A stretch of 64,000 nucleotides of DNA, taken from NCBI RefSeq assembly GCF_900102315.1, contig NZ_FNBL01000002.1:283194-347193 (forward strand). The letters are read 5' to 3'. The notes beneath the pieces are model-generated. The model was not told the DNA's origin. It saw nothing but the letters and a program-made list of their open reading frames with translations, and made no database searches. The stretch's first letter is position 1, and every line of letters begins with the position of its first letter. Source of the stretch: Celeribacter baekdonensis. GTDB taxonomy: Bacteria > Pseudomonadota > Alphaproteobacteria > Rhodobacterales > Rhodobacteraceae. The position numbers and the translations under genes are program-made. Shown in pieces: positions 1-64,000 of the stretch.

Positions 1-600
1 TATCAGCTTTGGCGCTTTGTCGCGCCGGGGCTGTACCGCAATGAAAAGAATGCGTTTTTGCCGTTTCTCATCGCCTCACCGATGTTGTTCCTCGCGGGCG
101 CGGCCTTTGCGCAATATGTGGTTGTGCCGCTGGCGATGACGTTCTTCTTGGGCTTTGCCGATCTGCCCTCTTTTGTCGGCGCACTTGTCGCCAATGGCGG
201 CGATGTGGCAACCGCGACCCAGGACACGGGCATCAACATCGTGTTCAACGGGAAGGTGAATGAGAGCCTCGATATCACGTTGAAAATGATTGTGGCCTTC
301 GGGCTGTGCTTTCAGCTTCCGGTGCTGTTGACCCTGATGGGCAAGGCCGGATTGGCCACGGCGCACGGGCTGCGCTCAACCCGTAAATATGCGGTTGTGG
401 GCATCCTGACCGTCGCCGCCTTGGTCACGCCACCGGATGTGACGACCCAGTTGATCCTGTTTGTCGTGGTCTATGGCCTCTACGAAATCTCCATCTTCCT
501 CGTCGCCCGCGTTGAAAAGAAACGCACCGAAGAACTGCGCGCCGCTGGCGTTTTGGACGAAGACGAAGACCTGTTCGGCGATTTTGACGACGATAAATAA
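1..600 (+). CDS. tatC: TatC, twin-arginine translocase subunit (5' end missing)
   Basis: C-terminal part of the Sec-independent translocase receptor subunit, which with TatB recognises twin-arginine signal peptides in the inner membrane and passes folded proteins to TatA. The frame is open from base 1, so the N-terminus lies outside the window. About 199 codons are visible. They hold several hydrophobic segments: one around the [15 protein letters not shown] stretch, one around [15 protein letters not shown], and a last pair ending in [19 protein letters not shown]. The ALVTPPD motif before the last helices is typical of the family. The cytosolic tail is short and very acidic ([14 protein letters not shown]). 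The next gene starts 11 bases after the stop and is probably co-transcribed. Confidence 0.95.
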
Positions 601-611
601 GCGAGGTTGCC

Positions 612-1454
612 ATGAGCAAAAAGACCCTCAAACGTATTGCGGAGGCCTTGGAACGCATGGCCCCCGCGCCTCTGGCCGCACCTGATTTTGACGGGGCAGA
701 TGCCTATGTCTGGCACACCGAACCGGACGCGCTTGTGCCGGTTCAAAACGTGTCGCGGGTCGATCTGTCGCTGCTTGTCGGTGTGGATCGCTCGCGTGAC
801 ACGTTGCTTGAGAACACCCGCCAATTCGCGCGCGGCTTGTCGGCCAACAATGCGCTGTTGTGGGGGGCACGGGGGATGGGCAAATCATCCTTGGTGAAAT
901 CCGTTCATGCGGCTGTGGTGGCCGAGGGCTTGGACCTAAAGATTGTTGAAATGCAGCGCGAAGACCTTGGCTCTGTGTCGCGGCTTTTGGCGCTTTTGCG
1001 CGGCTCCGAGCATCGGTTTTTGCTATTCTGTGATGATCTGTCCTTCAGCCATGATGACGACCATTACAAATCCCTCAAAGCCGTGCTGGATGGCGGGATC
1101 GAAGGTCGGCCAGACAATGTTTTGTTCTATGCCACCTCAAATCGCCGCCACCTGATGCCTCGCGATATGATTGAAAACGAACGCTCTTCTGCGATCAATC
1201 CCTCGGAGGCGGTAGAGGAAAAAGTCTCGCTTTCGGATCGCTTCGGTCTATGGCTGGGCTTCCATCCCTGTTCGCAGGATGAGTATCTGACGATGATCCG
1301 CGGCTATTGTGACGCCTATGGGGTTCAGATCGACGCCGATACACTGCGTGCCGAGGCGGTGGAATGGCAAGCCACCCGCGGCTCGCGCTCTGGCCGGGTG
1401 GCGTGGCAATATTTCACCGATTTGGCTGGGCGCAAAGGTATCGCGCTCGGATAA
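612..1454 (+). CDS. DUF815-family AAA+ ATPase
   Basis: 280-residue cytosolic P-loop ATPase of the DUF815 family, whose biological role is not established. Walker A is GARGMGKSS (about residues 85-93) and Walker B is FLLFCDD (about 136-142). The following segment, with LKAVLDGGIEGRPDNVLFYATSNRRHL, resembles the sensor-1 region of AAA+ proteins; the ERSSAINPSEAVEEKVSLSDRFG region is also characteristic. The ATG is preceded by GCGAGG and lies 11 bases after tatC, so the two genes probably share a transcript. The family assignment is recognition of conserved motifs; no substrate can be proposed. Confidence 0.88.
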   Translation: MSKKTLKRIAEALERMAPAPLAAPDFDGADAYVWHTEPDALVPVQNVSRVDLSLLVGVDRSRDTLLENTRQFARGLSANNALLWGARGMGKSSLVKSVHAAVVAEGLDLKIVEMQREDLGSVSRLLALLRGSEHRFLLFCDDLSFSHDDDHYKSLKAVLDGGIEGRPDNVLFYATSNRRHLMPRDMIENERSSAINPSEAVEEKVSLSDRFGLWLGFHPCSQDEYLTMIRGYCDAYGVQIDADTLRAEAVEWQATRGSRSGRVAWQYFTDLAGRKGIALG

Positions 1455-1478
1455 GTGAGTATTTAAATCACGATAAAG
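1455..1478 (+). repeat. GTGAGTATTT...CACGATAAAG repeat, copy 1
   Basis: Directly after the TAA of the DUF815 gene the sequence reads GTGAGTATTT, a short AT spacer, then CACGATAAAG, with a second CACGGTAAAG about 10 bases later. Close matches occur at 1728-1750, 10021-10043 and 42478-42501, each just beyond or at the 3' end of a gene and in the sense direction of that gene. The function is unknown. Confidence 0.6.
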
Positions 1479-1669
1479 CCAAATCACGGTAAAGCGGAAG
1501 GCCCGCAGGGCTGCATCCCGGCCGCCGATCCATAGCGCAGTGGCGTCTTCGGAAGGGTTTTGGTCCCACGGGCCGGGATGTCTTTACCGCGAACGGTCAT
1601 CGGCGCTCCCGCCTGTACCGTGATTGAGATAGATCAGATCAAGGTTAAGACAGGGTTTCCAAACGCAAA

Positions 1670-1703
1670 GAGGCCGCGCCTTTTCGCGCGACCCCTTGTT
1701 TTT
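1670..1703 (+). terminator. Candidate intrinsic terminator between convergent genes
   Basis: GGCCGCGC (1672-1679) and GCGCGACC (1686-1693) form an 8-bp stem with one A-C mismatch, loop CTTTTC, followed by CCTTGTTTTT on the plus strand. On the minus strand the mismatch becomes a G-U pair but the trailing U run is weak. It could serve either neighbour. Confidence 0.4.
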
Positions 1704-1727
1704 ACCGTTGTGTCTTTACCGTGCTGT

Positions 1728-1750
1728 TTTTACCGTGAAAAAATACTCAA
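1728..1750 (-). repeat. GAGTATTT...CACGGTAAA repeat, copy 2
   Basis: Read on the minus strand, just past the stop of the LysM/LytM gene, the sequence is TTGAGTATTT, a T-rich spacer, then CACGGTAAA, followed by two further CGGTAAA strings. It is the same motif as copy 1 and faces the opposite way at the other end of the same intergenic region. Confidence 0.55.
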
Positions 1751-1755
1751 ACCCG

Positions 1756-2952
1756 TCAGTTCAAATAGGGCGTCGGGTCCACGGTTTGTGTGCCTTTGAA
1801 GACCATGAACTGCAACGCGTTGAATTCGTTGGCTGTCACTTTTGCGATGGTCTGACCGCGTTTGACGCTGGCGCCCTTTTTCACCGAAATGCTGTCGATA
1901 AAGCTATAGGCGGTTTGCAGGCCGTCGCCGTGATCGACCACCATGATTTTCACCCCATCGGCGTTGGTCGAGATCAATTTGACCGTCCCGTCCTTGGCCG
2001 CTTTCACCGGCGTGCCTGCGGGGGCGGAAAACAGGATGAATTTCGATTTGGTCTTGTCGTAATCGCGGATGATCGCGCCGGAGACCGGTTTGGCCATCTC
2101 TGAGTTTGACGTCTGTGTCGCGCCAAGGTCGGCGGCCGGTTTGGTGACCGCAGGGGCCGGTTTGGCCAAGTCTGGATCGGGCAGGGGGGCCGCGGCAGAG
2201 GGCGGTGTGGGTGTGGCCGACCCTTTGCCCGGCTCGGTCGTGATGGCGGTCTCAGAGACGCCCTCGGATGTTTTCACCGGGATCAAAAGATAGCGGCCTT
2301 CGGTGACAGCAAGGTCAGATCCAAGCCCGTTCCAATCGGCCAAGGCGCGTACGGAGACACCGTATTTACGGGCGATGGAATAGGCGGTTTCGCCGCGCTG
2401 CACTTGGTGGCGGATCGGTTCCATGCCAGCCACCGGTTCGGACGGATTGCTCTGTGCAATCGTTGTGGTGGTTGTTTTGGTCTCAGCGTCGGTGATGGCC
2501 TCATCTGCCAGAGCCGCGATGTCGATACGTTCGCCCGTGGCAATGGTGCCGGTTGGGGTCACGGTGGATTGGCCGTCACCGATCCGGCGGGGCAGGGCGA
2601 TCACTTCGCCGGGGCGCAGGGCCACGTCCACCGGGATGCCGTTGTAGCGGGCCAATTCCGTCACGGGAAGGCCGACACGCGCCGCGACAGAACCGATGGT
2701 GTCGCCACGTTTGGCCACAACCACTTGGTAATTCGGATAAGAAATCACACCCTGCGCATTGGGGATCGGCTTGGCGGCGGTTTTGGCCTCATTGGCGGCA
2801 GGTGCCGTCGAGAATGCATCGGTCAGACCGCGCATGTCAAAGTCGATCGGTTTGTCGCACGCACTCAGCGCCAAAAGCGCCGACCCCAGCAAAAGGGCGC
2901 GCCCCCGGTTTTGCGCATTTCCACGCCTTTGTACCAAAGATGAAATCGTCAT
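1756..2952 (-). CDS. LysM/LytM (M23-like) lipoprotein, NlpD-type, probably non-catalytic
   Basis: 398-residue putative lipoprotein. A hydrophobic leader ends in the lipobox-like LALSAC with Cys at about 32. Two LysM peptidoglycan-binding repeats follow (around 75-120 and 180-225), then a Pro/Ala/Lys linker and a C-terminal LytM (peptidase M23) domain from about 300. Active LytM enzymes carry an early zinc His and a final HxH. Here the final strand reads LQFMVF and no HxH is visible, so the domain looks inactive, as in NlpD/EnvC activators of amidases. Its place beside surE and pcm matches the common surE-pcm-nlpD order. Most likely role: envelope-anchored regulator of peptidoglycan hydrolysis during division. 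Confidence 0.85.
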   Translation of the reverse strand: MTISSLVQRRGNAQNRGRALLLGSALLALSACDKPIDFDMRGLTDAFSTAPAANEAKTAAKPIPNAQGVISYPNYQVVVAKRGDTIGSVAARVGLPVTELARYNGIPVDVALRPGEVIALPRRIGDGQSTVTPTGTIATGERIDIAALADEAITDAETKTTTTTIAQSNPSEPVAGMEPIRHQVQRGETAYSIARKYGVSVRALADWNGLGSDLAVTEGRYLLIPVKTSEGVSETAITTEPGKGSATPTPPSAAAPLPDPDLAKPAPAVTKPAADLGATQTSNSEMAKPVSGAIIRDYDKTKSKFILFSAPAGTPVKAAKDGTVKLISTNADGVKIMVVDHGDGLQTAYSFIDSISVKKGASVKRGQTIAKVTANEFNALQFMVFKGTQTVDPTPYLN

Positions 2953-3042
2953 GGCTCTATCCTCAAGTCCTTGGGCATTGCCCTGTGTTGGAGATTGGCC
3001 CCATGGCCGCCCCTGTCACCCCCTCTTGAACGGAGGGTTCGT

Positions 3043-3684
3043 TTACTCCTGACCCATCCCCTCGACGAGGGGCACGAAGCGCACGGAACGGAGTTCTTCG
3101 TAGTCAAACCCGGTCTCGGTGCGTGTCACTTTGATAAGGCTTTGGACCGCGTCCGACTGCCCCACTGGTAAAACCATGATACCGCCTGTTTTGAGCTGCG
3201 CCAAGAGCGGGCCGGGAGGGTCCTCTGCGGCGGCGGTCACAAGGATGCGATCAAACGGTGCCTGATCGGGCAGGCCATAGCTGCCATCAATCGCCATGGC
3301 GGTGATATTGACGATGCCGAGGCTGTCAAACACGACCTGAGCCTCGCGCACAAGGCGCAGGTAGCGATCCACGGTATAGACGCGGCGGGCCAGTTGGCTG
3401 AGGATCGCGGCCTGATAGCCGGAGCCGGTGCCAACCTCCAACACCTTATCGCGCGGCTGCACATTGAGCGCCTGTGTCATCAGCCCCACCACGGAGGGTT
3501 GAGAAATCGTTTGGCCACAGGCGATGGGCAGCGGCATATCCTCATAAGCGCGGGTGGCAAACAGGCCTTTGACAAAGCCGCCGCGGTCGATTTTTTCCAT
3601 GGCCTGAAGCGTGCGCCCATCGGTCACCCCCTTGGATCGGAGGGTGTAGAGGAACTGCATCTGCGCTTCGGGGTTCATGGTCAT
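3043..3684 (-). CDS. pcm: Protein-L-isoaspartate O-methyltransferase
   Basis: 213-residue cytosolic enzyme that methylates L-isoaspartyl residues from S-adenosylmethionine to start repair of aged proteins. The SAM-binding motif I is [12 protein letters not shown] (near residue 82), preceded by the family motif [23 protein letters not shown] (motif post-I) and [11 protein letters not shown] (motif II region) follow. Length is normal for the family. The start overlaps the surE stop, so translation is probably coupled. The lipoprotein gene follows about 90 bases downstream. Confidence 0.95.
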
Positions 3685-4475
3685 CAGAGGGCTTTTTCCA
3701 AGGCGGAGAGGCCTTTGATCATGTCATGCGCGGTCAGATCGGCGCGCATCGGTGTGACCGAGATATGGCCGGCCAAATTGGCCGCCACATCAGTGCCGGG
3801 GCCGGTGTCGACCGATTGCTCGGACCCGCGCACCCACAAAAACCGTCGTCCGGTGGGCGAGACTTGGCCTTCGATGCCAAAGCCCGGCGTTTTACGTCGA
3901 CCTTGGCGGCAAATGGCGAGACCTTTGGTCTCAGAGGCCGGAAGAGGTGGAAAATTCACGTTGTAAAACAAGGTGTAATCCGCGCCTTCGCCCCAGGGTG
4001 CTTGGGTCAGAAGCGTGTTGACGACATCGGCGCCATGCATGGCAGCGCTTTCAAACATATCCTCAAGTGTGGCGTTTTGCGGTCCGAAAAATTGCGACAG
4101 GGCGATGGCTTTCACGCCCTGCAATGCCGCTTCCATCGCGCCGCCGATCGTGCCGGAATACATCACGTTTTCGCCCGCGTTATTGCCCCGGTTGACGCCA
4201 GAGAGCACCAAATCCGGCCGCTCCGGCAATATGTCATGCAACCCGGCCAAAACGCAATCGGCGGGCGAGCCTTCGGCAGCCCAACGGCGCGGGGCAAGCT
4301 CGGTGATCATGGTCGGGTGAGAATAGGAAATGCAATGCGCAACGCCGGATTGTTCGAACGCGGGGGCGACGACCCAGACCTCACCTTCGGGACCGGCAAC
4401 CGTATGGGCGATGGCCTCAAGCGTTTTGAGGCCCGGCGCATTGATGCCGTCATCGTTGGTGATCAGGATGCGCAT
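3684..4475 (-). CDS. surE: 5'/3'-nucleotidase SurE
   Basis: Metal-dependent phosphatase acting on nucleoside monophosphates, about 263 residues. The N-terminus [10 protein letters not shown] contains the metal-binding Asp pair, and [25 protein letters not shown] is the conserved central motif. I chose the ATG at 4475 because the family starts exactly at [14 protein letters not shown] at 4502 with GGAAG upstream would add nine residues and cannot be excluded. Overlap with pcm indicates a surE-pcm-lipoprotein operon. Confidence 0.95.
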
Positions 4476-4644
4476 GGAGGGGCCCTTTTGTCTGACTGGC
4501 ACTTGTCTTCCTTTCCTCCTTAAAGCAGGCTCGGAATCGCGGCAAGGTCAGTGGCCCACCGCAGCCCTGATATTTATGGCGTTTCGGGAAAAACCTGAGG
4601 TCTAAAGGTGCCACGACACGCTTATCGTGAATTGGAGAGAGAGT

Positions 4645-5046
4645 ATGTCTGTAACCGCCCCACGCCCCGTGCTCGACGCAATCGCCGTGACCGCCACTGA
4701 CATGGCGCGGTCTGTGGCGTTTTATCGCCTATTGGGGTTTGATTTCGACGGGGTCGAGACCAATGCCGATCACGTCGAACCCAACACCGCGCCGGGGTCG
4801 GTGCGGTTGATGATCGACGCGGCGACATTGTCGGAAACACTGATTGGGGAAAAGCCGCGCCCCGCGAACCATTCCGCCTTTGCCATGCTCTGTGCCACGC
4901 CGACAGAGGTGGACCGGGTGGCGGGTGAGATTGCAAACGCCGGGTTCACCGTGGTGGACGCGCCTTGGGATGCGTTTTGGGGGCAACGTTATGCCACGGT
5001 GGTGGACCCGGATGGCTACAAGGTCGACCTGTTCGCGCCCTTGTAA
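4645..5046 (+). CDS. VOC-family (glyoxalase-like) protein
   Basis: 133-residue single-module protein of the vicinal-oxygen-chelate fold. It begins with AIAVTATDMARSVAFYRLLGF, the usual first strand-helix of glyoxalase/bleomycin-resistance relatives. It ends with VVDPDGYKVDLFAPL, the typical closing strand. The substrate cannot be deduced. The ATG at 4645 has GGAGAGAG just upstream; an in-frame GTG at 4627 lacks this. It lies alone on the plus strand between two minus-strand operons. Confidence 0.85.
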   Translation: MSVTAPRPVLDAIAVTATDMARSVAFYRLLGFDFDGVETNADHVEPNTAPGSVRLMIDAATLSETLIGEKPRPANHSAFAMLCATPTEVDRVAGEIANAGFTVVDAPWDAFWGQRYATVVDPDGYKVDLFAPL

Positions 5047-5069
5047 TCCGTGGCCGTCATCAGCGGCGC

Positions 5070-5738
5070 TCAGATCACCCCGATCTCTTTGAGCAAACGC
5101 GGCGCTTCGTCGCGCGGATGGGTCAGCGTGGCTTTGTCTTCGCCGGGAAAGAACCGCGCGCGGGTGCCTGTCGGCATCGGGCGCGGGGACAGCACATGAA
5201 TGCGCGGCGCTTTTTCGACATGCGCGACCTCGGCCTGCCAACTTTTGGCCATGGCGATCTGCGCGGCTTTCGAGGCCCCGTAAGCGCCAAAGAATTTCTC
5301 GCCCGCATGCGGATCATCGAAAAACAGGACATCGGCGGGGGCGGCGGCCATGGTCAACAGCGGTGAAATCATCGGCATCAGCTTGCCGGTGGCGGTCACA
5401 TTGGTGCCGATGGTGCGGTCGAAATCCTTGGGGTCGATGTGATCGGCGGGCGACAGGAGTTGCGCGTAGATCGCCGTGTGCGCCCAAAGGTCGAGATGCC
5501 CCCAACGGTCATAGATGCCGCGGCACAGATGCGCCATCGCGTCTGGGTTGGTCACGTCCATCGGGGCCAATGTGGCGTCGCCGCCCTTGGCTTTGATCCG
5601 GTCGTCCAACTCTTCGAGCGCGCCTGTGGTCTTGGCCACGGCGACGATGTGATAGGTCGGGGCCAACGCTTCGGCGAGGAAAAAGCCAAGGCCGCGCGAT
5701 GCGCCGGTGATGAGGGCGACTTTTGTGTGGTCTGTCAT
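5070..5738 (-). CDS. Atypical short-chain dehydrogenase/reductase (SDR)
   Basis: 222-residue Rossmann protein. The nucleotide motif TGASRGLG sits at the N-terminus, DVTNP binds the adenine side, and YGASK provides the usual Tyr and Lys. Two classical features are missing: the NNAG motif is replaced by AHTAIY, and the segment where the catalytic Ser normally lies reads VLFFDDPH. It may therefore be a binding protein or a divergent reductase. The ATG at 5738 follows GGGAAGAG; an upstream in-frame start at 5777 lacks support. It is the last gene of the purF-side minus-strand group. Confidence 0.85.
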   Translation of the reverse strand: MTDHTKVALITGASRGLGFFLAEALAPTYHIVAVAKTTGALEELDDRIKAKGGDATLAPMDVTNPDAMAHLCRGIYDRWGHLDLWAHTAIYAQLLSPADHIDPKDFDRTIGTNVTATGKLMPMISPLLTMAAAPADVLFFDDPHAGEKFFGAYGASKAAQIAMAKSWQAEVAHVEKAPRIHVLSPRPMPTGTRARFFPGEDKATLTHPRDEAPRLLKEIGVI

Positions 5739-5811
5739 GTTCTCTTCCCAGTCATCAGGGGCCGTGTTGCGGCCCATTTGGAGCGATGTGTGCGGGGAAA
5801 ACGTGGTGCGG

Positions 5812-6330
5812 TCAAGGGGCGGTCAACTCGGCGCGCGCAAGTGTCCCACTGGCCTCATAGAGCGCCAGAAGATCGTCAAAGGACATATCCGCGATGCCCG
5901 TCAGGGTGACGCTGGGCCGCTCAGAGCCATCGCCAAAGCTCAGCGTCAGGGCGCTGTCTTGGGCGGCCAGAGGCGACAGATCATTGGCCAGACTGGCCAA
6001 CGTGTCCTCGGGCAGGGGGCCGCCGTCAAGATGTTGAAGATAGGCGTAAAACACCGGATGCGGCACCTCGGCCCAAAGCGCGATCACCAACGCATCCTCC
6101 GCGCCGCGAATGGGCAGGGTGAGTGTGGCGCGCAGATAGCGCGCCTCACCCAAGCGACACAGTTCAGAGACCAATTGATCCGCGCCCTCTTTGACAAAGG
6201 CCAGATCGCCACGCGGCGCATGGGGCCACTCGGACGGATGATCAAAACCGATGTCGATCACCCCGCCGAATGGTCCGTTCGTGTCCATGAGCGCGCGCCA
6301 GCGGGGATCGAGATCGAGGATGGAGGCCAC
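5812..6330 (-). CDS. Conserved protein downstream of purF, DUF2199-like
   Basis: 172-residue soluble acidic protein with no signal peptide or membrane segment. The motifs FDHPSEWPHAPRGDLAF and YLRATLTLPIRGAEDALVIALWAEV resemble the DUF2199 family, but I assign this with reserve. The GTG start follows the purF TAA immediately, so translation is almost certainly coupled to purF. The function is unknown. Confidence 0.75.
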   Translation of the reverse strand: MASILDLDPRWRALMDTNGPFGGVIDIGFDHPSEWPHAPRGDLAFVKEGADQLVSELCRLGEARYLRATLTLPIRGAEDALVIALWAEVPHPVFYAYLQHLDGGPLPEDTLASLANDLSPLAAQDSALTLSFGDGSERPSVTLTGIADMSFDDLLALYEASGTLARAELTAP

Positions 6331-7797
6331 TTATTCGGCGGCCTTCAGTTGAAAGCCTTTGTCGATCATGTCGGAAGGCACCACCGGGTATTCGCCAGAG
6401 AAACAGGCGTCGCAATAGCGCGGGGCCTTGGCGTCGCGGCCTTCGGGGACGCCCGCAGCGCGATACAAGCCATCGAGCGAGATGAACTGAAGGCTATCAA
6501 CGCCCAAATGCACGCGCATTTCTTCGACCGACATGTAAGCCGCCAGCAATTTATCGCGATCCGGCGTGTCGACGCCGTAGAAACAGGGCCACATGGTCGG
6601 CGGCGACGCAATGCGGAAATGGACCTCGGCCGCGCCCGCGTCCAACAGCATGTCTTTGATTTTTTGCGAGGTTGTGCCGCGCACCACCGAGTCATCGACC
6701 AGAATGATCCGCTTGTCACGGATCAGCGCCCGGTTGACGTTGAGTTTCAGACGCACACCCATGTTGCGGATTTGCTCTGAGGGTTCAATAAACGTCCGCC
6801 CCATATATTGGTTGCGGATGATGCCCATGCCGTAGGGGATGCCGGATTGGAACGCATAGCCGATGGCGGCGGGGGTGCCGGAGTCAGGCACCGGACAGAC
6901 CAGATCGGCCTCCACAGGCGCTTCAATCGCCAATTCCACACCGATCTGACGGCGCGTCTCATAAACGGAACGGCCCCCTAAGATACTGTCAGGGCGAGAA
7001 AAATACACATGCTCAAAGATGCAAAAGCGCGAAGGCTTTGGTTCAAACGGTTTTGAACTTTGGACTTTGCCATCCGAGATCACGACCATTTCTCCGGGCT
7101 CAATTTCGCGCACAAATTCCGCACCGATGATGTCGAGCGCGCAGGTTTCGGACGAGAGAATATAGCCTTTGTCGCCAATCTTGCCCAATACGAGCGGACG
7201 CACACCGCGCGGATCGCGCACGCCGATCAGTTTGGTGCGGGTCATGGCAACGACGGAAAACGCGCCTTCCACCCGGCGCAGCGCATCTTTCATCCGCTCA
7301 GGGATGTTGCGTTGCAGCGAGCGCGCCATCAGGTGAATGATGCATTCCGAATCCGAGCTGGATTGGAAAATCGAACCGCGTTCAATCAATTCACGACGCA
7401 GGGCAATGGCATTGGTGATATTGCCGTTATGGGCAATCGCAGCTCCGCCCATGGCGAATTCGCCAAAGAACGGCTGCACGTCGCGGATCGCCGTGTTGCC
7501 TTTGGAGCCTGCCGTGGAATAGCGCACATGGCCGATGCCGATCGGGCCGGGCAGGGTTTCCATCACTTTTTGGCTGGTGAAATTGTCGCGGACATAGCCA
7601 AAGCGGCGTGCCGATTGAAATCCGGCCTCGGTATCATAGGTGACGATCCCGCCAGCTTCTTGGCCGCGATGCTGAAGCGCATGCAGACCAAGGGCGATAA
7701 AAGAGGCGGCATCGGCAACGCCAACGGCGCCGAAAACGCCGCATTCCTCTTTTAATTTGTCATCGTCAAAAGGGTGAGCGGGGGGCATTTCGAGCAT
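6331..7797 (-). CDS. purF: Amidophosphoribosyltransferase PurF
   Basis: First committed enzyme of purine synthesis: PRPP plus glutamine gives 5-phosphoribosylamine. 488 residues. A short propeptide precedes ECGVFG, whose Cys becomes the N-terminal nucleophile of the glutaminase domain after cleavage. RVEGAFSVV and RDPRGVRPLVLG follow. The PRPP site is IILVDDSVVRGTTS. Cys in FCIFEHVYF and the C-terminal YCDACFSGEYPV mark the Bacillus-type enzyme with a [4Fe-4S] cluster. The ATG at 7797 has GGAG about 10 bases upstream; 7788 is an alternative and the longest frame starts at 7839. Confidence 0.97.
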   Translation of the reverse strand: MLEMPPAHPFDDDKLKEECGVFGAVGVADAASFIALGLHALQHRGQEAGGIVTYDTEAGFQSARRFGYVRDNFTSQKVMETLPGPIGIGHVRYSTAGSKGNTAIRDVQPFFGEFAMGGAAIAHNGNITNAIALRRELIERGSIFQSSSDSECIIHLMARSLQRNIPERMKDALRRVEGAFSVVAMTRTKLIGVRDPRGVRPLVLGKIGDKGYILSSETCALDIIGAEFVREIEPGEMVVISDGKVQSSKPFEPKPSRFCIFEHVYFSRPDSILGGRSVYETRRQIGVELAIEAPVEADLVCPVPDSGTPAAIGYAFQSGIPYGMGIIRNQYMGRTFIEPSEQIRNMGVRLKLNVNRALIRDKRIILVDDSVVRGTTSQKIKDMLLDAGAAEVHFRIASPPTMWPCFYGVDTPDRDKLLAAYMSVEEMRVHLGVDSLQFISLDGLYRAAGVPEGRDAKAPRYCDACFSGEYPVVPSDMIDKGFQLKAAE

Positions 7798-7952
7798 CTC
7801 GGTCAAGCTCCGAATCCTACGCTGTGCGGTTCGTCCCACCCTTTAAGACCTAAGAGGCCCAGTGTCACGAAAGGATCACAAAAGATTTCATCACTTCTTG
7901 TGCTCCAGTCGTGAGACGGGCGGGTTTCGTGGCTCTTAAGGTGGGGTTTGTG

Positions 7953-7985
7953 AAAAGGGCGGCTGCTTTTGATCGGCGCCGCCCA
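7953..7985 (-). terminator. Intrinsic terminator after cvpA
   Basis: On the minus strand, 14 bases past the cvpA stop, GGGCGGC (7978-7984) pairs with GCCGCCC (7957-7963) and TTTT follows. It separates cvpA from the purF transcript. Confidence 0.7.
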
Positions 7986-7998
7986 AAGGGATGGTGAT

Positions 7999-8553
7999 TT
8001 ACTCAGTACAGGTCGAAACCAAGGATTGATAGCTCGAGGTGATCCAATCTGGCGCATCCTCGGGCAGGCTCTCGTCCAGCTTGTCTTGCGAGCGGGCAAA
8101 AACTTTGGCGGTGCGCGAGTTTTCCAACACCTCAATCGGATCGCCGGTGGAGACGCGGTCAACGATCACCAACGCGATGGCGACCAAAATGATGCCTCGG
8201 ATCACGCCGAACAGGAAACCAAGCCCCTGATCCACCCCGCCCAAGGCGGAGCGTTGCACGGCGGAGGAAAACAGGGGCGAAAAGATCGACACGACGATCA
8301 ATGCCACGGCAAAAACCGCAAAAAAACCGGTGATCACCGAGAGTTCGCAAGATCCAGAGATGTAATCTCCAAGATAGGGCACTTCTTTGACCAAAGGCAC
8401 GGCCTTGGGGGCAAACATATAGCCCAGGATCGCGGCCACGATCCATCCGGCAATCGCCATGCCTTCGCGCACAAATCCGCGTGAATAGGCCAGGATCGCC
8501 GATACGACGATGACCAATGCGACGATGCCGTCGATGATTGTAAAGCCTTCCAT
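7999..8553 (-). CDS. cvpA: CvpA-family membrane protein
   Basis: 184-residue inner-membrane protein with about four hydrophobic segments: IIDGIVALVIVVSAILAYSRGFVRE, IAGWIVAAILGYMF, VITGFFAVFAVALIVVSIF and FLFGVIRGIILVAIALVIV. The pattern and the SRGFVRE and LGGVDQGLGFLFGVIRG motifs are those of CvpA, named for colicin V production and often adjacent to purF, as here. Its biochemical role is not settled. The ATG at 8553 follows AGAGAGG. It starts 28 bases after radA and is probably co-transcribed with it. Confidence 0.92.
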   Translation of the reverse strand: MEGFTIIDGIVALVIVVSAILAYSRGFVREGMAIAGWIVAAILGYMFAPKAVPLVKEVPYLGDYISGSCELSVITGFFAVFAVALIVVSIFSPLFSSAVQRSALGGVDQGLGFLFGVIRGIILVAIALVIVDRVSTGDPIEVLENSRTAKVFARSQDKLDESLPEDAPDWITSSYQSLVSTCTE

Positions 8554-8581
8554 GGCGCCTCTCTTTTGAACTCTGTGCGCG

Positions 8582-9952
8582 TTAGCCCGCGCCAAAAACC
8601 TCTCCGACAAACCCCACCAGATCGCTCATCTGCCGGACGTCCATGCCGCTTTTTTCCCCAGCCTTGGAACGGGCGGGGGCGATGGCCGATGAAAAACCAA
8701 GTTTTTTGGCTTCTTTCAACCTGTTTTCGGTCTGGCCGACGGGTCGCAAGCTCCCTGAGAGCGAAAGTTCCCCGAAAACCACACAATCTTTTGGCAAAGC
8801 CTGATCTTCGCGGGCCGAAATCAGCGCCGCCGCCACCGCCAGATCGGCGGCAGGTTCCGACACTTTCATCCCGCCCGCCACGTTCAGATAAACGTCCAGC
8901 CCGGCAAAGGGAATACCACATCGGCTTTCCAATACCGCGAGGATCATCGCCAAACGCGATCCGTCCCAGCCCACAACCGTGCGCCGGGCCTGGGCGTGGG
9001 GCGAGGGGGCGACGAGGGCTTGGAATTCGACCAACACCGGCCGCGTGCCTTCGATGCCGGCAAAAACCACCGATCCGGGCACAGGTTGATCGCGTTCCGA
9101 GAGAAAGAGCGCGGAGGGGTTGGTCACTTCGCGCAACCCGTCACCGGTCATTTCAAACACGCCGATTTCATGCGCCGGGCCAAACCGGTTTTTGACCGCG
9201 CGCAACAGGCGGAAATGATGTCCGCGCTCGCCCTCAAAATACAAAACCGTGTCGACCATATGTTCGACCACGCGGGGCCCCGCGAGTTGCCCGTCCTTGG
9301 TGACATGGCCGACCAAAACCACCGAGACGCCGCGCGATTTGGCGAAAGTCACCAATTCATGCGCCGCCGCGCGCACCTGCGACACCGATCCCGGCGCGCT
9401 TTCGACATTGTCGGCCCACATGGTTTGGATCGAGTCAATGATCACCAAATCGGGCATTTCCGCCTCAAGCGTCGTCAAAATATCGCGCAGGTTGGTTTCC
9501 GCCCCGAGCCGCACCGGTGCATTGCCAAGGCCCAGCCGTTGTGCCCGCATCCGCACTTGGGCGGCGGATTCTTCGCCGGAAATATAGATGACCTTCAGCC
9601 CGGCCATGGCAAATTTCGCCGCCGCTTGCAGCAAAAGCGTCGATTTGCCGATGCCCGGATCACCGCCGACCAAAATGGCCGACGACGGCACCAAGCCACC
9701 GCCCAAAACCCGGTCAAATTCGGTCAGCCCGCAGGAGGTGCGTTTGGGCGGGGCCTCTTTGTCGGACAGCGCCGAAAGTGGAATTTCCTTGCCGCGCAGC
9801 CCGCCCAGCGTCTTTTTCGCCGGACCCGAGGCCGACAACGGTTTTTCCTCGGAAATGGAGTTCCATTCACCACAGCCGTCACAGCGCCCGGACCATTTGG
9901 TCGTCACGGCGGCGCAATTGGAACAGACGAAATTCTTTTGTGCCTTGGCCAT
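8582..9952 (-). CDS. radA: DNA repair protein RadA
   Basis: 456-residue RecA-like ATPase that promotes branch migration of recombination intermediates. The N-terminal four-Cys zinc finger (FVCSNCAAVTTKWSGRCDGCGEW) is followed by Walker A GGDPGIGKSTLL, the RadA-specific KNRFG motif (in RAVKNRFGPAHEIG) and a C-terminal Lon-protease-like domain. Length is normal. A perfect GTTC-N7-GTTC motif lies 18-32 bases upstream of the ATG, exactly in the gap after pqiA, suggesting LexA control. Confidence 0.97.
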   Translation of the reverse strand: MAKAQKNFVCSNCAAVTTKWSGRCDGCGEWNSISEEKPLSASGPAKKTLGGLRGKEIPLSALSDKEAPPKRTSCGLTEFDRVLGGGLVPSSAILVGGDPGIGKSTLLLQAAAKFAMAGLKVIYISGEESAAQVRMRAQRLGLGNAPVRLGAETNLRDILTTLEAEMPDLVIIDSIQTMWADNVESAPGSVSQVRAAAHELVTFAKSRGVSVVLVGHVTKDGQLAGPRVVEHMVDTVLYFEGERGHHFRLLRAVKNRFGPAHEIGVFEMTGDGLREVTNPSALFLSERDQPVPGSVVFAGIEGTRPVLVEFQALVAPSPHAQARRTVVGWDGSRLAMILAVLESRCGIPFAGLDVYLNVAGGMKVSEPAADLAVAAALISAREDQALPKDCVVFGELSLSGSLRPVGQTENRLKEAKKLGFSSAIAPARSKAGEKSGMDVRQMSDLVGFVGEVFGAG

Positions 9953-9969
9953 TCTGGCGCTCCCTGCTC

Positions 9970-9984
9970 GTTCTTGCTTCGTTC
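9970..9984 (-). promoter_or_regulatory. Candidate LexA (SOS) box upstream of radA
   Basis: GTTC at 9970-9973 and GTTC at 9981-9984 are separated by seven bases, the exact GTTC-N7-GTTC arrangement of alphaproteobacterial LexA operators. It begins 18 bases before the radA start and its far end touches the pqiA stop codon. Confidence 0.6.
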
Positions 9985-10475
9985 TAGTCCTTCAAGGGGC
10001 CGCTGCGCAAGCATTCGGTTTTTACCGTGGTGAAAATACTCACAGCCAGACTGAGCAACACACAAAACGTGAACAGGTAGAGCCCCCAACCGATCTCAAG
10101 CCGTCCAACGCCGATGCCTTTGATGACCGTGATGTAAATCGCGATCAAAAACACATCCGCCATGGCCAGCCGTCCAAGGTGAAACAGCCAGGGTTTGACC
10201 CGCGCGGGGAGGCGGTTCGAGATCAGCGCTTCGAGGGACAGCACCTTGGCGATGGGGGCGAGAATGGCGAAAAGCACAACGATGAGGGCAAGAAAGACGT
10301 CTGTCTGCCAAAGACCCGCAATGCCAGAGAGAACCGAAATTTCGGAAAGGCCAAACAGCGGCAAAAACCCCGCCCGCATCAGCGGCGCGACCCAAGCGAT
10401 GGGAAACAGGACCAACAAGGTGAGATTGAGACGGCGGAGGGTAAGCTGGGTGCTGCGAGACAAGGGCAACCTCAC
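9984..10475 (-). CDS. Paraquat-inducible protein A-like membrane protein
   Basis: 163-residue PqiA-domain protein with about four membrane segments, including LNLTLLVLFPIAWVAPLM and VFLALIVVLFAILAPIAKVLSLEALIS. PqiA proteins accompany MCE/Mla-type lipid transport systems, which fits the preceding Mla ATPase and permease with which it shares a 4-base ATGA overlap. The C-terminus VSIFTTVK is encoded by a copy of the GTGAGTATTT/CACGGTAAA repeat, so the last residues are probably a repeat-derived extension. Confidence 0.88.
   Translation of the reverse strand: MRLPLSRSTQLTLRRLNLTLLVLFPIAWVAPLMRAGFLPLFGLSEISVLSGIAGLWQTDVFLALIVVLFAILAPIAKVLSLEALISNRLPARVKPWLFHLGRLAMADVFLIAIYITVIKGIGVGRLEIGWGLYLFTFCVLLSLAVSIFTTVKTECLRSGPLKD
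10021..10043 (-). repeat. GTGAGTATTT...CACGGTAAA repeat, copy 3, inside the pqiA-like gene
   Basis: Minus-strand sequence GTGAGTATTTTCACCACGGTAAA, read here in pieces as GTGAGTATTT, TCAC, CACGGTAAA. It lies within the last 20 codons of the pqiA-like gene and is translated as VSIFTTVK. Confidence 0.6.
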
Positions 10476-11221
10476 CGAACCGTTTCAATCGGCCCATGCG
10501 CCGAGCCGGTGATGAATTGGGTGAGGTATGGGTCTTCTGCCACGTCCAGTTGCGCCACGGGGCCGTGCCAACGGATTTTGCCGCCGTGCAACATCGCCAC
10601 CTTGTCGGCGATCGCGCGCACCGAGGTCATGTCATGGGTGATGGTCAGCGCCGTCGCGCCCATTTCCACCACGATCTCGCGGATCAATTCATTGATCACA
10701 CCGGCCATGATCGGGTCCAATCCGGTGGTCGGTTCGTCAAAGAAAATGATCTCGGGATCGGCGGCGATGGCGCGGGCGAGGCCCACACGTTTTTGCATCC
10801 CGCCCGACAGTTCGGCGGGAAATTGATCGGCCACATCGGGGGACAAACCGACCCGGCGCAGTTTTTCGATCGCGATCTCGCGGGCCTCATGGCGAGGCCG
10901 TTTCAACGAGCCGCGCAACAGGCGAAAGGCGACGTTTTGCCAGACCGGAAGGCTGTCAAACAGGGCGGAGCCTTGAAACAACATGCCAAACCGGGCCAGA
11001 AACGCATCGCGGTCGCCACTGGCGGTGACCTCTTCGCCATCGACCGTAATCGTGCCTCGGTCCGGGGTCACAAGGCCCAGAATGCATTTGAGCATCACCG
11101 ATTTCCCGGTGCCCGATCCGCCGATGATGACACAGCTTTCGCCGCGCTCCACCGTCAGGTTGACACCGCGCAGGATCTGTTTTGCGCCAAAGGATTTATG
11201 AACGTCGGTGAGCGTGATCAT
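10472..11221 (-). CDS. mlaF: ABC transporter ATP-binding protein, MlaF type
   Basis: 249-residue ATPase subunit of an Mla-type phospholipid transporter. Walker A is GGSGTGKSVMLK, the signature is LSGGMQKR, and Walker B is EIIFFDEPTTGLDP. The SGGMQKRVGLARA form of the signature is typical of MlaF/Ttg2A. It overlaps mlaE by ATGA upstream and the pqiA-like gene by ATGA downstream. The usual MlaD/MCE substrate-binding subunit is not in this cluster. Confidence 0.92.
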   Translation of the reverse strand: MITLTDVHKSFGAKQILRGVNLTVERGESCVIIGGSGTGKSVMLKCILGLVTPDRGTITVDGEEVTASGDRDAFLARFGMLFQGSALFDSLPVWQNVAFRLLRGSLKRPRHEAREIAIEKLRRVGLSPDVADQFPAELSGGMQKRVGLARAIAADPEIIFFDEPTTGLDPIMAGVINELIREIVVEMGATALTITHDMTSVRAIADKVAMLHGGKIRWHGPVAQLDVAEDPYLTQFITGSAHGPIETVR

Positions 11222-12021
11222 GCGGCAAAAAACGCCTGTGTCAAAAGGAAGTTGGCAGCCAGAATCAATACGGCGGCGGCGACGACCGAGGATTTGGTCG
11301 CCTGACCCACGCCCTGTGCGCCTCGGCCCGAATTCATCCCGAAATAACAGCCCATCAACGTGGCGATGACGCCAAACGCTGCGCCCTTGACCAATGAGGA
11401 CACGATGTCGGGCATCTCAAGGAAATCTATGGTGTTTTTGAGGTAGGTGGCGGAGTTGAAATCAAGCGATTTGATCGACACGAACCAGCCGCCAAACACC
11501 CCTACTGTGTCGCCCACCGCGACCAGAAACGGCACGGTCAACAGCCCGGCCAAAACGCGCGGAGCGGCGAGGTATTTCATCGGGTTGGTCGAGAGGGTGA
11601 CCAGCGCGTCGATTTGTTCGGTGACTTTCATCGTGGCGATTTCGGCAGCAATCGACGAGGTGACCCGTGCCGCCATCATCAAACCGACCATCACCGGGCC
11701 AAGTTCGCGGACCACGCCCAGGGCGACGATTTGCGGCACCACCTGTTCGGCCGAAAACCGCGCGCCACCGGCATAGATTTGCAACGCCAAAGCCCCCCCC
11801 GTAAACAGCGCGGTCAGGCCGACAACGGGCAAGGACAGATAGCCGACATTCATCAAGGCGTGAAAGAATTCGCGGCTGTAGAACGGCGGCGTGAGGATGT
11901 GGCGAAAGGTCGAGAGCGTGAACAGCGTCAAGCGGCCCACGGCGGCAAACGTCCCCAACACCGCAGCCCCCAAACGGGCCAGCAGGTGCAAGATTGGATT
12001 GGCCGCGCGTGTGGTGCTCAT
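11218..12021 (-). CDS. mlaE: ABC transporter permease, MlaE type
   Basis: 267-residue inner-membrane permease of the MlaE/YrbE family. It carries the family hallmarks [56 protein letters not shown] and the terminal helix before LTQAFFAA. With MlaF it would move phospholipids between membranes. The start overlaps the alr stop by ATGA. Confidence 0.93.
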
Positions 12022-13058
12022 CCGATATACCGCCGCATATAGCGCCCCCCCAAAGAGGTCAGGATTTCATAGCCAATCGTGTCTGCCACATCGGCCAGAT
12101 CATCGACCGTTTGGTGGGCGCACAAGAGATCAAGCGATTTGGGCACATGGTCCAAATGAGTGATGTCCACGGTGATCAAATCCATCGACACCCGGCCGAC
12201 CAGCGGGCAGGGGGTGTCGCCGTCAAACAGCACCGCCGTGTTGGAGATTTTGCGCGAAATACCATCGGCGTAGCCGGCGGAAATCGTGGCGATGCGGGTG
12301 GGGGCCTCGGCGGTCCATGTGTTGGAATAGCCGACGGTTTCATTGGGCGCGACATCGCGGGTCTGGATCACCGGACATTCGAGGCGCACCACGGGTTTGC
12401 TGTCTTCAAACGGCAAGCCACCATAAAGGCCGACGCCGGGACGCACCAGATCGAAATGATAGTCCGGCCCAAGCAAAATGCCGCCCGTGGCCGACAAGGC
12501 GCGGGGCACGGACAGGCCCTCGGTCATCTCGCGGAAGGTCGCCAGTTGGTGCGCATTCATCGGATGCTTTGGCTCATCGGCACAGGCCAGATGCGACATG
12601 ATCAGATCGGGGCGGGCTTTGATCACCAGATCTTTCACCGCGTCCCATTCGGGTGCTTCAAGGCCCAGACGATTCATCCCGGTGTCGAGTTGAATGCCGA
12701 AGGGCGCGCCGGGGAGGGCTTCGAAATGGCGGGTGATTTGATCGAGGGAATTGAGCATCGGCACAAGATGCATATCCGCGATCATGTCGGTGTCACCGGC
12801 CATATGACCGCCAAACACCCCGATCCACGGCGAGGGACCGATGGCCGCGCGCAGGGCCACACCCTCTTCGGCGGCGGCCACGAAAAACTTTTTCACCCCG
12901 GCTTTGACCAGCGCCCGCCCGACCTTGGCCACGCCAAGCCCGTAAGCGTCCGCTTTGATCACGGCGGCGGTTTCCACAGAAGGTGCGGTCAAACGATCCA
13001 GCGCCCGCCAATTGTCGGTCAGAGCAGTGAGATCAATATGCAAAACAGATGTAGCCAT
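12018..13058 (-). CDS. alr: Alanine racemase
   Basis: 346-residue PLP enzyme that makes D-alanine for peptidoglycan. The PLP lysine lies in [12 protein letters not shown], near residue 35. The second catalytic base is the Tyr of VGYSNTWTA, and ISAGYADG is the conserved C-terminal-domain motif. It is the first gene of the alr-mlaE-mlaF-pqiA run, in which every junction is an ATGA overlap, an unusually tight link of cell-wall and lipid-transport functions. Confidence 0.95.
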
Positions 13059-13150
13059 GGCGTTTTTTGACCCTCCACGCGCCTCTGTGCAAGCGTAAAA
13101 CTATACGCAAGCTCAAAACGCGCGGGCGGTCCAATGTCCTTATGTCGGGG

Positions 13151-14674
13151 TTAGTAGTCGGGTTCGCTTTGTTGCCAAGGCTGAACAAGGTTGCCAAAGC
13201 GGGTGAATTCCGCCTCAAAGCTCAGTTCCACCGTGCCAATCGGACCGTGACGTTGTTTGCCAAGGATGACTTCGGCCTTGCCGTGCAGCCGCTCCATATC
13301 CTCGACCCAGCGCGTCGTGGCCTCCATATCATGCTCTTCGGGCTTTTCGCGCTCTTTGTAATATTCGCCACGATAGACAAACATCACCACGTCAGCGTCC
13401 TGCTCGATCGAGCCGGATTCACGCAAATCCGAGAGCTGTGGCCGTTTGTCGTCGCGGCTTTCCACCGTCCGACTGAGCTGCGACAGTGCGATCACCGGGA
13501 TGTTGAGTTCCTTGGCGATGGCTTTGAGACCCATGGAAATCTCGCCGATCTCCTGCACCCGGTTGCCTTGGCTGCGCGCCGTGCCGCGCACCAGTTGCAG
13601 ATAGTCGATGATCAACAGGTCCAACCCATGTGTGCGCTGCAACCGCCGCGCGCGCGCCGCCAATTGCGAAATCGGAATGGCCGGGGTGTCGTCGATATAG
13701 AGCGGGCAGGTCTCAAGCGTTTTGGCAGCCTCGACAAAGCGGCGGAACTGATCCTCGGTCATGTCCCCTTGGCGAATTTTATGCGACGAAATCTCAGACG
13801 CCTCGGCCAAAATCCGCGCCGCCAACTGTTCGGCGCTCATCTCAAGCGAATAAAACCCGACAACCCCGCCCTCGACCGCGCCCGTGCGCCCGTCCGGCAG
13901 CGTGCCCTTTTTATAGGCCTTGGCGATGTTGAAGGCGATGTTGGTGGCGAGCGAGGTTTTGCCCATCGACGGACGCCCGGCCAAGATGATCAAGTCGGAT
14001 TTGTGCAGACCGCCCATCTTTTTGTCGAGGTCGTTGAGGTGGGTCTGAATCCCGGCCATGCCGCCGCCGCGCTCATAGGCGGCATTGGCGTTGAGCACGG
14101 CTTGGGTGACGGCGGAGAGGAAGGAGGTGAAGCCCGTCTCGCCCTTGCCCTGTTCGGCCAGCGTGTAAAGCCGCTGTTCGGCGGCCACAATTTGTTCGCC
14201 CGGATCGCGAATATCCGCGCCCGAGGCGGCAGAGCCTGCAATCTCATTGCCAAGCTCAATCAACTGTCGGCGCAAGAACAGATCATAGATCAACTGGGCG
14301 TAATCACGCACCGCATAGGTCGAAATCGCACTCGCCGCCAGACGCGCCAAATAGGCCGGGCCGCCGAGTTCTTTGAGGCCCTCATGGTCCTCCATATAGG
14401 CTTTCAAGGTCACCGGGGAGGCGAGCATATTCTTTTGAATGCGCTCCTGAGCCTTCTCGTAAATATCCTTGTGCACCGGGTCGAAAAAATGGTCGGGCGA
14501 GATGATTGAGGCGATTTTGTCGAACACATCGTTGTTGGTCAAAAGCGCGCCCAGGAGTTGCTGTTCGGCCTCGATGTTATGCGGCACGGCACCGGCATAG
14601 GAGGTGATCACCGAAGATGTGGTCGCGCCCGATTTGTCGTTGCGTGCATCCTGAAGTGTGGCGATGTCATTCAT
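13151..14674 (-). CDS. dnaB: Replicative DNA helicase DnaB
   Basis: 507-residue hexameric helicase that unwinds the fork. The N-terminal domain begins at PHNIEAEQQLLGALL. The RecA-like motor has Walker A AGRPSMGKTSLATN, the LLIIDYLQLV Walker B and the RDDKRPQLSDLRESGSIEQDADVV motif. I start it at the ATG at 14674 (MNDIATLQ) with AGAGGG upstream. The frame stays open to 14851, but those 59 codons are low-quality and contain a DnaA-box-like site. No intein interrupts it. Confidence 0.96.
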   Translation of the reverse strand: MNDIATLQDARNDKSGATTSSVITSYAGAVPHNIEAEQQLLGALLTNNDVFDKIASIISPDHFFDPVHKDIYEKAQERIQKNMLASPVTLKAYMEDHEGLKELGGPAYLARLAASAISTYAVRDYAQLIYDLFLRRQLIELGNEIAGSAASGADIRDPGEQIVAAEQRLYTLAEQGKGETGFTSFLSAVTQAVLNANAAYERGGGMAGIQTHLNDLDKKMGGLHKSDLIILAGRPSMGKTSLATNIAFNIAKAYKKGTLPDGRTGAVEGGVVGFYSLEMSAEQLAARILAEASEISSHKIRQGDMTEDQFRRFVEAAKTLETCPLYIDDTPAIPISQLAARARRLQRTHGLDLLIIDYLQLVRGTARSQGNRVQEIGEISMGLKAIAKELNIPVIALSQLSRTVESRDDKRPQLSDLRESGSIEQDADVVMFVYRGEYYKEREKPEEHDMEATTRWVEDMERLHGKAEVILGKQRHGPIGTVELSFEAEFTRFGNLVQPWQQSEPDY

Positions 14675-14768
14675 CCGGCTGGCCCTCTTTATGATCCTGC
14701 GAGTCGCGTGATGCTCGCGGGTTTGGATTTCATAGCTGCCTGCGCGCCGGGTTTCAAAATGTATAACT

Positions 14769-14777
14769 TGTGGATAA
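14769..14777. promoter_or_regulatory. DnaA-box-like 9-mer upstream of dnaB
   Basis: TGTGGATAA, the reverse complement of the consensus DnaA box TTATCCACA, lies about 95 bases upstream of the dnaB start. Confidence 0.45.
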
Positions 14778-14821
14778 GTGTCCGGTGGGGAAACGACGTC
14801 GGCTAACCCGGCTGTTTGCAA

Positions 14822-14850
14822 AGAAAAACGCCGCCCTTGAGGACGGCGCA
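14822..14850 (-). terminator. Intrinsic terminator after pyrE
   Basis: Located about 30 bases upstream of the pyrE stop in genome order would be wrong for pyrE: pyrE ends at 14879 and is read toward lower coordinates, so this hairpin lies 30 bases past its stop. CGCCGTCC pairs with GGGCGGCG around a TCAA loop, with one G-U pair, followed by TTTTTC on the minus strand. It separates pyrE from dnaB. Confidence 0.85.
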
Positions 14851-14878
14851 TAAATTTCGCGCGCGGATTATTGCCGAT

Positions 14879-15559
14879 TTATGCCTTTTTATTGGCCTCT
14901 TGCCACTCGCGCGGGGCGTTTAGGAATTTTTCCACCTCCGAAAGAGTCTCCGCATCAAAGGCACCTTGGCGTTTGGCTTCGGCCAAAACATCCCACCATG
15001 TGCACAGGCTGATGAGTTTCACGCCATGATCGCCCAGCGTCTTTTCCGTCTCCGGGAAAATTCCGTAGTAAAAAATCACCGCCGTCCAGCCGCAGGTCGC
15101 GCCCGTTTCGCGGATTGCATCGACAAAGGACAGTTTCGAGCCACCATCGGTGGTCAAATCTTCGACCAACAACACCCGCTCGCCTTCGCTCATCTGCCCT
15201 TCGATCCGGGCATTGCGCCCGTAACCTTTGGGTTTTTTGCGCACATAGGTCATTGGCAGGGCCAGACGTTCGGCCACCATTGCGGCAAAGGGGATGCCCG
15301 CCGTTTCGCCACCCGCGATGTTGTCAAAGGCCTCAAATCCAGCCTCGCGCATGACGGAAACCGAGAGAAAATCCATCAGTGTGGAGCGAATGCGCGGGTA
15401 GGAAATCAGTTTGCGACAGTCGATATAGGTCGGGCTGGGCAGGCCGGAGGCCAGCGTAAATGGCTCGCGCGCGTTGAAATGCACGGCCTTGATTTCCAAC
15501 AGCATTCGCGCCGTCAAACGGGCGATTTCGGTCTCGTCAGGAAAGGAGGAGGGGATCAT
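14879..15559 (-). CDS. pyrE: Orotate phosphoribosyltransferase
   Basis: 226-residue enzyme that joins orotate to PRPP to give OMP in pyrimidine synthesis. The PRPP-binding motif is [14 protein letters not shown], preceded by the flexible-loop region around [30 protein letters not shown] lies in the N-terminal part. It starts 18 bases after pyrC, so the two consecutive pathway genes form an operon that ends at the strong hairpin beyond its stop. Confidence 0.96.
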
Positions 15560-15577
15560 CTGGCGGTCTCTTTCGTC

Positions 15578-16618
15578 TTAGGCCTCGACGCTCCAATGGA
15601 GCGGCATTTGCGGGTCAAATACGGTCACGGGACCGTTTTCGGTGTCGATTTTGGCGGGGTAGCGGACCGGGTTGCCCCGGCGCAGCGTGATCGTCGCCTC
15701 ATTGAGCGGCAGGCCATAGAATGTCGGCCCGTTGATCGAGGTGAAGGCTTCAAGAGCATCCAGTTTTCCCTCTTTTTCAAACACTTCGGCGAGAATCGAC
15801 ATGGTGTTCGTGGCGGTGAAACAGCCCGCACACCCACATGCGGTCTCTTTCGCCCCGTCCACATGCGGTGCGGAATCGGTGCCCAAAAAGAACTGTTTGT
15901 CGCCAGAGGTCGCCGCCTCCACCAAAGCCAGACGGTGCGTTTCGCGTTTGGCCACGGGCAGGCAATAATAATGCGGTTTGATCCCGCCCACGAGGATATG
16001 GTTGCGGTTGATCACAAGGTGATGCGTGGTGATCGTCGCGCCCAGACCCTCATCCACAGAACGGGCGTACTCCACGCCGTCCTTCGTGGTGATATGTTCC
16101 ATCACCACTTTGAGGCCGGGGGTGGTGCGGCGGATTGGGTCGAGCACGGTGTCGATGAACACTTTCTCACGATCAAAGATGTCCACGTCCGGCGTCACCA
16201 CCTCGCCATGGATGCACAGCGGCAGGCCGATCTCGGACATTTTTTCCAAAACCGCGCGCACGTTTTCAAAATTCGTGACACCCGAGGCCGAATTGGTCGT
16301 CGCCCCCGCCGGATATAATTTCACCGCTTTCACCAAGCCGCTGGCATGGGCCATGGCCACATCATTCGGGTCGGTGTGTTCGGTCAAATAGAGCGTCATC
16401 AATGGCTCAAACTGACCTTTGCGTGGGTTCGCCTTGAGGATGCGCTCGCGGTAGGCGGCTGCATCGTCGCCGGTGACCACGGGGGGCACAAGGTTCGGCA
16501 TCACGATTGCGCGGGCAAAATGGCGTGTGGTTTCGGGCAAAATGGCGTTGAGCATCGCACCATCGCGCAGATGCAAATGCCAATCGTCGGGGCGGCGGAG
16601 TGTGAGTGTATCGGTCAT
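15578..16618 (-). CDS. pyrC: Dihydroorotase
   Basis: 346-residue zinc amidohydrolase converting carbamoyl-aspartate to dihydroorotate. Metal ligands are visible in [10 protein letters not shown] near the N-terminus, the carboxylated Lys in [13 protein letters not shown], His in [11 protein letters not shown] and [11 protein letters not shown], and the catalytic Asp in FLGTDSAPH. This is the class II, E. coli-like form. First gene of pyrC-pyrE; the urease operon diverges from it. Confidence 0.96.
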
Positions 16619-16700
16619 GTCCCTGAATTACCGCGTTCCGTTGCAAAGCACCAGATGGCAGATCGTGCTTATTTTTTAAGCGGATGGTCAGTTTTCGCGA

Positions 16701-16716
16701 CGATTGTGTACAATCG
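16701..16716. promoter_or_regulatory. Palindromic operator candidate upstream of ureD
   Basis: CGATTGT (16701-16707) and ACAATCG (16710-16716) form a perfect inverted repeat with a 2-base GT centre. The core TTGT-N2-ACAA resembles GntR-family operators. TACAAT within it could also be a -10 element for the urease transcript, about 65 bases before ureD. Confidence 0.45.
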
Positions 16717-16780
16717 GGCGGCTCCGGGATTGAAGCCTCTGCCGGGCCAAGGCTAGCGTGGTGACGACTTGGAGACTTGG

Positions 16781-17617
16781 ATGCTCGATACCTCACTTCA
16801 AACCCTGCCCCAACCCGCGGTGCCAACCATGCAGCGTGTGCGGGGTCGTGCGCTTGTGGTCATGGGCGTGAACGGGTTGAAGGATTTGCACCAATCTGGC
16901 TCCGCCAAAGCGATGTTGCCACGGGTGCACACCAAGGTGCCGGAGGTGGTTTTTCTCAACACATCCGGGGGCTTAACCGCCGGAGATCGACTGGATTACA
17001 CGCTTGAGGTTGAGGATGGCGCATCGCTTGTGGGCACCACTCAAACCGCCGAGCGCGCCTATGCTTCTGTCGCCCATGGCGCGGATGCGGATGTATCGGT
17101 TCGGCTCATCGCCGGGGCGGGCGCGTGGCTCGATTGGCTGCCGCAGGAAACCATCCTGTTTGAAAATGCGCGATTGAACCGTCTCACCTGTGCAGAGATC
17201 GCCGGGGAAGCACGGTTCACCTTTGTGGAGACGCTGATCTTTGGGCGTGCCGCGATGGGGGAGACGCTGCAAACGTTGCATTTGACGGACCGCCGTGAAA
17301 TCCGCCGTGCCGGGCGGCTTGAATTCTTGGAACCGCTGGAAATCGACGCTGCCCTTTTGGCCGCGCGCGATCATGCGGTGACGCTCGGCGGGGCGCGCGC
17401 CGTGGCGACCATCGGGATGTTCGCGCCGGGTGCCGAAGCCTTGGCCGATCTGGTCAAACAGACGGTCCAAGAGGGCGTCACGGCGGGTGTCTCGGGCTGG
17501 AACGGCAAACTTGTGATCCGGGCGATGGCGCCGGATGGCTATCCGCTGAGGCGCTATGTGGCGCGGGTTTTGAATCAGATCAGAGGCGTGGACCTGCCGC
17601 GCGTCTGGCAAATGTGA
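16781..17617 (+). CDS. ureD: Urease accessory protein UreD
   Basis: 278-residue chaperone that scaffolds UreF and UreG on apo-urease during nickel insertion. The family motifs VHTKVPEVVFLNTSGGLTAGDRL and TTQTAERAYAS are clear, as is WLPQETILFENARL. The ATG at 16781 has GGAG six bases upstream; a TTG at 16769 is less likely. It opens the urease operon, with ureA 23 bases downstream. Confidence 0.95.
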   Translation: MLDTSLQTLPQPAVPTMQRVRGRALVVMGVNGLKDLHQSGSAKAMLPRVHTKVPEVVFLNTSGGLTAGDRLDYTLEVEDGASLVGTTQTAERAYASVAHGADADVSVRLIAGAGAWLDWLPQETILFENARLNRLTCAEIAGEARFTFVETLIFGRAAMGETLQTLHLTDRREIRRAGRLEFLEPLEIDAALLAARDHAVTLGGARAVATIGMFAPGAEALADLVKQTVQEGVTAGVSGWNGKLVIRAMAPDGYPLRRYVARVLNQIRGVDLPRVWQM

Positions 17618-17640
17618 CTTGAATTGAACGAGGGACGACC

Positions 17641-17943
17641 ATGAACCTGACCCCGAGGGAAAAGGACAAACTTTTGATCTCTTTGGCCGCGATGGTGGCG
17701 CGTGGGCGCCTTGCGCGTGGCGTAAAGCTGAACCACCCTGAGGCCATCGCATTGATCACCGATTTCGTCGTCGAAGGCGCGCGGGACGGTAAAATGGTGT
17801 CCGAACTGATGCAATCGGCGGCGCATGTTGTGACCAAAGCCATGTGTATGGAGGGCATCGCCGAGATGATCCCCGAGGTGCAAGTTGAGGCGACCTTTCC
17901 GGATGGCACCAAATTGGTCACCGTCCATCACCCCATTCGTTAA
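17641..17943 (+). CDS. ureA: Urease subunit gamma
   Basis: 100-residue small structural subunit. [35 protein letters not shown] is broken here as [12 protein letters not shown] at the N-terminus and [17 protein letters not shown] in the middle, both family-defining. [20 protein letters not shown] closes the protein. It is a separate gene rather than the ureA-ureB fusion of some lineages. ureB follows after 10 bases. Confidence 0.97.
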
Positions 17944-17953
17944 GGAGACCGCC

Positions 17954-18271
17954 ATGATCCCCCCCATGATCCCAGGAGAGTATTTCATCACAGAGGGCGA
18001 TATCGAGTTGAACGCGGGCGCTGAGGTGACTGTGCTTGAGGTTTCCAACACCGGCGATCGTCCGGTGCAAGTTGGCTCGCATTATCACTTCTATGAAACC
18101 AACGCCGCGCTGGCTTTTGATCGCGAGGCGGCGCGGGGCAAACGGCTCGACATTGCCGCGGGCACGGCTGTGCGGTTTGAGCCGGGACAAACCCGCGAAG
18201 TCAGCCTTGTGCCGCTGTCCGGCAAACGCGAAGTCTATGGGTTCAATCAGAAAGTGATGGGTGCGCTGTGA
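17954..18271 (+). CDS. ureB: Urease subunit beta
   Basis: 105-residue structural subunit. It has [16 protein letters not shown] near the start, [18 protein letters not shown] in the centre and [12 protein letters not shown] at the end, all characteristic. The ATG at 17954 follows AAGGAGACC. The frame is open further upstream but without a start site. The stop overlaps the GTG of the next gene. Confidence 0.97.
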
Positions 18272-18642
18272 TCCGTAAGATTCTGATTTTGATTGCATTC
18301 TGCGGTCCCGCTTTGGCGGAAGAGCCGCAGGTGGATTGCGACAATGCGATGACCCAAACCGATATGAACATCTGTTCCTATCAGGACTATCAGGCCGCCG
18401 ATGCCGTGCTCAATGAGACCTACGCATGGGCCATGGATCGCGCCAAAACCTATGGTGACACCGCCGCCGACGCCCTGCGCAGCGCACAACGGGCGTGGAT
18501 TCCCTATCGGGACGCCGCCTGCGACGCGGAGGCCGTGCTTTATGAGGGCGGGTCGATCCAGCCGCTGATCATGAACAGTTGTTTGGCAAATTTAACACGG
18601 CAACGCACGGATGAGATGCGCTCTGCCTATCAGACGTACTGA
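18268..18642 (+). CDS. LprI/DUF1311-family secreted protein within the urease operon
   Basis: 124 residues with a cleavable signal peptide ([17 protein letters not shown]). The mature domain carries [22 protein letters not shown] and [20 protein letters not shown], the pattern of the DUF1311/lysozyme-inhibitor LprI family with paired Cys for disulfides. The GTG overlaps the ureB stop (GTGA) and ureC starts 11 bases after it, so it is firmly part of the operon. A periplasmic protein has no known role in urease maturation; the link may be only co-expression. Confidence 0.88.
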
Positions 18643-18653
18643 GAGGGACCGAG

Positions 18654-20366
18654 ATGCCTGCAAAAATTTCCCGCGCCACCTATGCCGATATGTTTGGCCC
18701 GACCACGGGCGACAAGGTCCGGTTAGCCGATACCGATTTGATCATCGAAGTCGAACGCGACCTGACGGGCCCTTATGGCGAAGAAGTCAAGTTTGGCGGC
18801 GGCAAAGTGATCCGCGATGGCATGGGCCAATCGCAATTGTCGCGGGCCCAAGGTGCCGTTGACACGGTGATCACCAACGCGTTGATTTTGGATGTGACCG
18901 GGATTTTCAAGGCCGACATTGGCCTCAAAAGCGGGCGCATCGCCGGGATTGGCAAGGCCGGAAACCCCGACACGCAGCCGAATGTTGACATCATCGTCGG
19001 TCCCGGCACAGAGGTGATCGCGGGCGAGGGCCGGATCATCACGGCGGGGGGCTTTGACAGCCACATCCATTTTATTTGCCCGCAACAGATTGAAGATGCT
19101 CTACATTCTGGCCTGACCACCATGTTGGGCGGCGGCACCGGGCCGGCGCATGGCACGTTGGCCACCACCTGTACCCCTGGTCCATGGCATATCGGTCGGA
19201 TGTTGCAGGCGCTCGATGGCGTGCCGATGAACATCGCGTTGGCGGGCAAGGGCAACGCGAGCCAACCGCAGGCTTTGGTTGAAATGGTCAAGGCGGGTGC
19301 GGCGGCGCTCAAGCTGCATGAGGATTGGGGCACGACGCCCGGCGCGATTGATTGCTGTCTCTCAGTGGCCGATGACATGGACGTTCAGGTGATGATCCAC
19401 ACCGATACGCTCAACGAATCCGGCTTTGTCGAGAACACGGTCAAGGCGATGAAAGGCCGCACGATCCACGCCTTTCACACCGAGGGCGCGGGCGGGGGGC
19501 ACGCTCCCGACATCATCAAAGTTGTGGGCGAAGAGCATGTGATCCCGTCCTCTACCAACCCGACACGGCCCTATACGATCAACACGTTGGAAGAGCATCT
19601 CGACATGCTCATGGTCTGTCACCACCTCGACAAATCCATTCCCGAAGATGTGGCTTTTGCCGAATCCCGCATCCGCAAAGAAACCATTGCCGCCGAAGAC
19701 ATCCTGCATGATATGGGCGCGTTTTCCATCATCGCCTCCGACAGTCAGGCCATGGGCCGGGTGGGCGAGGTCTTGATCCGCACCTGGCAAACGGCGGATA
19801 AGATGAAAAAACAACGCGGTCGCTTGTCGGATGAGACTGGCGACAATGACAACGTTCGGGTGAAACGCTACATCGCGAAATATACGATCAATCCGGCGAT
19901 TGCCCATGGGATGAGCCGCGAAATCGGGTCGATCGAGGTCGGCAAGCGTGCCGATCTTGTGATCTGGTCACCGGCGTTCTTTGGCGTGAAACCGGAGATG
20001 GTGCTTTTGGGCGGCTCGATTGCCGTGGCGCAAATGGGCGATCCGAATGCCTCGATCCCGACGCCGCAACCCGTCTATACCCGACCGATGTTTGGTGCCA
20101 TGGGCCGCGCGGTGGAACACTCCGCCGTGTTGTTCGTCTCTGCCGCCGCTCAGGCCGAAGGCATCGGCGCCTCTTTGGGCCTCCACAAACAAACCGTAGC
20201 GGTGGAGAACACCCGCAAGATTGGCAAATCGTCGATGGTGATGAACACGGCAACGCCCAAGATCGACGTCAACCCGGAAACATACGAGGTGCGCGCCGAT
20301 GGCGAGCTTTTGACCTGTGAACCCGCCTCTGAGTTGCCGATGGCGCAGCGCTATTTTCTGTTTTGA
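18654..20366 (+). CDS. ureC: Urease subunit alpha (catalytic)
   Basis: 570-residue nickel amidohydrolase that hydrolyses urea. Nickel ligands and active-site residues are intact: HIHF near 137, the carbamylated Lys in ALKLHEDWG, His in [12 protein letters not shown] and [16 protein letters not shown], the flap [22 protein letters not shown], and Asp in [11 protein letters not shown]. Full length. Downstream the operon is interrupted by two minus-strand genes before ureE. Confidence 0.98.
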
Positions 20367-20399
20367 ACGACCTGCTTGGCTGATCTGCGGGTGGAGATT

Positions 20400-20729
20400 T
20401 CAATGGTGTTCGATCACGTCAAACTCTTCTCCCGCGGTTTGCGCCAGCATGAACGCGTCGGTCTCATCGCGCGGTTCGGTGCGGATCGAGGTGACGTGTT
20501 TGGTCGCGTAAAAGCGGTCGTCGTTGAGGATGCTGTCCGGCAGTTTCGAAATGTCGAACACTTGATACGCGGTGCACGACACCACGACATCGTAGGAAAA
20601 TCCGACAAAGCGTCCGGTGTCGTTCATCTCTATAAACCGCGCCTCCAGCGCGGTTTCGCGGGCGCGCAATTCGGCGATTTTGGCGCGTATACTGGCCAAT
20701 TCGTCGGCCGGGGATCGGGTCATGAACAT
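20400..20729 (-). CDS. Small conserved protein of unknown function, paralogue of the next gene
   Basis: 109 residues, no signal peptide. An N-terminal charged helix, ADELASIRAKIAELRARETALEARF, is followed by RFVGFSYDVVVS and VFDISKLPDSILNDDRFY. The same three blocks appear in the larger neighbour (DELATVRAHIERLRNREAEL, then GATRDAVIERR, then VDLGKLPKEVFLDPGLL), so the genes are paralogues. The ATG at 20729 follows AAGGAG by 8 bases. It lies antisense to the urease operon, 57 bases after its paralogue. The function is unknown. Confidence 0.75.
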   Translation of the reverse strand: MFMTRSPADELASIRAKIAELRARETALEARFIEMNDTGRFVGFSYDVVVSCTAYQVFDISKLPDSILNDDRFYATKHVTSIRTEPRDETDAFMLAQTAGEEFDVIEHH

Positions 20730-20785
20730 CGTGTGTCTCCTTCTGGATACATCATGGCGTGGTTGGGCGGGGTAGTGCGCACGGG

Positions 20786-21964
20786 TCAAGCGCCCGAGAT
20801 CGCGCGGGATGTGGAAAAGGCCGCGGGCAGGTCTTCACTCAGATCAAATTTGCCAAGCTCCACCTGTAAATCCATTTGGTTTTCAAGCCTTTGGGCCTCG
20901 CTCAGCGCTTCGGACAAGGTCACCGGATCAAGCGGGGCATCCGCATCGTCAAGGGCCTGTGCGATCTCTTCTTCGTGCAGACCGGCCATAGGTTGCAGAT
21001 GTGCATGGGCCGTGGGACGCAGATCGCGCGGGGTCTCACATTCGGGCGCTTCATCCGCAGTTACATCCAGGTATGTTGCGGCGCTCGGCGTTGGGGTCGC
21101 GCCTTTGAGGCCAAATGGATCCTCGCTGGCGACGGTGATCCTTTCCTCCCGCCGGGGGACATGCGCGTCACGCGCTAAAGGGGGGAGAACAGGTGCTGCA
21201 ACATTGACGTCCACAGGGCTGTCGACCTCTTCAAATCTGTCGCTGAGGTCGAGCATGTCACCGATCGGGTCCCCTTCCTCCATGGGAGCCCCGATGGTGC
21301 GCATTTCGGTGGGGGACGGTGTCACAGAGCCTATGGCTGTCGTCGCGGGCTCTGATGCAATGTTGAATTCAATGTGGCGATCATCCGACGCCGTGGCGCA
21401 CTCCTGGAGGAGCGTTGGCATCGTCACGGGCGCGCCCTCCATGTCTACGATCATGTCCACGATTTCCTCCAAACCTTCGAACCCGACGTCCATCTCTTTG
21501 GTCTCGGAAACATGGTCTCGCGGCAGATCATCTGTGATCTCGGGACGATCCATGGGGTCGGCCCTCTGCTCAGGGGGCACATCGACAGGCCCATCAAAGG
21601 GGCGCGCCTCCGGGGTGTCGGTGGGATCCGCGTGTGAGACCGATGCGGGGAGGGCGGCGGGCACAGCGGTGAGACCTGATTTGGGCCAGATCAGCACAAC
21701 GGTTTCGGTCTGGCCGAGGAGAAGACCCGGATCGAGAAACACCTCTTTTGGCAATTTGCCAAGATCCACGCGACGCGGGCGGCGTCGTTCGATTACCGCA
21801 TCGCGGGTCGCGCCACAGACACGCAGACCGCCGGATTGGGTTGCAAAGCTACGGATTTCGTCACAGAGCTCCGCCTCGCGGTTGCGCAGGCGTTCGATAT
21901 GCGCGCGTACCGTGGCCAATTCATCCACGGCCTCTAAGGCGGAATGATCATGCGGGGGCAAAGT
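20786..21964 (-). CDS. Large acidic protein of unknown function, paralogue of the preceding gene
   Basis: About 393 residues. The first 95 match the short neighbour: coiled-coil-like helix DELATVRAHIERLRNREAEL, then LGKLPKEVFLDPGLLLGQTETVVLIW. The rest is Asp/Glu/Pro-rich, low in complexity and probably disordered, with no recognisable domain. The ATG is at 21967-21965 and overlaps the stop of a 26-codon leader ORF by ATGA. No Shine-Dalgarno precedes this ATG, whereas the leader has a strong one, so translation is probably coupled. A long plus-strand frame over the same bases is a shadow. Confidence 0.68.
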   Translation of the reverse strand, partial: TLPPHDHSALEAVDELATVRAHIERLRNREAELCDEIRSFATQSGGLRVCGATRDAVIERRRPRRVDLGKLPKEVFLDPGLLLGQTETVVLIWPKSGLTAVPAALPASVSHADPTDTPEARPFDGPVDVPPEQRADPMDRPEITDDLPRDHVSETKEMDVGFEGLEEIVDMIVDMEGAPVTMPTLLQECATASDDRHIEFNIASEPATTAIGSVTPSPTEMRTIGAPMEEGDPIGDMLDLSDRFEEVDSPVDVNVAAPVLPPLARDAHVPRREERITVASEDPFGLKGATPTPSAATYLDVTADEAPECETPRDLRPTAHAHLQPMAGLHEEEIAQALDDADAPLDPVTLSEALSEAQRLENQMDLQVELGKFDLSEDLPAAFSTSRAISGA

Positions 21965-22044
21965 CATGGCGTTACAACGATCATGTCGGCAAAGGTCATG
22001 TCGGCAAAGGTCATGGGGTTAAGGTGCATGGGGTCAAAACTCAT
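21964..22044 (-). CDS. 26-residue leader ORF translationally coupled to the acidic protein gene
   Basis: ATG at 22044, preceded by AAGGAG with an 8-base spacer; encodes MSFDPMHLNPMTFADMTFAD followed by MIVVTP. The stop TGA overlaps the next ATG (ATGA). It contains a perfect 15-base tandem duplication giving MTFAD twice. Support is the strong ribosome site and the coupling geometry; no homologue is known to me. Confidence 0.45.
   Translation of the reverse strand: MSFDPMHLNPMTFADMTFADMIVVTP
21983..22012. repeat. Perfect 15-bp tandem duplication
   Basis: CATGTCGGCAAAGGT occurs twice without a gap (21983-21997 and 21998-22012), inside the 26-codon leader ORF and in frame with it. Confidence 0.85.
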
Positions 22045-22118
22045 GGTCAGGGTCTCCTTGGCCTCCATTTGGGGGCGAGTCGGTTAAGAAAGTCCCAATT
22101 CTTGAAGGAGAGTATGAA

Positions 22119-22691
22119 ATGAGCGCGATGAAAGCCTTTGACGTGCTGCCCGGTGGCGGCTCTGGGGCCATGAACGCAGTCAGCGACACCGTTGCGTTAA
22201 CCTATGATCAACGGTTGGTGCGCCGTAAAAAGCTGATGACAGCGGCGGGGGAGGCGATTTTTCTCGATCTGCCTCAAACCACCTCGTTGCTGGCCGGCGA
22301 TGGTCTCCGGCTTGAGGACGGGCGGATCATTGGTGTGGTGGCCGCAGAGGAGGCGCTTTTGGCGATCACGGGCGACACGGTGACACGCTATGCATGGCAC
22401 ATCGGCAACCGCCATACGCCCTGCGAAATCGCGCCGGATCGGTTGGTCATTCAGCGTGACCCGGTGCTGAAGGCGATGTTGGAACAGTTGGGGGCCGAGG
22501 TGAACGACATTGTTGCGCCGTTTAACCCGGAAGGCGGGGCCTATGGCCATGGCCGCACGATGGGTCATGACCATGGCGGACATGACCGGGCGCACGCGCA
22601 TGGAGCGCATGGAGCGCACGCGCATGGCGGGCATGACCACCATCATGACCATTCCCACGCCCACGATCATCCCCATGACTCCCATGACTGA
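22119..22691 (+). CDS. ureE: Urease accessory protein UreE with His-rich tail
   Basis: 190-residue nickel metallochaperone that delivers Ni to the UreG/UreF/UreD complex. The N-terminal peptide-binding domain has LTYDQRLVRRKK and FLDLPQTTSLLAGDGLRL; the metal-binding domain has AWHIGNRHTPCEI and DPVLKAMLEQLGAEV. The C-terminal 50 residues contain 19 His in GH, AH and DH repeats, a nickel-storage tail. The ATG follows AAGGAG. It resumes the urease operon after the insertion; ureF overlaps its end by 8 bases. Confidence 0.96.
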   Translation: MSAMKAFDVLPGGGSGAMNAVSDTVALTYDQRLVRRKKLMTAAGEAIFLDLPQTTSLLAGDGLRLEDGRIIGVVAAEEALLAITGDTVTRYAWHIGNRHTPCEIAPDRLVIQRDPVLKAMLEQLGAEVNDIVAPFNPEGGAYGHGRTMGHDHGGHDRAHAHGAHGAHAHGGHDHHHDHSHAHDHPHDSHD

Positions 22692-23319
22692 CCAAAGCCT
22701 GCTCACCCTGACCCAATGGCTCTCGCCGGCGTTCCCTTTGGGTTCTTTCGCCTATTCCCATGCGCTGGAATTGGCGGTCACGGAGGGAGTGGTGAGCGAT
22801 GGTGCAAGCCTTGAGATGTGGTTAACGCTGACGCTGCAAAAGGGCGGGGGCCGGGTTGATGCCTGGCTGTTGTCAATGGTGGTGCAAGGCGCGGATGCCG
22901 ATGAGATGGCGGCGCTGGCGGAGGCTTTGGCGGGCACGCGCGAGCGTTGGAGCGAGACCTATGAGCAAGGCGCGGCCTTTGCCAAAACCGTGGCCCAGAT
23001 GGGCGGTGTCGCGGCCCCGGCACGGGCTTTGCCGGTGGCGGTGGGGGTGGCGGCACGCGCGCTTGATCTGCCGGTCAAAACGGTGATCTCTCTTTACCTT
23101 CATAGCTTTACCTCCAATCTTGTGTCCGCTGCCGTGCGCTTTGTCCCTTTGGGGCAGGCGGCAGGGCAGACGGTGTTGTCCAATATGCACAGGGTGATTG
23201 CCTCAGTGACCGACGAGGCGTTGTCAGCGACGGAGGCGGGGTTGACGACCGGGGCTTTTGCCGCCGACCTGATGGCGGCGCGGCACGAAGACATGGACGT
23301 GCGCATTTTTAAAACCTGA
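22684..23319 (+). CDS. ureF: Urease accessory protein UreF
   Basis: 211-residue helical accessory protein that works with UreD to gate UreG GTP hydrolysis. [23 protein letters not shown] is the diagnostic N-terminus and [18 protein letters not shown] the conserved C-terminal segment. I place the start at MTDQSLL (22684) within the end of ureE; an ATG nine bases earlier is equally possible. The upstream in-frame Met-rich stretch is the shadow of the UreE His tail. Confidence 0.94.
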
Positions 23320-23359
23320 GAGCGCATCAGGATCACCACTTAAGATCAACAGGAGACAG

Positions 23360-23977
23360 ATGATGGCATCCCCAAACGGACCTTTGCGCGTTGGAATCGG
23401 CGGCCCAGTGGGGGCGGGCAAAACCACATTGACCGGGGCTTTGGCCAAGGCTTTGTCAGAGACTTACTCGGTCGCGGTGATCACCAATGACATCTACACC
23501 CGCGAGGATGCGGAGGCCTTGATGCGGCAACAAATCCTACCGATGGAGCGCATTCGCGGCGTGGAGACGGGCGGTTGCCCGCATACGGCGATCCGCGAAG
23601 ATGCCTCGATCAACTTGGCCGCCGTGGCGGATTTGAACGCGGCCTTCCCGGATCTCGATGTGATTTTGATTGAAAGCGGCGGCGACAATCTGGCCGCGAC
23701 CTTTTCGCCGGAACTGGCGGATTTGACGATCTATGTGATCGACACCGCCGCAGGCCAGGACATTCCGCGCAAACGCGGGCCGGGGGTGACACGGTCTGAT
23801 TTATTGGTCGTGAACAAGGTCGATCTTGCGCCCTATGTCGGCGTCGATCCGGATCTTTTGGAGGCGGACACCAAACGCGCGCGTGGGGAGCGGCCTTATA
23901 TCATGGCCTCGCTGCGCAACGGTTTGGGCGTGGCCGAGGCGGTGCGGTTTGTCGAAGACGAGGGCGGGTTGGGATAG
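23360..23977 (+). CDS. ureG: Urease accessory GTPase UreG
   Basis: 205-residue SIMIBI-class GTPase that powers nickel insertion. P-loop [11 protein letters not shown], the metal-binding Cys-Pro-His in [31 protein letters not shown] and the [10 protein letters not shown] base-recognition motif are all intact. AGGAG stands four bases before the first ATG and seven before a second. It ends the operon; no nickel or urea transporter follows. Confidence 0.97.
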
Positions 23978-23991
23978 GCGAGGGGGCTAAA

Positions 23992-24032
23992 GCGTTTTGC
24001 CTTTGATCTGAGCCAGATCATAGGTGAAACGC
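23992..24032. repeat. Imperfect palindrome 1 of a paired repeat
   Basis: GCGTTT at the left end and AAACGC at the right end enclose CCTTTGATCTG and CAGATCATAGG, which pair with one mismatch around an AGC loop. It resembles the dispersed intergenic palindromes of alphaproteobacteria and may also act as a transcript end between convergent genes. Confidence 0.55.
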
Positions 24033-24054
24033 CCACACCATCGACGGCTCGTGA

Positions 24055-24095
24055 GCCTTTGCTGCATGTCCTGATTCAGGAAAAATGCAAAAGGC
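24055..24095. repeat. Imperfect palindrome 2 of a paired repeat
   Basis: GCCTTTGC and CATG pair with ATGC and AAAAGGC around TCCTGATTCAGGA, a second long hairpin 22 bases after the first. It reaches to one base before the stop codon of the following minus-strand gene. Confidence 0.55.
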
Positions 24096-24096
24096 T

Positions 24097-25107
24097 TTAG
24101 GCGTCCAGCCCCTCTGCCTCTTTTTCCCACGGCAATGTCACGCCTTTCTCTTCCAAAGCGGTTGTCGCAGTTTGCAACGCACGGCGGAACCGGCGTGCGC
24201 CGGGGCGGGTTTTGACCACATGGCGGCACAAAAGCGCGGTTTGCATCGGGCGATTGTCCGGGGCCAATTCGCCCAAAAGCCGCCGCAAATAGCCCAAATG
24301 CTCGCGCCGCATCCGCAACGCCTGTGTCATGCGGCGTTGATCGAGATTGCCCTGCATCGCGGCCACAAGGATCGGCGCCAAAGCCCCCATTTCCATCATC
24401 TCAAATTCCGGGTCGGTGCCAAACAGGCGGCAGGGGACGCGGGTGACATGGGGTTGATGGAACAAGGCGGCGTGCATCGCGTCCATTTCGATCTTTGGAT
24501 CATAGAGGACAAAAGCCCGATCCGCGCCATCGACCATATCGGGGGCAAAGCCATAGCGGGAGGTGAAATCCATGCGCCGAGTGGCCGGGAAACGCGGGTC
24601 CCATGAGGCCAAACGGCCATCCAGAGTGGCTTGGGGCGCAATGGCGATCACGGTCGCGCCGGGGGCGACCACGCAATAGGCCGCTGCGGCATAACCACAG
24701 GCACCGGCACCGTAAAACACCACCTGATCGAAATCTTCAAAAAAGCCTTCGTCGACAAGACGGTCGAAATAGCGGGTGATTTCAGGGGCGCGGAACCAGG
24801 CGTTTTTGGGGTCAGGACCATGGGCGATCAAGGTGAGCGTGGACCAGCCGTGATGGGCGGCCAGCATCATCCCGTGCGGATAGCCCAGATCGGTGCGCTC
24901 GGTGGCGCGTTCATAGGTGTCAAAACAGACCAAAAGCCGGGGTTTCTCATCAAGGAACGCGGCCGAGAAATCGGAGCCGAGCGGCTGATAATAGCCGAGC
25001 TCTTCGGACAGATCCTCAATCGCCTCGCACCATTCAACGCGCGAAAAATCGGAGATGTCTTCTAAATCGGCCACGGCCTTTTGCAGGTCAGTCTCCAGAT
25101 CATCCAT
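24097..25107 (-). CDS. Conserved protein with alpha/beta-hydrolase-like core
   Basis: 336 residues. HGWSTLTLIA, the motif VFYGAGACGYAAAAY (in the place of a nucleophile elbow, but with Ala-Cys-Gly instead of GxSxG), VIAIAPQATLDGRLASWDPRF and DFTSRYGFAPDM suggest an alpha/beta-hydrolase fold without the usual Ser. Similar roseobacter proteins have, from memory, been labelled PAPS reductase, which nothing in this sequence supports. The function is unknown. The ATG follows GGAGAGACC. Confidence 0.72.
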   Translation of the reverse strand: MDDLETDLQKAVADLEDISDFSRVEWCEAIEDLSEELGYYQPLGSDFSAAFLDEKPRLLVCFDTYERATERTDLGYPHGMMLAAHHGWSTLTLIAHGPDPKNAWFRAPEITRYFDRLVDEGFFEDFDQVVFYGAGACGYAAAAYCVVAPGATVIAIAPQATLDGRLASWDPRFPATRRMDFTSRYGFAPDMVDGADRAFVLYDPKIEMDAMHAALFHQPHVTRVPCRLFGTDPEFEMMEMGALAPILVAAMQGNLDQRRMTQALRMRREHLGYLRRLLGELAPDNRPMQTALLCRHVVKTRPGARRFRRALQTATTALEEKGVTLPWEKEAEGLDA

Positions 25108-25511
25108 CGTGCGGGTCTCTCCTTACGTCGCGTTTCACCGGCGTCACGCGGTTCATGGTCTTTGCGTTACGATCTTTTCAGTCACCGTAACACGCCTCTG
25201 CTGCCTCGCATATCCGCCCCTCTTGCGGGGCCGGGTGTGTGGCATCAGAAAGCGTGAAATTGGTTAATGACCTGTTATCCAAATAGGGTGTTTTGGCGGC
25301 GATCAAAAGAAATTCTCTGGGAGATACGCGGACTGTTGCCCATGGCGAAACGATGTGCGTTTTGGCAACGTTTTGATGACGGAGCGCTGTGAGTTGTGGC
25401 AAAGAGAGGGAGCGTTTGGAGAAAGAGGCGACTCGTTTTGGATCAACGCGGGTGGCCCACGCGGGGCCACGTCGTTGTGCGCATGCTCACCCTAAAATGT
25501 TGTGCGCATGC
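25108..25511. other. Intergenic region upstream of the alpha/beta-hydrolase-like gene
   Basis: About 400 bases. I see no coding sequence. It contains a GC-rich hairpin, GTGGCCC/GGGGCCAC near 25452-25470, and a 25-bp tandem duplication at its end. The part near 25260-25340 is relatively AT-rich and may hold the promoter of the minus-strand gene at 24097-25107. Confidence 0.5.
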
Positions 25512-25523
25512 TCACCCTAAAAT
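25474..25523. repeat. 25-bp tandem duplication covering a gene end
   Basis: GTTGTGCGCATGCTCACCCTAAAAT (quoted as GTTGTGCGCATG plus CTCACCCTAAAAT) occurs twice back to back. The second copy includes the stop codon and last codons of the small membrane protein gene, so the duplication left a spare copy of the gene end downstream. Confidence 0.85.
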
Positions 25524-25727
25524 GATGCCAATCGTCACCGCACCAAGGCCAATGGCGGAAATCATCAAGGCGACAAGATTAAGCGCCACGACCTTTTGCA
25601 AACGGGCACGGATGTCATCGTCGGTGCCGCCGATTTTTTTGGCCTTCAAAGCCGCAATGATGCAATAGATCAACAGCGCCACACCCAAAAGCGCAAGGGC
25701 TGCACCGGTCCAAATCAGCCACTCCAT
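25512..25727 (-). CDS. Small two-helix membrane protein
   Basis: 71 residues with two hydrophobic segments, WLIWTGAALALLGVALLIYCII and ALMISAIGLGAVTIGIIL, joined by a charged loop (KAKKIGGTDDDIRARLQKV). No family is recognised with certainty. The ATG at 25727 follows AAGGAG; longer frames upstream lack a ribosome site. Confidence 0.75.
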   Translation of the reverse strand: MEWLIWTGAALALLGVALLIYCIIAALKAKKIGGTDDDIRARLQKVVALNLVALMISAIGLGAVTIGIILG

Positions 25728-25906
25728 CGGGCTCTCCTTTATCCGTCCAAAACTCTTTGGCTTTCGCCTAGCGGCTTCGGCGACATGAGGCAAGTCTGTG
25801 GTGGCAAAAGAGCGCCGCCATGTGCGATCCGAAGGCTTGCTTTGGGGCACCCGGGCGGGTAGGGATCAGGCTCATTTCGACATTTGCGCATCAGGAAGGT
25901 CCCGAC

Positions 25907-26179
25907 ATGATGGACGACGAATATACCCCCGGCCCCGACAGCTCTTACCGTGTCACGGCAGAGGAGCTGCGCCAGTTCATCGAACGCTTTGAGCGTCTTG
26001 AAATGGAGAAAAAGGACATTGCCGATCAACAAAAAGAGGTGATGGCCGAGGCCAAAGGGCGCGGTTACGACACCAAGGTGATGCGTAAAATCATCGCGCT
26101 GCGTAAGAAATCCTCGGATGAGATTGCCGAAGAAGAAGCCATTCTCGATATGTATAAAGAAGCGCTGGGCATGAGCTAA
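25907..26179 (+). CDS. gapR: GapR-family (DUF2312) nucleoid-associated protein
   Basis: About 90 residues, dominated by a coiled coil: LRQFIERFERLEMEKKDIADQQKEVMAEAKGRGYD followed by KVMRKIIALRKKSSDEIAEEEAILDMYKEALG. This is the DUF2312 pattern. The Caulobacter member GapR binds overtwisted DNA ahead of replication and transcription machinery and stimulates topoisomerases. The start is at 25907 (a second ATG follows at once) with AGGAAGG upstream. The next gene starts 10 bases after its stop. Confidence 0.9.
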   Translation: MMDDEYTPGPDSSYRVTAEELRQFIERFERLEMEKKDIADQQKEVMAEAKGRGYDTKVMRKIIALRKKSSDEIAEEEAILDMYKEALGMS

Positions 26180-26189
26180 GGCGCGTCCC

Positions 26190-26894
26190 GTGGCTTGGGG
26201 CAGGACCCGGCGCTGGGGTCAACGCCTTGTCCTGTCCCTGATCGCGCTGAGTGCGGGGTTTGGGATCGGGCTTTTGGCGCTTGGCTATACGCCGGTCCTC
26301 GCCGCGTTTTGCCCCGGATGTTTTGGCTTTCAAACCATTGGCCCAAATGTGTTCAGCGAGGTCAATACCCCGGCGGCGGATCAGGAATTCCTGCGCCGTT
26401 TGGCTCTGGCCGAAGCGCGGGTGAGTGCGGCGTTTGGGCCGGTGGCGACCGATAAGCGTCCGCGTATTTTCCTGTGTTATACCCAGACCTGCAACACCGT
26501 CATGGGCGGGCACCACGCCCGTGCCCTGACCTATGGTGCGCAGTTGTTTTATTTGGGTCCGACCGGGCATGACACGGAAATCATTGCCCATGAATGGGCC
26601 CATGTGGCGCTGCACCGCCAGATTGGAGTGCGCGCTCTGCGGCATTTCCCGGCTTGGGTGGACGAGGGCATCGCCACCTATGTGTCGCGCGATCCGCGGT
26701 TTGATTTGAACCCTGTAAGCTGTGATCCGGGGGCGGGCGCTTTGCCACAGACGGCGGCGGAATGGCGTCACTCAGACGGCGCGCGCGAGGCGGTGTTTTA
26801 TGGCCAGGCCGGTTGCCGTGTGGCGCAGTGGGTCCGGGCACATCCGGTCAGCGGTCTGGAGGAGTTGTTTGCGATGCGCATGTCGGCTGGCTGA
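26190..26894 (+). CDS. Membrane-anchored HExxH metallopeptidase-like protein
   Basis: 234 residues. An N-terminal membrane segment (LVLSLIALSAGFGIGLLALGY) precedes a periplasmic domain. HEWAH is a zinc HExxH motif and WVDEGIATYVS, about 25 residues later, supplies the gluzincin-type third ligand Glu. This arrangement is that of peptidase MA-like proteins. Cys pairs (CPGC, CYTQTC) suggest disulfides. The GTG start has only AAGG upstream. Substrate unknown. Confidence 0.78.
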   Translation: MAWGRTRRWGQRLVLSLIALSAGFGIGLLALGYTPVLAAFCPGCFGFQTIGPNVFSEVNTPAADQEFLRRLALAEARVSAAFGPVATDKRPRIFLCYTQTCNTVMGGHHARALTYGAQLFYLGPTGHDTEIIAHEWAHVALHRQIGVRALRHFPAWVDEGIATYVSRDPRFDLNPVSCDPGAGALPQTAAEWRHSDGAREAVFYGQAGCRVAQWVRAHPVSGLEELFAMRMSAG

Positions 26895-26919
26895 CGGTCC
26901 TTGCTTGGGCAGCGCCGAG

Positions 26920-27798
26920 TCAGGGTGCGATGAAATGCACGCCTTCCATCGTCTCGATCAGATCAAGGTCGTCCTCGTAAAGCTCCGTCAGACGTTCGAT
27001 CAAAGCCTCATCCCAACCCGGCAGATCAATCTCTTCCTCAAGCGCGTCTTCGTCGACGTATTTGTCGAGAAAAGCCGTCAAAATCCGCCGACGTTGCACT
27101 TCGTTTTGCGGCCGATGGGTGTTGAGATAGGTGCGCAGGCGTTTCATGCCCTCGCGTTTCATGATCGTCGCCAAAATATCAAGCCCGCCTGAGATCGGCA
27201 CCATCGGCCCGATCCCGGCGATGTCACGCATGATCTGTGCCCAGGTCAGCGGTGTGTCCTCATAGGCGAAACAGGTGACCGCGGCATTCGGGCAGGATTT
27301 GCGGATCAGGGTCAACACATCCGACCAACGCAGGCTCTCAAGATCGGCGGTGTCGATAAAGCTTTCATAAGTCAGATTGGGGCCGCATTGGCTGAATGCG
27401 GCGGGGATAAACGTCGCCGGATTGCGCAGGCCGATAAAGAATTCGACCTCATGATCGGCAAAGACATTGCACAGCCAAGGCAATTTGAAACTGGCCTTTG
27501 TGTACAATCTGCCCTTGTCAAAGATAAAGGCGGGAAGGCAAATCACATCCTCATAGCTTAGCACCAGCCGCGCACAGTCATCGCTTTCGAGCATGTGGTC
27601 GAGCAACATCTCCTGAGTCTCGGGCGTGGCGCGGGCACTTTTGACCTTGCGCATCACGTCGGGGAGCACATCACGGTAGAGCGACGGGTTCGGCACGGCA
27701 ACGCCATGATCGGCCAAAACGGCTTTGTTTTTCAACAGCCCTCGCATGAGTTGCGCCCCATTGGTGCTATGTGCCCCGATATGGATGGAGATGATCAT
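26920..27798 (-). CDS. Sulfotransferase-like protein
   Basis: 292 residues. The N-terminus IISIHIGAHSTNGAQLMRGLL has the form of a 5'-phosphosulfate-binding loop, and VEFFIGLRNPATFIPAAF resembles the 3'-phosphate-binding RNP segment of sulfotransferases. The long C-terminal half is acidic and helical. Substrate unknown. The frame extends to 28572, but everything above 27798 is antisense to the ABC permease and lacks family motifs, so I start at the ATG of MIISIH. Confidence 0.7.
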   Translation of the reverse strand: MIISIHIGAHSTNGAQLMRGLLKNKAVLADHGVAVPNPSLYRDVLPDVMRKVKSARATPETQEMLLDHMLESDDCARLVLSYEDVICLPAFIFDKGRLYTKASFKLPWLCNVFADHEVEFFIGLRNPATFIPAAFSQCGPNLTYESFIDTADLESLRWSDVLTLIRKSCPNAAVTCFAYEDTPLTWAQIMRDIAGIGPMVPISGGLDILATIMKREGMKRLRTYLNTHRPQNEVQRRRILTAFLDKYVDEDALEEEIDLPGWDEALIERLTELYEDDLDLIETMEGVHFIAP

Positions 27799-27981
27799 GG
27801 GTTTGGCTGCTTTCCTGTTTTGCTCTGATCCAGTGCGGTTCCACAGCCGCCCGGTTTGGCCCCCGGTTTGGCTATGGTGCAACATGTGCCCCTCTGTCAC
27901 CGCTCTGTGGCGGTGTTTGGGACGTGCCCCAATATAGGCAGTTTTCTGGACAGGGAAACCGATTTCGCTTATGGCTCCGGA

Positions 27982-29712
27982 ATGACCAACCAAATGACTC
28001 AGTTTCCGCCGCAAAGCCTCCCATGTTCCGAGGCTCAGCCCGAGCCTCGGCCCGAGCCTCGACATGGCGCGCTCACCCGTGTGTCCAAGGTTTCGCCTTG
28101 GTCGGTGGGGGCCTTTGTGATTGCCGCTGTGGTGTTGATGCCGCTTATGGCCGTGATCTGGATCGCCTTTCATCCCAGTGACAATATCTGGCCGCATCTG
28201 TTGGCCACGACCTTGCCACGTTATCTGGCAACAACGGCATGGTTGGCCTTTGGTGTGGCCGCTTTGGCGGGGGCTGTGGGCACAGGTGCGGCGTGGCTTG
28301 TCACCATGTATCGCTTCCCCGGCTCGCGCGCGCTGGAATGGCTGTTGCTTTTGCCCTTGGCGATCCCGGCCTATGTCGGCGCCTATGCTTTGGTCGATTT
28401 CTTTGAATATGCCGGGCCGGTTCAAACCTTGATGCGTCAGATTTTTGGCTGGCAAAGTTCCCGTGACTATTGGGTGCCGGAGATCCGCTCTTTGGGCTCC
28501 GCGATCATCGTTTTGGCCGCCGCTTTGTCCCCCTATGTCTTTCTTATGGCGCGTGCCGCTTTTCGCGAACAATCCGGATCGGTTTATGAAACCGCGCGCG
28601 CGCTGGGGGCGGGGGCATTTGCGCGGTTTTTCCGCGTCGGCTTGCCCTTGGCGCGTCCTGCCATTGCGGCGGGCACGGCGATTGTGATGATGGAAACGGT
28701 CTCAGACTATGGCACGGTCAATTATTTTTCGGTCCAGACCCTCACCACCGGCATTTTCTCCACATGGCTTGAGGGCGGCAATGCGGGCGGTGCTGCGCAA
28801 ATCGCTTCGGTGGTGTTGGTTGTGGTGTTTCTTTTGGTCGGTCTTGAAAAAACCTCGCGCGGGCGGGCGCGGTTTCATTCCGGTGCGCGCCATCCCCGTC
28901 CAATTTCTCAGATTCAACTGGTCGGTTGGCAGGGGCTTTTGGCGACGTTGTTATGCGCCGTGCCGTTCTTGATCGGTTTTGTGTTGCCTGTGTCCGTCAT
29001 GGGCTATCACGCGTTGGGCGAGCCGGATCAATGGCTGGCCCCGGGGCTTTTGATCGCGCTCAAAAACACCTTGGTCGTGGCCGGGTCTGCGGCGGTTTTG
29101 ACCGTGCTTGCGGCGCTGTTCATGGTCTACGGCGTGCGCATGACCGGGCGCAAATTGCCTCGGATGATCCTGCCTTTGACCACGCTGGGTTATGCCGCCC
29201 CCGGTGCTGTTTTGGGCATTGGCATCCTGATCCCGCTTGCAGGCCTCGACAATATCGTCGCCGATGCGATCGAGGCGATGACCGGGCGCGATGTCGGCCT
29301 GTTGCTCACCGGCTCCGCCTTTGCCATCGTGCTGGCCTATATGGTGCGGTTTTTCGCCATCGCCCAAGGTGCCGCCGACGCGGCGATGGGGCGGGTCGCA
29401 CCCTCCCTGCCAATGGCGGCACGTTCGCTGGGCCAAACCCTCGGCGGGACGTTGCGCCGGGTCTATGTGCCGCTGATCCGAAGCTCCGTCGGCACCGCCC
29501 TTTTGCTGGTCTTTGTCGATTGCGTCAAGGAGCTCCCCGCCACGCTGCTGCTGCGCCCGTTCAACTACAACACGCTCGCCACCCGGGTGTTTGAAAAGGC
29601 TTCGCTTGAACATCTCGAAGAGGCCTCGCCAGCCGCGCTTTTGGTGATTTCCGTCAGCCTGTTGGCGGTGATCCTCATGGCCCGCTCAGAAAATGCCGCC
29701 GATTTGACCTGA
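27982..29712 (+). CDS. Fe(III)-type ABC transporter permease (FbpB-like), orphan
   Basis: About 576 residues with two homologous permease halves, as in the FbpB/ThiP/SfuB group. Each half has the EAA-type cytoplasmic loop: YETARALGAGAFARFFRVGLPLARP in the first and MAARSLGQTLGGTLRRVYVPLIRS in the second, with SVSDYG-like METVSDYGTVNYF between. FVDCVKELPATLLLRPFNYNTLATRVFE is a strong FbpB signature. No ATPase or periplasmic binding protein lies nearby. The N-terminus has a PEPR duplication from a 12-base repeat. Start taken as MTNQMTQ. Confidence 0.88.
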   Translation: MTNQMTQFPPQSLPCSEAQPEPRPEPRHGALTRVSKVSPWSVGAFVIAAVVLMPLMAVIWIAFHPSDNIWPHLLATTLPRYLATTAWLAFGVAALAGAVGTGAAWLVTMYRFPGSRALEWLLLLPLAIPAYVGAYALVDFFEYAGPVQTLMRQIFGWQSSRDYWVPEIRSLGSAIIVLAAALSPYVFLMARAAFREQSGSVYETARALGAGAFARFFRVGLPLARPAIAAGTAIVMMETVSDYGTVNYFSVQTLTTGIFSTWLEGGNAGGAAQIASVVLVVVFLLVGLEKTSRGRARFHSGARHPRPISQIQLVGWQGLLATLLCAVPFLIGFVLPVSVMGYHALGEPDQWLAPGLLIALKNTLVVAGSAAVLTVLAALFMVYGVRMTGRKLPRMILPLTTLGYAAPGAVLGIGILIPLAGLDNIVADAIEAMTGRDVGLLLTGSAFAIVLAYMVRFFAIAQGAADAAMGRVAPSLPMAARSLGQTLGGTLRRVYVPLIRSSVGTALLLVFVDCVKELPATLLLRPFNYNTLATRVFEKASLEHLEEASPAALLVISVSLLAVILMARSENAADLT

Positions 29713-29786
29713 CGGGACATGTCAGTGAATTTTCCGTCACAAATCGCTTGCACCCGCGAAACCCAACGCTTAAATGAGCGCCGTGT

Positions 29787-29862
29787 GCCCCTATAGCTCA
29801 GCTGGTAGAGCAACTGATTTGTAATCAGTAGGTCCGCGGTTCGAGTCCGTGTGGGGGCACCA
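29787..29862 (+). tRNA. tRNA-Thr (anticodon TGT)
   Basis: 76-base cloverleaf including encoded CCA. Acceptor GCCCCTA pairs with TGGGGGC, the D arm is GCTC-AGCTGGTA-GAGC, the anticodon arm is ACTGA-TTTGTAA-TCAGT with anticodon TGT, and the T loop is TTCGAGT. It decodes ACA and probably other ACN codons. Confidence 0.97.
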
Positions 29863-30197
29863 TTTTTATCAGTAAAATCAATATTTTGCGTAATCACTCG
29901 GCGTTCGCGTTTATTCCGTTTTTAAAAATGGGAAGCACGGGGATGTAAGAATCTCGGTGTGGTTTGTGGGCAACGTAGTTTTCGTAAAAGTTTGTGGGAC
30001 TCTGTCTGCGCTAAGCGGATGCTCAATCGGATAAATTTTCAAACGTTGATTGGAGGCAAGCCAGTGAGTGCATATGGGGGAGAATGTGAAAATATCTGCG
30101 CCTTTAAACTGGCCGTTACGCACCTCGCCATCAAACATGTCTTTGAACGCCTGAGCGTCGATCAGTTTCTTCCACTCGGGCGCAATCACGGGAGCCT
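29863..30197. other. AT-richer region after tRNA-Thr, possible gene remnant
   Basis: About 335 bases with a lower GC content than the surroundings. A minus-strand frame (30200 to 29911) encodes APVIAPEWKKLIDAQAFKD and further protein-like sequence, but it has no start of its own apart from reading through the end of the regulator gene in another frame. No integrase or direct repeat of the tRNA end is seen. It may be the decayed end of a foreign gene. Confidence 0.4.
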
Positions 30198-31499
30198 TCA
30201 AACGCGAATTTGATAGCGCGCGATCTTGTCGTTGAGGGTGCGTCGCGCGATGCCCAAGGCCTGCGCCGCGCGTTCCGTATTGCCGCGGCACCGTTCCAAA
30301 GTCGCGGCGATTTCACGTGCCTCATAGGCCGCAACACGGTCTGCCAAACTGCCCGCCTCTTGCGCTGAGGGTGCCGCCTCAGGCAGATCCAACCCCAAGG
30401 CAAACCGCTCCGCCGCCGCCTTCAACTCGCGCACATTGCCCGGCCATCCGCGCTTTGCAAGGTGCTGGCGAAACCCGTAGGAGATTGCAGGCGTGTCCCG
30501 CCCATACCGTGCGGCCGCCGCTTGCACGAAATGGCTGAACAAAAGCGTGATATCGTCGCCCAAGCCGCGCAGCGGGTCGAGGGTGATCTGCGCACCGGCC
30601 AAGCGGTAAAACAGATCGGCGCGAAAGCTGCCATCAAGCGTTCGCTTGCTCAGGTCGCTCTTGGACAGCGCGATGATCCGCAGATCGAGCGGGCGCAGCA
30701 CATTCTCGCCAAGTCGCTCCACTTGTCGCTCTTGCAAGGCCCGCAACAGCTTGGGCTGCAATGCTGCGGGCATCGCCTCGATTTCATCGAGAACCAGCGT
30801 GCCGCCCGCCGCCGCCTCCAGCTTACCGATTTTATCGTGCGCGCCCGGAAAGGCCCCTGCGACATGGCCGAACATTTCCATCTCGAACAGGCTTTCCGGC
30901 AGCGCCGCGCAGTTCACCGCAACGAAAGGTCCCTGCGCGCGCGGGCTGGCGGCATGAAGCGCGCGGGCCACCAATTCCTTACCCGTGCCGGTCTCTCCGG
31001 TCACGATCAGATCCAGATCGAGCGGCCCCAATGCCGCGATCCGATCCCTCAGCGCGGTGATCGAGGTGGATTGCCCCAGAATCTCCGTGCTGTCACGCGC
31101 GGCAATCTGGGAGCGAAGCTGCGCCAATTCGGCCCGCATCTGTCCCGCTTTGAGGGCCCGCGCGATCACCGCCATCAGATGCGAGGCATCATAGGGTTTT
31201 TCCAGAAAATCCTCGGCCCCCTGGCGCATCGCGCGCACCGCGTGCGGCACATCGCCATGCCCTGTGATCACGATCAGTGGCAGATCCGCCGCGCGGTCTT
31301 TCCACTGACGCAGCACCTCGAACCCGTCCATACCCGGCATCCGCAAATCGGTAACGACCAGATCGGGCACGCGCTGCGTCGCCAGTGCCTCTGAGCCGTT
31401 CAAAAACCCCTGTGCATGGTAGCCGCTTGCCTCGATCAAATCACAGAGAGCCGCGCAATGATCGACGTCATCCTCGACCACATGGATCATTGCCGTCAT
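30198..31499 (-). CDS. DctD-like response regulator with altered GAFTGA loop
   Basis: 433-residue NtrC-family protein. REC domain with VEDD, phospho-acceptor Asp in VVTDLRMPG and LEKPYD; AAA+ domain with Walker A GETGTGKE and Walker B TLVLDEIEAMP; Fis-type helix-turn-helix ending ERAAQALGIARRTLNDKI. The loop that contacts sigma-54 reads GAFPGA instead of GAFTGA. It overlaps the kinase gene by ATGA and ends the TRAP operon, so it probably regulates the transporter genes. Confidence 0.92.
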   Translation of the reverse strand: MTAMIHVVEDDVDHCAALCDLIEASGYHAQGFLNGSEALATQRVPDLVVTDLRMPGMDGFEVLRQWKDRAADLPLIVITGHGDVPHAVRAMRQGAEDFLEKPYDASHLMAVIARALKAGQMRAELAQLRSQIAARDSTEILGQSTSITALRDRIAALGPLDLDLIVTGETGTGKELVARALHAASPRAQGPFVAVNCAALPESLFEMEMFGHVAGAFPGAHDKIGKLEAAAGGTLVLDEIEAMPAALQPKLLRALQERQVERLGENVLRPLDLRIIALSKSDLSKRTLDGSFRADLFYRLAGAQITLDPLRGLGDDITLLFSHFVQAAAARYGRDTPAISYGFRQHLAKRGWPGNVRELKAAAERFALGLDLPEAAPSAQEAGSLADRVAAYEAREIAATLERCRGNTERAAQALGIARRTLNDKIARYQIRV

Positions 31500-33265
31500 G
31501 CCACATCCCCCTGATATCTTGGTAAAATCGCCGTCATCACCGTTCCCGTTTCCGGTGTGGAGCAGATCTCGAAACGCCCGCCGAACTCGGCCAGGATCGC
31601 CTGTGAAATCGCCAGTCCGAGGCCCAGCCCCTCGCTGTTGGTCTTGGTCGAGAAGAATGGTTCTGTCACCCGCGCGAGATCTTCGGGCGCGATGCCGGTC
31701 CCCGTGTCGCTGACCGAAATGAGCAGTTCACCCGCCCTCTCCTCCAGCGTCACTTCGATCTTGCCTCCGGCCTCGCCTTCCACGGCATCCATCGCATTCA
31801 GGAGCAGATTCACCAAGACCTGTTCCAGTCGCACCCGGCCCGCACGCACCAGCATTGGCTCCGCGGGTCGGATCAGCCGCGGCGTCACCCCGACGGCGCG
31901 CGCGCGCGGCTGCACCAGATCAAGCGCACTTTCCACCACCAAAACCGCATCAATGACTTCAAGACGTCCCTCCTCTTTGCGGGAAAAGGATTTGAGGTGC
32001 TTGGTCGTGCGCTGCATCCGCCGGATCAGATTGCGCGCCGTCTCGATCCGGGGCGCGGTCTTTGCGGGGGCCGTTTGCAATGACAGCTCGGCTGCCGCCA
32101 AACTGGCCTCCATCGCCGCCAGCGGTTGGCTGATCTCATGCACGATCGCCGCGGACATCCGTCCGAGGGCGGCCATTTTTTCCGAATGGATCAGGGTTTC
32201 CTGGGCCGCGCGCAGCTCGGCCTCGATCTGTCGCCGTGCCTCGATTTCCAGCGCCAGACGTTCCGTGCGCTCCGCCACTTTTCGCTCCAACATATCCGAT
32301 TGCCGCAGCCTCAGCGTCACCAGTTGCCGCCTTTGACGCTGGATTTTGGCCAGCCCGATCCCGAAACCACATAAAAGCGCCATGCCGGTGCCCCAGCCAA
32401 GCGCCGCATAGAGCGCCGGCGTCACGGGTTCTGCCGCGACCACCCGCCAGCCGCCGCTGAAGGCCGCCGAGCGCGCCCGCAGCCGCCCCGCTTGACTGTC
32501 GAAAATCCAATCCGGTGATCCGCGTTGCAGCGGCTTTGCCGCCGCCAGATCCACCCCGACATAGGCGCGATCCTCGTCGATCCGGGCCAAAATATCCGGT
32601 GTGAGCGGCGCAAGCGGGCGGTAGAGCCAATCGGGTTTGCCGGAGAGGAACACCACCCCGTCCGGGTCAACGACCGCTGTTGCCAAATCCGCCGCGATCC
32701 ATGCGCGTTCCAATGCGGTGAGGTCGATCTTTACAACAACGACGCCCACATCGGCCCCCGCTACGATCTTGGCGGCGAGGAAATACCCCGGCGTCCCCGT
32801 GGTGACGCCAATCGCATAGAACGCGCCATCCCCGTGCGCGATGGCCTGCTGAAAATAGGGCCGGAAACTGTAATCATGGCCGACAAAGCTCTCCGTCAAC
32901 GCCCAGTTCGACGCGGCCAGTGTGATCCCCACATCATCCATCAGATAGAGATGGCTTGCTTCGGCAAGCGCGGTGATTTTTTCCAGATAGCGGTTGGTGG
33001 CGGCGATGCCGAGCGAATCAGCCGGGCTGCGAATGGTCGCGGCGATCCGCGCATCCTGTCCTGCAACCTGCGGCAGATAGCGGAAGCGGTCGATCTCGGT
33101 CTCCAAAGCGCGCAGTGTCAGGATCAGGCTTTGTTCCAGGCGCGCGTCAATCGTGCGCAGCGCTGCCCGCCACGCAAGCCCGCCCGCCAGCATCGCGACA
33201 CAGGTCAGCAGCACCATTCCCGCCAAAGCGGGGCTGCGCGCGCGCCGCACCTGTGTCGTGATCAT
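31496..33265 (-). CDS. DctB-like sensor histidine kinase
   Basis: 589 residues. Two membrane segments (MVLLTCVAMLAGGLAWRAAL and a second near residue 290) flank a periplasmic double-Cache sensor domain with ATNRYLEKI, DYSFRPYFQQAI and GYFLAAKIV. A coiled coil then leads to the phospho-accepting His in SAAIVHEISQPLAAME and the ATPase boxes LLLNAMDAVEG, DTGTGIAPEDL and TKTNSEGLGLGLAI. This is the C4-dicarboxylate DctB architecture. It starts inside the end of the DUF1850 gene (ATGA). Confidence 0.93.
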   Translation of the reverse strand: MITTQVRRARSPALAGMVLLTCVAMLAGGLAWRAALRTIDARLEQSLILTLRALETEIDRFRYLPQVAGQDARIAATIRSPADSLGIAATNRYLEKITALAEASHLYLMDDVGITLAASNWALTESFVGHDYSFRPYFQQAIAHGDGAFYAIGVTTGTPGYFLAAKIVAGADVGVVVVKIDLTALERAWIAADLATAVVDPDGVVFLSGKPDWLYRPLAPLTPDILARIDEDRAYVGVDLAAAKPLQRGSPDWIFDSQAGRLRARSAAFSGGWRVVAAEPVTPALYAALGWGTGMALLCGFGIGLAKIQRQRRQLVTLRLRQSDMLERKVAERTERLALEIEARRQIEAELRAAQETLIHSEKMAALGRMSAAIVHEISQPLAAMEASLAAAELSLQTAPAKTAPRIETARNLIRRMQRTTKHLKSFSRKEEGRLEVIDAVLVVESALDLVQPRARAVGVTPRLIRPAEPMLVRAGRVRLEQVLVNLLLNAMDAVEGEAGGKIEVTLEERAGELLISVSDTGTGIAPEDLARVTEPFFSTKTNSEGLGLGLAISQAILAEFGGRFEICSTPETGTVMTAILPRYQGDVA

Positions 33266-33642
33266 CCGCCGTCTCCCGCTGGCTCCTCACAAGGTCGTAA
33301 CACTATAGGCGCGCCTGCGCCCGCGCCAAGGGTCATGCAGTCTGTCCCGCAGATCGTCCAGCCTGAAACCGTCTCCCCCGAGGAGGCAAGCACGAGTTCC
33401 TTTACCCCCAAAGGTTTGGGTTCCCAAATCCAGTAGCCGTCTTTGAGCCATCCGTCCGGGCCCGGTTCCATCCCCGCGCCGGACCCTTTGACCGCCGCGC
33501 GGCGCAGCCATAGCTTGCCGCCTTCGACCGCCCAAGTTTCGCGCCATGTTTCTTTCTCGACGGAATGTGTCCATTCCAACCGGAATTCCCCCGTGCCACT
33601 CAGCGCGAGGGAGAGTGCACCCGCCATCAGGCAAGCGCTCAT
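33262..33642 (-). CDS. DUF1850-family protein of the TRAP operon
   Basis: 126 residues with a leading hydrophobic segment and a small beta-rich domain: FRLEWTHSVEKETWRETW is the family hallmark, followed by GSGAGMEP and WIWEP. DUF1850 proteins regularly accompany TAXI-type TRAP transporters; the function is unknown. The ATG at 33642 overlaps the TRAP permease stop (ATGA). A GTG at 33657 would add five residues. Confidence 0.85.
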   Translation of the reverse strand: MSACLMAGALSLALSGTGEFRLEWTHSVEKETWRETWAVEGGKLWLRRAAVKGSGAGMEPGPDGWLKDGYWIWEPKPLGVKELVLASSGETVSGWTICGTDCMTLGAGAGAPIVLRPCEEPAGDGG

Positions 33643-35717
33643 GTCCGTTTGCGCCACAAGAGGACGGCAAAGGCAAGGGCCAGGCCAAAGCCGATCTCAT
33701 CCGTGATCGCGAAGGCCGCAACGAGGCAGAAGCCACTTGCCATTGCGATCGCGCGCTCCCAAACCGCGAGTGGTCGCCCGAGCCAGCCGATCACGGCCGC
33801 GCCCCAAAGCGCCAGCGCAATCACCGCTTTGGTGATGACATAGGCCACTGCAGGCCAATAGCCGATGGCCTCTGCCATAGGTCCGCCATCCTGCAACATT
33901 AACGCAGGCGTGTAGACCGCCATGAACGGCACCACAAAGCCCGCCGCCGCGACCTTGACCGCCTCGAAACTGATCCGCAGCCCGCTTTCCTTCGCAATCG
34001 GGGCGGCGGCAAAGCAGGCCAGCGCCACGGGCGGCGTCAGATCGGCCAAAATGCCGAAGTAGAACACGAACATATGGCTCACGAGGAGCGGCACGCCGAG
34101 TTCCAACAGCGCAGGCCCGGCGATGGACGAGGTGATGATGTAATTCGGGATCGTCGGGATACCCATGCCCAGCACAATACAGGTGATCATTGTCAGCACC
34201 AGCGAGAGGAACAGGCTGCTCTGGCCGACGCCGACGATATATTGCCCGAAAGTATTGGCCGCCCCGGTCAGGGTCATCACGCCGATGATCACGCCGACAA
34301 GCGCACAGGCAATCCCCACCGGAAGTGCGGTTTTCGCACCATCGGCCAAGCTGTCACGACAGAGCGCCAGCGTTTCGCGCCCGCCTTTGGAGGCCGCGTT
34401 GATGCCGATCAGAATGAGCAGAGCGAGGAGCACAACCTCCAGCCCGAATTTAAAGAACGCCGCCGCAACAAAACCAAGCACGACCCAGAAGACCACGCGG
34501 ATCACCCCCGCAGGCAGGCCCAAAGCCACTGTCCCCCCAAGGATCAACCCGCCCGTCAACGCCAGACCAACCGTCCCTGCAAAGAGCGGCGTATAGCCCG
34601 AGAACAGCAGATAGACGAGCACCCCGAGCGGCAGGATCAGGAACCACCCCTCCTTGAGCGCGCGCAGTGCGGAGGGCATTTCCGCTTTCGAGAGGCCCCG
34701 CAGATCGCGTTTGCCTGCCTCTAGGTGCACCATCCAGAACACGCCCATGAAATAGAGGATCGCGGGGATCAGCGCGGCTTTGACCACTTCGACATAGTCA
34801 ACACCCAAGGTTTCAGCCATCACAAAGGCCACCGCCCCCATGACGGGCGGCATGATCTGCCCGCCCATCGAGGCGGTCGCCTCCACCCCACCTGCGAAGG
34901 CAGGCCGATACCCAAAGCGTTTCATCAGGGGGATGGTGAATTGCCCCGTGGTCACCACATTGGCCACACCAGAGCCGGAAATCGTGCCCATCAACCCCGA
35001 GGACAGCACAGAGACTTTTGCAGCCCCGCCCATCTTATCGCCCACCAGCCCGAGCGAGACATCGGTGAACAGCTTGATCATCCCTGCCTTTTCCAGGAAC
35101 GCGCCGAACAGGATGAACAGGAAGATATAGGTCGAGGACACATAGGTCGGGATACCGTAAATCCCTTCGGTTCCGTATGAGAGATGTTCGATCACTTGGC
35201 GCATATCATAGCCGCGATGATCGAGCGGCGCGGGCAGATATTCCCCCCAAAGCGCGTAGGACAGGAACAGGCCGGAGATGATCGGAAGCGCAGGCCCCAT
35301 CAGCATCCATGCGGCCGCAAAGATCGAGGCCAGTGCCACCGCTCCAAAGGCGATATCAATCGGCAGCGGATCACCGGCACGCAGCAAGAGTTCGGTATAT
35401 TCAGCCCATTGGTAGATCGCGATAGCAACCCCGGCGAGGGCGATCGCATAGCCAAGCGCGCGGCCCAAAGGCCCGTAGCGCTTGGCCAAAGCCAGCAAAG
35501 GCATCCCGAGCGCGAGCAGGAATCCGACGTGAATGACCCGCGTCACTTGGCTCGGCAGATCAATCAAATGCGCGGCAATGGAGATCTGAAAGGCCGAAAA
35601 CGCCACGGCGAGCCAGAAGAGCGCGCGGCCCTCCCGCGTTGCGGGGAAGTTTTCGGTCAAGGGGTCATGCAACCCGAGATCAGCGGTCTGATCGGGGCTG
35701 TTGGAAGTCTCTGTCAT
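33639..35717 (-). CDS. TRAP transporter permease, fused 4TM/12TM (TAXI type)
   Basis: 692-residue inner-membrane protein in which the small DctQ-like and large DctM-like permease parts are fused, as in TAXI-TRAP systems. It has many helices and the conserved stretches GPALPIISGLFLSYALWGEYLP, YVSSTYIFLFILFGAFLEKAGM and GSGVANVVTTGQFTIPLMKRFGY. GMGIPTIPNYIITSSIAGPAL and FGILADLTPPVALACFAAA close it. It imports an unknown organic anion with a sodium or proton gradient. It lies 75 bases after the binding protein gene. Confidence 0.95.
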   Translation of the reverse strand: MTETSNSPDQTADLGLHDPLTENFPATREGRALFWLAVAFSAFQISIAAHLIDLPSQVTRVIHVGFLLALGMPLLALAKRYGPLGRALGYAIALAGVAIAIYQWAEYTELLLRAGDPLPIDIAFGAVALASIFAAAWMLMGPALPIISGLFLSYALWGEYLPAPLDHRGYDMRQVIEHLSYGTEGIYGIPTYVSSTYIFLFILFGAFLEKAGMIKLFTDVSLGLVGDKMGGAAKVSVLSSGLMGTISGSGVANVVTTGQFTIPLMKRFGYRPAFAGGVEATASMGGQIMPPVMGAVAFVMAETLGVDYVEVVKAALIPAILYFMGVFWMVHLEAGKRDLRGLSKAEMPSALRALKEGWFLILPLGVLVYLLFSGYTPLFAGTVGLALTGGLILGGTVALGLPAGVIRVVFWVVLGFVAAAFFKFGLEVVLLALLILIGINAASKGGRETLALCRDSLADGAKTALPVGIACALVGVIIGVMTLTGAANTFGQYIVGVGQSSLFLSLVLTMITCIVLGMGIPTIPNYIITSSIAGPALLELGVPLLVSHMFVFYFGILADLTPPVALACFAAAPIAKESGLRISFEAVKVAAAGFVVPFMAVYTPALMLQDGGPMAEAIGYWPAVAYVITKAVIALALWGAAVIGWLGRPLAVWERAIAMASGFCLVAAFAITDEIGFGLALAFAVLLWRKRT

Positions 35718-35792
35718 GGGAATGATCCTTTTGCAAAGGCGGCCCGACCCAGCCGGACCGCCTCAAAAGCGTCAATTGGGAACGTGGAGCGC

Positions 35793-36752
35793 TTACAGGA
35801 GGCCTTGCTCTTTGTAATAGCGTTCTGCCCCCGGATGCAGCGGGATCGGCGAGCCTTTGACCGCGTCTTCCAAAGTGATGCCGCCCGCCGCCGAATGCGC
35901 CGCTTTCAGCGTATCGAGATGCTCGAACATCAGTTTGGTCATCTGATAGGCGGTTTCTTCAGACACATCCTCATGCGTCACGAGGAAGTTGACCACAGCC
36001 ACCGTCGGCACGTCAGCCTCTTGGCCGGCATAGGTTCCGGCCGGAATGACACCCGCAATATAGGGCGCGCCAAGGGCTTCTGCGGTCTCTTTCGGGACCG
36101 AAAGAAAGGTGATCTCTTGCGAGGAAGAGAGATCCTTCAACGCCGCATTGCCAAGGCCGGAGGATTGCAGCGTTGCATCCAACTGGCGGTTTTTCATCAG
36201 CTCGACCGATTCCGAGAATGGCAGATATTCGAGCTTGCCCAGATTGTCATAGCTCATTCCCGATGCGCCAAAAATCGCCCGCGCGTTCAACTCGGTTCCC
36301 GATTTCGCCGCGCCAACGGACAGGCTTTTGCCCTTGAGATCCGCAACTGTCGTGGCACCTGTTTCGCCCAAAGCGGCGATTTGCACGTAGTTCGGATAGA
36401 TCGCAGCAATGGCGCGCAGCTTGGTCAGCGGTGCTTTGAAACCTGCATCCGCATTGCCTTCCCACGCATATTTTACGGAATCTCCAAGTGCAAAGGCCAG
36501 TTCACCCTTGCCCTGTTGCAGCAGGTTGAGGTTCTCGACAGAGGCCTTCGTCGATTGCACCTGCGTGCGTGCGCCCTCAATCCCCTTCCCGTAGAGAGTC
36601 GAAAGCGCCACGCCGAGCGGATAATACACGCCCGAGGTGCCTCCGGTCAGAATATTGATGAATTCGCTGGCCTTCGCGGCAGGTGCCGAAGCGACGGTGG
36701 AAACGGCAAGTGCTCCGGCGAACAACGCGCCGAACTTGATCTTGTTAAACAT
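35793..36752 (-). CDS. TAXI-family TRAP solute-binding protein
   Basis: 319-residue periplasmic binding protein with a signal peptide (FGALFAGALAVSTVASAPAAKA). The mature start FINILTGGTSGVYYPLGVALSTLYG is the TAXI signature; LLQQGKGELAFALGD and GVIPAGTYAGQEADVPTVAV also fit. TAXI proteins bind glutamate, 2-oxoglutarate or related acids; the ligand here is unknown. It is the first gene of the five-gene operon. Confidence 0.95.
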   Translation of the reverse strand: MFNKIKFGALFAGALAVSTVASAPAAKASEFINILTGGTSGVYYPLGVALSTLYGKGIEGARTQVQSTKASVENLNLLQQGKGELAFALGDSVKYAWEGNADAGFKAPLTKLRAIAAIYPNYVQIAALGETGATTVADLKGKSLSVGAAKSGTELNARAIFGASGMSYDNLGKLEYLPFSESVELMKNRQLDATLQSSGLGNAALKDLSSSQEITFLSVPKETAEALGAPYIAGVIPAGTYAGQEADVPTVAVVNFLVTHEDVSEETAYQMTKLMFEHLDTLKAAHSAAGGITLEDAVKGSPIPLHPGAERYYKEQGLL

Positions 36753-36854
36753 TCTTAATCCTCCCAGAAATTACCCCGCCTCCCGCGGGTCCCTGTCAGG
36801 GGGCCGCAAATTGCCCCGCCGATCAACCAATTTTATTCGGGTTTTGCAAAAAGC

Positions 36855-36870
36855 TGGCGGGGCCCCGCCA
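36855..36870. promoter_or_regulatory. Perfect 16-bp palindrome upstream of the TAXI gene
   Basis: TGGCGGGGCCCCGCCA, about 105 bases upstream of the TAXI start. It could be an operator for the DctD-like regulator or simply a GC-rich hairpin. Confidence 0.35.
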
Positions 36871-36931
36871 CGGCTCTGGCAGATATTCGCCTCGGACCTG
36901 CGCCGCAGCCGCCTTTGCAGCGCCAGAGGGG

Positions 36932-36955
36932 CAGGTCACGCTACAGGTCACGCTA
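36932..36955. repeat. 12-bp tandem duplication
   Basis: CAGGTCACGCTA twice without a gap. A second duplication, ACGTCGCAAGGG twice, lies at 37050-37073 in the same intergenic region. Confidence 0.85.
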
Positions 36956-37115
36956 GGGGGGAGCCCGGTTTGCGCGCATGTGTGGCTTTGGCCGATATCA
37001 ACGCGCCCGCCGCGCAGGCCAGCGGCGGCAATCGAAGCGGCGGGTGGCCACGTCGCAAGGGACGTCGCAAGGGACGATGCCGCATGGATTTCAGTAAAGA
37101 ATAAAGGGAGGTAAA

Positions 37116-37199
37116 TGGTGGGCGACCCTGGAATCGAACCAGGCGTGGGTCTCCCCGGCGGAGTTACAGTCCGCTGCCGCACCTTGCAGCCCGTCGCCC
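37116..37199 (-). tRNA. tRNA-Tyr (anticodon GTA)
   Basis: 84 bases including encoded CCA, read on the minus strand. Acceptor GGGCGAC pairs with GTCGCCC, the anticodon arm is GCGGA-CTGTAAC-TCCGC with GTA, and a long variable arm follows, as expected for bacterial tRNA-Tyr. The T loop is TTCGATT. Confidence 0.97.
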
Positions 37200-37367
37200 A
37201 CGAAGGATGCCTGAGGCATCAAGGTGCGCATTGCACCGCGTCGTGTGGGGGGCTGGATACAATCGGGATCGGGGGGCGTCAACAGGAAAAATGCCAAAAG
37301 GATGCTTGTGCTTGGAGATTGCGCGCGGCAGGAAGGGGAAAGCCTTTTGCAGAGGAAAGAGAGTGCC

Positions 37368-38156
37368 ATGAAAAAGCCCCAGTGGGTCGTCGAAAAAGAG
37401 CAAGCCAAGCGCAAAGCGGAGGCTGCGACCGTGTGGTTGTTTGGGCTTCATGCGGTGCGCGATGCGCTGCGCAATCCGGCGCGTGAAAAATTGCGCCTCG
37501 TGGTGACCAAAAACGCCTATGACAAATTGGCCGAGGATATTGAGGCCTCTGGCATGGAGCCCGAACTGACCGATCCGCGCAAATTCAACGTGCCGATTGA
37601 TCCAGGCTCCGTGCACCAAGGCGCGGCACTGGAGGTCAAACCGCTCAATTGGGGTTCGGTCGAAGAGGTTTGTTTGGCCTCGGGTGCGGGCCAAAGCGGC
37701 GCGCCGACGGTGGTGTTGCTTGATCAGGTCACCGACCCGCATAACGTCGGCGCGGTGTTGCGGTCTGCCGAGGTGTTTGGTGCCGAAGCGGTGATCGCCA
37801 CCGCACGCCATGCAGCACCCGAAACCGGGGCCTTGGCGAAAACCGCCTCCGGCGCGCTGGAACGCCAACCCTATCTGCGGGTGCGCAACCTGTCCGATAC
37901 GATCGTCAAATTGCAGGAAATGGGCTTTGTCTGTCTTGGCCTCGATGGCGAGGCAGAGGTGACATTGGATGAGGCGCTGACGGGCTGTGCGGGCCGGGCC
38001 GTGGCGCTGGTGATGGGGGCCGAGGGGCCGGGCTTGCGGCAAAAAACCAAGGAGACGGTGGATCAACTGGTGAAAATCCCGTTTGCGCGCGATTTTGGTT
38101 CGCTCAACGTGTCCAATGCCGCCGCTGTGGCGCTGTATGCTGCGTCAAAGCGCTGA
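37368..38156 (+). CDS. rlmB: 23S rRNA (guanosine-2'-O)-methyltransferase RlmB
   Basis: 262-residue SPOUT methyltransferase. The N-terminal substrate-binding domain begins VWLFGLHAVRDALRN. The three SpoU motifs follow: LLDQVTDPHNVGAVLRSAEVFG, ALVMGAEGPGLRQ and SLNVSNAAAVALY. E. coli RlmB modifies G2251 of 23S rRNA; other SpoU enzymes (TrmH types) are possible. The ATG at 37368 follows AGAGGAAAGAG. Longer upstream frames run into the tRNA region. Confidence 0.92.
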   Translation: MKKPQWVVEKEQAKRKAEAATVWLFGLHAVRDALRNPAREKLRLVVTKNAYDKLAEDIEASGMEPELTDPRKFNVPIDPGSVHQGAALEVKPLNWGSVEEVCLASGAGQSGAPTVVLLDQVTDPHNVGAVLRSAEVFGAEAVIATARHAAPETGALAKTASGALERQPYLRVRNLSDTIVKLQEMGFVCLGLDGEAEVTLDEALTGCAGRAVALVMGAEGPGLRQKTKETVDQLVKIPFARDFGSLNVSNAAAVALYAASKR

Positions 38157-38336
38157 CATCGGCGTTTGGGGGCGACGAGTTCACATTGTGTTCACGTTTT
38201 TCTTACAAGCTCTTAACATCTGAGACGCACACCCTATCTTTGAGTGTGAGACGCGCATCGGAACACGCGCGTTGCTCTCAACTGTCCCTCGTTCCACACC
38301 TTATGCCCGGGCCTTGTGCCCGGGCTTTTTTCTTTT
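38157..38336 (+). ncRNA. Possible small RNA or long 3' UTR ending at a strong terminator
   Basis: Between rlmB and the next gene, promoter-like TTCACA (near 38180) is followed by AT-rich TCTTAACAT, then small hairpins (ACAC/GTGT, GCGC/GCGC) and a perfect terminator. This could be an independent short transcript of roughly 120 bases or just the rlmB 3' end. Weak evidence. Confidence 0.25.
38305..38336 (+). terminator. Intrinsic terminator
   Basis: GCCCGGGC (38305-38312) and GCCCGGGC (38318-38325) form a perfect 8-bp stem with a 5-base loop, followed by TTTTTTCTTTT. Confidence 0.9.
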
Positions 38337-38360
38337 GCCAATCTGGGCTATGATTTCTGC

Positions 38361-38792
38361 ATGAGCACAATAGACCAACTGACCGACGCCGACATCATCC
38401 GCATCCTGCAGGACACAAAGGTGATCGCCCTTGTGGGGGCAAGCCCGCGCCCTGAACGCCCGTCGCATCAGGTCGGGAAATTTCTGGCGGCGCGGGGTTA
38501 TAAAGTGATTCCGGTGAACCCCGGGCAGGCGGGGCGCGAGCTGTTTGGTCAGACCTGTGTGGCCTCTTTGTCCGACATTCATGAGCCGGTCGATATGGTC
38601 GATATTTTCCGCCGCTCTGAAGAGGTGGCTCAGGTGGTGGACGAGGCGCTACACGCGCTCAAAGGGTTGAAATACGTCTGGATGCAGCTTGGCATCATCA
38701 GCGACAAAGCCGCCGCCTTGGCCCGCGCCCAAGGTGCCGAAGTGGTGATGGACCGCTGCCCGGCGATTGAGATCCCGCGATTGGGGATGTGA
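38361..38792 (+). CDS. CoA-binding-domain protein
   Basis: 143 residues with a Rossmann CoA-binding fold: IRILQDTKVIALVGASPRPERPSHQVGKFLAARGYKVIPVNP is here recognised through its parts VIALVGASPRPERPS and GYKVIPVNPG. VDMVDIFRRSEEV, KYVWMQLGI and VMDRCPAIE complete the YccU-type pattern. It binds a CoA-like nucleotide; cellular role unknown. The ATG at 38361 lies after the terminator, so it has its own promoter or reads through. Confidence 0.88.
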   Translation: MSTIDQLTDADIIRILQDTKVIALVGASPRPERPSHQVGKFLAARGYKVIPVNPGQAGRELFGQTCVASLSDIHEPVDMVDIFRRSEEVAQVVDEALHALKGLKYVWMQLGIISDKAAALARAQGAEVVMDRCPAIEIPRLGM

Positions 38793-38802
38793 GGGGGTCC
38801 TT

Positions 38803-39312
38803 CTACCCCCGGCTGGCGGCGATATAGGCTTTGATGGCAGTGAGCGTCTCCGCCATCTCGCCCGCGTCCTTAAAGGCGGTTTTGGGGATTGCAAGACACT
38901 CAATATCGGCCAAAAGCAAGGCAATGCCTTCGTTTGTTTGTTCTGCCGCGATGAATGCGTTCCAGCGAAACGTCATGCTGTGCAACGCGCTTTCTTCGGA
39001 ATATCCATCCTCTGCGAGAGTAAAGCGTGTGCCCGCCAGACGATAGGGAGCAGATTGAAAGCCGGCAAACATCTGTCTGCGCCAGACGAAGCCCGCCCCA
39101 AAATACAGCGCTGTAATTGCAAAGATCAAGATCGGGGCAAAGGTCACGAATTTTGACGGATAGGCGAGGGCGCTCCCAAAGAGCAAAGCTATGGCGCCAG
39201 CGTACCAAAGTGCACGGGTCCGAATGTACAGGGGGGCGCGTTTGCGATGAAGCTCTGCCAAGCCTTTGCGTATTTTGAAATCGGTGGGTTTGGCAAAAAA
39301 GGTTTTGGTCAT
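38803..39312 (-). CDS. YcxB-like membrane protein
   Basis: 169 residues with two close membrane segments (LWYAGAIALLFGSALAY and FVTFAPILIFAITALYFGAGFVW) and a C-terminal soluble domain. That domain has FTLAEDGYSEESALHSMTFRW, then LLLADIECLAIPKTAFKDAGE, the pattern of the YcxB C-terminal domain. Function unknown. It starts 17 bases after hisE and may be the last gene of that transcript. Confidence 0.78.
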   Translation of the reverse strand: MTKTFFAKPTDFKIRKGLAELHRKRAPLYIRTRALWYAGAIALLFGSALAYPSKFVTFAPILIFAITALYFGAGFVWRRQMFAGFQSAPYRLAGTRFTLAEDGYSEESALHSMTFRWNAFIAAEQTNEGIALLLADIECLAIPKTAFKDAGEMAETLTAIKAYIAASRG

Positions 39313-39329
39313 AAAATCTATCCTAGGTC

Positions 39330-39644
39330 TTAGGGTTTGCGCGCGGCTTTCTCGGCAATTCCCGAAAGACCCTGACGCCGCGCCAACTCAGTCAAGACAT
39401 CATCGAGCGCCACATCGCGCGCAGCCAGCATGACCAGCAAGTGATAAAGCACATCGGCGGCCTCATAGGTGAGGTTCTCGCGGTCGTTTTTGACCGCGGC
39501 GATAATGGCCTCAATCGCCTCTTCGCCAAATTTCTCGGCGCATTTCTCCGGGCCTTTGGACAGAAGTTTTGCGGTCCAGGAGCTGTCTGGATCGGCGGAT
39601 TTGCGCGACAGGATGACCTGTTCAAGATCGTGCAGGATGGACAT
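39330..39644 (-). CDS. hisE: Phosphoribosyl-ATP pyrophosphatase
   Basis: 104-residue MazG-fold enzyme that hydrolyses PR-ATP to PR-AMP in histidine synthesis. KLLSKGPEKCAEKFGEEAIEAIIAA and YEAADVLYHLLVMLAARDV are the family motifs with the metal-binding Glu and Asp. HisE stands alone here, not fused with HisI. It follows hisF by 10 bases. Confidence 0.95.
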   Translation of the reverse strand: MSILHDLEQVILSRKSADPDSSWTAKLLSKGPEKCAEKFGEEAIEAIIAAVKNDRENLTYEAADVLYHLLVMLAARDVALDDVLTELARRQGLSGIAEKAARKP

Positions 39645-39654
39645 GGAATGTTCC

Positions 39655-40452
39655 TTAATTCAGCCGCATCGGGATGCCTTTGGCGGCCATATATTCTTTG
39701 GCCTCCTGAATCGTGTAATCCCCGAAGTGAAAGATGGAGGCGGCGAGAACGGCGCTGGCGTGGCCTTCGGTGACGCCTTCGACGAGGTGATCGAGCGTGC
39801 CAACACCGCCCGAGGCGATCACCGGGATGTTGACCGCATCGGCAATGGTGCGCGTCATCGCAAGGTTAAACCCCGCGCGCGTGCCGTCGCGGTCCATGGA
39901 GGTGAGTAAGATCTCGCCCGCGCCTTTGCGCTCAATCAGCTTGGCAAATTCCACCGCATCAATCGGATTTCCCTCCGCATCCAGTGCAGCTTTGCGCCCG
40001 CCATGGGTGAAAATCGTCCATTTCACTGGCGTGCCGTCTTCGTCCCACTCGGTGGTTTTGGCGTCAATCGCACAGACGATACACTGGCTGCCAAAGCGGT
40101 CGGCAGAGCGTGCGATCACGTCCGGGTCAGCCACGGCGGCGGAGTTGAACGACACCTTGTCGGCCCCTGCCAAAAGCAGATCACGCACATCATCAGGCGT
40201 GCGCACGCCGCCACCGATGGTCAGCGGCATGAAACATTGCTCGGCGGTGCGGGTGGCCAGATCATACATGGTGCCGCGGTTCTCATGGGTGGCGTGAATG
40301 TCGAGGAAACACAGCTCATCGGCACCGGCCAAATCATAGGCCCGCGCACTTTCAACAGGATCGCCCGCGTCGATCAGGTCGACGAAATTGACGCCTTTGA
40401 CCACACGGCCATCGGCCACATCGAGACAGGGGATGATACGGGTTTTGAGCAT
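39655..40452 (-). CDS. hisF: Imidazole glycerol phosphate synthase, cyclase subunit
   Basis: 265-residue TIM barrel that with HisH makes imidazole glycerol phosphate and AICAR. The catalytic Asp residues lie in [18 protein letters not shown] near the start and in [23 protein letters not shown] and [10 protein letters not shown] are the phosphate-binding loops. The ATG at 40452 is fixed by the [12 protein letters not shown] start; the upstream open frame is spurious. Confidence 0.96.
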
Positions 40453-40528
40453 GATGCGCCTATTCGTCCGAGAGAAAGGGGCGTTCGCGCCCCCTCTGGC
40501 TTCGCCATTCACCCCCAAAGGTTTCAAT

Positions 40529-40558
40529 GTGGATATTTGGGGACAAAAGAAGATGAAG
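40529..40558 (+). repeat. GTGGATATTT...GAAG repeat, divergent relative
   Basis: GTGGATATTT followed by GGGGACAAAAGAAGATGAAG lies between hisF and the DUF2867 gene. It resembles the GTGAGTATTT motif at three other places in the window but with a different second half, so membership is uncertain. Confidence 0.3.
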
Positions 40559-40631
40559 GTGTCTTTGACGTTTCTTAGCCATGCGCGCGCGGTGATGCAA
40601 ACATTGGATTGGTGATGCTGCGGTTTCTTGG

Positions 40632-41117
40632 TCAGCGCACCTGCGCGATGCGGCGCATGGCATCGCGCACGATCAGCACATGAAAGGGTTTCACCAGCAT
40701 AAGATAGGCGTATCCCAGCGCGTTGTTGCGATGAACCCATGTCGCCATATGGATGTGACCCGCCTCTTGGCGGATGCAGATCCGGAAATTGAGATGCGTG
40801 TCGTTGGTCCCGATGATCAGCTCGTCCGCGCCTTCATATTCGACGGGGAAAACGGCCTGCTCACCAACCTCTGAGGTGTTGGTTTTGAGGCCAAAAGGTG
40901 TGACGATCCTGTTGCGCAGGGCCAAAAGCGCATCGGCCCAGCCGGGCATGGAGAGGCCGATCTTTGCCGCATCGCGTGGCGACAGCGCACTTTCGACCGC
41001 ATAGCCATCTATGAAATCGCCTTGGGTGACATGGGACCATAGGCGTGATTGGGCGGGGAGGGGGCGTTTGTGAACCTGTACCATCGTGACGACCTGTGCA
41101 TTGGGGTTTTGGAACAT
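40632..41117 (-). CDS. DUF2867-family protein within the his cluster
   Basis: About 161 residues. [16 protein letters not shown] at the start, [27 protein letters not shown] in the middle and [29 protein letters not shown] at the end match DUF2867, a family with no assigned function. No signal peptide. The ATG at 41117 lacks a clear ribosome site; 41084 is an alternative. It stands between hisA and hisF on the same strand. Confidence 0.78.
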
Positions 41118-41163
41118 CAAACGTCACAATGCGCGCTGAGGAAAGGGCGCAGAGTGTCGCGGA

Positions 41164-41886
41164 TCAGCCCTTGAGCACAGCCAAAGCCTGGGCCAGATCA
41201 ATCGCACCATCATACAAAGCGCGGCCTGAGATCGCGCCATTGAGCGCCGCGCCGCAGTTTTTGAGGTTGCGCAGATCGTCCAGGGACGACACGCCGCCCG
41301 AGGCAATCACCGGGATCGACACAGCGCGGGCGAGGGCGGCGGTTTCTTCGACATTAGGGCCTTTCATCGCGCCATCGCGGTTGATGTCGGTGTAGATGAT
41401 CGCGGCCACGCCCGCGTCCTCAAAGGATTTGGCGAGATCGGTGGCGGTCACGTTGGTTTCTGTCGCCCAGCCTTTGGTTGCAACCATGCCTTTGCGCGCG
41501 TCAATGCCGACGGCAACATGCCCCGGAAAGGCCCGTGCAGCCTCGCGCACCAGATCGGGGTTTTCCACCGCCACGGTGCCAAGGATCACGCGCTCCAGGC
41601 CCTTGGACAACCACCGCTCGATCGTGGCCATATCACGGATGCCGCCGCCAAGCTGGGCGGGGACTTTGCACTGTTTGAGAATCTCCTCAACGGGTGCTGC
41701 GTTCACCGGCTCACCGGCAAAAGCACCATTCAGATCGACCAAATGCAACCATTCACAGCCCGCGTTTACAAAATCCAGCGCCTGAGCGGCCGGGTTTTCA
41801 TTAAACACTGTGGCTTGATCCATTTCGCCCTTATAAAGGCGCACGGCATGGCCGTCTTTCAAATCAATGGCGGGGTAGAGGATCAT
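41164..41886 (-). CDS. hisA: Phosphoribosylformimino-5-aminoimidazole carboxamide ribotide isomerase
   Basis: 240-residue TIM barrel catalysing the Amadori rearrangement of ProFAR. The catalytic Asp residues lie in [17 protein letters not shown] and [15 protein letters not shown], with LGGGIRD and [10 protein letters not shown] as phosphate loops. The ATG at 41886 is set by MILYPAIDL; the longer frame is not supported. The DUF2867 gene and hisF follow on the same strand. Confidence 0.96.
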
Positions 41887-42050
41887 CGGGCGCGGCCTTT
41901 CATAAAACTGTCGCCGACCCTTTGCCATGAATGTAGGATGAATGCAAAACCTCTTGCGCGCGTGCTGCAATAGGATTTGCCCCAACGTCAGACTTGCCAG
42001 ATCATAGGTGCCGCTCGCAGGATGCGGACCAGAATAGGGAGGATATATCA

Positions 42051-42437
42051 ATGAAGACATTCGCATTCGCGGCACTTGCTGCTGTCGCTTTTGCCGCCCC
42101 GGCCTTTGCCGCCGATCCGGTGGTCGGAACATGGAAAACTCAGGTCGATGACGGGCATTACGCCTATGTCGACATCGCGCCATGCGGGGCCCAGATTTGT
42201 GGCACCATCGCCAAGGCATTTGATGCCAACGGCCCGATCAAGTCGGACAACATCGGCAAACCCATCGTTTGGGACATGATGGCCCAAGGCGGCGGTGGCT
42301 ATGGCAAGGGTAAAATCTGGCAGCCTTCAACGGGCAAAGTGTTCAGCTCCAAAATGGCGTTGAATGGTGACACGCTCAAAGTGGCGGGCTGTGTCGGGCC
42401 GATTTGTAAGAAACAGACCTGGACACGGGTGAAGTGA
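42051..42437 (+). CDS. DUF2147-family secreted protein
   Basis: 128 residues with a signal peptide ([17 protein letters not shown]). The mature part, [32 protein letters not shown], and the end [19 protein letters not shown], with paired Cys, define DUF2147. Function unknown. AGGGAGG precedes the ATG. It is divergent from hisA and convergent with hisH, so it interrupts the his cluster on the opposite strand. Confidence 0.9.
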
Positions 42438-42443
42438 TCCAAC

Positions 42444-42477
42444 ACAAGGGCCGCGCTCAATCTGGCGCGGCCCTTGT
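42444..42477. terminator. Strong hairpin between convergent genes
   Basis: ACAAGGGCCGCGC (42444-42456) and GCGCGGCCCTTGT (42465-42477) form a perfect 13-bp stem with an 8-base loop. On the plus strand CTTTAT follows. It probably ends the DUF2147 transcript and may also stop hisH transcription. Confidence 0.8.
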
Positions 42478-42501
42478 CTTTATCGTGATCTAAATACTCA
42501 C
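42478..42501 (-). repeat. GTGAGTATTT...CACGATAAAG repeat, copy 4
   Basis: On the minus strand, two bases past the hisH stop, GTGAGTATTT is followed by AGAT and CACGATAAAG. It is nearly identical to copy 1 at 1455-1478, 41 kb away. Confidence 0.65.
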
Positions 42502-42503
42502 CT

Positions 42504-43142
42504 TTACGGCACCCAGCCGAGAAAATTCGACACGATGCGTAGCCCCGCCCGTTGGCTTTTTTCCGGGTGAAACTGACAGCCGATCATATTGTCACGCCCG
42601 ACAATGGCGGTGATGTCGCCTGCGTAATCGACATGGGCGAGGCGATGCGCCGGGTTTTCGACTTTGAAGTGGTAGGAGTGGACGAAATAGGCGTGATCGC
42701 CACTGTCCACGCCATCAAGCACCGGGTGAGGGTGATCGACCACCAGATCGTTCCACCCCATATGCGGCACTTTCAGAGACGGATCGGAGGGGGTGATTTT
42801 GACCACCTCGCCGGGAATCCAGTCAAAGCCGGTGGTGTCCTCATATTCACGGCCCCAAGACGCCATCATCTGCATCCCGATGCAAATTCCCATAAAGGGG
42901 CGGCCCTTTTGCACCACGGCCTCCTCAATCGCTTCAAACAGGCCGGAATAGGTGAACAGGTGATTTTTACAGGCCGGAAACGCGCCATCGCCGGGCAACA
43001 CGATGCGGTCGGCCTTGGCCACCACATCGGGTTCCGAGGTCACAACGATGGTGCCCGCACCGCGTTCGCGCGCCATGCGTTCAAAGGCTTTGTGGGCGGA
43101 GTGGAGGTTTCCGCTGTTGTAATCAACGAGGGCTGTGAGCAT
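42504..43142 (-). CDS. hisH: Imidazole glycerol phosphate synthase, glutaminase subunit
   Basis: 212-residue class I amidotransferase that feeds ammonia to HisF. The nucleophile Cys is in FMGICIGMQ and the His-Glu pair in GCQFHPEKSQRAG. VDYNSGNLHSAHKAFER is the usual N-terminus. It starts 42 bases after hisB, on the same strand. Confidence 0.97.
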   Translation of the reverse strand: MLTALVDYNSGNLHSAHKAFERMARERGAGTIVVTSEPDVVAKADRIVLPGDGAFPACKNHLFTYSGLFEAIEEAVVQKGRPFMGICIGMQMMASWGREYEDTTGFDWIPGEVVKITPSDPSLKVPHMGWNDLVVDHPHPVLDGVDSGDHAYFVHSYHFKVENPAHRLAHVDYAGDITAIVGRDNMIGCQFHPEKSQRAGLRIVSNFLGWVP

Positions 43143-43184
43143 GTCTTTTGCTGTCCTGAAAGGGGGACGGAGAGGGCGCGCGCG

Positions 43185-43772
43185 TTAGAGCGCGCCTTTT
43201 GTGGAGGGCAGGCTGTTCGCCATCCTCGGGTCGATCTCGACCGCCATGCGCAAAGCGCGGGCGACGGATTTAAAGGCGGCTTCGGCGATATGGTGCGAAT
43301 TGATCCCATGCACCAGATCGACGTGCAAGGTGATGCCGCCATGGGTGGACAGCGCCTGAAAGAATTCGCGCACAAGCTCGGTGTCGAACGTGCCGATCTT
43401 GGCGGTCGGGAAATCGACGTTCCAGACCAAAAATGGCCGCGCCGACAGGTCCAGCGCGGTGGCGACCTGGGTGTCATCCATGGCCAGAGCAAAATGGCCA
43501 TAGCGGCAAATGCCCTTTTTGTCGCCAACCGCCTTGACCAAGGCCTGACCAATGGCGATGCCCGTGTCCTCGACCGTGTGGTGATCGTCGATATGGGTGT
43601 CGCCCTCGGCGCGGATCGTCATGTCAATCAACGAATGTCGCGACAGTTGATCGAGCATGTGGTCGAAAAAGCCCACGCCGGTTTGGTTGTCATAGACTCC
43701 GGTCCCGTCGAGGTTGATCTCAACCGTGATCTTGGTTTCCGCCGTGTTGCGGGTGATGGTCGCTTGGCGCAT
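43185..43772 (-). CDS. hisB: Imidazoleglycerol-phosphate dehydratase
   Basis: 195-residue manganese enzyme, the monofunctional form without the HisB phosphatase domain. Metal-binding motifs are [26 protein letters not shown] and [11 protein letters not shown]. First gene of this his cluster. Confidence 0.97.
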
Positions 43773-44076
43773 GGGGGCCTCATGTTCTGTTCGCGCCCCT
43801 TATAGGCCCGCCTTTGGCGTTTTGCCAAGATGGCCTGTGCCACGCCTGTCCCGGACTGACGTTCAAAGAGCTTGAAATCGGGATATGAATCTTCGTTCTC
43901 ACCGCCATGGTGCGGTTCAGGGGCGCGCTGTCCGAAAATGTGCCGCAGATATGGAACTTGGCACCTTTGGGACAGGTGTTGCCTATGTGGCTCGGTCCCA
44001 AAAGGTTTCCAAAAAGTTGAGACGTTATTAGGACTTTGTTAAGCATAATCGCGTTTCATGGAGGGGTTCATAGCAA
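43773..44076. other. Intergenic region between hisB and the pseudo-receiver gene
   Basis: About 300 bases between divergent genes. No coding sequence or clear operator was seen. The last 60 bases before the plus-strand gene are AT-rich (ACGTTATTAGGACTTTGTT), a plausible promoter area. Confidence 0.45.
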
Positions 44077-44658
44077 ATGGTGGCCCACATGCGTGTGCTC
44101 GTCTGGCATGGTAACATAGAAACAACGGCGCGTTGGCAGGTTGCGTTTGGTCAAAATGGCCATACTGTTCGGCGTGCGCGTTCTTCCGAAACGGCCATGG
44201 ACTATTTGCGCGCTGAACCCTTTGATATGCTTATTTTCGATTTGGTGGTTGGGCGTGAAAGTGGCCTTGCCGTTGCTTTGATGGCGGAATTTCACCAACC
44301 CAACATGTGTTCGATCCTGATCGCGGGCCACCAAGAGGGCACACATAAGGATATCGAAATCGAAAGCGGTCTTTTCGCCCGTCTGGCCAGTTTGCGCTGT
44401 GTGCTTGGGGTCGAGACGCCGGTTCGTGATCTGGTCACCATCGCCGAAGAAATCCTGCGCAAGCCGCAGGACAGATGTGACCTGTTGCGCCAAAGCGTCC
44501 CGCAGATTTGCGCGTCTTGTGAGGTGAGTGCCGGTTGTCTGGCCCGGTCTGAAACCTCCGTCTCACAGATGGCCGCGCCAGCGGTTCCGATGGTCGCTCC
44601 CTTGCGCCGCCGCCGCCAGCAACAGGCACAAAGCATGCTTTCAGAACCGATGTCATAA
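44077..44658 (+). CDS. Degenerate receiver-domain protein
   Basis: 193 residues. The first 125 follow the response-regulator fold (VLVWHGNIETTARWQVAFGQNGHTV, then FDMLIFDLVVGRESGLAVALM). The usual N-terminal acidic pair is replaced by W-H-G and the conserved Lys is absent, so ordinary phosphorylation is doubtful although the central Asp remains. The tail has three Cys (CASCEVSAGC) and a basic run RRRRQQQ. No output domain. The ATG follows GGAGGGG. Role unknown. Confidence 0.72.
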   Translation: MVAHMRVLVWHGNIETTARWQVAFGQNGHTVRRARSSETAMDYLRAEPFDMLIFDLVVGRESGLAVALMAEFHQPNMCSILIAGHQEGTHKDIEIESGLFARLASLRCVLGVETPVRDLVTIAEEILRKPQDRCDLLRQSVPQICASCEVSAGCLARSETSVSQMAAPAVPMVAPLRRRRQQQAQSMLSEPMS

Positions 44659-44695
44659 CATCGGACACGCGCCGCGACTTCGTTGATCCCAGGCG

Positions 44696-44743
44696 GACAC
44701 AGTATCGCCTGTTCCATAACAGACGCAGTATCGCCTGTTCCAT
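44696..44743. repeat. 22-bp near-tandem duplication
   Basis: GACACAGTATCGCCTGTTCC plus AT and its copy GACGCAGTATCGCCTGTTCC plus AT are offset by 26 bases with one mismatch, just beyond the pseudo-receiver gene and before tRNA-Gly. Confidence 0.8.
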
Positions 44744-44767
44744 CAAGGAGACATTGTGAGAAAGAAT

Positions 44768-44842
44768 TGGAGCGGGCGAAGAGATTCGAACTCTCGACCC
44801 TAACCTTGGCAAGGTTATGCTCTACCCCTGAGCTACGCCCGC
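44768..44842 (-). tRNA. tRNA-Gly (anticodon GCC), downstream copy
   Basis: 75 bases with encoded CCA on the minus strand. Acceptor GCGGGCG pairs with CGCCCGC, the D arm is GCTC-AGGGGTA-GAGC, and the anticodon loop TTGCCAA gives GCC. It is identical to the copy at 44934-45008. Confidence 0.97.
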
Positions 44843-44933
44843 TCGGCGTGTCCCGTAACGTGGGTCTGACGTTTCCCTTGGGGTTCCGATTTGGGATCGG
44901 AGGGAAATTGACCCCTCTCCATATGGAGAGAGT

Positions 44934-45008
44934 TGGAGCGGGCGAAGAGATTCGAACTCTCGACCCTAACCTTGGCAAGGTTATGCTCTACCCCTGAGCT
45001 ACGCCCGC
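44934..45008 (-). tRNA. tRNA-Gly (anticodon GCC), upstream copy
   Basis: Identical in sequence to the other tRNA-Gly 166 bases away, in the same orientation, so the two are probably co-transcribed. A palindrome CTCTCCATATGGAGAG lies just past its 3' end and may be a processing hairpin. Confidence 0.97.
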
Positions 45009-45323
45009 TTCCTTGGGTGAGGCGTGAGATATGAAATCCCGCCCGAAGCTGCAAGAGGAAAATGGGCCTTTGGTCGGATTTTTTCGATTTGCTACGATTT
45101 GCGGCGGTTTGGCCTATGGGAAAGGGCACAGAGGGCGGGGGCGTCAGATGCGGGGGCATTCTGCCGCAGTGTATTTGGTATTTTTAAAATATATCTTTGA
45201 TTTGGATTAAAGACAGCACGGTCCGATCCCGCGCATGTCAGTGATGAACCTGAACACCTATGCGCCCATGTCCGCCTCGGCCTGTCCAAGAGCCATGCGG
45301 GGATGGGTCCCCGGAGACCGTAA
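45009..45323. other. Intergenic region upstream of the SQR-like gene
   Basis: About 315 bases holding the tRNA-Gly promoter (minus) and that of the flavoprotein (plus). A very AT-rich stretch at about 45175-45212 is a likely promoter area. A 30-codon frame from 45235 ends by ATGA overlap with the flavoprotein start but has no ribosome site. Confidence 0.5.
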
Positions 45324-46457
45324 ATGACCCATATCATGATCCTTGGCAGCGGCTTTGGCGCGCTCACCGCCGTGCGCGAGATTCGCAAGGCCAAGATGGA
45401 CGCGCAGATCACCGTTGTCTCGCCCAACACCCACCTCACCTATTTGCCCAGCCTGATCTGGATGCCCTCCGGCATTCGCACCGCCAAAGACATCGACGTC
45501 GATCTGTCGCGGTTCTTTGCCCGCGAGCGGGTCGATTGGCATGAGGGCCGCGTGGTCTCTGTGTTCGACAATGGCCGCACGGTCGAAACCGATACGGGCA
45601 CTTTGACCAACGATCACCTGATCATCGCCACCGGCGGGCGCTACCTCAAAAAGCTCCCCGGTCTGGCCGAACATGCGATCATTCCCTGCGAAGGGGCGAT
45701 CAACGGCCAGATCATCCATGACCGCATCCGCGATATGGCCGGCGGCACCATCGCGCTGGGCTTTGGCACCAACCCGAAAGAGCCGCAAGCGGTGCGCGGC
45801 GGACCGATGTTTGAATTCCTCTTTGGCATCGACACGATGCTGCGCCAGCAGGGGCGGCGTGACCGGTTCAAGCTGGTGTTTTTCAACGGCTCGGATCGCC
45901 CCGGTCAGCGCTTGGGGGATCGCGCCGTCGAGGGGCTTTTGAACGAGATGCGCAAACGCGATGTCTCGATCCATATCGGCGCAAAACCCATTCGCATTGA
46001 GGCCGACAAGGTGGTGACCGAACGCGAAGAGATCCCCGCCGATCTGGTGCTGTTCATGTCCGGGCTGACCGGGCCGACATGGCTGGACAACACCGATCTA
46101 CCGCGCTCGGAGGGGGGCTTTATTCAGGCCGATGAAAAATGCCGCGTGGTCGGATGGCCCGATACCTATGTGGTGGGCGACACGGGCTCGTATCCCGGGC
46201 CGTCGTGGTTGGCGAAACAGGCACATCAGGCGGATTTACAGGCGGTGGCGGCCGTGGCCAATATCGGTGATGTGTTGGCCGGGCGCGAGGCGAGCCATAC
46301 ATTCAAGGCCGAACTGGTGTGTATTGTCGATTCCGTGAACAAGGGTATCCTTGTGTTTCGCAATGAAAAACGGGCGTTCACCCTGCCAAGTTGTCGGCTG
46401 TTTCATTGGGCCAAACGCTATTTTGAATGGCATTATTTACGGGCCTATCGCCACTAA
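45324..46457 (+). CDS. Sulfide:quinone oxidoreductase-like FAD protein
   Basis: 377-residue flavoprotein. The N-terminal FAD motif is ILGSGFGALTAVREI, ATGGRY is the second dinucleotide-fold element, and TYVVGDTGSYPGPSWLAKQAHQA is the FAD-binding C-terminal motif of the SQR/NDH-2 superfamily. Cys occur in IIPCEG, DEKCRVV, ELVCIVD and LPSCRLF; two could be the redox pair of an SQR, but I cannot assign them firmly. It would act at the membrane on sulfide or related thiols and quinone. GGAG precedes the ATG by 7 bases. Confidence 0.8.
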   Translation: MTHIMILGSGFGALTAVREIRKAKMDAQITVVSPNTHLTYLPSLIWMPSGIRTAKDIDVDLSRFFARERVDWHEGRVVSVFDNGRTVETDTGTLTNDHLIIATGGRYLKKLPGLAEHAIIPCEGAINGQIIHDRIRDMAGGTIALGFGTNPKEPQAVRGGPMFEFLFGIDTMLRQQGRRDRFKLVFFNGSDRPGQRLGDRAVEGLLNEMRKRDVSIHIGAKPIRIEADKVVTEREEIPADLVLFMSGLTGPTWLDNTDLPRSEGGFIQADEKCRVVGWPDTYVVGDTGSYPGPSWLAKQAHQADLQAVAAVANIGDVLAGREASHTFKAELVCIVDSVNKGILVFRNEKRAFTLPSCRLFHWAKRYFEWHYLRAYRH

Positions 46458-46463
46458 TCGCCG

Positions 46464-47039
46464 CTAAAGGGACGCACGCGTGCGCGCATAGTGCAACGTG
46501 TTGTGAAACTGCGCGGGCTGTTTGGTTGGGTTGCGATAGCTGTGCGGTTGATCGGCGGCAAATCGCACCGCGTCGCCCTCGCCATAGCGGGTCCATTCCC
46601 CTGTCAGCAAAAGCTCGATCGCGCCTTTGGTAACAAAAATATCCTCGACCACACCGCTGTCATGGGGCTGAGACACATGGGTTTGCCCCGGCTCCAACCG
46701 GATCAAAAATGTCTCTGAGCCAAAAATCGGATCAAAGGCGAAAATCGGGTGAAAGCTGATGCTGTCCTCAAACCGCACCTCGGGTCGGGGGCGCGGTCCT
46801 GTGCGGGCGGTTGTGGGCGTCACCCGGTCCTCGATCAGCGCGGTGAGCGGCAGGTGAAACCCCTTGGCCAATTTCCACAGCGTTGCCAGCGTCGGTGAGG
46901 ATTCGCCACGCTCGATCTGTCCCAACATCGCCTTGCTCACCCCGGTCAACTCCGCCGCCTGCGACAGGCTGAGGCCGACCTCGGTGCGGATGGATTTGAG
47001 GTTGAGTTGGATGGGCAGGGCAGAGGGGGAATTTGGCAT
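46464..47039 (-). CDS. XRE-family regulator with C-terminal cupin domain
   Basis: 191 residues. The helix-turn-helix spans LSLSQAAELTGVSKAMLGQIERGESSPTLATLWKLA; the cupin domain has EPGQTHVSQPHDSGVVEDIFVTKGAIEL and FAADQPHSYRN. Such two-domain regulators sense a small ligand through the cupin. It is divergent from the BenE gene, with a tandem 16-bp repeat between them, so BenE is the obvious target. The ATG at 47039 is chosen; 47060 is an alternative. Confidence 0.88.
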   Translation of the reverse strand: MPNSPSALPIQLNLKSIRTEVGLSLSQAAELTGVSKAMLGQIERGESSPTLATLWKLAKGFHLPLTALIEDRVTPTTARTGPRPRPEVRFEDSISFHPIFAFDPIFGSETFLIRLEPGQTHVSQPHDSGVVEDIFVTKGAIELLLTGEWTRYGEGDAVRFAADQPHSYRNPTKQPAQFHNTLHYARTRASL

Positions 47040-47067
47040 TTTGATCGGCTGTCCTCTCAAAGAGCTT

Positions 47068-47099
47068 GTGCGCTATAACGTCCGTGCGCTATAGCGTCC
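47068..47099. promoter_or_regulatory. Tandem 16-bp operator candidate between regulator and benE
   Basis: GTGCGCTATAACGTCC (47068-47083) is followed at once by GTGCGCTATAGCGTCC (47084-47099), differing at one base. It lies in the divergent promoter region of the XRE-cupin regulator and the BenE transporter. Confidence 0.5.
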
Positions 47100-47166
47100 A
47101 CATTAAGATGGCGCAGGCCCCAACGCAAGCCCGCGCCAAACACTCCCGGTCAAAAGGCTTAAATCC

Positions 47167-48333
47167 ATGTCAGGATTGAAACTCTCCCATCTCGTCTCCG
47201 GCGCCATCGCCGTGCTATTGGGCTACACAAGCAGCGTCGCGATCATCTTTCAGGCCATCGACGTTTTGGGCCTGAGCCATGCGCAGGCCAGCAGTTGGAT
47301 GTTGGCGCTGGGGCTTGGCATGGGCCTCTCGACCCTGATTCTCACCCTGCGCTACCGGATGCCGATCCTGACCGCATGGTCCACTCCGGGCGCAGCCCTT
47401 TTGGTGCTTAGTCTACAAGGTGTGAGCGTGTCTGAAGCCATTGGTGCCTTTCTGTTTTGTGGCGCGCTTTTGACCCTGACGGGCCTCAGCGGGTGGTTCG
47501 AAAAACTCGCGCATCTGATCCCCGAAGCCATCGGCAGCGCGATGTTGGCGGGCATTCTGTTTCGCTTTGGCCTTGGGGTGTTTTCCTCGATGGAAGACAA
47601 CCTGCCGCTTGTGGCGCTGATGTGTGCGGTTTATCTGGCCGGGCGGCGCTGGTTTGCGCGGTTTGCCATTCCCTCGGTGCTCTTGGCGGGCATCGTGTTT
47701 TGTGCGCTCACCGGGGCGTTTGTCACCGACACGGTGTTCGAATTTTCCCTTGCCATACCTGTCTTTACCTTGCCCAGTTTCTCGCTCTCGGCGCTGATCG
47801 GCATCGGCGTGCCGCTTTATATCGTCACCATGACCTCGCAAAACATGCCCGGCGTCGTCACGATGAAGGCGGCGGGATACGCGCTCCCGGTGTCCTCCGC
47901 CATCACCGTAACCGGGCTGACCACGCTCATCCTCGCGCCGTTTGGCGGCTATGCCTTTAACCTGGCGGCGATCACGGCGGCGATTTGTGCCGGGGCTGAG
48001 GCCGATGAAAATCCGACGACCCGGTGGAAAGCGGCCATGGTCACCGGCGTGCTTTATTGCATGGTCGGCCTGATGGGGGCAGCAGTGATCAGCCTGTTTG
48101 TCATCGCACCAAAAGCCCTTGTCGTCACCATCGCCGGGCTTGCGCTTTTGAACACGATCAGCGCGAGCCTGAGTGCGGCACTGGCCGCGCCCGCGCATCG
48201 CGACGCCGCTTTGGTGACCTTTATGACCACCGTGTCGGGCATCAGTTTCATGAGCATTGGCGCACCTGTCTGGGCCTTGCTGTTTGGCGCTTTGACCTCA
48301 TTGGTTTTGACGCAGAGCCGCGCCCGCGCATAA
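47167..48333 (+). CDS. benE: BenE-family benzoate/H+ symporter
   Basis: 388-residue membrane protein with about 12 helices. LLGYTSSVAIIFQAIDVLGLS, ILTAWSTPGAALL, YIVTMTSQNMPGV and NLAAITAAICAGAEADENP are BenE hallmarks. The family imports benzoate with protons, but many members lie outside benzoate pathways and no degradation genes are nearby, so the substrate is open. Confidence 0.92.
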   Translation: MSGLKLSHLVSGAIAVLLGYTSSVAIIFQAIDVLGLSHAQASSWMLALGLGMGLSTLILTLRYRMPILTAWSTPGAALLVLSLQGVSVSEAIGAFLFCGALLTLTGLSGWFEKLAHLIPEAIGSAMLAGILFRFGLGVFSSMEDNLPLVALMCAVYLAGRRWFARFAIPSVLLAGIVFCALTGAFVTDTVFEFSLAIPVFTLPSFSLSALIGIGVPLYIVTMTSQNMPGVVTMKAAGYALPVSSAITVTGLTTLILAPFGGYAFNLAAITAAICAGAEADENPTTRWKAAMVTGVLYCMVGLMGAAVISLFVIAPKALVVTIAGLALLNTISASLSAALAAPAHRDAALVTFMTTVSGISFMSIGAPVWALLFGALTSLVLTQSRARA

Positions 48334-48358
48334 AAAGCCCCGCTGGAGCGGGGCTTTT
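48333..48358. terminator. Bidirectional intrinsic terminator
   Basis: AAAAGCCCCGC (48333-48343) and GCGGGGCTTTT (48348-48358) form a perfect 11-bp stem around TGGA. U runs exist on both strands, serving benE (plus) and the pyruvate carboxylase gene (minus). Confidence 0.93.
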
Positions 48359-48376
48359 AAATGGGTTTTCAGAGAC

Positions 48377-51300
48377 TTATTCGAATTCGACCAAAAGGTC
48401 CTTGGCGTCGATCTGGCTTGCCGGGTTGACGTTGACCGCCTTGATCACGCCATCTTGGTCGGCGTTGATCGAGGTCTCCATTTTCATCGCCTCGATGGTC
48501 AGCAATACGTCGCCCTTTTTGACCTTTTGGCCCGCAGCCACGGCCACAGTCGCCACAACGCCGGGCATCGGCGCGCCGATGTGTTTGGGGTTGCCCAACT
48601 CGGCCTTGGGCCGTGCGGTGGTGGTGGAGGCGGCGGAGCGGTCTTTGACGCGCACGGTGCGCGGCTGGCCGTTCAGTTCAAAAAACAGTTTGACCTCGCC
48701 CTTTTCATCCGGTTCGCCCAGAGCCTGACAGCGGATTTCCAAGGTCACGCCGGGATCAATCGACACCGAAATCTCTTCGCCCATTTCCATGCCGTAGAAA
48801 AAGTTTTTCGTCGGCAGAGTGCGCACCGGGCCGAAGTGGTCGTGGCGGTCCATGTAATCGGTGAAGACTTTGGGGTACATCAGATAGCCATTCAGGTCTT
48901 CGTCATCAATCACGCTGTCCTCAAACTTGGCGGCCAGTTCTTTGCGCGTCGCTTCCAAATCCACTGGCGGCAGGTGTTTGCCGGGGCGTTCAAGGTTGGG
49001 TTTCTCTTTACCCAGAACCTTTTTCAGGATCGTGTCGGGGAAGCCATTCGGCGGCTGGCCCAAATTGCCCCGCATCATGTCGATCACCGACTCCGGGAAG
49101 GCCACATCATGTTTCGGGTCCTCGACCTGAGCACGGGTCAGGCCTTGGGAGACCATCATCAGCGCCATGTCGCCGACCACTTTCGAGGAGGGCGTGACCT
49201 TGACGATGTCGCCGAACATCATGTTCACATCGGCGTAGGCCTGTGCGACCTCATGCCATTTTTCCTCCAAACCCAGCGAGCGCGCCTGGGCTTTGAGGTT
49301 GGTGAACTGACCACCGGGCATTTCGTGTAGATAGACCTCGGAGGCGGGGGCTTTGAGGCCGCTTTCAAACGCCGCATATTGGCCGCGCACCGCTTCCCAA
49401 TAGTTGGACAACTCGCGGATGGCGGAAATATCAAGTCCGGTGTCGCGTTCGGTGAACCGCGTGGCTTCGACGATGGAGCCCAAACAGGCCTGCGAGGTGC
49501 CACCAGAGAAGGCGTCCATCGCAGCGTCGATTGCGTCCACGCCGGCGTCGGCTGCGGCCAGAATCGTCGCGGCGGCTGCGCCCGAGGTGTCATGGGTGTG
49601 GAAGTGGATCGGCAGGCCGACCTCTTCTTTCAGCGCCTTGACCAAAATCCGCGCCTGCGCCGGTTTCAACAGGCCCGCCATGTCTTTGAGACCCAAGACA
49701 TGCGCGCCCGCGGCCTTCAAATCCTTGCCCATCTGGACATAGTATTTCAGGTCATATTTGGCGCGCGCCGGATCGAACAAATCACCCGTGTAACAGATCG
49801 TGCCTTCGCAGACCTTGCCCGATGCGATCACCGCATCCATTGCCACGCGCATGTTTTCGACCCAGTTGAGACTGTCGAACACGCGGAACACATCGACGCC
49901 GGTTTCCGCCGCCTGTTTCACAAAACTCTGCACCACATTGTCGGGATAGTTGGTGTAACCAACGCCGTTTGACGCGCGCAACAGCATTTGCGTCATCAGG
50001 TTTGGCATCTTTTCGCGGATGTCGCGCAGGCGCTGCCACGGGCATTCCTGCAAGAACCGGTAAGCCACGTCAAAAGTCGCGCCGCCCCAACATTCGACCG
50101 AGAACAGGCCCGGCAGGTTGGCGGCATAGGCGGGGGCGGCGTTGATCATGTCGATCGAGCGCATCCGGGTGGCCAAAAGCGATTGATGACCATCGCGCAT
50201 GGTGGTGTCGGTGATCAAAAGCTGCGGTTGCGCGAGCATCCAATCGGCCACCGCTTGCGGGCCTTTTTCGTCCAAAAGCTGCCGCGTGCCGGGTACGGGC
50301 GTTTCCACCCGCAACGCCGGGATCACCGGCTGGCGCGCATCGGCTGCGGGTTTGGGGCGGCCCAAGGTTTCGGGGTGGCCGTTGACCGTGATCTCCGAAA
50401 GATAGGTCAGGATTTTCGTCGCACGATCCCGGCGCGGTTTGAAATCAAACAGCGACGGCGTGTCGTCGATGAATTTGGTGGTATATTCATTGCCGAGGAA
50501 AATCGGGTGTTTCAAAAGGTTTTCGACAAAGGCGATGTTGGTGGACACGCCACGGATGCGGAATTCGCGCAACGCCCGGTCCATCCGCGCAATCGCCGCC
50601 TCAGGGGTCGGCGCCCATGCGGTCACTTTGGTGAGCAAGCTGTCGTAATAGCGGGTGATCACCGCGCCCGAATAGGCCGTGCCGCCATCCAAACGGATGC
50701 CCATGCCGGTGGCGGAGCGATAGGTGGTGATGCGGCCATAATCGGGGATGAAATTGTTCGTGGGGTCTTCGGTCGTGACCCGGCATTGCAGCGCGTGACC
50801 GTCGAGTTTCACGTCATATTGCGACGCCACACCCGTGGCCTCGACCAAGGATTTGCCCTCGGCAATCAGGATCTGTGCCCGCACGATGTCGATGCCGGTG
50901 ACCTCTTCGGTCACCGTATGTTCGACCTGCACGCGCGGGTTGACCTCGATGAAATAGAATTTGCCCGTGTCCATATCCATCAGGAATTCGACCGTGCCAG
51001 CGCATTCGTAATTCACAAATTCGCAGATGCGTTTGCCGAGGTTACAAATCTCTTCGCGCTGGGTCTCAGAAAGGTAGGGGGCGGGGGCGCGTTCGACGAC
51101 CTTTTGGTTGCGGCGCTGGACCGAACAATCGCGCTCATAGAGGTGATAAATGTTACCTTGGCTGTCGCCCAGGATTTGCACCTCGACGTGACGCGCGCGG
51201 ATGATCATCTTTTCAAGATAACCTTCACCATTGCCAAAGGCCGATACGGCTTCGCGCCGCCCCTCTTTGACCTTTTCTTCCAACTCCTCGGCGTTCATGA

Positions 51301-51820
51301 TTGGACGCATCCCGCGCCCGCCGCCGCCCCAAGAGGCCTTGAGCATCAAGGGAAAGCCGATCTCGGCCGCCTCTTTGCGGATCGCGTCCCAATCATCGCC
51401 CAACACATCCGTCGCCGGGATCACCGGCACGCCCGCCTGCACCGCGACTTTGCGCGCGCTGGCCTTGTCGCCCAATTGGCGCATGGTTTTGGCTTTGGGG
51501 CCGATGAAGGTGATGCCCGCTTCGGTACAGGCATCGACGAAATCGGGGTTTTCGGACAAGAGACCATAGCCGGGATGGATCGCATCCGCGCCAGATAATT
51601 TGGCGACGCGGATGATTTCCTCGATCGAGAGATAGGCCGCAACAGGCCCCATGCCTTCACCGATTTTATAGGCCTCGTCGGCCTTGAACCGGTGCAACGA
51701 CAACTTGTCCTCTTCGGCGTAGATGGCGACCGTGCGTTTGCCCATTTCATTGGCGGCGCGCATGACGCGGATCGCGATCTCGCCCCGGTTGGCTATCAGG
51801 ACTTTTTTAAAGTTCGCCAT
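48377..51820 (-). CDS. pyc: Pyruvate carboxylase
   Basis: 1147-residue biotin enzyme converting pyruvate to oxaloacetate. Domain order: biotin carboxylase (1-460; KVLIANRGEIAIRV, the ATP-grasp glycine loop ASWGGGGRGM, FIEVNPRVQVEHTVTEE), carboxyltransferase TIM barrel (about 540-810; TTMRDGHQSLLATRMR, HFHTHDTSG), allosteric/linker region, and biotin carrier with IEAMKMET near the C-terminus. Full length and intact. The upstream 338 bases have several TTTGC/GCAAA elements. Confidence 0.98.
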   Translation of the reverse strand: MANFKKVLIANRGEIAIRVMRAANEMGKRTVAIYAEEDKLSLHRFKADEAYKIGEGMGPVAAYLSIEEIIRVAKLSGADAIHPGYGLLSENPDFVDACTEAGITFIGPKAKTMRQLGDKASARKVAVQAGVPVIPATDVLGDDWDAIRKEAAEIGFPLMLKASWGGGGRGMRPIMNAEELEEKVKEGRREAVSAFGNGEGYLEKMIIRARHVEVQILGDSQGNIYHLYERDCSVQRRNQKVVERAPAPYLSETQREEICNLGKRICEFVNYECAGTVEFLMDMDTGKFYFIEVNPRVQVEHTVTEEVTGIDIVRAQILIAEGKSLVEATGVASQYDVKLDGHALQCRVTTEDPTNNFIPDYGRITTYRSATGMGIRLDGGTAYSGAVITRYYDSLLTKVTAWAPTPEAAIARMDRALREFRIRGVSTNIAFVENLLKHPIFLGNEYTTKFIDDTPSLFDFKPRRDRATKILTYLSEITVNGHPETLGRPKPAADARQPVIPALRVETPVPGTRQLLDEKGPQAVADWMLAQPQLLITDTTMRDGHQSLLATRMRSIDMINAAPAYAANLPGLFSVECWGGATFDVAYRFLQECPWQRLRDIREKMPNLMTQMLLRASNGVGYTNYPDNVVQSFVKQAAETGVDVFRVFDSLNWVENMRVAMDAVIASGKVCEGTICYTGDLFDPARAKYDLKYYVQMGKDLKAAGAHVLGLKDMAGLLKPAQARILVKALKEEVGLPIHFHTHDTSGAAAATILAAADAGVDAIDAAMDAFSGGTSQACLGSIVEATRFTERDTGLDISAIRELSNYWEAVRGQYAAFESGLKAPASEVYLHEMPGGQFTNLKAQARSLGLEEKWHEVAQAYADVNMMFGDIVKVTPSSKVVGDMALMMVSQGLTRAQVEDPKHDVAFPESVIDMMRGNLGQPPNGFPDTILKKVLGKEKPNLERPGKHLPPVDLEATRKELAAKFEDSVIDDEDLNGYLMYPKVFTDYMDRHDHFGPVRTLPTKNFFYGMEMGEEISVSIDPGVTLEIRCQALGEPDEKGEVKLFFELNGQPRTVRVKDRSAASTTTARPKAELGNPKHIGAPMPGVVATVAVAAGQKVKKGDVLLTIEAMKMETSINADQDGVIKAVNVNPASQIDAKDLLVEFE

Positions 51821-52158
51821 CTCGCAGTCTCCCCTGTGACGCTGAAATTTTCATCAGGTTAGGGATTTCTGCAGTGCAGTAAATCCCCAAAACAACGGAT
51901 GGTCGCCGAGGCATTGGAAACAGGTGTTCAAAAGCTGCACAAAGGTGCCGTAACTGGATGTGTCGGTACAATAATTTGCAGTTTAGCAAAATATATTCAG
52001 CTCATTAGCAAATAAGGCCTGCGAAGGTGCCGCATTTTGCAAACCTGCCATTTGATCAGATTTTGCAGGGCAAAAAAGGGGGAATCGCTGCCCCAAAGAG
52101 ATGAAAAATTCCCCTTTGGGGCTAGGGTTTGGATCGGTCTGCGATCCCGTCTTCGAAC
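51821..52158. other. Upstream region of pyc with TTTGC/GCAAA elements
   Basis: 338 bases without a gene between the MFS transporter end and the pyc start. It contains inverted TTTGC/GCAAA pairs and further single half-sites, plus an AT-rich segment with AAAATATATTC near 51988. It should hold the pyc promoter. Confidence 0.6.
51975..52075. promoter_or_regulatory. Cluster of TTTGC/GCAAA sites, possible ScfR-type operator
   Basis: TTTGC-N6-GCAAA (51975-51990), TTAGCAAAT (near 52005), TTTTGCAAA (near 52035) and TTTTGC-AGG-GCAAAA (52061-52075). The short-chain acyl-CoA regulators PccR/RamB/MccR bind TTTGCAAA-like elements, so control of anaplerotic flux by such a regulator is plausible. Confidence 0.42.
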
Positions 52159-53694
52159 CTAGCTTTGGCGCGAGGTCAGGGGGATTTCTTTTAGCAAAAA
52201 GGCGATGAGCAAGCCGCCTGCGGAGACTCCGGCGGCGATCCAATAGACGGGGTGCAGCGCCATCGAAACCGCATCGGCGACCAGCCCCCGCGCCTCACCG
52301 GAAAGACCTGCGAGCATCTGCGGTCCCAGTTCGGCAACATTGGCCAGCCCGTCCACAGGCGCCCCGCCCATCAGATGTGCCATCCGCGTTGCAAAGAGTG
52401 CCCCAAACAGGGCCACAGCGATCGAGGCCCCGACTTGGCGAAACATCAACCCGGCGGCGGTGGCCGTACCGATCTGTTGGCGCGGCACGGCGTTTTGCAC
52501 CGCGGTGGTGACCACCGGGAAGATGCAGCCCATGCCCGCGCCAAGCCCGACCAGCGCCGCCCACAACGCCGGGGCGGGCAGGGTGGGAGAGAGCCGGGTC
52601 AGGGTCAAAAGCGCCACGGTGGTAAGGCTCAGGCCGATCAGCGGCAGGATGCGGTAGCGCCCGGTGCGGCCCATATACTGGCCGGAAATCGTCGAGGCCA
52701 AAAGGATGCCAAAGGTCATCGGGATCAGTTGCAGACCGGAGCTTGTGGCGGTTGCCCCTTGTGCCATTTGCAAAAACACCGGGATAAAGGTCAGCGCCCC
52801 AAACATCAGCGCGCCGGAGACGAATGAGATCGCTGAGGTCACGGCAAAGGTGTTCATCGCGAACAGTTGCAATGGCAAAATCGGTTCGTCGGCGCGCCGT
52901 TCGATGGCGATAAAACTGAGCACGGAGAGGACAAACAGAGCCATCAAGCTCAGGCCAATCGGGCCGGTCAGATCAAATTCCTTGCCACCCAGAGCGGTGA
53001 GCAAGACGATGGAGGACAGGGCCAAGGTCAAAGCCGCAGCCCCCGCATAGTCGATTTTATGACTGACGCGGTCGGGGTGGGCTTTGAAGCCAAAGACAAA
53101 GCCTGCGAGCGCCAAAAGACCGAAGGGCAGGTTGATGAAGAAGATCCAGTGCCAGGAGAGCGCATCGACAAACCAGCCGCCCAACAGCGGACCGGCGACG
53201 GAGGAAATGCCAAAGACGCCCGCAAAGACGCCTTGGATTTTGCCGCGTTCTTTTGGCGGGATCACATCGCCAATGATCGAGAGGGCCAGCACGAAAAGAC
53301 CGCCACCGCCCAAGCCTTGTATCGCGCGGGCACCGATCAAAAAGCCCATGGAGCCGGACAGGCCACAGAGCACCGAGCCGGTGAGAAAGAGCGACACCGA
53401 GACAAAGACCATGTTGCGCCGCCCATAAAGGTCGCCAAGTTTGCCATAAAGCGGCGCGACGATGGTGGAGGCGAGGATATAAGCGGTGACCACCCAAGAG
53501 AGATGTTCAAGGCCACCAAGATCGGCAACGATGGTGGGAAGCGCGGTTGAGACGATGGTTTGATCAAGTGCCGCCAGCAACAACAGCACTGCCACGGAGG
53601 CAATGACGAGGCGAACAGAGCTGTGCTCATCCGCCGTGTTGGGGGCGGGCTCTGTGAGGGGGTCTGTGAGGGGCGGTGTGTGCGATTGCGACAT
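52159..53694 (-). CDS. MFS drug/multidrug transporter, EmrB/QacA (DHA2) type
   Basis: 511 residues, about 14 membrane segments. [50 protein letters not shown] is the classic DHA2 start (seen here as [17 protein letters not shown] and [11 protein letters not shown]). [30 protein letters not shown] is motif C-adjacent. The HMM-like end has [21 protein letters not shown]. Proton-driven efflux is expected, substrate unknown. Divergent from a MarR-type regulator. Confidence 0.93.
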
Positions 53695-53775
53695 GGGGAC
53701 TCCTTTTGACCCGTCACACCCCCGACGACTCGGCCGGGGGGAACGGGCTTTGGGGAGAGAGGTAGTGCGGATTTA

Positions 53776-53820
53776 TTTATGTGTCAACATCACATAAATG
53801 CGATTGTCACATAGTTGACA
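53776..53820. promoter_or_regulatory. Operator region between MFS and MarR-type genes
   Basis: Two perfect inverted repeats: TTTATGTG-N7-CACATAAA (53776-53798) and TGTCAAC (53782-53788) with GTTGACA (53814-53820). Such palindromes in a divergent promoter are typical MarR-family sites. Confidence 0.55.
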
Positions 53821-53865
53821 TGCACACATAAAAGTGCAATTCCACGCCGCATGACCGAGAATGCC

Positions 53866-54471
53866 ATGACAGATACATCCAAACCCCGCTTCTTTGATCC
53901 CCGTATCCATGCGGGCATCCCGCAGTTTCTTGAAGGCAAAGGGTTTAGTCCCGATGCCTCTGAGGCGCTTTTGCAATTGGATATGGCGTTGTTTCAATGG
54001 CGGCGCATGGCCGAGAAGGGCGAATTCAAGGGCAAGGTGTTGGAGGGTGTGACCGAGACATTGGAACCGGCACTGCTTCAGGGTCTGTTGTCCATCGCGC
54101 AATTGTCCGCTGGTATCGGTCGCACCGAGCCGGTTCAACCCACGATCGGCATGGTGGCCGAGGTGATGGCGGTGGACCCGTCCCGCGCTTCTCGGATTGT
54201 GTCCGAACTGGTGTCGCGCGGCTTTGTCGAACGGCGCGCGGCGCAAGAGGACGCGCGGCGCTCGGTTTTGGTGGTCACGCCGAAGTCGCGTCAGTTCCTT
54301 GGCGAATTCACCCTGTCGAAATGGCGCATACTCTCCGAGGTGTTTGAGGGCTGGGAGGGCGAAGACATCGCCACGTTTTCGCGCCTGTTTGCGCGCTATG
54401 TCTCGGGCCTTGTGCGGGTTGTGTCCGGGGGGCAAGAGGCCACGCAGGATGTGGTCAAACCCAAAGTTTAA
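53866..54471 (+). CDS. MarR-family transcriptional regulator
   Basis: About 201 residues. The winged-helix core is LLSIAQLSAGIG, then MVAEVMAVDPSRASRIVSELVSRGFVERRAAQEDARRSVLVVTPKS, the usual recognition helix and wing with the DxRxxxL-like DARRSVLV. It is divergent from the efflux gene and likely represses both. The ATG at 53866 is chosen; 53851 is possible, and neither has a strong ribosome site. Confidence 0.88.
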   Translation: MTDTSKPRFFDPRIHAGIPQFLEGKGFSPDASEALLQLDMALFQWRRMAEKGEFKGKVLEGVTETLEPALLQGLLSIAQLSAGIGRTEPVQPTIGMVAEVMAVDPSRASRIVSELVSRGFVERRAAQEDARRSVLVVTPKSRQFLGEFTLSKWRILSEVFEGWEGEDIATFSRLFARYVSGLVRVVSGGQEATQDVVKPKV

Positions 54472-54866
54472 TTGATTTTCGCAGGCCGGGTCAGCGGGGC
54501 GGGTGTGATGCCCGACATTGCACGCCGCGCGGCTTCGCGGGCCAAAATCGCCCGCGCTGGGCTTGCGGCAATTGGTCGGCTGAGATCAGACGAAATTTCG
54601 CCCATTGCGATCAACGCATGGTAGCGGGCGCAGCACACGCGCAAAAACGAGGTGAAATTGCCCAGATCGTGATCGGCATCCATCGCCTCATGCCACAGTT
54701 TCGTGATCAACTGCGCAAGCGAGAGACCATCGCGCGCGCCGATCTCTTCGAGGGTTTCCCAAAAATGCGTCTCGATCCGAATGGAGGTCGCCACCCCATC
54801 AATGCGCAGGCTCCGGGTCCGGCTTTGCCAAAGCGTTGGGTCCGCGCCAATGAAAAGTTCACACAT
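54468..54866 (-). CDS. Ribbon-helix-helix domain protein
   Basis: 132 residues. The stretch SLRIDGVATSIRIETHFWETLEEIGARDGLSLAQLITKL matches the RHH_4 type ribbon-helix-helix DNA-binding domain. The remainder is helical with no known domain. Partner or target unknown; no toxin gene is adjacent. AGGAGGGAGG precedes the ATG. Its 3' end overlaps the MarR gene end by four bases. Confidence 0.8.
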   Translation of the reverse strand: MCELFIGADPTLWQSRTRSLRIDGVATSIRIETHFWETLEEIGARDGLSLAQLITKLWHEAMDADHDLGNFTSFLRVCCARYHALIAMGEISSDLSRPIAASPARAILAREAARRAMSGITPAPLTRPAKIN

Positions 54867-54944
54867 CTCAGGTCCTCCCTCCTGTTTGGTGATGCTCGCG
54901 TGCTGATCGGCGGCGACACACAGGCCCCCGCCGATCCCCCGATC

Positions 54945-55502
54945 TTACAGCAATTTCATAAACTGCGCGAGCCAGTCAGGATGAGCGGGCCACGCGGGCG
55001 CGGTGACCAGATTGCCGTCGGTGACGGCCGCACTCACCGCGATGTCGGCATAGGTGCCCCCGGCGGCTGTGACCTCAAAGGAACAGGCGGGATAGGCGGA
55101 ACAGGTCCGATCTTTCAACACCCCGGCTGCGGCCAAAAGCTGTGCACCATGACAGATCGAGGCCACGGGTTTGTTCGCCTCAAAGAAATGCCGGATCATG
55201 TCCAATACCGAGGCATCAAGGCGCAAATATTCCGGCGCGCGCCCGCCCGGAATGACCAAAGCGTCATAGTCAGACGCGTCAATCTCCGCATAGGTCGCGG
55301 TCAGGGCAAAGTTGTGACCGGGCTTTTCCGTATAGGTCTGATCGCCCTCAAAATCGTGGATTGCGGTTTTCACCGTCTCCCCCGCTGCCTTGCCGGGACA
55401 CACCGCATCCACCGTATGTCCGCAGGCCAAAAGGCACTGGAACGGCACCATTGTTTCATAGTCTTCGGTGAAATCACCTGTGATCATTAGGATCTTGGCC
55501 AT
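54945..55502 (-). CDS. DJ-1/PfpI-family protein
   Basis: 185 residues. The nucleophile elbow is [11 protein letters not shown] with Cys117 and His118, and Glu13 in DFTEDYE is the conserved partner. [15 protein letters not shown] is the family motif. Members include cysteine peptidases, deglycases and chaperones; this PfpI-like branch is not assigned. About 80 bases upstream of the RHH gene on the same strand. Confidence 0.9.
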
Positions 55503-55618
55503 GGTCTCTCCTCCCGTGATTGTCCATTTCGTGCGATCAGCCTAGGTCAGAGCGGGCCGTCGTGGGTGTTATTGGGATACTACGGTGAGGCGCACAGGAA
55601 AGATGTCCCTTGTGATGA

Positions 55619-55633
55619 GAACATATAAAGAAC
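55619..55633 (+). promoter_or_regulatory. Candidate LexA (SOS) box upstream of the UvrD/PcrA-type helicase
   Basis: GAAC-N7-GAAC (55619-55622 and 55630-55633) is the exact reverse complement of GTTC-N7-GTTC, 41-55 bases before the helicase start. The spacer ATATAAA is AT-rich, as promoters overlapping operators often are. Confidence 0.6.
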
Positions 55634-55673
55634 GTGCTTTTCCTTGGCGCGGCTCTTCTGTATCGTCATGTGC

Positions 55674-58292
55674 ATGAGCAGTTTCAATGAAGATGACGCC
55701 TTCGAGGCGGCCGTCACCCGCCCCTCCGCGGACCCGTCTTCGGGTCAATCCCTGTCGCAACTGGCGATGCAGGGGGCGCGGGAGGCTGCGTTTGGTCCCC
55801 CTAATACCGAATACCTCGGTGATTTAAATCCTGCCCAACGTGAAGCCGTAGAGGCACTGGATGGGCCAGTTTTAATCCTTGCAGGCGCGGGGACAGGTAA
55901 AACTAAGACGCTGATGGCGCGCGTTGCACACTTAATTACTGTGGGGCGCGCACGGGAAAATGAAATTCTTGCTGTGACCTTTACCAACAAGGCGGCAAAG
56001 GAGATGCAAGATAGGTTGGGCAAGACGCCGTTCAATCTGAAGGAGAATGTGCGGTGGATGGGAACATTTCACTCGGTCTGCGCCAAACTTCTGCGCCGTC
56101 ATGCCGAGATGGTTGGGCTGAAATCGAATTTTACGATTTTGGACACGGATGATCAGAAACGTCTTCTTACTCAGCTTGTTAAGCTCGTCGGAATCGATGA
56201 AAAACGACATCCTCCCAGATACTTACTTGGACTGATAGATAGTTTTAAAAACCAAGTATGGACGCCAGGAAAAGTTCCTGCGAGTGCAGACCTGGAGCTT
56301 TGGGCAGAAAGGATTTTTGATCCGCAAGACCTCCCGTCAGCACGCAGATCGTATCAGTTTAAACACCGAAACCCCGCAAGTGGTGCCGTCGGTCGGCATA
56401 TCGTGATGCTTTCGGAACTCTACGAGGTATATCAAACCCGCCTTCAGACCCTCAATGCGGTGGATTTCGGCGATCTCCTCTTGCATATGGTGACGATTTT
56501 CCAAACCCACCCGGACCTGTTGGAGCAGTATCAGCGCTGGTTCAAATACATCCTCGTGGACGAGTACCAAGATACCAACGTGGCGCAATATCTGTGGCTG
56601 CGGCTCTTGGCGGGCGGGCATAAAAACATCTGTTGCGTCGGCGATGACGATCAGTCGATCTATGGCTGGCGTGGTGCCGAAGTGGGCAATATCTTGCGGT
56701 TTGAAAAGGATTTTCCCGGCGCCAAAGTCGTGCGTCTGGAACAAAACTACCGCTCCACCCCGCATATTTTGGCCGCGGCGTCGTCGGTGATCGCGGGCAA
56801 TCGGGACCGCCTTGGCAAAGAGCTTTGGACGGCTGAAACCGAAGGCGAAAAAGTCCGCTTGATCGGCCATTGGGACGGCGAAGAAGAGGCGCGTTGGGTT
56901 GGCGAAGAGATCGAGGCGATGCATGGCGGCTCGCGCACGCGTTTGCGGCAATTCTCCCTTGATGACATGGCCATCCTCGTGCGCGCCTCGCATCAAATGC
57001 GGGCCTTTGAGGATCGGTTTTTGTCCATCGGCCTGCCGTATCGCGTCATCGGCGGCCCACGCTTCTATGAGCGGATGGAGATCCGCGATGCGATGGCCTA
57101 TTTCCGCGTGGTGATTTCGCCCGAGGACGATCTGGCCTTTGAGCGCATCATCAACACACCCAAACGCGGGGTGGGCGATAAGGCGCTGCAAGACATCCAA
57201 ATCGCGGCGCGCTCGAATGGTGTGAACTTGGTCGAAGGCGCGCGAATCGCCATCGCCGATGGGTTACTCAAGGGCAAAGCCAAGTCCGGTGTGGCGGGGC
57301 TTTTGGCCGATCTCGACCGCTGGTCCGGGCTTTGTGCACAGCAAATTCGTTACCCCGGCGCGGCCGATGAGGACGCGGTGGTGGAGGACGTGAGTGATGA
57401 ACCCGCCGAGATCAGCCACATTGAATTGGCCGAAATGATCTTGGATGAATCCGGCTACACCACCATGTGGCAAAACGACAAAACGCCGGAGGCGCCGGGG
57501 CGGCTTGAGAACCTCAAGGAACTCGTCAAGGCCTTGGAACAATTCGACAATCTTGCGGGGTTTTTGGAACACGTCGCGTTGATCATGGACAATGACAGTG
57601 GCAAAGATGGCGAGAAAGTCACCATCATGACCCTGCATGGGGCTAAGGGGCTTGAGTTCCCCGTGGTGTTCCTGCCGGGGTGGGAAGAGGGGCTTTTCCC
57701 GTCGCAACGGTCGATGGATGAAAGCGGTCTCAAGGGCTTGGAGGAAGAGCGCCGTCTGGCCTATGTCGGCATCACCCGCGCCGAGGAAGTGTGCACCATA
57801 ACCTTTGCCGCCAACCGGCGCGTTTATGGCCAATGGCAATCGCAACTGGCCTCGCGGTTTATCGACGAATTGCCGGTCGATCATGTGGACGTCATGACGC
57901 CTTCGGGGCTTTCAAACACGCCGGGCGGCTTTGGCTCTATGGGTGGGCATCGGGACGATGACCTGCCGCGCGCCTCCTTCCATGATCGTGTGTCTAATGC
58001 CGATGCCTATGAGTCCCCCGGCTGGCGGAGGATGCAAAACCGCACCCATCAGGCAAAAGCGGGACAACGCGGGGTGTCGCAATCCATCGGTAAACATCCC
58101 ACCGTGATCGACGCCAAAGCCGTCGTCGCCTTTGCCATCGGTGATCGGGTGTTTCACAAAAAATTTGGCTATGGCGAGGTGATGGAGATCGAGGGTGACA
58201 AGCTTGCCATTGAGTTCGATCATTCCGGTTTGAAAAAGCTGGTGGCGGGCTTTGTCTTGCCCGCTGAAAAGGCCTCTGATGTGCCGTTTTGA
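55674..58292 (+). CDS. UvrD/PcrA-type superfamily 1 DNA helicase
   Basis: 872-residue repair helicase. Walker A is LAGAGTGKTKTL, motif Ia TFTNKAAKEMQDRL, motif II LVDEYQDTN, motif III GDDDQSIYGWRGAEV, motif IV VRLEQNYRS, motif V TIMTLHGAKGLEFPVV and motif VI AYVGITRAEE. The tail after about 740 is UvrD/PcrA-like with a C-terminal beta domain. The first third (55795-56430) uses codons such as TTA, AGA, AGG, ATA and GTA that the rest avoids, suggesting a recombined allele. The ATG at 55674 has no clear ribosome site; 55668 is an alternative. An SOS box lies upstream. Confidence 0.95.
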   Translation: MSSFNEDDAFEAAVTRPSADPSSGQSLSQLAMQGAREAAFGPPNTEYLGDLNPAQREAVEALDGPVLILAGAGTGKTKTLMARVAHLITVGRARENEILAVTFTNKAAKEMQDRLGKTPFNLKENVRWMGTFHSVCAKLLRRHAEMVGLKSNFTILDTDDQKRLLTQLVKLVGIDEKRHPPRYLLGLIDSFKNQVWTPGKVPASADLELWAERIFDPQDLPSARRSYQFKHRNPASGAVGRHIVMLSELYEVYQTRLQTLNAVDFGDLLLHMVTIFQTHPDLLEQYQRWFKYILVDEYQDTNVAQYLWLRLLAGGHKNICCVGDDDQSIYGWRGAEVGNILRFEKDFPGAKVVRLEQNYRSTPHILAAASSVIAGNRDRLGKELWTAETEGEKVRLIGHWDGEEEARWVGEEIEAMHGGSRTRLRQFSLDDMAILVRASHQMRAFEDRFLSIGLPYRVIGGPRFYERMEIRDAMAYFRVVISPEDDLAFERIINTPKRGVGDKALQDIQIAARSNGVNLVEGARIAIADGLLKGKAKSGVAGLLADLDRWSGLCAQQIRYPGAADEDAVVEDVSDEPAEISHIELAEMILDESGYTTMWQNDKTPEAPGRLENLKELVKALEQFDNLAGFLEHVALIMDNDSGKDGEKVTIMTLHGAKGLEFPVVFLPGWEEGLFPSQRSMDESGLKGLEEERRLAYVGITRAEEVCTITFAANRRVYGQWQSQLASRFIDELPVDHVDVMTPSGLSNTPGGFGSMGGHRDDDLPRASFHDRVSNADAYESPGWRRMQNRTHQAKAGQRGVSQSIGKHPTVIDAKAVVAFAIGDRVFHKKFGYGEVMEIEGDKLAIEFDHSGLKKLVAGFVLPAEKASDVPF

Positions 58293-58393
58293 ACCGCCTT
58301 TTTGAGCCGCATTGGTCGCGAAATACGTCAAAATTAGCTGGATTTTAACCGTGCTGACTTAGCGTCCTGCCATCCACAGGGGGTGACTGGACG

Positions 58394-59557
58394 ATGACGA
58401 TAATCATCAATGCAATTGACAGCCAATTTGCGGCGTCAACCGGGGCGAATGTGAATTCATCGCCGGAGCTATCGAAATTTGACTACCCGCCCACCTCGAC
58501 CAACAGCTTGATCATCGAATCGCAACCGGGTGATGACAGCCCGTTCATTTTTTCTCCCGGTGACACTTACACGCTGACCTTTTCGGGGCAGGGCGGGGAT
58601 ACCATTGAAAATGCCACGGTTGTGCGCTCCGATTATATCAACACGGGCGGCGATGAAGGCCATGCGGTGGTGTTTGAGGGCTATGACAGCAATGGCGAAT
58701 TGGTCCAAGTGGTCTGGACCCCCGAATTCGACCTCGAATCATGGTATTTCAACAATTTTGTCGGCGGGCAACCGCCTGAATTTTATAATACCGATATAGA
58801 TCCGGCCACCACCTATCAAGCCGTGTGTTTCGAGGCCTCCATGCCGATCGACACCCCGTCTGGGCGGATCCCTGCGGCGCACATTCGCCCCGGTGATTGG
58901 GTTTTGACCCATGATCATGGCCCGCAAGAGGTGCGTTGGGTCGCGGCCCGCGACGTGCGTGGGTGGGGACGCCATGCGCCCGTTGTGTTTGAACCCGGTG
59001 CAATTGGGAATTCTGGCCCGCTTTGTGTCAGTCAACATCACCGGGTGCTGGTGCAGGGCGACGAAGTGATGCAAAAACACGGTGTTTCTCAGGCGCTTTT
59101 GCCTGCGGTTTGCTTCGTAGACGGCACCCATGTGCGGCTACGACCGCAGGACAGCATCACCTATGTGCATCTGTTGTTTGCGCGTCACGAGTTGATTTCC
59201 TGTCAGGACGTGGTGTGTGAAAGCCTTTATCTTGGCCGAGTGGCCTGTGAGGTCATGGATACAGCATCTGTCACGCAAAAAGGCGCGCCTGAAAGTGGGG
59301 CGTCTGAAACTCTGATGGGTGTTTTGGGCATGTCAGGCGGGCAAACTCCGGCCCGACGGTTTTTGTCGGTGCGTGAGGGGCACGCGCTTTTGGCGCAGAT
59401 TTCGGGTCACACCAGACAGAAACCAAAACTGTTCTTGTCGCCGGGGCGCAAGCACAGCCGACCTTATCATTTGGATCTGTTGAAGGGGCCGGGATGGTCA
59501 GGCGGCGGTTTACCCGCATTTGAGAGCGTGATGCACTCAGACGCGCTCCACGTCTAA
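58394..59557 (+). CDS. Hint-domain protein
   Basis: 387 residues. The N-terminal 140 are Asn/Ser/Asp-rich beta sequence resembling secreted roseobacter proteins. The Hint (Hedgehog/intein) module begins at VCFEASMPIDTPSGRIPAAHIRPGDWVLTHDHGPQEVRWV, with SQHHRVLVQGDEV as the second block. Rhodobacteraceae carry many such Hint-2 proteins, often RTX-like and exported without a Sec signal, which is absent here. Whether it self-processes is unknown. Confidence 0.85.
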   Translation: MTIIINAIDSQFAASTGANVNSSPELSKFDYPPTSTNSLIIESQPGDDSPFIFSPGDTYTLTFSGQGGDTIENATVVRSDYINTGGDEGHAVVFEGYDSNGELVQVVWTPEFDLESWYFNNFVGGQPPEFYNTDIDPATTYQAVCFEASMPIDTPSGRIPAAHIRPGDWVLTHDHGPQEVRWVAARDVRGWGRHAPVVFEPGAIGNSGPLCVSQHHRVLVQGDEVMQKHGVSQALLPAVCFVDGTHVRLRPQDSITYVHLLFARHELISCQDVVCESLYLGRVACEVMDTASVTQKGAPESGASETLMGVLGMSGGQTPARRFLSVREGHALLAQISGHTRQKPKLFLSPGRKHSRPYHLDLLKGPGWSGGGLPAFESVMHSDALHV

Positions 59558-59584
59558 AGCCTTTTCGCCTTTTGCCGAGTCAGA

Positions 59585-59605
59585 ATAAGCGCAAACGGCG
59601 CTTAT
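59585..59605. terminator. Hairpin between the Hint gene and the sRNA array
   Basis: ATAAGCGC (59585-59592) and GCGCTTAT (59598-59605) form an 8-bp stem. No long U run follows on either strand, so it is only a probable transcript end for the Hint gene. Confidence 0.45.
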
Positions 59606-59639
59606 CCGACATTTCAAAATCCAAAGGCCAGATATGAAA

Positions 59640-59711
59640 ACACCCGCGCCAGGGAGGAGGAGGGCGCGGGTGTCTCAGTATGCGGGCCACGAGGGAGGAG
59701 AAGGACCCGTA
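59640..59711 (-). ncRNA. Cuckoo/CcsR-type small RNA, unit 4 (last)
   Basis: Two hairpins on the minus strand: 59711-59682 (stem CGGGTC/GGCCCG, loop with TCTCCTCCC) and 59673-59640 (stem ACACCCGCGCC/GGCGCGGGTGT, loop CTCCTCCTCCCT). The final GC-rich hairpin is followed by TTTTC and can act as the terminator of the whole array. Confidence 0.75.
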
Positions 59712-59723
59712 TCAGAAAGAAAT

Positions 59724-59796
59724 GCGGCGGTGTCAGGGAGGAGGAAGACACCGCCGCCTTCAGTAACGGCCCCTCAGGGAGGAGGAAGAGAGACCG
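59724..59796 (-). ncRNA. Cuckoo/CcsR-type small RNA, unit 3
   Basis: Hairpin 59796-59767 (CGGTCTCTC pairs with GAGGGGCCG using two G-U pairs) and hairpin 59757-59724 (perfect 11-bp GCGGCGGTGTC/GACACCGCCGC). Both loops read TTCCTCCTCCCT. Confidence 0.78.
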
Positions 59797-59825
59797 CATA
59801 TCGAGGGCTTTCACCCGGTATAGGT

Positions 59826-59897
59826 GCGACGATGCAGGGAGGAGGAAGCATCGCCGCTCTGGTCTTTGGGGTCCAAGGGAGGAGGAAGAACCCCAAA
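59826..59897 (-). ncRNA. Cuckoo/CcsR-type small RNA, unit 2
   Basis: Hairpin 59897-59865 (TTTGGGGTTC/GGACCCCAAA with one G-U) and hairpin 59857-59826 (GCGGCGATGC/GCATCGTCGC with one G-U). Both loops contain CCTCCTCCC. Confidence 0.78.
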
Positions 59898-59910
59898 TTC
59901 CGGTATCTGC

Positions 59911-59980
59911 GCGGCGACGTCAGGGAGGAGGAGAGACGCCGCCGCTTTTATCAGGGCCCAGGGAGGAGGAAGGGCCGTGA
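59911..59980 (-). ncRNA. Cuckoo/CcsR-type small RNA, unit 1
   Basis: Nearest to the DUF1127 gene, 10 bases past its stop. Hairpin 59980-59951 (GGCCC/GGGCC core, outer TCA/TGA) and hairpin 59945-59911 (GCGGCGGCGTC/GACGTCGCCGC with one G-U). Both loops contain CCTCCTCCC. Probably cut from the DUF1127 mRNA, as described for RSP_6037-CcsR1-4 of Rhodobacter sphaeroides. Confidence 0.78.
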
Positions 59981-59990
59981 TGTCGTAAAC

Positions 59991-60206
59991 TTATTTGCCG
60001 TAAGCGGCCTCGTAGGCCACGGCGTTGATCGATGCGCGGGACATGCCCAGATCGGCCAGATCACGGTCGGTCAGACCGGACAGCTCAAGCATTGTTTCGC
60101 GGTAAACTTTGTAGCGTGCGAACCGTTCTGCCAAAGATTTGAACAGACCGCCGAAAGAAGCGGAGGAGGCCGGTGCGGCACTGCGAATGTCGTTTGCGTA
60201 AGTCAT
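59991..60206 (-). CDS. ccaF1: DUF1127 small RNA-binding protein, CcaF1-like
   Basis: 71 residues. The DUF1127 core is ETMLELSGLTDRDLADLGMSRASINAVAYEAAYGK, preceded by a basic amphipathic helix (SLAERFARYKVYR). The R. sphaeroides counterpart of the same length, CcaF1 (RSP_6037), binds RNA and helps mature the CcsR small RNAs encoded just behind it. The same arrangement is present here with eight hairpins downstream. AAGG lies 10 bases before the ATG. Confidence 0.88.
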   Translation of the reverse strand: MTYANDIRSAAPASSASFGGLFKSLAERFARYKVYRETMLELSGLTDRDLADLGMSRASINAVAYEAAYGK

Positions 60207-60550
60207 GTGACTTTAACCTTAGTATGCGTTCAGGCGATTTGCCCGGAGTGAGTGCGATCTGACTTTGGCCGGTTCCGCTTTTCGAACTACCCTTGCGGGG
60301 GTCGGTTTAAAGCGGTTTGGGCTTTGGCGCTGTCGCTCGTTGCTTGAGTACAATTTGGGGGAATTGCTGCGAATGCACAATCCCTTGCCTCGTCAATGCT
60401 GCCATGCAGAAAATGCATGACCCATGCTGACCTATTTACACGCCAGGATTGCGCTACCAGCGGGGCGGGGCGAAAAGCGGCAGATTGAGTGGTGGAATTG
60501 GGTCAGCAAAGGGCCTATTTCGGAGGGAGAGCAAAAGAGGGATAGGATCT
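60207..60550. other. Intergenic region between the DUF1127 gene and mrp
   Basis: About 340 bases between divergent genes, containing both promoters. I see GTTCCGCTTTTCGAAC, an inverted GTTC/GAAC pair near 60271-60286, upstream of the DUF1127 gene, and no credible ORF. I could not identify an RpoH-type promoter with confidence. Confidence 0.45.
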
Positions 60551-61645
60551 ATGCCCGTAGAACACGACAGTATCATGACGGTCTTGAGGGGCATTGTTTT
60601 GCCTGATGGCACGAATCTTGTGGATTCGGACCGCGTGCGTGCCCTGAATGTTGAGGGTGACGTGGTGCGTTTCGTTATTGAAGCCCCCGATGCGACAGCG
60701 GCGCGCGCCTGGTCCGGGATTGAGGCCGAAGCCAAAGCGCGGCTTGAGGCCTTGGAGGGGGTTGGCAAGGTCTCCATCGTGATGACCGCCCATGGCCCGG
60801 CCGGGTCCACGCCGCCGCCAGCCGCGACTGGCAAAGAGCCGCCCAGCCTCAAAATCGGTCGTCACCCAACGCCACAACAGGGCAAGACCAAGCCCGCAGG
60901 CGTTAAAAACGTCATCGCCATTGCCTCGGGCAAGGGCGGTGTGGGCAAATCCACCGTTGCCGCCAACCTTGCTGTTGCCTTGGCCAAAATGGGTCGCAAG
61001 GTCGGGCTTTTGGATGCGGATATTTATGGCCCGTCGCAGCCGCGGATGATGGGGGTGAACAAGCGCCCCGCCAGCCCGGATGGCGAAACCATCGAGCCGC
61101 TTCATGCCCATGGTGTCACTTTGATGTCGATCGGCTTCATGATCCCGGATGGTGAGGCCGTGGTCTGGCGTGGGCCGATGTTGATGGGCGCGATGCAACA
61201 GATGCTGGGGCAGGTGGCTTGGGGCGAGTTGGATGTGCTTCTGATCGACATGCCGCCGGGCACGGGTGATGTGCAGCTCACGCTGGGGCAAAAAACCGAC
61301 CTGACCGGCGCGCTTGTGGTGTCGACACCACAGGATGTGGCCCTGATTGATGCGCGGCGCGGGATTTCGATGTTCAACAAATTGAACATTCCGGTGCTGG
61401 GCCTGATTGAGAATATGTCGATGTATATCTGTCCGAACTGCGGCCATGAGGCACATATTTTTGGTCATGGCGGCGTGGCGGAAGAGGCCGAAAAGATCGG
61501 CGTGCCGTTCTTGGCGCAGCTGCCTTTGGCGCTTGAGGCGCGGATCGCCGGGGATGAAGGTGTGCCGATTGCCGCGACCGACAGCCCGCTGGCCGAGCCC
61601 TATATGCAACTGGCGCAGCGCTTGGTGGCGGGTGGCATGGCCTGA
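60551..61645 (+). CDS. apbC: Mrp/NBP35-family Fe-S cluster carrier ATPase
   Basis: 364 residues. An N-terminal DUF59/MIP18-like domain (VLRGIVLPDGTNLVDSDRVRAL) precedes the P-loop domain with deviant Walker A ASGKGGVGKST, LLDADIYGPSQPRMMG and LIDMPPGTGDVQLTL. The Fe-S binding CxxC is ICPNCG, followed by HIFGHGG. It carries Fe-S clusters to apo-proteins in the cytosol. The ATG at 60551 follows AGGA. Confidence 0.94.
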   Translation: MPVEHDSIMTVLRGIVLPDGTNLVDSDRVRALNVEGDVVRFVIEAPDATAARAWSGIEAEAKARLEALEGVGKVSIVMTAHGPAGSTPPPAATGKEPPSLKIGRHPTPQQGKTKPAGVKNVIAIASGKGGVGKSTVAANLAVALAKMGRKVGLLDADIYGPSQPRMMGVNKRPASPDGETIEPLHAHGVTLMSIGFMIPDGEAVVWRGPMLMGAMQQMLGQVAWGELDVLLIDMPPGTGDVQLTLGQKTDLTGALVVSTPQDVALIDARRGISMFNKLNIPVLGLIENMSMYICPNCGHEAHIFGHGGVAEEAEKIGVPFLAQLPLALEARIAGDEGVPIAATDSPLAEPYMQLAQRLVAGGMA

Positions 61646-61668
61646 TCACGACATTGGCGGCGGTTTGT

Positions 61669-61703
61669 AACGCGCGGGGCGAGGGCTCCGCGCGTTTTTG
61701 TTT
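61669..61703 (+). terminator. Intrinsic terminator after mrp
   Basis: AACGCGCGG (61669-61677) pairs with CCGCGCGTT (61688-61696), followed by TTTTTGTTT, 23 bases past the mrp stop. Confidence 0.88.
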
Positions 61704-61722
61704 GGGCGGCGCAGTCGTCTTT

Positions 61723-61780
61723 TGGGATTTCATGAGAGCGGTGGGATTTTATGGTACTTTTGGGAATTCATGACATTTTA
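61723..61780 (+). repeat. Three 19-bp direct repeats upstream of mraZ
   Basis: TGGGATTTCATGAG (61723), TGGGATTTTATGGT (61742) and TGGGAATTCATGAC (61761) recur at exact 19-base intervals. TGGGA is also the core of MraZ binding boxes, although those usually repeat every 10 bases. Confidence 0.6.
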
Positions 61781-61823
61781 CGGGGATCTTATCCCAATTC
61801 ATCCTCACGGCGAATCACTTACC

Positions 61824-61832
61824 TGTGGATAA
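61824..61832. promoter_or_regulatory. DnaA-box-like 9-mer upstream of mraZ
   Basis: TGTGGATAA, exact reverse complement of TTATCCACA, in the AT-rich leader about 500 bases before mraZ. A weaker TGTGGATTT follows 41 bases later. Confidence 0.4.
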
Positions 61833-62331
61833 CTCGGTGGAGTTTTGTGATTTTGCTGGGGGCATGTGGATTTTTTCGCTCCTCTGATCTGTGTGGCGGT
61901 GGCTTCCGTTTTGTCTATATGTAGTTGGATTGATCTATGCTTAACCAACATGCGGTAAAATACCTGTGATCTCGGGGTGCAACATCTGGTTTTAATCCAG
62001 CCCTGTGGGCAACATCTGGGGGCTGTGTGTAAGAAATCCATTGATTACCATGAATTCCCGTGCCAAATTGAACGCATCAGATGAGACGGGAATGAGCGGC
62101 GCATTCAAGACCGCAAACAAAACCCCAAAGTCAGGTTTCATACAGGCCCCGCTTTCATCCGTACAAAGAGATTCGACGCGCATGCGAGCAGACATCCCCC
62201 CAGATGGCGCGCGCAGTCGGACAGCCCGGATACCGGGACGAGGGCGGCGGATCGAGCAGTGGCAGCAGCTCGGTCCGCCGTTTCGCATTCAAAGGCCCCG
62301 ACATTGGGGTGGACAGGTAAAGGAGCGCCGC

Positions 62332-62832
62332 GTGGCCGGCATGTTCATTGGCGAACACACCTTTAAGGTGGACGGAAAGGGACGCGTGTCGATCCCTGCC
62401 GATTTTCGTCGTGAACTCGAAGAGGGCGACCCCCTTGCCACGCAATCCGGACGTCCGCGCATGGTCATCGTCTATGGCCATGACAAACAAAAGCAACTCA
62501 TCGTGCACACCTATGACGGCTATCGCCGCCTTGCCGCCGATATTGCCGCGCTCCCGCGCGGATCGGAAAAGCGCAAGATCATGGAGCGCATGATCCTGAA
62601 CCGCGCTCGCCCGACCGAAGTGGATGCCGATGGCCGTTTGGTGTTGCCGCAGCCGTTGCGTGACAAGATTGACCTCGACGGCACCGCCTATTTTGCCGGT
62701 CTGGGTGAGACATTTGAGATTTGGAAGCCCGAAACCCACGCCGAAGTCGATGCGGCTGTGACGGAAAAATGGCTGGACGAGCAGGGGGATGATTTCGATC
62801 CTCTGAGCCTTTTGGACGATATGGGGGTCTAA
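62332..62832 (+). CDS. mraZ: Transcriptional regulator MraZ
   Basis: 166 residues with two AbrB-like swapped-hairpin repeats: [19 protein letters not shown] and [19 protein letters not shown]. MraZ binds DNA in the dcw promoter and controls division genes. The GTG at 62332 has AAGGAG seven bases upstream and puts GEH at the position of family GES/GEY motifs; the ATG at 62341 would be too far from the ribosome site. rsmH follows after one base. Confidence 0.95.
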
Positions 62833-62833
62833 A

Positions 62834-63844
62834 ATGACCACAGATATCCCTCCCGTCGAAGCGCCTGACAAAAAGCCCCATATCCCCGTTCTGTTGCGTC
62901 CGCTGTTGCGCGAATGCGCGCCGATCCGTGGGCGTTGGTTGGATGGCACCTTTGGCGCGGGCGGCTATACCAAGGGTCTGATCGCTGAGGGCGCAGAGAT
63001 GGTTTACGGTGTCGACCGCGATCCTTTGGCGCATGAGATGGCGCAAAGCTGGATCAATGAACCGGCCTATGCGGGTAAGATCAAATTGGTGCTTGGCACG
63101 TTTTCCAAGCTTGATGAGTACGCCTCGGAGCTGGATGGCGTGGTGTTGGATTTGGGCGTCTCGTCCATGCAACTCGACATTGCCGAACGCGGCTTTTCGT
63201 TCATGCGCGACGGGCCGTTGGACATGCGCATGTCCCAAGACGGCATGACCGCGGCGGAGTTTGTCAACACGGCGGATGAGGGCGAAATCGCGGCGGTGCT
63301 GTTTCATTACGGCGAAGAAAAGCAGTCGCGCAAAATCGCCCGTGCTATCGTTCAGGATCGCGCGGAAAAGGCACCGTTTGAAACCACGTTGCAATTGGCG
63401 GGGCTGATCGAACGGCTTTTGCCACGCAAGAAACCGGGTCAAAGCCACCCGGCGACGCGCACGTTTCAGGCCATTCGCATTGCCGTGAACGACGAGTTCG
63501 GTGAGTTGATCGAAGGGCTTGAGGCGGCCGAGCGCGCGCTCAAACCGGGCGGGCAATTGGCGGTCGTCAGTTTTCATTCGCTCGAAGACCGTGTGGTCAA
63601 ACGGTTTTTGCAACAGAGGGCCTCGACGGGCGGGGGCGGGTCGCGCTATGCCCCGGTTCAAGAGGCGAAAACGCCCGGATTTGAGCAGTTGTCCAAGGCA
63701 ATCGGTCCCGATGAAGACGAGTTGGTAGACAACCCGCGTGCCCGCTCGGCGCGCTTACGGGTTGCGCGGCGCACGGATGCGCCGGCCCTCGGTGTGGATC
63801 GGTCCGATCTTGGCCTGCCAAAATCCGTAATCAGTTCAAGGTGA
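62834..63844 (+). CDS. rsmH: 16S rRNA (cytosine-1402-N4)-methyltransferase RsmH
   Basis: 336-residue SAM-dependent enzyme. [15 protein letters not shown] and [12 protein letters not shown] (SAM motif I) open it. [43 protein letters not shown] and [15 protein letters not shown] are all diagnostic (MraW). It methylates N4 of C1402 in the ribosomal P site. Standard second gene of the dcw cluster. Confidence 0.97.
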
Positions 63845-63857
63845 GGTCCGGTGAGAA

Positions 63858-64000
63858 ATGCGTAGCTTTTATTTTATCGTTTCTGCTCTGATGGTTATGG
63901 CGTTGGCCTTTTGGGCCTACCAAGAAAACTATGCGACGCAACAGGTGCTGCGTGATGTCAGCCAAATCCAACGCGAGATCGGTCATCAGCGCGAAGAATT
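63858..64000 (+). CDS. ftsL: Cell division protein FtsL (3' end missing)
   Basis: The first 47 codons are visible. A short N-terminus leads into a single membrane segment (FYFIVSALMVMALAFWAYQE), then the start of a coiled coil rich in Gln/Glu (VLRDVSQIQREIGHQREE). Position right after rsmH and the topology identify FtsL, a bitopic divisome protein partnering FtsB and FtsQ. Confidence 0.85.
   Translation, partial: MRSFYFIVSALMVMALAFWAYQENYATQQVLRDVSQIQREIGHQREE

Follow-up and report, generated by a model that had tools for sequence, protein, structure and literature searches.

The closest described counterpart of the locus reported here is an operon of R. sphaeroides in which, according to the accessible parts of the published accounts, the gene of the 71-aa protein CcaF1 is followed by four CcsR RNAs (PMC10253847). 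CcaF1 is described as a DUF1127 protein that binds RNA; an RpoHI/HII promoter drives its gene together with CcsR1-4, and RNase E cuts the resulting precursor. The ccaF1-CcsR-type loci of alphaproteobacteria carry the label CIN1 (PMC10253847, PMC8625941, PMC8307010, PMC3320616). The four RNAs have been reported to be induced by singlet oxygen (PMC3320616), to target flhR mRNA in trans and to interact with Hfq (PMC8307010), and CcaF1 to promote their maturation (PMC10253847) and, in excess, to interfere with it (PMC8307010); other DUF1127 proteins are described as working via protein contacts (PMC12501420). Two further descriptions, again as far as the accessible text of each goes, concern the cuckoo motif, consisting of 2–4 adjacent hairpins with a conserved loop and variable helices (PMC4504443), and NfeR1 of Sinorhizobium, whose three loops are redundant and silence ntrB by base pairing (PMC10746234).

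In the window, that is, the whole 64,000-nt stretch of Celeribacter baekdonensis DNA that was analyzed, a ccaF1-type gene at 59991–60206 of the minus strand encodes a 71-aa DUF1127 protein (PF06568, E = 7.3e-11), whose best relative belongs to C. baekdonensis B30 (99% identity). This short gene lies directly upstream of, and on the same strand as, an array of eight hairpins (59640–59981, minus strand), which begins 9 nt past its stop codon, is CcsR-like by Rfam matches, folding, covariation and G-U bias, and is read here as four two-hairpin sRNA units. Hairpins 1 (59950–59981), 2 (59911–59945), 3 (59861–59901), 4 (59826–59857) and 6 (59719–59761) were located by loop search and hairpin parsing, hairpins 5 (59766–59797, G-U-rich stem) and 7 (59680–59712, the weakest stem of the array) by hairpin parsing, and hairpin 8 (59637–59673, stem 59640–59673) from sequence and fold, all of them on the minus strand. 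The loop is exactly CCUCCUCCC in seven hairpins and UCUCCUCCC in hairpin 7, in agreement with the sequence-only reading that had first pointed to eight minus-strand hairpins with one variant loop, and the minus strand of the 64-kb window holds CTCCTCCC eight times, its plus strand a single time. The array closes with a GC-rich stem and no more than TTTT (59640–59637), so hairpin 8 with its T run is probably a terminator; the terminator scan takes loops of 3–8 only, which places this hairpin beyond its reach.

The loop-to-loop spacings along the array are 38, 46, 40, 60, 41, 43 and 41 nt, and the division into four units rests on them. The proposed four two-hairpin units fit these spacings in general, but the step from hairpin 6 to hairpin 7 (43 nt) barely exceeds the steps within pairs. 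Unit sizes of 70, 72, 73 and 72 nt had been given before; our recalculation replaced them by approximately 71, 76, 79 and 73 nt, values that depend on where the stems are cut.

To see the array in relatives, 27 loci were collected by the CcaF1 protein alone and passed to a hairpin parser that seeks [CT]CTCCTCC loops. In 17 of the 27 (CcaF1 E ≤ 5e-12) a cluster of at least two hairpins lay beside the gene, downstream in 16 cases and upstream in one (L037), and the 10 weaker CcaF1 loci gave no hairpin cluster by this parser. A search for Mrp at 77 loci (L021–L097, six of which are second copies of a genome region) found it at 60. An alignment of seven Celeribacter upstream regions further revealed that two blocks between ccaF1 and mrp are conserved (60359–60437, no strand assigned); they are candidates for a putative promoter or operator that serves ccaF1, the divergent mrp or both. 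A scan for the sigma-70 consensus, the only promoter type scanned for, found none. Between these coordinates the window has CTGC-ATG-GCAG (60399–60409), and most relatives have CTGC-N3-GCGG instead; the window copy resembles CTGC-N3-GCAG, which we take to be the PhaR operator pattern. As for other stretches of the window, 61650–62365, approximately 2 kb from ccaF1 and upstream of a mraZ-like gene, gave no Rfam match, and 18810–19097 of the minus strand matched the Rfam 5' ureB sRNA (RF02514) with 106.3 bits against a cut-off of 40.

A covariance search of the array with Rfam models returned both CcsR1 (RF02791: three matches, 51.3, 39.6 and 31.4 bits, best E = 1.2e-10) and ar14 (RF02344: two matches, 54.0 and 53.1 bits), with E-values from 1e-10 to 9e-5 and all scores below the gathering cut-offs of 65.3 and 58.8 bits, respectively. 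Because these cut-offs were missed, we assign the array to the operon type and to the cuckoo RNAs, and to neither Rfam entry. At E ≤ 0.001, in a search whose filters lose some weak matches, RF02791 matched in 163 of 198 family genomes, yet only 9 of the 198 passed the cut-off, so a score below it is the rule in the family; 14 control genomes gave a single match, likewise below the cut-off. The paired loop pattern was found in 217 of 295 family genomes, with at most 4 occurrences per genome and strand for the reversed pattern used as a control. The source genome itself contains two more two-hairpin CCUCCUCCC RNAs, on contigs C22 (L001:1192-1276, minus strand) and C26 (L002:1164-1279, minus strand), which are alike and have T-rich ends (ar14, 45.5 and 34.9 bits; CcsR1, 32.6 bits each; all below the cut-offs).

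Compared with the described systems, the locus shares with ccaF1 (RSP_6037)-CcsR1-4 of R. sphaeroides, as far as the accessible text describes that operon, the gene of a 71-aa DUF1127 protein with four homologous CCUCCUCCC-loop RNAs of two hairpins each behind it on its own strand (PMC10253847; RS0680a stem loops, PMC3927594). It differs in belonging to another genus and in its diverged stems, as the best RF02791 score reflects. Adjacent CCUCCUCCC-loop hairpins are common to the array and the cuckoo RNAs in their available description, to which the array conforms if it is four two-hairpin RNAs; unlike them, it has eight hairpins in a row, one UCUCCUCCC loop and a GCGGCG-type arm in the second hairpin (hairpins 2, 4 and 6). 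NfeR1, the ar14 RNA of Sinorhizobium, has the same hairpin loop and is unlike the array in having three hairpins and its own promoter, and in being without a DUF1127 partner in the accessible part of its description (PMC10746234). The PF06568 protein, the Rfam matches, the neighbouring Mrp and the covarying stems described below bear out the assignment to the ccaF1-CcsR/cuckoo type made in the sequence-only reading, and the feature is thus a further, well-supported ccaF1-CcsR (CIN1, cuckoo) operon of a known kind.

The constant position of the array downstream of a gene for an RNA-binding protein, together with the binding of CcsR RNAs by CcaF1 in R. sphaeroides and its help in their maturation, as partially accessible in PMC10253847, would also suit a cis-acting 3'-UTR element, which stabilizes or terminates the ccaF1 mRNA, or an autoregulatory decoy bound by CcaF1, the loop being a protein site and not a seed. 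We regard this as unlikely, since a trans action of CcsR1-4 on flhR has been reported (PMC8307010), the NfeR1 loops are reported to work by base pairing (PMC10746234), and two-hairpin copies occur elsewhere in the source genome.

Both strands of 59640–59985 were folded. The minus strand had a minimum free energy of −154.1 kcal/mol (z = −7.92; none of 100 shuffles reached it) versus −142.2 kcal/mol for the plus strand (z = −2.40; 1 of 100 shuffles reached it). Among the single internal mismatches of the window array, 6 were G-U, 1 was A-C and 2 were others, in which the six G-U stem positions reported earlier reappear. Read on the array strand, the single internal mismatches of 474 family hairpins (of 495 counted) comprised 251 G-U and 21 A-C, and therefore selection has acted on a minus-strand RNA, as had been proposed from the window alone; the p-value of this bias overstates independence because the hairpins share descent, whereas its direction is clear.

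Covariation was evaluated in an alignment of seven Celeribacter sequences, the six relatives having been picked by the CcaF1 protein and not by hairpins. The eight helices hold 99.2% of 617 pair cells, so the stems are kept in relatives and the claim of a conserved RNA structure stands. Two-sided changes were found in 15 of 90 pairs, whereas shuffles averaged 6.8 and none of 500 reached 15. When the structure was shifted by 1–3 columns on the same alignment, 0–5 two-sided pairs resulted, a comparison that favours the unshifted structure because RNAalifold derived it from this very alignment. Further pair types were no more numerous than in shuffles (36 versus 36.5), and helices 1, 4 and 6 are nearly invariant and contribute little to covariation. 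Pairwise substitution was lowest in the loop motif (0.030), followed by stems (0.124) and linkers (0.168); this loop value is the fairer figure, since in the family set conservation at seven loop positions is fixed by construction, that pattern having been used to find the loops. Regarding the earlier statement that stems vary while loops stay fixed, the loops are indeed the steadiest part, but the stems do not vary throughout, hairpins 2, 4 and 6 having a common GCGGCG 5' arm.

This arm recurs in relatives. A GCGRYR-type 5' arm was present in 134 of 182 second hairpins versus 25 of 191 first hairpins of the 44 arrays that have a DUF1127-like frame at most 200 nt upstream, and mean stability was −24.4 kcal/mol for second versus −19.8 kcal/mol for first hairpins. 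Spacing in arrays alternates between medians of 40 and 65 nt. Array size ranged from 2 to 26 hairpins in 62 parsed arrays, a set that omits six duplicate loci, L001, L002 and L037 and gives no frequencies because loci were partly chosen for size, so that long arrays are enriched. The longest (L078, G165:C1:333500-337500) has 26 hairpins and the other long sampled arrays have 12–14. No such long arrays are described in the literature searched, the coverage of which left out the main papers, and for that reason we claim no priority for them; the 2–26 hairpin size range and the GCGGCG-type stem of the second hairpin are additions of this study that we do not claim to be unpublished. In inter-loop segments of the 62 arrays, GATAC was observed in 48 of 433, a minority (7.5 in mononucleotide shuffles), ATACG in 52 of 433 (7.5) and ATACC in 34 of 433 (7.8); window copies of such linker words lie at 59902–59907 and 59708–59713, and the motif is a possible processing or protein-binding site.

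The 26-hairpin array of genome G165 is made up in part of a 140-nt block in 6.5 copies with 97% matches, and we read it as having grown by three-hairpin blocks. Block expansion of this kind would suit palindromic DNA repeats, or a mobile repeat family devoid of RNA function, a reading that we nevertheless consider barely credible in view of the excess of G-U over A-C mismatches, the two-sided pair changes, the slow change of the loops and the conserved place and orientation of the arrays. The many identical loops per transcript, up to the 26 of this relative, also bear on whether the released RNAs titrate purine-rich sRNAs or Hfq and exert no direct repression of mRNA, to which the reported interaction of CcsR with Hfq (PMC8307010, in its accessible part) would lend itself. 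This appears quite improbable to us, because the related NfeR1 is reported to repress mRNA directly (PMC10746234), and of the two roles that had been offered for the loops, that of a sponge gains no support from the present data over that of a repressor.

For a repressor, the question is what the loops could pair with. Their complementarity to GGGAGGAGG-like start regions, as proposed in the sequence-only reading, was evident: in the source genome, GGGAGGA at 3–11 nt from an ATG occurred at 154 sites versus 12 for the reversed pattern, and AAGGAGA in the same arrangement at 155 versus 19. For each motif, the surroundings of some of the first 100 listed sites yielded 59 ORFs of at least 60 aa, with 15 (GGGAGGA) and 13 (AAGGAGA) shorter frames dropped. 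A crude signal-peptide rule flagged 27 of 59 GGGAGGA ORFs versus 9 of 59 AAGGAGA ORFs (Fisher p = 0.0006). Among the 25 commonest of 82 Pfam families, the GGGAGGA set had DctP (4), Peripla_BP_4 (4), Peripla_BP_1 (3), Peripla_BP_6 (2), NMT1_3 (2) and SBP_bac_1 (1), counts that may include the same protein more than once; the only family of binding-protein type among the 25 commonest of 80 in the AAGGAGA set was SBP_bac_5 (1). In a 56-kb sample of contig C15 (533,000–570,000 and 630,000–649,000; L218–L220), selected for its GGGAGGA clustering, the motif stood at 12 of 46 gene calls. Genes of this sample resemble sox (sulfur oxidation), xoxF (lanthanide methanol dehydrogenase) and adhI (glutathione-dependent formaldehyde dehydrogenase); they are reminiscent of the C1 metabolism and pyruvate dehydrogenase named in the title of an R. 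sphaeroides paper. A side observation in the source genome is a lone long hairpin with CCTCCTCCC in its loop followed by eight T (L018:516-567, plus strand; contig C23, approximately 275,915–275,966), just upstream of a gene with a periplasmic-binding-protein-like product; it is possibly a leader terminator, and Rfam models searched to E = 0.1 did not match it.

Genomes with and without the array were then compared, 'array-negative' denoting the lack of both the exact paired pattern and a RF02791 match, a definition through which a diverged array may slip. GGGAGGA was not conserved at the candidate targets pdhB (1 of 14 array-positive versus 1 of 11 array-negative genomes, after 3 that lacked a full orthologue had been dropped) and adhI (3 of 14 versus 3 of 13, 1 dropped), and the ratio of GGGAGGA to AAGGAGA sites did not track the array (medians of approximately 0.92 in 14 positive and 0.97 in 14 negative genomes). 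In the array-negative genome G093, 10 of 17 GGGAGGA ORFs were flagged as exported (7 short ones dropped), against 0 of 4 AAGGAGA ORFs (2 dropped). GGGAGGA thus marks exported genes also where there is no array, and given this same bias and the unconserved pdhB and adhI sites, no coevolution was found. Direct targeting via GGGAGGA sites, considered as a candidate, was rejected on these grounds together with the site counts, which ignore the presence of the array; the complementarity outlines a possible target class and gives no evidence of targeting.

Taken as a whole, the locus is probably a Celeribacter ccaF1-CcsR operon whose transcript is processed into anti-Shine-Dalgarno sRNAs that lower translation under stress. 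A single transcript would carry the 71-aa DUF1127 protein and, in its 3' part, the string of eight hairpins, and cuts by RNase E, modulated by CcaF1, would release about four two-hairpin sRNAs. Each of these would expose two CCUCCUCCC loops, which resemble the anti-Shine-Dalgarno end of 16S rRNA and may act as its mimics. By pairing with GGGAGGAGG-like ribosome-binding sites, the loops would make a group of mRNAs less well translated during stress, and by analogy with NfeR1 and CcsR1-4 the two-hairpin unit may be a repressor that offers two equivalent seeds. It is from the work on R. sphaeroides and Sinorhizobium that we infer co-transcription, processing, induction by stress and repression; the role of CcaF1 is less certain, maturation being promoted in one partially accessible account (PMC10253847) and, with CcaF1 in excess, disturbed in another (PMC8307010).

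With this locus, and with the evidence from covariation and strand, the studied stress operon of R. sphaeroides is extended to Celeribacter, and the family survey reveals that the curated cut-off of RF02791 misses most copies in the family. We also put forward, as a tentative and rather doubtful idea, that the array is a modular regulator of tunable dosage, in which one promoter serves identical anti-Shine-Dalgarno seeds, and hairpin blocks duplicated in tandem determine how many there are (2 to 26 hairpins in the relatives sampled). These would act on a pre-existing class of mRNAs with GGGAGGA sites (solute-binding proteins, C1 metabolism and sulfur oxidation), and array length would tune the whole transport and catabolic class together rather than individual targets. 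If array length and this class were linked in function, this would be a simple means of adjusting numerous genes for transport and catabolism during stress.
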